A stretch of DNA of 19,457 nucleotides from positions 1 to 19,457 of the forward strand of contig JACCSL010001064.1 in the NCBI GenBank assembly GCA_013812995.1, written 5' to 3'. Below, piece after piece: positions 1 to 19,457 of the stretch. A model generated the notes under the pieces. That model was given only the letters and a program-made list of their open reading frames with translations. It was not told the DNA's origin and made no database searches. Position 1 is the stretch's first letter; each line of letters starts with the position of its first letter. The translations under genes and the position numbers were made by a program. Origin of the DNA: Ardenticatenales bacterium. Its GTDB lineage: Bacteria > Chloroflexota > Anaerolineae > Ardenticatenales > Ardenticatenaceae.

Positions 1-1
1 A

Positions 2-868
2 GCGCGCGAGGATCTGCGCTATGTGCCGCTACGCAGCCACACCGTGGCGGAGAGCAGCGCGCGCCTCTATGTCTACCGCGAGGGCAAGGCGCAGTGGAGC
101 GAGCAGGAGCGGCTGGCGGTCTATGCCATCGCGGCGGGAGTGGATTACCTCCTTGATGTGCCGGGGGAGAACTTCAACTGGATGCAACTCGTGGCCTCTC
201 GGCGCATCCTCTCGGTGACAGAAGAAGAGTTGTGCCGCATCGTGCTGGACATTCACGATGGCCCCGTGCAGAAGCTCTTCGCCGCGCTTAACCATCTCAT
301 CCACCTCCAGGCTGTGCTGGAACGCGCCCAGCGCGCCCAGCAAGCCGTTGATGGTACCTCGCTTCTCCCGGACGTGACCCATGTGGTTAGCCTGTTGGAA
401 AGCTCCTTGAGCGAGATTCGCACCTTTCTGGGAGCCTTCCAGTCAGCGGAACTCTCGCAGCGCGAGCTGCTGGACGTGCTGGAGGCGCTTGTCCTACAGC
501 ACGAGCAGTTGACCAATAGCACCGTGCACTTTGAGGCCGTGGACTCCCTGCCCTCCGTCTCTGTGCCCGTCAAGATCGCCCTCTACCGCATCCTTCAGGA
601 GGCGCTCTCCAACGCCTATCGTCATGCAGGGGTGACCGAAAACTTCGTGCGTATCCGGGTGGAGGCCGACCAGATTCACATGGAGATCATCGATCACGGG
701 GAGGGGTTCACCCCGCCCGCCCTGGAGGGTCCGACCGCCACCGAGGCGGCGCAGCACATCGGCCTGCGCGGCATGAGGGACCGCGTCCATCTGGTCGGCG
801 GCACCCTGCAACTGGCCAGTGCCCTCGGCCAGGGCACGCGAATTCATGTGAGTGTACCCATCTCATGA
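2..868 (+). CDS. Sensor histidine kinase, DegS/NarX-type (HisKA_3), 5' end outside window
   Basis: This is the C-terminal 288 residues of a two-component sensor kinase. The frame is open to the left edge, so the GTG at 23 is not a credible start. The first ~60 visible residues look like the end of a GAF-type sensory domain. A HisKA_3 dimerisation and phosphoacceptor region follows, with DIHDGPVQK carrying the phosphorylated His (His85 of the visible part). The C-terminal HATPase_c domain has an N-box (LQEALSNAYRHAG), a G1-like motif (DHGEGF) and the GLRGMRDR motif typical of NarL-system kinases. No membrane segment lies in the visible part. The family autophosphorylates on His and passes phosphate to a response regulator. 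The next gene overlaps it by four bases (ATGA), so the two are almost certainly a cognate, translationally coupled pair. The signal cannot be read from this fragment. Confidence 0.93.
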   Translation, partial: AREDLRYVPLRSHTVAESSARLYVYREGKAQWSEQERLAVYAIAAGVDYLLDVPGENFNWMQLVASRRILSVTEEELCRIVLDIHDGPVQKLFAALNHLIHLQAVLERAQRAQQAVDGTSLLPDVTHVVSLLESSLSEIRTFLGAFQSAELSQRELLDVLEALVLQHEQLTNSTVHFEAVDSLPSVSVPVKIALYRILQEALSNAYRHAGVTENFVRIRVEADQIHMEIIDHGEGFTPPALEGPTATEAAQHIGLRGMRDRVHLVGGTLQLASALGQGTRIHVSVPIS

Positions 869-1500
869 GCGATAAAATTCGAGTGGTGCTGGCAGATGAC
901 CATGATCTGGTTCTGGAAGGGCTACAGGCCCGGATTCGCGACATGCATGACATTGAGGTGGTGGGGGCCTTCAACGATGGTGAAACCCTGCTGGAGAAAC
1001 TCCACGATCTCAAGCCCGATGTGCTGGTTCTTGATCTGCACATGGCGGGTGTAGATGGCTTCGATGTGCTGCGGGAGATTCGCCAGCAGAAGCTAGCCAT
1101 TCGCGTCCTGGTGCTGACAGCATTGGTCGATGGATTGGCGCTGCAAAAGGCGCTGGAGCTGGGCGCGGACGGTATCGCGATGAAAACCGACCCGCCGCGC
1201 CAGACGATGGATGCCATCCGGCAGGTGGCAAAGGGCAATGTGGTCTATCCCCAGGCGGTGCACAACTGGCTGCTCCGCCGTGCCGGGCGGGGCGGACAGA
1301 GCGATCCCCAGGCACTCACCACGCGCGAGGAAGAGGTGCTGACCCTTATTGCCGAGGGACTGACCAACCAGGAGATCGCGACCCGCCTCTACGTCAGTGA
1401 GAACACGGTCAAGTACCATGTGCAGAATATCTACAGCAAGCTCAAGGTAACCAACCGCACCGAGGCCGCCCGCCACTACCTGGACCGCCCCAAGTTTTAG
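865..1500 (+). CDS. Response regulator, NarL/FixJ family (REC-HTH_LuxR)
   Basis: This 211-residue cytoplasmic transcription factor has the usual length for the NarL family. The receiver domain (about 4-125) has the acidic pair D11/D12, the phosphoacceptor D57 in VLVLDLHMAG, a Thr in VLVLTAL and the conserved Lys in IAMKT. The C-terminal LuxR-type helix-turn-helix (about 148-205) contains LTTREEEVL, GLTNQEIATRL and SENTVKYHVQNIYSKL. The ATG lies inside the ATGA overlap with the upstream kinase, which fixes the start and indicates translational coupling. Phosphorylation by that kinase is expected to promote dimerisation and promoter binding. The target genes are not shown by the sequence. The gene ends at the edge of an inverted-repeat element, with no canonical terminator directly after it. 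Confidence 0.95.
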   Translation: MSDKIRVVLADDHDLVLEGLQARIRDMHDIEVVGAFNDGETLLEKLHDLKPDVLVLDLHMAGVDGFDVLREIRQQKLAIRVLVLTALVDGLALQKALELGADGIAMKTDPPRQTMDAIRQVAKGNVVYPQAVHNWLLRRAGRGGQSDPQALTTREEEVLTLIAEGLTNQEIATRLYVSENTVKYHVQNIYSKLKVTNRTEAARHYLDRPKF

Positions 1501-1582
1501 CAATCAGCGTTGAGCTATTCGCTTTCAGCCACACGGCTCTACCTTTGCGGCTGTCGTTGCCGACCGCTGATTGCTGACTGCT
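1501..1582. repeat. Intergenic inverted-repeat element, copy 1 (GCTGA-type)
   Basis: Directly after the response regulator stop, caatcagcg (1501-1509) is the exact reverse complement of cgctgattg (1565-1573). A nested pair, cagcc (1526-1530) and ggctg (1549-1553), lies inside. The left arm carries gctttcagcc and the right arm gaccgctga followed by tgctga. Both words recur in the element at 13628-13785. The layout (short arms rich in GCTGA/TCAGC, placed only between genes) suggests a dispersed non-coding repeat family or a large imperfect hairpin. No ORF or transposase is present. Confidence 0.6.
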
Positions 1583-1600
1583 ACCCAGAATCGCTATAAT
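1571..1600 (+). promoter_or_regulatory. Possible sigma-70-like promoter for the cyclase gene
   Basis: A perfect TATAAT (1595-1600) sits 18 bases after ttgctg (1571-1576), which is a poor -35 match (3 of 6). Transcription would start near 1607, leaving a ~43-base leader. A ribosome-binding site (aaagg, 1637-1641) lies 8 bases before the ATG at 1650. The -35 region falls in the right arm of the repeat element. The -10 match is strong and the -35 weak, so this is a prediction. Confidence 0.4.
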
Positions 1601-1649
1601 TGCGCCATCATCAAGGCCCTGTCTACCTCATCAAGCAAAGGTTGATTAC

Positions 1650-3503
1650 ATGCTCTGTCCCCGTTGTTCGACAACTAACCCTGCAAACGCCAAGTTTTGC
1701 CTGAACTGTGGGACGACCCTCGCCAATCGCTGCGCCACCTGCCAGATGGAGTTGCCCGCCAACGCCCGTTTCTGCTTTAACTGCGGGCAGCCTGTCTCAG
1801 CCGTGACCCCCGTACATGTGGAGGAGGCTTCCGCCCCGAGTCTGGCAGCGCCCATACTCTCAGGTGAGCGGAAGATCGTCACGGCTCTTTTTGCGGATGT
1901 CGTGGGCTCTACCGCCCTGACGGAGCAGGTGAACGACGCTGAGGACTGGACCAGCATCATGAACGGCGCGTTCGACCGCTTCTCGCCCGTGGTGAGCCGC
2001 TATGGTGGAAATGTGTCGCGCCTTCTCGGCGATGCCATGCTGGCACTCTTTGGAGCCCCTGTTGCCCACGAGGATGATCCGGTGCGCGCTATCCACGCGG
2101 CGATGGAGCTCCTGGAGGTCACGCGGGAGTATGCGGTGGAGGTGAAGGAGCGGTACGGGATTCCCTTCGAGATTCGAATCGGCATCAATACGGGGCCTGC
2201 CGTGGTTGGTCCCGTCGGCAACGATCTGAAATCCGTCTACACGGCGATGGGCGATGCCGTAAACCTGGCCTCGCGCATGCAGTCCGCCGCGCGCCCCATG
2301 ACCACGCTCATCTCGGAGCACACCTATCGCTTTGTCGCGCCCCTCTTCGATGTGGCCGACCTGGGGCGCATCGAGGTCAAGGGCAAGAGTGAGCCCGTGC
2401 AGGTCTACGAGGTACGAGGCTCCAAGGCACAACCAGGGCGACTGCGCGGCCTTGCTGGCCTGGAGAGTCCGATGGTCGGGCGGGACCGCGAACTGGCGGC
2501 GCTGCTGAGCCTGAATGACGCGATCCCGGCGAGGCAGGGCGGTGCAGCGCTCGTCATCGGGGAGCCGGGCATTGGGAAGAGTCGGCTCATCGGGGAGTGG
2601 AAGGCGGCCGTCAGCGCGGGAGATCAGCCACCCCAGTGGGCAGAGGGGCACTGCCTCTCCTACGGGCAGGGGCTGGCGTATCACCTGCTCATCGACCTGC
2701 TACGCTCTGTGCTCGGGGTGCCCGCCACCGCCAACGAGAGCGAAACGCGCGTGTTGCTCCGCTCCCGTCTGGAAGAACTTTTCGATGGCGCGCTGCTGGA
2801 GGTGTACCCCTACCTCGGCCACCTCCTCTCCCTTCAACTGGAGGAAGAGGCCAGGGAGCCACTTCGCCTGCTCGACCCGCAGGCGCTCCAGGCCCAGTAC
2901 CTGGCCACCCTGCGCCGCCTCCTGCTCACCCTGAGTGCCCAGCGTCCCTTGATTCTTATTCTCGATGACATTCACTGGGCCGATCCCTCCTCCACCGAGC
3001 TCCTGGTCAGGCTGCTGCCCCTGGTGGCAGAGGCCCCGATTCTCTTCTGCTTTGTCACCCGCCCAGACCAGGATTCCGCAGGGTGGCGGCTGGTGCCTAT
3101 CGCGCGTGAGCAGCTGGGGGAAAAACTGGTGGAACTCTCCCTGCGCGCCCTCTCCGAGAGCGACAGTCGCCAACTGGTCTCCAACCTGCTAGAAATCGAG
3201 GAGCTCCCAGAGATCGTCCGAACCACGATTCTGCGCAAGGCGGAAGGCAATCCCTTCTTCGTGGAAGAGGTCATTCGCATGTTGATCGATCGCGGCGCGA
3301 TTGTGCAGGAGGCGCATCGCTGGGTCGCGCAGAAGGAGATCGAGGTGGTCGAGATTCCGGACACTCTTCAGGGGCTCCTGCTCGCGCGCATCGACCGCCT
3401 GCCGGAAGATGTCAAACATACCCTGCGCGTGGCCTCCGTGATCGGGCGGCAATTTTCCGTAAAGGTGCTGGAGCAGGTGTTGAACCAAAAAGGTGCGGGA
3501 TGA
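1650..3503 (+). CDS. Zinc-ribbon / class III adenylate-guanylate cyclase / AAA ATPase 'head', lacking its TPR tail
   Basis: This 617-residue cytoplasmic signalling protein starts with two zinc ribbons (C3/C6/C17/C20 and C28/C31/C42/C45). A class III nucleotidyl cyclase domain (about 72-240) has metal-binding Asp D83 (FADVVGST) and D128 (RLLGDAMLALFG), plus D202, N205 and R209 in GDAVNLASRM, so it appears catalytically complete. An AAA/STAND-type ATPase follows (about 275-560), with Walker A GEPGIGKS (K310) and Walker B LILILDDIHWAD (D439/D440). Substrate choice (ATP or GTP) is not proven. Family members usually run to about 1000 residues or more, with a winged-helix and TPR region after the ATPase. 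Here the frame stops at LNQKGAG just before that region, which resumes in the -1 frame at 3500 with an ATGA overlap. The gene is therefore split by a frameshift or encodes a separate head subunit. The start is supported by aaagg 8 bases upstream. Confidence 0.9.
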   Translation: MLCPRCSTTNPANAKFCLNCGTTLANRCATCQMELPANARFCFNCGQPVSAVTPVHVEEASAPSLAAPILSGERKIVTALFADVVGSTALTEQVNDAEDWTSIMNGAFDRFSPVVSRYGGNVSRLLGDAMLALFGAPVAHEDDPVRAIHAAMELLEVTREYAVEVKERYGIPFEIRIGINTGPAVVGPVGNDLKSVYTAMGDAVNLASRMQSAARPMTTLISEHTYRFVAPLFDVADLGRIEVKGKSEPVQVYEVRGSKAQPGRLRGLAGLESPMVGRDRELAALLSLNDAIPARQGGAALVIGEPGIGKSRLIGEWKAAVSAGDQPPQWAEGHCLSYGQGLAYHLLIDLLRSVLGVPATANESETRVLLRSRLEELFDGALLEVYPYLGHLLSLQLEEEAREPLRLLDPQALQAQYLATLRRLLLTLSAQRPLILILDDIHWADPSSTELLVRLLPLVAEAPILFCFVTRPDQDSAGWRLVPIAREQLGEKLVELSLRALSESDSRQLVSNLLEIEELPEIVRTTILRKAEGNPFFVEEVIRMLIDRGAIVQEAHRWVAQKEIEVVEIPDTLQGLLLARIDRLPEDVKHTLRVASVIGRQFSVKVLEQVLNQKGAG

Positions 3504-4135
3504 TTCATGGCCATCTGGGAACGCTAGAATCCTCCGGCCTAGTGCGGGTGGCGCAGATCGACCCGGAGCTGGAATATCTCTTCCGCCACGCCTTGGTTCA
3601 GGATGCCGCCTATGACTCGCTGCTGCGCCAGGCCCTGATGTACGGGGAGCCGTCCCTTGCGATGGCGCGCCAGTTCAACCTGCGCGAGCCGCTGGCCTAC
3701 ACGTTCAATGATCTCTATTACCTCTATCACGAGCTAGAGAGCGAGGCGAAGGCGGAGCAGACGCTGGAGGAGGTGCTCTCCCTCGTGGACGAGCTTATGG
3801 CCGAGAAGAGAATTTTGGGGGAGCGAACCCCTGCCTTTGCGCTGGCCCTGCATCTCAAGGCAGAGGCTTTGCTGGCGCAGGGCGCGCTGGCGGCAGCGCG
3901 TGAGAGCATGGAGGCTTCCCTTGCCCGAGCAGCGGGAATGCCCTGGCTTATGGCCATGCTCCTTTCGTCATTCGTTCAGCTAGAAACAGTGGCGGGCAAC
4001 GAAGCCAAAGCGATCTCCTATCGCAACGAGGCACGGACGCAGGTAGAACGACTCCTGGCGCAGTTGAGCCCCGAGCTGGGGTCAGCCTTTCTGCGCCTGC
4101 CAACCATTCAGACGGTGTGGCCCGTCCCGTCCTGA
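3500..4135 (+). CDS. Winged-helix/TPR tail of the cyclase protein, frame-split and internally deleted (tail A)
   Basis: This 211-residue ORF starts in a four-base ATGA overlap with the cyclase head and is preceded by aaaaagg six bases upstream, so re-initiation is plausible. Residues 5-44 (HLGTLESSGLVRVAQ to AAYDSLLRQ) are the winged-helix-like segment that normally follows the ATPase domain in one continuous protein. After Q44 (base 3631) the usual DRRRLHLAVGEALE continuation, present in the tail at 5054, is missing. The sequence passes straight into TPR-like helices (ALMYGEPSLAMARQFN) and a C-terminal end (LLAQLSPELGSAFLRLPTIQ) of the kind that closes these proteins. Full tails here are 579-590 residues, so about 370-380 residues appear lost from the middle. 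It may be a nonfunctional remnant or a short partner subunit. Confidence 0.7.
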   Translation: MIHGHLGTLESSGLVRVAQIDPELEYLFRHALVQDAAYDSLLRQALMYGEPSLAMARQFNLREPLAYTFNDLYYLYHELESEAKAEQTLEEVLSLVDELMAEKRILGERTPAFALALHLKAEALLAQGALAAARESMEASLARAAGMPWLMAMLLSSFVQLETVAGNEAKAISYRNEARTQVERLLAQLSPELGSAFLRLPTIQTVWPVPS

Positions 4136-4148
4136 CCTTGGGACGGGC
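4120..4148 (+). terminator. Hairpin spanning the stop codon of tail A
   Basis: A 9-bp perfect stem is formed by gcccgtccc (4120-4128) and gggacgggc (4140-4148). The TGA stop of the upstream ORF (4133-4135) lies in its 11-base loop. No run of T follows, so it is not a canonical rho-independent terminator. It could slow or attenuate transcription into the membrane protein gene at 4169, or protect the upstream message. Confidence 0.35.
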
Positions 4149-4168
4149 AGCCATTTAGAAAGGACCTC

Positions 4169-5038
4169 ATGTTTGGATCAACACGATCTTCTATTAAGCT
4201 CACCTCCGTCGCAATGCAACGACTCCTCCTTGTGGCGAGCATCCTGGTCTTCATGGCGGGCACCCAACTGTATGTGCTAACGGAGTACACCGACCGCTTC
4301 TTCTCCTGGACCATCAACCCGCCGCTTACCGCTGCCTTCCTCGGCGCTTCCTACTGGGCCAGCTTCCTACTGGAGTTTCTGGCATCGCGCAAACGCACCT
4401 GGGCCGAGTCACGCATCGCCGTCGCGCCGGTGCTGACCTTCACCACCTTGACTTTAATTGTCACGCTGCTTCATCTGGATAAATTCCACCTGGATACGAG
4501 CGCTCATGAGCCGATCACCATCTTCGCCACCTGGGCCTGGATCATCGTCTACGCGGTCGTGCCGCCCCTGATGTTCGCGGTGTTGCTCTTTCAAACCCGC
4601 CTCCCCGGCGCAGACGTCCCACGAGGCGAGCCGCTGCCCATCTGGATGCGGGGGCTCCTGGGCTTCCACGGCACGGTCATGGTCTTGCTAGGGCTGGCCT
4701 TCTTCGTGGCCCCCACCGCTGTGGCCCCGATCTGGCCCTGGACGCTCACTGCTCTCACAGGGCGCGCCGTTGGCGCATGGCTGCTGGGGCTGGGGATTGC
4801 GGCGCTCCAGGTGGTCTGGGAGAATGACTGGGCGCGGGTTCAGATCGCACTGGTGAGCTACCTGGGACTGGGCGTGCTCCACCTGATTGCCATGATGCGC
4901 TACCTCGGCCTCTTTAATTGGTCACAGGCGCGGAGCTGGCTCTACCTGATTTTCATCCTGAGTATCTTTGCGGTGGGCCTTTATGGAACATTGAGGGCGC
5001 GCCAGGTCGTCCCTACGGCGCTCCCTGAAGCCTCCTAG
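4169..5038 (+). CDS. Multipass membrane protein of unknown function
   Basis: This 289-residue integral membrane protein has about eight hydrophobic segments, for example LLLVASILVFMAGTQLYVL near the N-terminus and WLYLIFILSIFAVGLYGTL at the C-terminus. A Shine-Dalgarno sequence (agaaagga, 4157-4164) ends four bases before the ATG. I recognise no enzyme motif. The FSW...PPL motif (F45-W47, P51-L53), a later HLDKFHL segment and a PIWPW motif recall the membrane protein at 16269-17087 (FSW at 65-67, PPL at 70-72, HLKDFDF, APLIWVWPGDLL), so the two are probably distant paralogues. It sits between the broken tail A and tail B of the cyclase cluster, 15 bases before the next gene and in the same direction, so it is probably co-transcribed. 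It might be a membrane partner of that system, but nothing in the sequence proves it. Confidence 0.8.
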   Translation: MFGSTRSSIKLTSVAMQRLLLVASILVFMAGTQLYVLTEYTDRFFSWTINPPLTAAFLGASYWASFLLEFLASRKRTWAESRIAVAPVLTFTTLTLIVTLLHLDKFHLDTSAHEPITIFATWAWIIVYAVVPPLMFAVLLFQTRLPGADVPRGEPLPIWMRGLLGFHGTVMVLLGLAFFVAPTAVAPIWPWTLTALTGRAVGAWLLGLGIAALQVVWENDWARVQIALVSYLGLGVLHLIAMMRYLGLFNWSQARSWLYLIFILSIFAVGLYGTLRARQVVPTALPEAS

Positions 5039-5053
5039 AGAAGAGAAGAGACT

Positions 5054-6793
5054 ATGTTGACTCATCGGCACCCCCACCTCGCCCATCTGGAGCAATCCGG
5101 CCTGATCCGCGTTGCCCAGGTCGAGCCAGAGATAGAGTACCTCTTCCACCATGCTCTGGTGCAAGACGCTGCCTACGACTCGTTGCTCCGTCAGGATCGC
5201 AGGCGGCTCCATCTGGCCGTCGGCGAGGCACTGGAAGCGCTGTACAGCGACCAGCCCGGCGAGATGGCCCCGCTGCTTGCCTATCACTTCGCGCTGGCCG
5301 GGGATAAGCAGCGCGCGGTTCGATACTTTTCCCTGGCGGGGGAGTTGGCAGTGGCCGCCTATGCCAACAAAGAGGCGGAAGGGCACTATCGTGCGGCCCT
5401 GGAGCTGGTTGAGAGCGACGAGGAGCGCGCAGGGCTCCTGACCCGTTTGGGCTGGGCGATTCGCAACCAGGATTCGATCGAGAGCGCCATTCATCTCTGG
5501 CAGGAGGCAATTGACCTCCGGCGCGCCTTGGGGCAGGACGAAGAGGTGGCTACCCTCTACAGTATCGTTGCCCTTGCCGCCTGGCATATGGGAGATACCC
5601 CCCTCGGTCTCCAGCTATCTCTGGAGGGGCTGGCCCTTCTGGACGACAAGCCGGAATCGCCCGCGATGGCCTCTTTGCTGCACCAGACCGCGCGTGCCTA
5701 CTTCTTCAACGGCTTGCCAGAGGACGCGGGCGAGCTCTGTGTGCGCGCCCTGGCAGTGGCCGAGCGCGCCAACCGGATATGGCTCCAGGTGGATATCCTC
5801 ACAACGATGGGAATTCTCCCCCATTATGGGTTCCATCAAGCCGTAGCCTTCTTCAGCAGAGCGGCGGAGTTGGCAATGCGTCATATGGACTCACCCGCCG
5901 CCCCGACACGCGCCCTCTATAATCTGGGGGAGTTGTGGCTCCGGGCGGGAGAGTTTGACAAAGCATATGATTGCTTCATCCAGGGGCGCCATGGCATCGA
6001 GCAGGTTCGAGGCGTCTTTGGGGAGGTGTGGGGGTCTAGCCTGCTTGGCGTCTTGGCGCTCCTGAAGGGCGAGCTTGATCAGGTAGAAACCATGCTCCCC
6101 GCCCTATTTGAGAGAACCCGGACAATTGAGGATCCCGGTCCGGTTATATTTGCCCTGCAAGTCATCGAGGCCATGTTGTTGCTCTATCGCGGCCAGTGGG
6201 AGGAGGCGCTACTTTCCCTCCAGCTCTGTCAGGCGGAAACCCGCGAGCAGGGCGACCTACAGTTTTTGTCGGCGGCCTGTTACAGTCTGGCCGAAACGCT
6301 TCTGGAGCTTGGCCGGTGGGAGGAGGCCGCCTCAACCATCGCGGAAACCATTGCCCTGGCCGACGAGGGTCTTGGCTGGATCTGGGGGCGCGTGGCCGCC
6401 CGTCGGATCGCCGTCGTTGCTCACCTGGCGCTGGGCCAGGTGCCCGAAGCCCGACAACGGCTGACCGAGATGAGGGCCGTGGCAACCTACCCCGCGCTTC
6501 CCGCCGAGCAGGCAGACCTGGCCGTTTCCGAGGCCCGTCTGGCGCTGGCCGAGGGACGATGGCTGGAGGCCAGGGCCGCCTTTCAGACAGCCCACGATCT
6601 GCACAGCCAGATGGGCAAGCGTTGGTACGAGGCACGCGTGCTTTACGAACTGGCAGAGGCTCACCTGCAAAGGGCCATAGCCGACGATAAGACCGTGGCG
6701 CGTGAGTTGCTCAATCAAGCAGAGACGCTGTTCGAGCAGGTGGGTGCCCCATGCTACGCCCAGAAAGTGGCTGAGATGAAGAGCCTTGTTTGA
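5054..6793 (+). CDS. Headless winged-helix/TPR protein of the cyclase-AAA family (tail B)
   Basis: This 579-residue protein is made almost entirely of helical repeats. Residues 9-49 (HLAHLEQSGLIRVAQ through YLFHHALVQDAAYDSLLRQ) match the post-ATPase winged-helix segment of tail A at about three residues in four. DRRRLHLAVGEALE follows, then TPR-like repeats to the end (for example AVRYFSLAGELAVAAYANKE and LFEQVGAPCYAQKVAEM). There is no cyclase, Walker A or Walker B motif. The ATG is well supported by agagaagaga just upstream, and the neighbouring membrane gene ends 15 bases before, so no ATPase part is encoded directly upstream. In known family members this region belongs to one long chain with the ATPase. 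Here it would be a free scaffold or sensor subunit. Binding to the head at 1650-3503 is inference from shared ancestry and proximity. Confidence 0.82.
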   Translation: MLTHRHPHLAHLEQSGLIRVAQVEPEIEYLFHHALVQDAAYDSLLRQDRRRLHLAVGEALEALYSDQPGEMAPLLAYHFALAGDKQRAVRYFSLAGELAVAAYANKEAEGHYRAALELVESDEERAGLLTRLGWAIRNQDSIESAIHLWQEAIDLRRALGQDEEVATLYSIVALAAWHMGDTPLGLQLSLEGLALLDDKPESPAMASLLHQTARAYFFNGLPEDAGELCVRALAVAERANRIWLQVDILTTMGILPHYGFHQAVAFFSRAAELAMRHMDSPAAPTRALYNLGELWLRAGEFDKAYDCFIQGRHGIEQVRGVFGEVWGSSLLGVLALLKGELDQVETMLPALFERTRTIEDPGPVIFALQVIEAMLLLYRGQWEEALLSLQLCQAETREQGDLQFLSAACYSLAETLLELGRWEEAASTIAETIALADEGLGWIWGRVAARRIAVVAHLALGQVPEARQRLTEMRAVATYPALPAEQADLAVSEARLALAEGRWLEARAAFQTAHDLHSQMGKRWYEARVLYELAEAHLQRAIADDKTVARELLNQAETLFEQVGAPCYAQKVAEMKSLV

Positions 6794-6796
6794 GAT

Positions 6797-8569
6797 ATGT
6801 TGAAAAATCACCTACGCCTCCTGATACGTGCGGGTCTGATTCGTGAGAGCGCGCCTGCCCCTGCATCAGACTATCTCTTTCGCCATGAACTGATGCAGGA
6901 TGTTGCCTATCACTCTCTGCTGCGGGAGGATCGCGTGCGCCTGCACCACGCGGTGGGGGAGAGCCTGGAGCAGATCTATGCCGGGCAGTTGGAGGAGTTT
7001 GCCTCTCTTCTCGCTCACCACTTTTACGAGGCGAACGCCAAAGAGCAGGCATTCAAATACTATGCTCTGGCGGCAGCCCAGGACGCACGCAGCTATGCTA
7101 GCGAGGAAGCCATCTTTCACTACAACCGCGCCCTCGCTCTCATCCCCGACGAGGGCGTGGAAGCCGGGGTGCTGCTTGACCTCTACCTGGGACGCGGCCG
7201 TGTGCTGGAGGTGTGCGGCCGATACGAGGAAGCATTGGCCGGCTACCGGGAGTTACTCGCGTTGGCAAATGCAAGGGGCAACTCAGCGATGGAACTTGCT
7301 GCGCTTATGGCGGCGGCTACCCTGCTCTCTACGCCAAACCCCGTTTACAACCCAGAAGAGGGGGAGGCGACGCTGAAGCGCGCGCTCCAGATCGCGACCA
7401 TTCTGGGCAAGCGCGAGGCAGAGGCACAGATTCTCTGGACTCTGCTGCTCCTTGTCCAATATTCGGCAGGCGACCCCGAGCGCGCCATCGCCTACGGGGA
7501 GCAGGCCCTACAGATTGCACGAACCCTCCACCTGCGGGGACGGCTCGCCTACATTCTGAACGATCTGCCCAGCCCCTACTGGATCACCGGGCGGCTGGAG
7601 GAGGCCCGCGCAGCGCAACGCGAGGCGGGCCAGTTGTGGGAAGAATTTGGCAATATCCCCATGTGGGTAGACAACCTGGAGGGGCGCGCACGCTTCTGCT
7701 TCACCTGTGGGGAGTATGACGAGGCGATTCGCCTGACCGAGCAGGCCTTGTCCCTGAGCCGATCCATTGACCACAAGTGGGGGCAGGTGCAGAGCCGCTT
7801 CTTCGTGGGCCACGTTTACATAGACACCGGCCGTCTTGGCGAGGCCATATCCCTGATGGAGGAAGCCGCGCAGCTTGCCGAGGAGGCGGGCCATACCCCT
7901 GTCCGCCTGGCGGTAACCACAGACCTGGGCTGGCTATACGGTACGTTGGGCGCAGTAGAGGAAGGGTTGACCCTCGCCGCCCGCGCCCTGGAGTGGGCTA
8001 GACCCCGCTTCGGCTACCTGCAATCCTGGCCCCTGTCGATTATGGCACGTCTGTACCTGCTCCAGGGAAACCTTGCCGAAGCAGAACGCGCGCTCGCGGA
8101 AAGCAAGCAATCGTATACCTCGAACCTGGACCTGGTGCTTATCCCCGTCTCTCACATGCTGGCTGTCGGCGAGGTCGCCCTGGCCGCGCATCGCCATGAC
8201 GAGGCGCTGGCTGCCTCGGATGACCTCCTCGCCTATCTTCGCAAGACCCACACGCGCGTCTTTGTCCCGGATGCGTTCCTGCTCCGGGCGCAAACGCTCC
8301 TGGTACAGCGCCAGGAAGACGGTGCCCGCCCTGCCCTGGAGGAAGCCCTGGCTCATGCAGAGACACTTGGTTCCCGACGTATCCTGTGGCGCATTCTGGC
8401 GCTGCTCGGGGAGCTGGAGGAACAGCAGGGCAACCACGAGGCAGCGCATGCCCGACGGCAGGCGGCGCGAGAGCATATCACCTACATCGTCGAGCAGATT
8501 CACCTGCCCACGCTACGACAAACCTTCCTTACCTCGCCTCCCGTTCGGACACTTTTTGCAGATAGTTGA
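6797..8569 (+). CDS. Headless winged-helix/TPR protein of the cyclase-AAA family (tail C)
   Basis: This 590-residue TPR-repeat protein begins only three bases after the previous stop (TGA-ATA-ATG) with no clear ribosome-binding site, so translational coupling is likely. It opens at the same module boundary as tails A and B: NHLRLLIRAGLIRES, then DYLFRHELMQDVAYHSLLRE and DRVRLHHAVGESLEQIY. TPR-like helices with the usual W/L-G-Y/F-A-P pattern follow, and it ends in LPTLRQTFLTSPPVRTLF, a typical family terminus. It is clearly more diverged from A and B than they are from each other. No catalytic domain is present. As with tail B, the family role is oligomerisation or ligand sensing for a STAND-like ATPase. 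Use as a separate subunit is inference. Confidence 0.82.
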   Translation: MLKNHLRLLIRAGLIRESAPAPASDYLFRHELMQDVAYHSLLREDRVRLHHAVGESLEQIYAGQLEEFASLLAHHFYEANAKEQAFKYYALAAAQDARSYASEEAIFHYNRALALIPDEGVEAGVLLDLYLGRGRVLEVCGRYEEALAGYRELLALANARGNSAMELAALMAAATLLSTPNPVYNPEEGEATLKRALQIATILGKREAEAQILWTLLLLVQYSAGDPERAIAYGEQALQIARTLHLRGRLAYILNDLPSPYWITGRLEEARAAQREAGQLWEEFGNIPMWVDNLEGRARFCFTCGEYDEAIRLTEQALSLSRSIDHKWGQVQSRFFVGHVYIDTGRLGEAISLMEEAAQLAEEAGHTPVRLAVTTDLGWLYGTLGAVEEGLTLAARALEWARPRFGYLQSWPLSIMARLYLLQGNLAEAERALAESKQSYTSNLDLVLIPVSHMLAVGEVALAAHRHDEALAASDDLLAYLRKTHTRVFVPDAFLLRAQTLLVQRQEDGARPALEEALAHAETLGSRRILWRILALLGELEEQQGNHEAAHARRQAAREHITYIVEQIHLPTLRQTFLTSPPVRTLFADS

Positions 8570-8618
8570 ATTGGCGTTGATTAACTGTTGATGTCGCGCC
8601 GTCTTTTCTGCTACAGTG

Positions 8619-8664
8619 GCCCCACCTAAATCAGCAAAGGCAACTATTGCGTGATGGGTGGGGC
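8619..8664 (+). terminator. Weak hairpin after the TPR operon
   Basis: gccccacc (8619-8626) is the reverse complement of ggtggggc (8657-8664), giving an 8-bp GC-rich stem with a 30-base loop about 50 bases after the last stop codon. There is no T-run, so any termination role is uncertain. The right arm overlaps the synthetase-like fragment that begins at 8647, so the pairing may be accidental. Confidence 0.2.
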
Positions 8665-8817
8665 ACCGTGCAAATCGTTGTCGAGGGCGGGGAGGAGATC
8701 CGCGTGCTGCCTGAGTCTGTCATTGAGGGTCGGGGCCAGGTTCGGGCGCAGCCGCAGGCCCCGGAGGGCATCGAGATCGCAAGGCCGCAGATTTGCGTCA
8801 TTACTAAAAGTGCGGTC
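8647..8817 (+). pseudogene. Fragment of a class II aminoacyl-tRNA synthetase OB fold (AspRS/AsnRS-like)
   Basis: The 57 residues read from 8647 in frame begin LRDGWGTVQIVVEG, continue with LPESVIEGRGQVRAQPQ and APEGIEIARPQICVIT, and then lose all resemblance. This is the layout of the N-terminal anticodon-binding OB fold of archaeal-type aspartyl/asparaginyl-tRNA synthetases: a strand ending 'LRD..G.VQ', a helix, 'ESVV.V.G.V...P.A..G.EI' and a final strand. The rest of the OB fold, the catalytic domain and a proper start are missing, so it cannot be a working enzyme. The hydrophobic/polar pattern, not an alignment, supports the call. Codon use is GC-rich like the neighbours. It is read as a relic of a lost synthetase gene or of a partial duplication. 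Confidence 0.5.
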
Positions 8818-8820
8818 AGC

Positions 8821-8849
8821 ATGACTCCAGCGTCGGTACTCCCTATAAT
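8821..8849 (+). promoter_or_regulatory. Possible sigma-70-like promoter
   Basis: atgact (8821-8826, 4 of 6 to TTGACA) lies exactly 17 bases before a perfect TATAAT (8844-8849). It points toward the PHP fragment and the large secreted-protein gene. Transcription from it would give that gene a leader of nearly 300 bases containing the fragment. It may have served the gene from which the PHP fragment derives. Confidence 0.35.
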
Positions 8850-8883
8850 CCCCCTCCGTTTTTCATTGGTTTCACCGCTACCG

Positions 8884-9045
8884 CCACTCTCATAGTACAA
8901 CTCTTCCTAACGAGAGCGGATACTGACAGCAGCAGAGACAGCGAGCCGCCCCAGCGCGTTCCTGGCTCTGGTGGGCTTCGAGTGGACATACCGCACCGAG
9001 GGTCACGCCAACGTCTTCCTCACGGTGGATGATGCCACCAATGCC
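8884..9045 (+). pseudogene. PHP-domain gene fragment, paralogous to the interior of the next gene
   Basis: From about 8935 the plus strand reads ETASRPSAFLALVGFEWT and then YRTEGHANVFLTVDDA. The PHP domain of the downstream protein (bases about 11734-11900) reads EEASRPGEFLALVGFEWT and HRTEGHANVFLTADDA. By hand count 58 of 66 bases match between 8971-9036 and the corresponding stretch. Weaker similarity, with at least one frame change, extends left to an HSH motif near 8884. Similarity stops abruptly near 9045. The reading frame happens to run on into the downstream gene, so a start at the GTG at 8971 would be a false extension. Five of the seven changed codons are synonymous, suggesting the source gene was under selection before it was broken. 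Confidence 0.75.
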
Positions 9046-9147
9046 CGCCTTAAAATTTACGCACCAATCCACGATTTTCACCCAAGAGACGTTTTGCTGC
9101 TTCTGTTGGCATTTGGTTGTAGCAAATACTTTTTTGGGAGAACTCGG

Positions 9148-12100
9148 ATGAACACGTCTCGCTTGCTCACCTTCGTACTTGTCTTGCTCTGCGTGGCCTT
9201 GCTCACTACCCCTGCCTGGTCGCAGGGAAGCGAGGTGCGGCTGAATGAGTTTATGGCGGCTCCCCGATTCGTTGATTGGGATGGTGACGGCATCGCCAGC
9301 GCGGACGATGAATGGATTGAACTCCACAATTCCTCGGGCGCGCCGGTAGACCTCACAGGCTGGCAGCTCGATGACATCGAGGGGGGTGGCAGCGTACCGT
9401 ATGTGATTCCACCCGGTACTACGATTGACGCCGGGGGATTTCTGGTACTCTTCAAGTGGCAGAGTGGCGTCGCCCTGAACAATGGCAGCGACGATGTGCG
9501 GCTGCTTCGCCCGGATGGCACTGTGGCGGACATGGATCGATACCCATCGCAGCCCAACGATCAGAGCCGCGCTCGTGACGGGGCAGGAACCTGGCAGAAC
9601 AACCAGGTTCCTACCCCCGGCCAGCCCAATGTTCCTCCCCCTGCTGAGGCCCCAACCCTCACCCCTGTTCCCCCGCCCCTCACGCCAACCCTCACCGCGA
9701 CCTTGCCGCTGCCCGTAGAGACCATGCTTCCCTCGCCCACGGCGGAAGGAGAACCCATCTACACGGCGACACCCTTCCCGACCGAAACCATCACCGAGAC
9801 GCTTCCTACCCCTACAGAGAGCCCGACGCTGACGGCCATCCCCACGGAGACAGCAACGCCGCTGCCCTTCACCCTGCTCATCAATGAGTTTTTGCCAGCG
9901 CCCCGCGCGGTGGACTGGGACGGAGATGGAAGCGTTAACACCGACGACGAGTGGATCGAGTTCTACAACCCCCAGGCGTTTGCCGTGGACCTCTCAGGTT
10001 GGAAGGTAGACGATGTGGCCGGGGGTGGAAGCGCGCCCTACACTTTTCCGGTGGGAACCACCGTGGAGGCACGGGGCTTTCTCCTGCTGTTCCATCGCGA
10101 GAGCCGCGTGGCTTTGAACAATGGCAGTGACGATGTGCGCCTGCTTCGACCGGACGGGAGTGAGGCGATGCGGGCCTCCTACGGCAGCAGCCAGAATGAT
10201 GGCTCCTGGTCCCTTGACGATGTCGGAGGCTGGCAGAGCGATTGGACTCCCTCGCCGGGCCAACCCAACCAGCCACCCATTCCGACCCCCACGCCTGTTC
10301 CGACAGAGACACGCACACCCTCGCCCACGCGCACGCCCTCGCCCACGCGCACAGCGACGATGACAAAGACGCCCTCGCCCACGCGCGCGGCAACACTCAC
10401 CCGCACACCTCGCCCCACGCGCACAGCGAATCCCACGCGCACAGCGACGATGACGAAGACGCCCTCGCCCACGCGTACTGCAACGATGACCCGCACGCCG
10501 AGCCCCACCCGAACGCCTACCCCGACGCGGACGGCGACGGTCACGGCAATTCCTGGCCTGTCGCCCACCGCAACCGCGCTCCCTGAGGGTCTCCGGCTGA
10601 ACGAGGTCATGGCGCGCCCCGGTCAGGATTGGAATGGGGACGGGGTGGCAGACAGCAACGATGAGTATATCGAACTCATCAATCTGGCAGAGCAGCCGTG
10701 GAATCTCTCCGGTCTGCTGCTGGATGACGCAGCGGGCGGTTCCAAGCCTTTTGAACTCAGCGGTATCCTCGATGCAGGCGGCATCGCGCTGTTCTTTCGC
10801 AGCGAAACCGGCCTCGTGCTGAACGATAGCGGAGGCGAGAGCGCCCGATTGCTTTCACCCGCGAGCGAGCTCATTGACGAGTTTGCTTATACCAGCGCCG
10901 CCCGCGATGCGGCGTGGTCACGAGATGAAGATGATATATGGCACGAGGAGTGGCCCGCCTCGCCTGGTCTCCCCAACCAGCCCGCTGTCCCAATGCCCTT
11001 CCCGACTCCCGGCGCTGAGGTCAAGCTTCTCATCAGCGAGGTGCTCTATCATGGCACCATCGCCGGGCAGGGCGACGAGTTTGTGGAACTATGGAACCCC
11101 ACCGATCAGGTCATCAGCCTGGCAGGGTGGCGAATTGGCGACGAAGAGACAGAACTGGGCAATGAGGGAATGTATCGCTTCCCCGCAGACGCGCAGTTAG
11201 AATCGGAAGGCACATTGCTTATAGCTCGTCAGGCGGATGCCTTCTTCGTGCGCTTTGGGCGCTGGCCCGACTTCGCCTTCCGCGCCTCAGCCAGCGCCAA
11301 CGAGATACCATTGCTGGAGCGGGACGCCTCGTGGGGGAGTGGACACTGGTCGCTCACCGACACGGGCGACGAGGTACTGCTTCTAGACCCCTGGCAGCGC
11401 GTGGCAGATCGCCTCGCCTTCCGCAACGGCGACTTCGAGGCGCTAGGGCTCACCGGCCACGACATCTCGGCTACGGCTCCGCGCGCGATGCATCCGCTTG
11501 GCACGCTCCGCACGGATCACGTCAATGATTGGATCGTCTACGATCAACCCACCCCTGGCACGCCCTACACCATCCCGGAGAGTGTAGCGCCATCCCTTGG
11601 CCCGGATTTTGGCGGCCTGCGCGCCGCATGGGGTTCCCTTCACTCGCACTCGACCTACAGCGATGGCAGTGGTCCCGCCGAGTTGGCCTTCGCGGTGGCA
11701 CGGGCCAACGGAATGAACTTTATGGGGCTCAGCGATCATTCCCATTGGTATTCGAACCAGGAGCGAGATCGGATGCTGGCAGCGGCTGAGGAGGCCAGTC
11801 GGCCCGGCGAATTCCTGGCCCTGGTAGGCTTCGAGTGGACGCACCGCACCGAGGGGCACGCCAACGTCTTCCTGACAGCCGATGATGCCAGCCGCGAGCG
11901 CCCCGATGGCGAGAGCCTGGCAGCCTTCTATGAGTGGCTGGCTGAGCGACCAGAGGCCATCGCCACGTTCAACCATCCCTTTGAGGGGAATTTTGCCAAC
12001 TTCGAGCCAGAACCAGCGGTCCACTCGCAGGTCGTGGGGCTAGAGGTGGGCAACGGCTATGACAGCCGCTACCTACGCTTCGAGGAGGGCTACTGGCAGG

Positions 12101-13626
12101 CGCTCCGCCAGGGGTGGCATATCGGCGCGATGGGCAACCTTGATAGCGAGAGCGCTAACTGGGGAGCCGAGGGAGCGCTCCGCACAGGGGTCCTGCTGCC
12201 CACCCTGACGCAGGAGAATCTCATTGACGCCCTACGTGCGCGTCGCACCTTCGCCACGGAGGATGCCAATCTTGCGATTGTCCTGCGCTCCGGCGATGTC
12301 TGGATGGGGGGCACCGTCGAGTCCGGCACCCTTACCCTGTCCGTTCTCGTCAGTGACCCCGATGGGGAACCGCTACGGCTGGAACTGCTGCGCGATGGCG
12401 CGGTTCTCCAAAGCCAGGAACTCGTTGCCGGGGCCATGCCCCAGAGCTGGGAGCGGTCCGTGGATGCCCAGCCAGGAGACATCTTCGTGGCGCGCGTCGT
12501 GCAGGCCGATGGCGACTACGCCTGGAGCAGCCCCCTGTGGGTCGAAGGCGAGGCCGTGCCACCCGCGCTGCTCTTGACTGAGGTGCTCGCCGCGCCCAAA
12601 AGCGTGGACTGGGATGCGGATGGTGAGGCAACGTTCCGCGACGAGTGGATCGAACTATACAACGCGGGCGACCGCCCTATCTCCCTGGAGGGCTGGAAGC
12701 TACAAAAAGAAAGCTTTGGCTATACCTTCCCCGCGGATGCCACCATCGAGCCCGGCCAGTACCTCGTCATGCATCAGCAGGTGACAAAGCTTTCCCTCTC
12801 CAACACGGAGGAGACGATTCGCCTTATTTCTCCGGATGGGCAGGAAGTAGACAGTGTCCAGGTGACGTTCCAGGGATATGATCGCTCCAAGGCGCGCTGC
12901 GAGGGCATCTGGCAGGAGAAACGTACTCCCACACCGGGCGCAGGCTGCACGTTCATGGAAACACCGCCCTCAGAGGATGAAGAGGAAGAGGAGGAGGACG
13001 CCTCGCCTGATGCAACCCCGTCCATTGAGCCTATCGGCGATGCCCGCGCTCTGCCCGTGGAGAGCCGCGTCACCATCGAGGGAGTAATCATTGCCCAGCC
13101 AGGAACCTTCGACGCCACAAGCCTGTATGTACAGGATGATACGGGAGGCATTCGGGTCTATAGCAAGACGGGACTGGAGGGGCTCAAGGTGGGGGATCGG
13201 GTCCGCCTGACGGGCTACCTCAAACTGCATTATGGCGAGGTGGAACTGAGTGTTCCCGCCTCGAAGCCTGTCGACCTCCTGGGGCGGAGCGAGATTGTTC
13301 AGCCCCTCGTCATCGAACCCGGTAGCCTGAGCGAGCATCCGGGGCAACTGGTGCAGGTGGTGGGCCGCGTCGAGGGCTGGCGTGGGGAGAACTGGTTCCT
13401 TGATGATGGCGTCGAGAGCCTCTACATCTACCATGACCGCGAAACAGGGGTAGCGCGCCCCGACCTCAAGCGGAGAGAAATCCGCTCCGTCGTCGGCATC
13501 GTCGGCTGGAGCGAGGCGGGGCCGCGTCTCATGCCCCGCACACCCGGCGACCTCACCCCGCCCTCCGGCGGCGGCGCGAGCGACGATGGCTCACCGCCCC
13601 GCTTCCTCCCGAATACGGGGAAGTAG
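9148..13626 (+). CDS. Secreted multi-domain protein: five lamin-tail domains, PHP phosphoesterase domain and OB-like domain
   Basis: This 1492-residue exported protein starts at ATG 9148, because a signal peptide (MNTSRLLTFVLVLLCVALL to AWSQG) begins there and gggag lies 7 bases upstream. Approximate order: LTD1 28-160; Thr/Pro linker; LTD2 242-372; Thr/Pro/Arg linker 377-478; LTD3 481-615; LTD4 626-810; PHP domain 830-1050 with HSHSTYSDG, SDHSH, EGHANVF, FNHP and GNLDSE; a beta-rich stretch to ~1136; LTD5 1140-1265; an acidic linker; an OB-like domain from ~1292 (VTIEGVIIAQPG, LYVQDDTGGIRVYS, GDRVRLTGYL). PHP domains are metal-dependent phosphoesterases. Lamin-tail domains in secreted bacterial proteins often accompany nucleases or surface enzymes. 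The likely role is extracellular phosphate-ester or nucleic-acid hydrolysis, but the substrate is unknown. Four LTDs carry a DxDxDG acidic loop. The chain ends LPNTGK, a sortase-like pentapeptide with no following hydrophobic segment. Confidence 0.85.
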   Translation: MNTSRLLTFVLVLLCVALLTTPAWSQGSEVRLNEFMAAPRFVDWDGDGIASADDEWIELHNSSGAPVDLTGWQLDDIEGGGSVPYVIPPGTTIDAGGFLVLFKWQSGVALNNGSDDVRLLRPDGTVADMDRYPSQPNDQSRARDGAGTWQNNQVPTPGQPNVPPPAEAPTLTPVPPPLTPTLTATLPLPVETMLPSPTAEGEPIYTATPFPTETITETLPTPTESPTLTAIPTETATPLPFTLLINEFLPAPRAVDWDGDGSVNTDDEWIEFYNPQAFAVDLSGWKVDDVAGGGSAPYTFPVGTTVEARGFLLLFHRESRVALNNGSDDVRLLRPDGSEAMRASYGSSQNDGSWSLDDVGGWQSDWTPSPGQPNQPPIPTPTPVPTETRTPSPTRTPSPTRTATMTKTPSPTRAATLTRTPRPTRTANPTRTATMTKTPSPTRTATMTRTPSPTRTPTPTRTATVTAIPGLSPTATALPEGLRLNEVMARPGQDWNGDGVADSNDEYIELINLAEQPWNLSGLLLDDAAGGSKPFELSGILDAGGIALFFRSETGLVLNDSGGESARLLSPASELIDEFAYTSAARDAAWSRDEDDIWHEEWPASPGLPNQPAVPMPFPTPGAEVKLLISEVLYHGTIAGQGDEFVELWNPTDQVISLAGWRIGDEETELGNEGMYRFPADAQLESEGTLLIARQADAFFVRFGRWPDFAFRASASANEIPLLERDASWGSGHWSLTDTGDEVLLLDPWQRVADRLAFRNGDFEALGLTGHDISATAPRAMHPLGTLRTDHVNDWIVYDQPTPGTPYTIPESVAPSLGPDFGGLRAAWGSLHSHSTYSDGSGPAELAFAVARANGMNFMGLSDHSHWYSNQERDRMLAAAEEASRPGEFLALVGFEWTHRTEGHANVFLTADDASRERPDGESLAAFYEWLAERPEAIATFNHPFEGNFANFEPEPAVHSQVVGLEVGNGYDSRYLRFEEGYWQALRQGWHIGAMGNLDSESANWGAEGALRTGVLLPTLTQENLIDALRARRTFATEDANLAIVLRSGDVWMGGTVESGTLTLSVLVSDPDGEPLRLELLRDGAVLQSQELVAGAMPQSWERSVDAQPGDIFVARVVQADGDYAWSSPLWVEGEAVPPALLLTEVLAAPKSVDWDADGEATFRDEWIELYNAGDRPISLEGWKLQKESFGYTFPADATIEPGQYLVMHQQVTKLSLSNTEETIRLISPDGQEVDSVQVTFQGYDRSKARCEGIWQEKRTPTPGAGCTFMETPPSEDEEEEEEDASPDATPSIEPIGDARALPVESRVTIEGVIIAQPGTFDATSLYVQDDTGGIRVYSKTGLEGLKVGDRVRLTGYLKLHYGEVELSVPASKPVDLLGRSEIVQPLVIEPGSLSEHPGQLVQVVGRVEGWRGENWFLDDGVESLYIYHDRETGVARPDLKRREIRSVVGIVGWSEAGPRLMPRTPGDLTPPSGGGASDDGSPPRFLPNTGK
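10311..10548 (+). repeat. Low-complexity repeat encoding a Thr/Pro/Arg linker
   Basis: Imperfect tandem units of about 18-21 bases, built on acgccctcgcccacgcg and cacagcgacgatgac, encode PSPTRT/ATMTKT-type peptides between LTD2 and LTD3. The protein segment is an extended, probably O-glycosylated spacer as seen in many secreted Chloroflexota proteins. The near-identical units could change copy number by slippage. Confidence 0.8.
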
Positions 13627-13627
13627 C

Positions 13628-13785
13628 AGTCAGCTTTCAGCCGGAAGGGCGGATTCAAACCTGCCCTTCCTTTTTTATCGAACAGTTGCCAATCGAAGCA
13701 GCCCTCACTACACTCGCTATCTACAATCACCATGCTCAGCGTCCAGCCCATTGCCGTTGGCTGACCGCTGAGTGCTGAAAGCTGA
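13628..13785. repeat. Intergenic inverted-repeat element, copy 2 (GCTGA-type)
   Basis: tcagctttcagc (13630-13641) is the exact 12-base reverse complement of gctgaaagctga (13774-13785), and tcagcc (13637-13642) also pairs with ggctga (13759-13764). The left arm begins one base after the stop codon of the secreted-protein gene. The right arm ends 10 bases before the moaDE start. It shares gctttcagcc and gaccgctga with the element at 1501-1582. The interior differs between copies and here holds a terminator. No ORF lies inside. Confidence 0.65.
13643..13676 (+). terminator. Rho-independent terminator
   Basis: The stem ggaagggc (13643-13650) and gcccttcc (13663-13670) encloses a 12-base loop and is followed at once by six T (13671-13676). 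It lies 17 bases after the stop codon of the secreted-protein gene and should end its transcript. Confidence 0.88.
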
Positions 13786-13795
13786 GTGTCTCTCT

Positions 13796-14467
13796 ATGAT
13801 CATCAACGTGCGACTGTTCGCGGGCTACCGTGAAGCGGTGGGGGCAAAGACAGTAACTGTGGAGGTCGCAGAGGGGGCGACGCTCGGCGATGTGTGGGCC
13901 GTGCTGGCTGCCCGGCATGAGCGGCTGCGGCCCTTCTCTGCCAGCGTCGTCGGCTCCGTCAACGCCGAATATGCCCCGCTCGACACCCCGCTCACGGAGG
14001 GGGATGAGGTGGCCTTCCTGCCGCCCGTGGCCGGGGGAGATCACTTCGCCATCACCGAGCAGCCCATCGACGAGGCACAGCTTCGCCAGGCGGTGGAGGA
14101 CCCCGGTGCGGGGGCGGTGCTGACCTTCCTCGGAACCACGCGCAACCAGACGGGACAGCGGCAGGTTGCCTACCTCGAATACGAGGCATACCCCGAACTC
14201 GCGCAGCGCCAGATGGCTGTTATCGCGGAGGAGATTCGCACCCGCTGGCCGGGGGTGCGCGGCGTTGCCATCGTGCATCGTGTGGGTCACCTGGAAATCG
14301 GCGAGGCCAGCATCGGCATTGCTATCTCCACGCCCCATCGCGGGGAAGCGTTCGCTGCCTGCCGCTATGCCATTGACCGTGCCAAGGAGCAGCTTCCTAT
14401 CTGGAAGAAAGAAGCCTGGGAGGGCGGCGAGGAGTGGATCGAGGAGGGGCCGGGGGGCTGGGGCTAA
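13796..14467 (+). CDS. Fused molybdopterin synthase, MoaD-MoaE
   Basis: This 223-residue cytoplasmic protein joins the two subunits of molybdopterin synthase, which converts cyclic pyranopterin monophosphate to molybdopterin in molybdenum cofactor synthesis. Residues 1-81 are a ubiquitin-like MoaD (MIINVRLFAGYREAVGA to FLPPVAGG). Its Gly80-Gly81 is the position that carries the thiocarboxylate in free MoaD. From D82 a complete MoaE follows, with LTFLGTTRNQ, HRVGHLEIGEASI, HRGEAFAACRYAID, and PIWKKEAW with the active-site Lys. An in-frame GTG at 13772 would add eight residues encoded by the repeat arm; ATG 13796, at the start of the MoaD fold, is preferred, although no clear ribosome-binding site precedes it. 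Fusions of this kind are known (MoaX of Mycobacterium tuberculosis). No other cofactor gene lies in the window. Transcription must start within or just before the repeat element. Confidence 0.95.
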   Translation: MIINVRLFAGYREAVGAKTVTVEVAEGATLGDVWAVLAARHERLRPFSASVVGSVNAEYAPLDTPLTEGDEVAFLPPVAGGDHFAITEQPIDEAQLRQAVEDPGAGAVLTFLGTTRNQTGQRQVAYLEYEAYPELAQRQMAVIAEEIRTRWPGVRGVAIVHRVGHLEIGEASIGIAISTPHRGEAFAACRYAIDRAKEQLPIWKKEAWEGGEEWIEEGPGGWG

Positions 14468-14500
14468 CTCATCCGCCCGTATCACACAGGAAACCAATTC

Positions 14501-16051
14501 ATGCTTCAAGGTAAACGGTTACTTCTCTTATGTCTGAGTGCCCTGGCCCTCTTTGGCATGGTAACCCTCGCTGTCGCAACCCGGCGCGGCATAGGTCTCT
14601 CCGCCGACTCGGTGGCATACATCAACGGCGCGCGCCACTTCCTGGATGGATATGGGCTCCGACTCTCGCCGGACCCCGGCCCCGAGAACCTTATGATTAT
14701 CCAGGCACCGCTCTATCCGCTCTTGTTGAGTGCGCTAGCGTTTTCAGGCATAGATATCTTGGTGGTCGCCCGGTGGTTCAATATCCTGCTCTTTGGGCTC
14801 AATATCGTCTTGATTGGCCTTCTCATCTATCGCCACACGCGGGGTATCTACGTGTCCCTGCTGGGCTCCTGGCTCGCCCTTACCTCGGTTACCGTGATAA
14901 GAATGCACGGGGAGGCGGCCACGGAAGCCTTATTCATCTCGCTCACCCTCTCCGGCCTGTTTTTTCTGGCGCTTCACCTGGAGCGCCCTTCAAAACCCTT
15001 CCTGATCGGGGCAGCCATCGCCATTGGCCTGGCGGCCATTACCCGCTATGTCGGGGTCGTTCTCATCGCAACAGCCGTCCTGGGCATCCTGGTCCATCGT
15101 CGGAGCTGGCATCAAAGAGCGAGGGATAGTGCCATTTTTGTTGCCATCAGTTCTTTGCCGCCAGGGATATGGTTTGTGAGGAACTTTCTTCTTGCGGGGA
15201 GTGCCACGGCCCGCGAGATGGGCTACCATCCTATGACGGTCCGCAATGTTCAACAGGCGATTTATACCGTGGGGGGCTGGCTTCTGCCACTCTTTGTACC
15301 GAAAGTGCTTGGAATGATTTTAGGGATTGCTACCCTTTATCTCTTATTTATCACCCTAACCTATGGCCTCCGTAAAAACGCTTTTGTTTCCCTTCGTAAG
15401 ACTCTTTTTGCCCAACCCTTCCCCTCTCTGCTCGCCATCTTTGTTTTGCTCTACATTCCTTTCCTGCTCATCACTCGCTTTTTCGTCGATGCAGAAACCC
15501 TGCTGAATGATCGCATCCTCCTGCCTGCCCAGATGGCGGTGCTGATTGGCGGACTCTCGTCGATTCCCAGTATCTTGCGGCAGACAGAGGGCCGGTATTC
15601 CATCCCCTTTACTGCCATTGCACTCGCGATTGTCTTATCGGTTTCCCATCTCCTGAATGGAGCGGCCTGGGTCATGGAGAGCTACCAGGAGGGGTTAGGC
15701 TTTGCCAGCGCCACCTGGCAGGAGTCTGAAGCTATCGCCCACGTCAAACAACTTCCTAGGGATACACTTATCATCTCGAATGGCGCGGATATCATCTATA
15801 TCCTGACGGGTAAGACCGCCTATTTTTCCCCCCAGGAGATAGAGCCAACCGCCCTCATCGTCAATGAGGCATACGCTGCTGACCTGGAGCGCCTCAAAGC
15901 ACAGGCCGCTGAGCGTCAGGTGGTGGTGGTCTACCTGGACAACGTGGACTGGCGCTGGTATCTCGCTTCCGAGGAGGAGCTACGAGAGGATCTGCCCCTT
16001 CAGCCACTCTTTGAGGCGAAGGATGGAACGATCTATCGAGTCATCCCTTGA
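14501..16051 (+). CDS. GT-C-like membrane glycosyltransferase (PMT/ArnT-related)
   Basis: This 516-residue multipass membrane protein has about ten hydrophobic segments. After the first one, the extracytoplasmic loop contains GIGLSADSVAYINGARHF with D36, the position of the conserved catalytic acidic residue in GT-C enzymes that use lipid-linked sugars. Another loop (IQAPLYPLLLSAL) matches the 'PPLYP' region of this superfamily. A soluble C-terminal stretch (about 410-516) follows the membrane part. Donor and acceptor are unknown; the family glycosylates lipids, cell-wall polymers or proteins outside the membrane. The ATG is well placed after cacacaggaaac. The gene is visibly poorer in GC than its neighbours: 49 of 120 bases (hand count) at 15301-15420, against 82 of 120 at 14101-14220 in moaDE. 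This suggests transfer or relaxed codon use in membrane segments. It converges with the minus-strand operon, with 12 bases between stop codons. Confidence 0.82.
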   Translation: MLQGKRLLLLCLSALALFGMVTLAVATRRGIGLSADSVAYINGARHFLDGYGLRLSPDPGPENLMIIQAPLYPLLLSALAFSGIDILVVARWFNILLFGLNIVLIGLLIYRHTRGIYVSLLGSWLALTSVTVIRMHGEAATEALFISLTLSGLFFLALHLERPSKPFLIGAAIAIGLAAITRYVGVVLIATAVLGILVHRRSWHQRARDSAIFVAISSLPPGIWFVRNFLLAGSATAREMGYHPMTVRNVQQAIYTVGGWLLPLFVPKVLGMILGIATLYLLFITLTYGLRKNAFVSLRKTLFAQPFPSLLAIFVLLYIPFLLITRFFVDAETLLNDRILLPAQMAVLIGGLSSIPSILRQTEGRYSIPFTAIALAIVLSVSHLLNGAAWVMESYQEGLGFASATWQESEAIAHVKQLPRDTLIISNGADIIYILTGKTAYFSPQEIEPTALIVNEAYAADLERLKAQAAERQVVVVYLDNVDWRWYLASEEELREDLPLQPLFEAKDGTIYRVIP

Positions 16052-16063
16052 CCCGATCGGCGG

Positions 16064-16210
16064 TCACATCATAGCTGGGAAGGAGGCGCGCTCGTCGATT
16101 CCCTCCAGGGCTTCCAGCGTGCGGCGGCGCGCCTCCTCCATTGCCCAGAGACCGCGCCCAATCTCGGCCTCGTAGTCCGGTAGGGGAGCGACCTTCATGT
16201 TTCTTCTCAT
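16064..16210 (-). CDS. Truncated DinB-like N-terminus (short ORF)
   Basis: This 48-codon ORF (MRRNMKVAPLPDYEAEIGRG, then LWAMEEARRRTLEALEGIDE) matches the first helix of DinB/DUF664-family proteins, which typically open with 'EIGRALWALEDARRRTLEAL'. Those proteins are about 150-180 residues long and need later His residues to bind metal. Here the chain ends ASFPAMM, so it cannot be a working DinB. The ATG at 16210 overlaps (ATGA) the stop of the restored reading of the upstream membrane gene. A second ATG at 16198 with gagaag upstream would give 44 residues. It is the last gene of the minus-strand operon and stops 12 bases from the converging glycosyltransferase, so its 3' part was probably deleted there. 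Confidence 0.5.
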   Translation of the reverse strand: MRRNMKVAPLPDYEAEIGRGLWAMEEARRRTLEALEGIDERASFPAMM

Positions 16211-16268
16211 GCAGAATTTGCCTTTGTAGTGCGATCTTTGACCAGCAGAATTGCCGAAATGAGTCCAA

Positions 16269-17087
16269 TCAGTCCAAAAACCACCAGTAGGAGGGCTGGA
16301 TGGGTTTTGCCAGAAGCGCGTTCCACCCGCTTGCCAGCGCCAGCCCCAGGCCATACACCGTCGCCATCGCCAGCATCATGTGGGCGAGCGGGGCCGAGCG
16401 CCAGCTTGTCGCTGCGCCCACCGCGATGGCGAACAGCATCACTGCGATGAGCCAACTGGTGAGCAGATCGCCGGGCCAGACCCAGATGAGCGGAGCCGGG
16501 CCGCTGTCCGTGGCGAAGAGCGCTGCGCCCCACAGGGCAGTGATGACCCCTACCGCGACCAACCAGCCCTGAACGAGCGGCGGCGGTGGCAGAAGTTCCT
16601 CGGGGTCATCCGGCAGGATGGCTGGTTGCCGGAGCAGGTAGAAGAGGGTTGCGAGCGACATACCGCCCGCGAGCAGGAAAAACGCGTAGGTGAGAGGCGC
16701 GGCGAAGTCGAAGTCCTTCAAATGGAAGAGCAGAATCACAAGCACGAGCGGGACGAGATAGGTTGCCAGGACGAGCAGTGTCAGGCGGAGGCGGCGCGGA
16801 GTAGGACGCTGCAACGCGAGGAAGGTCAGCGCCACGAAGGACCACCCGGCAGCGGCCAGCATCCGGCTGGCGAGCGGCGGCAGGTCCCAGGAGAAGCTGC
16901 GCGGCTCGTCCATCCACCAGAACGGCGAGCCGAAGAAACCACCCATCAGCGTCAGGATGACCAGCAGCAGCAGCCCTATGCCCAGCGGGTCCAGGCGCTC
17001 CTGATGGGGCGACACCCAGCGCCGATAGCCCCACCAGAGGCCAGCACCTAGCATTGGCAGGGTCAATGCCTGTAGCAGAATATCCAT
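16269..17087 (-). CDS. Multipass membrane protein of unknown function, frameshifted near the C-terminus
   Basis: The open frame encodes 272 residues with about eight membrane segments (LGIGLLLLVILTLMGGFFG, LLVLATYLVPLVLVILLF, LTYAFFLLAGGMSLATLFYL, LVAVGVITALWGAALF and others). It ends in a non-hydrophobic tail, KPIQPSYWWFLD. In another frame of the same strand, HPALLLVVFGLIGLIS continues into AILLVKDRTTKANSA and stops at 16207. A single-base change between about 16290 and 16312 would join them into a protein of about 293 residues whose stop forms an ATGA overlap with the next ORF, so this is probably the original end. The start is supported by taggac (overlapping the mutM stop) 8 bases upstream. 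FSW/PPL and WPGDLL-type motifs resemble the membrane protein at 4169-5038. No enzymatic function is recognised. Confidence 0.75.
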   Translation of the reverse strand: MDILLQALTLPMLGAGLWWGYRRWVSPHQERLDPLGIGLLLLVILTLMGGFFGSPFWWMDEPRSFSWDLPPLASRMLAAAGWSFVALTFLALQRPTPRRLRLTLLVLATYLVPLVLVILLFHLKDFDFAAPLTYAFFLLAGGMSLATLFYLLRQPAILPDDPEELLPPPPLVQGWLVAVGVITALWGAALFATDSGPAPLIWVWPGDLLTSWLIAVMLFAIAVGAATSWRSAPLAHMMLAMATVYGLGLALASGWNALLAKPIQPSYWWFLD

Positions 17088-17095
17088 ATTGAGTC

Positions 17096-17926
17096 CTATT
17101 TTGGCTGGCAGAGGGGGCAGACATGGCTGCTGCGCTGCCCCACGATGATGCGCTCAATGGGGGTGCCGCAGTCGGGGCAGGGATGCCCGGTACGACGGAA
17201 GACGCGCAGGTTTTGCTTGTTGTTGCCGCGCCGCCCCGCGACACTGAGATAGTTGGTGCTTGCCTCCCCCAGCGTGGTCCCCCGATTTTCGATGCCCTCC
17301 ACCAACACATCGCGCATCGCGCCAAAGAGCACCACGAGTTCCTGCTCCGTGAGGGTGTCGGCGCGGCGTTCCGGGTGGATATGGGCGCGGAAGAGCGCCT
17401 CGTCCACGTAGATATTGCCCAGCCCGGCCACGAAACTCTGGTTGAGTAGTAAGGGCTTGATCGTCCCGCGCCGTCCGCGCATCATCGTGCGGAACTGCTC
17501 CAGCGTGAACGCGGGATCGATGGGCTCCGGGCCGAGGTCTCCCACAATCTCATCCGGGTGGGCGACGAGGTAGAAGCGACCAAACTTGCGCGTGTCGCGG
17601 AATCGAAGTTCCTCTCCGTGGTCGAGGGCGAGCAGGAGATGATGATGGGGGTCCGGCTCCCGGCTGGCGAGCTGAAGGTCAATCTGGCCGGTCATGCGCA
17701 GGTGAACGAGTAGCGACTCGCCCGTGGACAAATCGAGGATAATGAATTTGCCCCGGCGGCGCACATCCGCGATGCGCGCGCCACGTAACCGAACCCGCGC
17801 TTCCTCGACCGAGGGGCGGTCGAGAGTGCGGGGCCAGCGAACCGTCAGTTCCTGAATCTCGCGCCCCACCAGCCCGGCGCGATGCAGGTCACGAACCACA
17901 CTTTCGACTTCGGGTAGCTCAGGCAT
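17096..17926 (-). CDS. mutM: Formamidopyrimidine-DNA glycosylase (Fpg/MutM)
   Basis: This 276-residue base-excision-repair enzyme removes 8-oxoguanine and formamidopyrimidines and cleaves the abasic site. The N-terminus MPELPEVE gives the catalytic Pro (exposed after Met removal) and the following Glu. K60 in RRRGKF is the conserved DNA-contacting Lys. HLRMTGQ, DTRKFGR and the helix-two-turn-helix SFVAGLGNIYVDEALF are family signatures. The C-terminal zinc finger uses C250, C253, C270 and C273, with the expected Arg (R265) five residues before C270. Length and start are standard. It lies 5 bases downstream of the coiled-coil gene and 8 bases upstream of the membrane gene, so it is in the middle of an operon. 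The link to those genes is not obvious; conserved co-location, not shared pathway, may explain it. Confidence 0.97.
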   Translation of the reverse strand: MPELPEVESVVRDLHRAGLVGREIQELTVRWPRTLDRPSVEEARVRLRGARIADVRRRGKFIILDLSTGESLLVHLRMTGQIDLQLASREPDPHHHLLLALDHGEELRFRDTRKFGRFYLVAHPDEIVGDLGPEPIDPAFTLEQFRTMMRGRRGTIKPLLLNQSFVAGLGNIYVDEALFRAHIHPERRADTLTEQELVVLFGAMRDVLVEGIENRGTTLGEASTNYLSVAGRRGNNKQNLRVFRRTGHPCPDCGTPIERIIVGQRSSHVCPLCQPK

Positions 17927-17931
17927 AGCGG

Positions 17932-18897
17932 TTACCGGCCCGTGACACGCAGTTCACCGTTGGCAACAGGCTCTGCGTCGTTCTCGGGGTAGAGCGCGAT
18001 GGTATAGAGAGCAGGCGTGATATCCGTGCTCTCCTGCTCGCGCAGTTGAAAGCGCAGTTGCCCCCTGCTGCTGCTTTGCACCTGCCCCAGGAGTGTTGCC
18101 TCGCCCAGCTCGTTGATGAGGGCGATGTCGTAGCGCGTCGAGGGGTCCAGGGCTGCTCCGGTGATGAGCGCCGCCTCGCCCTGGCGGATGCTGCTGGGTG
18201 CAATGGTGAGAGTCGGGCTGGTGGGGTCGGCGGGCACGGCGCTCTCCGGCAGTGGGTTGGCCCGCAGCGAGAGGTCGCGCAGCCCCAGCAGGAAGGCATC
18301 GAACGCCTGCGTGCGCGCCTGGAGGGTGCCAAGGCTGCGCTCCATCGTGCCGACCGTCTCGCCCATTGCCTGGACCTCGGTGCCCATCGAGTCAACCGTC
18401 GCGCCCATCGCGGCGACCTGGGTGCCCATCGCGGCCTCGCGTTGCTCCAGCGCGTCCAGCCTCGGGGCAAGGGCCTCCACCTGCTCGGCGCGTGCTTCCA
18501 GGAGCGATAGGTCGGTACGCAGAGTATCCACCTCGTCTCGGAGGTCGGTCACACGCTGCTCCGCCTCTGTGGCCCGTATCTGCGACGTGCGCACATCCTC
18601 TCGAAATTCGAGAAAGAGAACGACTGCCGCGATGGCGCTCAACAGCAACCCGGCGAGCAGGCCCAGCATCATACCTGTCAGAAAGGAGGGCGGCTCCTTG
18701 GGTTTGCTGCTTCGTTTGGGATAGGGCGGGCGCGGCGTCGCGGCCGATGGTTTGGGCGTCGAAGGGGTTTCCCCAGTGGCAGATGGCAGCACAACAGGCT
18801 CAGAGCTCCCAGGTAGACGACCCGTGGTATTGGGATCGGCGGGTAACCCTGAGTCGTCCATAGCCTCGTCGGGAGCGGGAGTATGCGAGTGGGTCAT
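17932..18897 (-). CDS. Membrane-anchored coiled-coil protein with C-terminal beta domain
   Basis: This 321-residue protein of unknown function has a Pro/Ser/Thr-rich disordered N-terminus (1-70), one membrane helix (72-97, FLTGMMLGLLAGLLLSAIAA), a long coiled coil (about 100-195) and a C-terminal beta-rich domain (about 225-321; LTIAPSSIRQGEAALITGA, TRYDIALINELGEATLLG). The positively charged KRSSKPK before the helix suggests an inside N-terminus with the coiled coil and beta domain outside. Residues about 158-190 are near-perfect heptads of the type V-x-x-M-G. Its ATG overlaps the stop of the upstream TPR gene (ATGA) and mutM starts 5 bases after its stop, so it is cotranscribed and probably coupled to both. 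The TPR neighbour suggests a cell-envelope scaffold or sensor, which is inference only. Confidence 0.85.
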   Translation of the reverse strand: MTHSHTPAPDEAMDDSGLPADPNTTGRLPGSSEPVVLPSATGETPSTPKPSAATPRPPYPKRSSKPKEPPSFLTGMMLGLLAGLLLSAIAAVVLFLEFREDVRTSQIRATEAEQRVTDLRDEVDTLRTDLSLLEARAEQVEALAPRLDALEQREAAMGTQVAAMGATVDSMGTEVQAMGETVGTMERSLGTLQARTQAFDAFLLGLRDLSLRANPLPESAVPADPTSPTLTIAPSSIRQGEAALITGAALDPSTRYDIALINELGEATLLGQVQSSSRGQLRFQLREQESTDITPALYTIALYPENDAEPVANGELRVTGR

Positions 18898-19457
18898 GGC
18901 TGCCCTCCTTCAGGGCCCTGGCAGGAGCGCACGCCCGCCTGGGCTGGTTCGGACGCCGGATTCAGGGCCAGGGCGCGCTCCAGCCAGGGGCGCGCCCGGT
19001 CACACTGCTCCAGGTAGGCATACGAGAGTCCGAGTTCATAGAACACTTCCTCTGAAGAATAACCGAAACTAACCGCTTTTTCCAGCACCTCGATGGCTCC
19101 CTCGAAATTCCGTTGCACATAGTACACAAGGCCGAGCACTGCATAATTGCGCCCGTAGGTCGGATCCTGCTCGATGCCCTTCTCCAGGTGCTCGGTGGCG
19201 GTGGGGTATTCCTGAAGCAGATAGTAGGTGAACCCCAGTTCCGCGTAGCCATCGGGGTTGCGCGGGTCCACCACGGTGGCCTCTTGAAAGTAACCCAGCG
19301 GGCATCATAGTTTTGCCGCACCCGCTCGTTGATGCCCAGACTGATGTAGAGGAAGGAGAGCGGCTTGACCTTGATTGCCTCCTGGTAGGACGCGATGGCC
19401 TCATCGTAGCGCCCGAGGTTCTCATAGACATAGCCCTGATTTCGCCACGCCCAGACC
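18894..19457 (-). CDS. TPR-repeat protein, 5' end outside window, frameshifted near 19300
   Basis: Two frames of the minus strand together encode consecutive TPR units. From the right edge to about 19306 one frame gives GYVYENLGRYDEAIASYQEA and then INERVRQNYDA. From about 19303 to 18894 another frame gives GYFQEATVVDPRNPDGYAEL, YLLQEYPTATEHLEKGIEQD, YVQRNFEGAIEVLEKAVSFG and YLEQCDRARPWLERALALNP. The 34-residue spacing carries across the junction, so one base appears to be missing near 19296-19306. A GTG at 19274 could in principle start the distal part, but it lies inside a TPR helix. TPR proteins are scaffolds for protein assembly. The stop overlaps the start of the next gene (ATGA), making this the upstream member of the visible operon. 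The true N-terminus and any extra domain lie beyond the window. Confidence 0.75.

Follow-up and report, generated by a model that had tools for sequence, protein, structure and literature searches.

The window, by which we mean the whole stretch of 19,457 nucleotides analysed here, carries a cyclase-ATPase gene that stops inside a winged-helix domain, and downstream of it three genes that open with the other half of this domain. We refer to the first gene as the head and to the others as tails A, B and C (Table 1). Sequence comparisons and structure models make it likely that these genes form a two-part STAND-type system, in which the tails would complete the half winged helix of the head in trans and act as alternative sensors.

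Contig C385, the window, belongs to a draft genome (5.03 Mb, 1069 contigs, 83.6% complete), and the best named matches of its tails are mostly from Chloroflexota. The initial annotation had described a head and three downstream open reading frames, each opening with a methionine, a few residues and a shared segment. This observation is confirmed. All four frames were found where it had placed them, and the segment is alike in A and B (79% identity over 42 aa) and more diverged in C. The tails had also been described as having operon spacing. They do not simply follow one another, however, since a gene for a 289-aa probable membrane protein, overlooked initially, sits between A and B. A Pfam and NCBIfam search of this protein returned zero family matches. 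Another 289-aa frame lies between head and tails in locus L202; it is unrelated despite the equal length, and its sequence suggests an NAD(P)-binding protein of the NmrA type. The GC content by codon position looks like that of coding DNA in the head, the membrane protein frame and all three tails. A promoter and terminator scan was of no help in calling operons.

Table 1. Features of the head-tail locus, in positions of the window
Feature	Position	Strand	Basis
Head: two zinc ribbons, class III cyclase (PF00211), AAA_16/STAND ATPase (PF13191), first winged-helix half; C-terminus ...VIGRQFSVKVLEQVLNQKGAG and stop	1650..3503	+	Domain matches, homologues, TIGR03903
Winged-helix half of the head (helix 1, strand 1, helix 2)	3396..3500	+	Comparison with fused AlphaFold2 model
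Shine-Dalgarno-like AAGGTG in the last codons of the head, just ahead of the tail A ATG	3490..3495	+	Sequence
ATGA: tail A start overlapping the head stop by 4 nt	3500..3503	+	Sequence; overlap shared by 23 of 31 distinct pairs, window included
Tail A, 211 aa: second winged-helix half, followed by TPR-type remnants that lack two internal stretches in frame	3500..4135	+	Open reading frame, alignment
Probable membrane protein, 289 aa, between tails A and B	4169..5038	+	No Pfam or NCBIfam match
Tail B, 579 aa: second winged-helix half and TPR array	5054..6793	+	Pfam, homologues, model
Tail B helix 3 and wing segment	5054..5152	+	Low confidence in lone-tail model
Tail C, 590 aa: second winged-helix half and TPR/MalT-like array, 3 nt after tail B	6797..8569	+	Open reading frame, Pfam, spacing
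Tail C helix 3 and wing segment	6797..6886	+	Open reading frame, TIGR03903

The zinc ribbons, the class III adenylate cyclase domain (PF00211, 3.7e-26) and the PF13191 ATPase of the head all scored above their cut-offs, and head homologues of similar length share 61-71% identity. In an alignment of 15 heads chosen from the best 120, D83 and N205 are invariant and D128, K194, D202 and R209 nearly so; we take these motifs to be the metal-binding Asp pair, the Lys/Asp specificity pair and the Asn-Arg pair. By sequence, the head is probably an adenylate cyclase coupled to a nucleotide-switch ATPase. The P-loop ATPase, winged helix and repeat sensor of a STAND protein are all present in the head-tail set, in no single chain, as judged from PF13191 in the head, TPR families matched by Pfam in tails B and C, and the fold of a fused relative. 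The winged helix is not contiguous with the ATPase in one polypeptide, since it is cut between helices 2 and 3.

The cut was located by comparison with a fused head-tail-SpoIIE protein from genome G002 (1521 aa), which belongs to the same subfamily and is 59% identical to the window head. In its AlphaFold2 model the winged helix consists of a helix at 349-361, a strand at 364-366, a helix at 367-374, a loop at 375-381, a helix at 382-392 and strands at 396-400 and 406-409. The window head stops at a point corresponding to the loop that joins helices 2 and 3, and tails A, B and C begin just before the equivalent of helix 382-392, so that they open with helix 3. TIGR03903, an NCBIfam model of a one-chain kinase/cyclase (1267 positions), places the cut at the same point independently of any structure. 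The head covers its positions 282-804, and the matches of tails A, B and C start at 810, 810 and 807. The scores (head 230.1 bits, C 65.3, B 55.8, A 22.1) are all far under the cut-off of 705.75 and do not make these proteins members of the family. The initial description of winged-helix/TPR tails had missed that the domain itself is cut, so that the tails carry the second winged-helix half only.

Each of the three tails has a start codon just before helix 3 and no in-frame ATPase upstream, which is how headless tails were defined here. The fetched loci contain 64 further candidates, of which at least one (L090) is a contig-edge fragment. Tail A is shortened, which the initial annotation had not noticed. 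A Pfam search at E 0.01 gave no match for it, and its residues 2-44, 44-99 and 83-206 align to residues 3-45, 228-283 and 459-584 of a 588-aa tail, L027_10044. Because these blocks fall on separated parts of the longer protein, tail A lacks two internal stretches, in frame.

Both edges of the cut are kept among database relatives, and the cut recurs in many Chloroflexota. For the head, 7999 candidates were scored, giving 5628 matches; in 119 of the best 120, the window's own included, the protein ends 2-11 residues past VIGRQFxVxVLExVL, and the sole exception, P0203, is partial by name. Among the best 120 of 325 tail-B relatives, B included, a YLFRH-type anchor lies within 60 residues of the start in 77 and at residue 23-28 in 70. 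Since this search was limited by design to lengths of 0.55-1.75 times that of the query, it under-represents full-length fused proteins; the sharpness of the start counts, not the proportion. The question raised initially, whether relatives of the tails are headless as well and start at the same residue, is answered by these 70 proteins, 41 of which are 800-870 aa long, the length class with a C-terminal SpoIIE phosphatase. Our own gene maps took as tail start whichever start codon in a set range lay closest to the boundary; picked by rule, such maps are no proof alone, and independent support comes from the database proteins, whose start codons were called by others. Since head end and tail start are both kept in homologues, the split goes beyond chance. 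Judged by their sequences, headless boundary-start tails are a family, and so are the heads that end at the boundary. Among the three readings offered by the initial annotation, these families agree best with that of a split receptor whose TPR sensor subunits are alternatives to one another.

In such a system the head, halted after helix 2, would supply helix 1, strand 1 and helix 2, and a tail would supply helix 3 and the two wing strands; completion of the winged helix would be the docking step. Ligand binding to the TPRs of the tail would act on the ATPase switch and thereby control the cyclase. Several tails with one docking piece and a single head would then be alternative sensors for one output. 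The repeat sensor of MalT/Apaf-1-type proteins holds the switch off until ligand binding. By analogy with 8bob of the maltose system, PH0952 and Apaf-1, the TPR tail may likewise keep the switch off until its ligand binds. We infer physical docking and swapping of tails, their competition for the head, the signal input and the cyclase output. Taken furthest, the locus would encode a combinatorial receptor, in which a half-folded, shared cyclase-ATPase head is completed in trans by any of several TPR tails, some with a SpoIIE phosphatase output of their own, and half-domain complementation of the winged helix plugs sensors into one second-messenger enzyme. We hold this wider reading tentatively, at somewhat under even chances.

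The structure models are in line with docking through the half domains. The fused G002 model (588 residues, 51-row alignment) has a mean pLDDT of 91.9 and shows one unbroken winged helix across the cut, with block pLDDT of 81-93 over residues 371-410. In an AlphaFold2 model of tail B alone, block pLDDT was 46-57 at residues 1-30 and 66 at 31-40, which may partly reflect the shallower alignment (18 versus 51 rows). Beyond residue 40, in the TPR part, pLDDT was mostly above 90, and the wing strands were absent. The models suggest that the half domain needs its partner. Co-variation of the N-terminal module with the head beyond that of the tail body was weak (partial r 0.29, permutation p 0.02; 52 tails, 34 loci), and the tail body, too, correlated with the head (0.34). 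The 35 pairs from the same array were closer than expected by a small margin only (mean residual -0.05; the other pairs had an sd of 0.11). The closest folds to the fused relative are 8bob, PH0952 (6mfv) and Apaf-1 (3sfz), and in a PDB sequence search with the fused profile the 60 listed of 78 matches were TPR-type proteins.

Arrays of tails behind one head occur in other loci as well. L135 has six tails, L202 five, L136 and L137 three each, as in the window, and L032, L140 and L150 have two. The 18 tail-tail steps measure -4 nt in 5 cases, 2-28 nt in 10 and 111-181 nt in 3. In L026 the order is tail-tail-head. Ten clusters opened outside the window's class (L180-L189) each contain one head and one tail, and tail swapping is therefore not general.

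Tails are also found away from heads. In the window's assembly we found one split head and five boundary-start tails, namely A, B, C and one each on contigs C949 and C334; the latter two adjoin divergent genes and are cut off by contig ends. In G533 no tail neighbours the head, and the single tail detected lies on a different contig. Unlinked tails besides linked ones were seen in G071 (L214), G047 (L143) and G026 (L139). Unlinked tails of split-head genomes, all from draft assemblies, are complete in L143, L199 and L214 and run into a contig end in L141 and L142. In a survey of 150 genomes of the class (tails at E 1e-40, heads at E 1e-100, eight candidates scored per genome; frames of 967 aa in G128, 979 aa in G056, 879 aa in G085 and 966 aa in G024 left out), boundary-start headless tails were found in eight (G000, G026, G047, G049, G071, G103, G118 and G143), and all eight had a split head. 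The least sure of these is G143, with an overlap of 17 nt and a head outside the main clade. Candidate split heads from G051 (L200) and G126 (L201), and tail-like frames from G082 (L209), G145 (L210), G047 (L149, L211), G075 (L212), G006 (L213) and G026 (L215), were rejected as fused, broken at other points or without the module. A double-cyclase protein on contig C448 has a different break, since it stops past the wing, close to where the contig ends. Of 247 Acidobacteriota genomes searched at E 1e-130, with five candidates scored in each, one has a head of this kind, and it is the genome of L035 itself. The gp7 locus L041 is 94% identical in its tail to a Chloroflexi locus and may therefore be mis-binned; spread into Acidobacteriota is doubtful.

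The one-tail clusters, together with the shortened tail A, would fit a simple fission, in which head and first tail make up a fixed receptor and any additional tails are unused duplicates or work with other partners. Fused cyclase-ATPase-winged helix-TPR paralogues also coexist with split heads, which counts against the reading favoured here, since tails might act on partners other than the split head. We nevertheless regard simple fission as unlikely, since arrays reach six full-length tails, usually of different lineages, and split-head genomes hold unlinked tails.

The head-tail junctions were compared in 31 distinct adjacent pairs (fetched loci, less than 400 nt apart, duplicates removed, some close relatives). 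Head and tail lie at -4 nt in 23 pairs, at -1 in two, and at -17, -14, 6, 16, 113 and 195 nt in one each. The count omits loci in which the head is broken (L052, L137), another gene intervenes (L202), the gap exceeds 400 nt (L135), or the tails stand at some distance from the head (L203) or precede it (L026). With its 4-nt overlap, tail A is in frame -1 relative to the head, which would fit a fused head-tail A chain made beside the separate parts by programmed -1 frameshifting or stop readthrough. However, an in-frame X XXY YYZ slippery heptamer was found in none of the 23 overlaps within the last 12 codons, and a Shine-Dalgarno-like motif precedes the tail start in 18 of them against 0.23 in tail bodies, a count perhaps inflated by the codons of the conserved helix 2. 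Frameshifting would also be useless for tails B and C and for unlinked tails. It is excluded as a general route by the tail-tail-head order of L026 and the separate contigs of G533, and is very improbable overall.

Frameshift, sequencing or assembly error, or pseudogene decay of ordinary fused genes can hardly account for the locus. In favour of such accidents, the assembly is a draft, tail A has in-frame losses, the breaks of some relatives lie at other points (L200, L201, L209), and the split heads of L052 and L137 are themselves broken. Yet the accidental-looking breaks fall elsewhere, and the boundary is identical in many assemblies, with the exact 4-nt overlap in 23 of 31 pairs. Besides the coding GC pattern, dN/dS is 0.11-0.27 in 25 listed close tail pairs from other genomes, all from one-tail clusters and several repeating one locus fetched twice; the set holds no pair from a multi-tail array, and B and C lack relatives close enough to be part of it. 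At the sequence level this shows purifying selection on the tails of one-tail clusters in other genomes. The observation is not decay.

In a quick tree, ATPase-to-helix-2 segments were compared across 139 rows, 35 of them split and 104 fused (the unclassified C448 row dropped); 34 of the 35 split heads fell in one 46-row clade (SH-aLRT 100). The other 12 rows of this clade are fused. The initial annotation had named intact full-length genes at the orthologous loci as a refutation, and only these nested fused relatives answer to that description. On the tree the split/fused label takes 5 changes, of which 3 or more fall on starred branches, versus 31.6 when shuffled. The simplest account of the tree would be a single split followed by several re-fusions, although there may instead have been several splits.

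In a quick tree of 65 of 67 distinct tails (two below 400 aa left out), the members of an array usually come from different lineages, with 6 changes for the 6 rows of L135. This suggests that whole tail genes have moved from one cluster to another in the course of evolution. Tail B groups with the SpoIIE tails of L140, and A and C lie in another clade. This lends no support to a recent tandem duplication of A, B and C or, for this genome, to the collapsed tandem array considered initially; with the N-modules of A, B and C diverged in DNA, the initial view that the tails are no recent duplicates stands. Tandem duplication does fit the five Blastocatellia tails of L035/L202; the tails of L035, L140 and L150 each form a single clade, the latter two as pairs. 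A DNA-level cassette system, with tails recombining onto the head within a population as also proposed at the outset, would fit the mixed lineages and the interchange of fused and split forms, but with N-modules so diverged in DNA its probability is minimal.

If the two-part STAND-type reading is correct, a conserved natural cut through the winged helix, combined with tail arrays whose members may be exchangeable, would separate the sensor from the switch and make input specificity modular. It would also offer a ready-made split system for testing how a signal passes through a winged helix, with the fused relatives as built-in controls. Among the titles and abstract openings of a limited literature search, we found no published description of this winged-helix split, and priority is not established.

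STAND switches such as MalT, Apaf-1 and plant NLRs are known as one-chain sensor-switch-output proteins. The TOMM system kinase/cyclase fusion protein of TIGR03903 matches head and tails on either side of the cut; the model is one chain and here there are at least two, and the window head is without the N-terminal kinase. Mammalian soluble adenylyl cyclase (ADCY10) has two cyclase domains followed by an ATPase and a repeat region. The order of cyclase, then ATPase and repeats, is the same as in the window, but ADCY10 is a single chain with two cyclase domains. The fused relatives (e.g. G002), which occur in related genomes and in the same genome, have the same domains, with head and tail in one frame, unlike the window. 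8bob, which we take to be MalT, PH0952 and Apaf-1 are STAND ATPases with repeat sensors, and their winged helix is unbroken; in the window it is instead shared by two genes.

A split head, encoded apart from its tail, was directly adjoined by a full-length fused paralogue, with cyclase, ATPase, winged helix and TPRs in one chain, in three genomes (loci L204, L205 and L150; G118, G026 and G103). This neighborhood possibly hints at an origin by duplication.

In L140, one head is followed by two tandem tails, each with a SpoIIE phosphatase at its C-terminus, and every junction is a 4-nt overlap. The L202 head, from a Blastocatellia bin, bears an N-terminal extension; a 1032-aa homologue, P0222, contains protein kinase domains. 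A 289-aa NmrA-like ORF separates this head from the first tail and shows no kinship with the window's ORF of the same length, which gave no match in Pfam or NCBIfam. Inspection of the window's sequence revealed no T run downstream of the inverted repeat at the tail A stop. Contig C448 of the window's own genome encodes a double-cyclase ATPase protein (L208), which ends past the wing and lacks TPRs; the contig end is nearby.

Positions of the features discussed
Feature	Location	Position	Remark
Genes for a HATPase_c histidine kinase and a response regulator of the LuxR/NarL type	window	2-1500	4-nt mutual overlap; immediately 5' of head, same strand
Perfect 9-bp inverted repeat, GCCCGTCCC...GGGACGGGC	window	4120-4148	flanks tail A stop; read from sequence
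Probable membrane protein	window	4169-5038	289 aa; between tails A and B
Repeat ORF	window	8971-13626	1551 aa
Two tandem SpoIIE tails	L140	8093-13125	
Head	L202	2752-5835	1027 aa
Double-cyclase protein	L208	1770-4337	

Downstream of tail C, the large ORF contains repeated DEWIELxN-type segments and linkers rich in Thr/Pro. Judged by eye, it appears to resemble a lamin tail.
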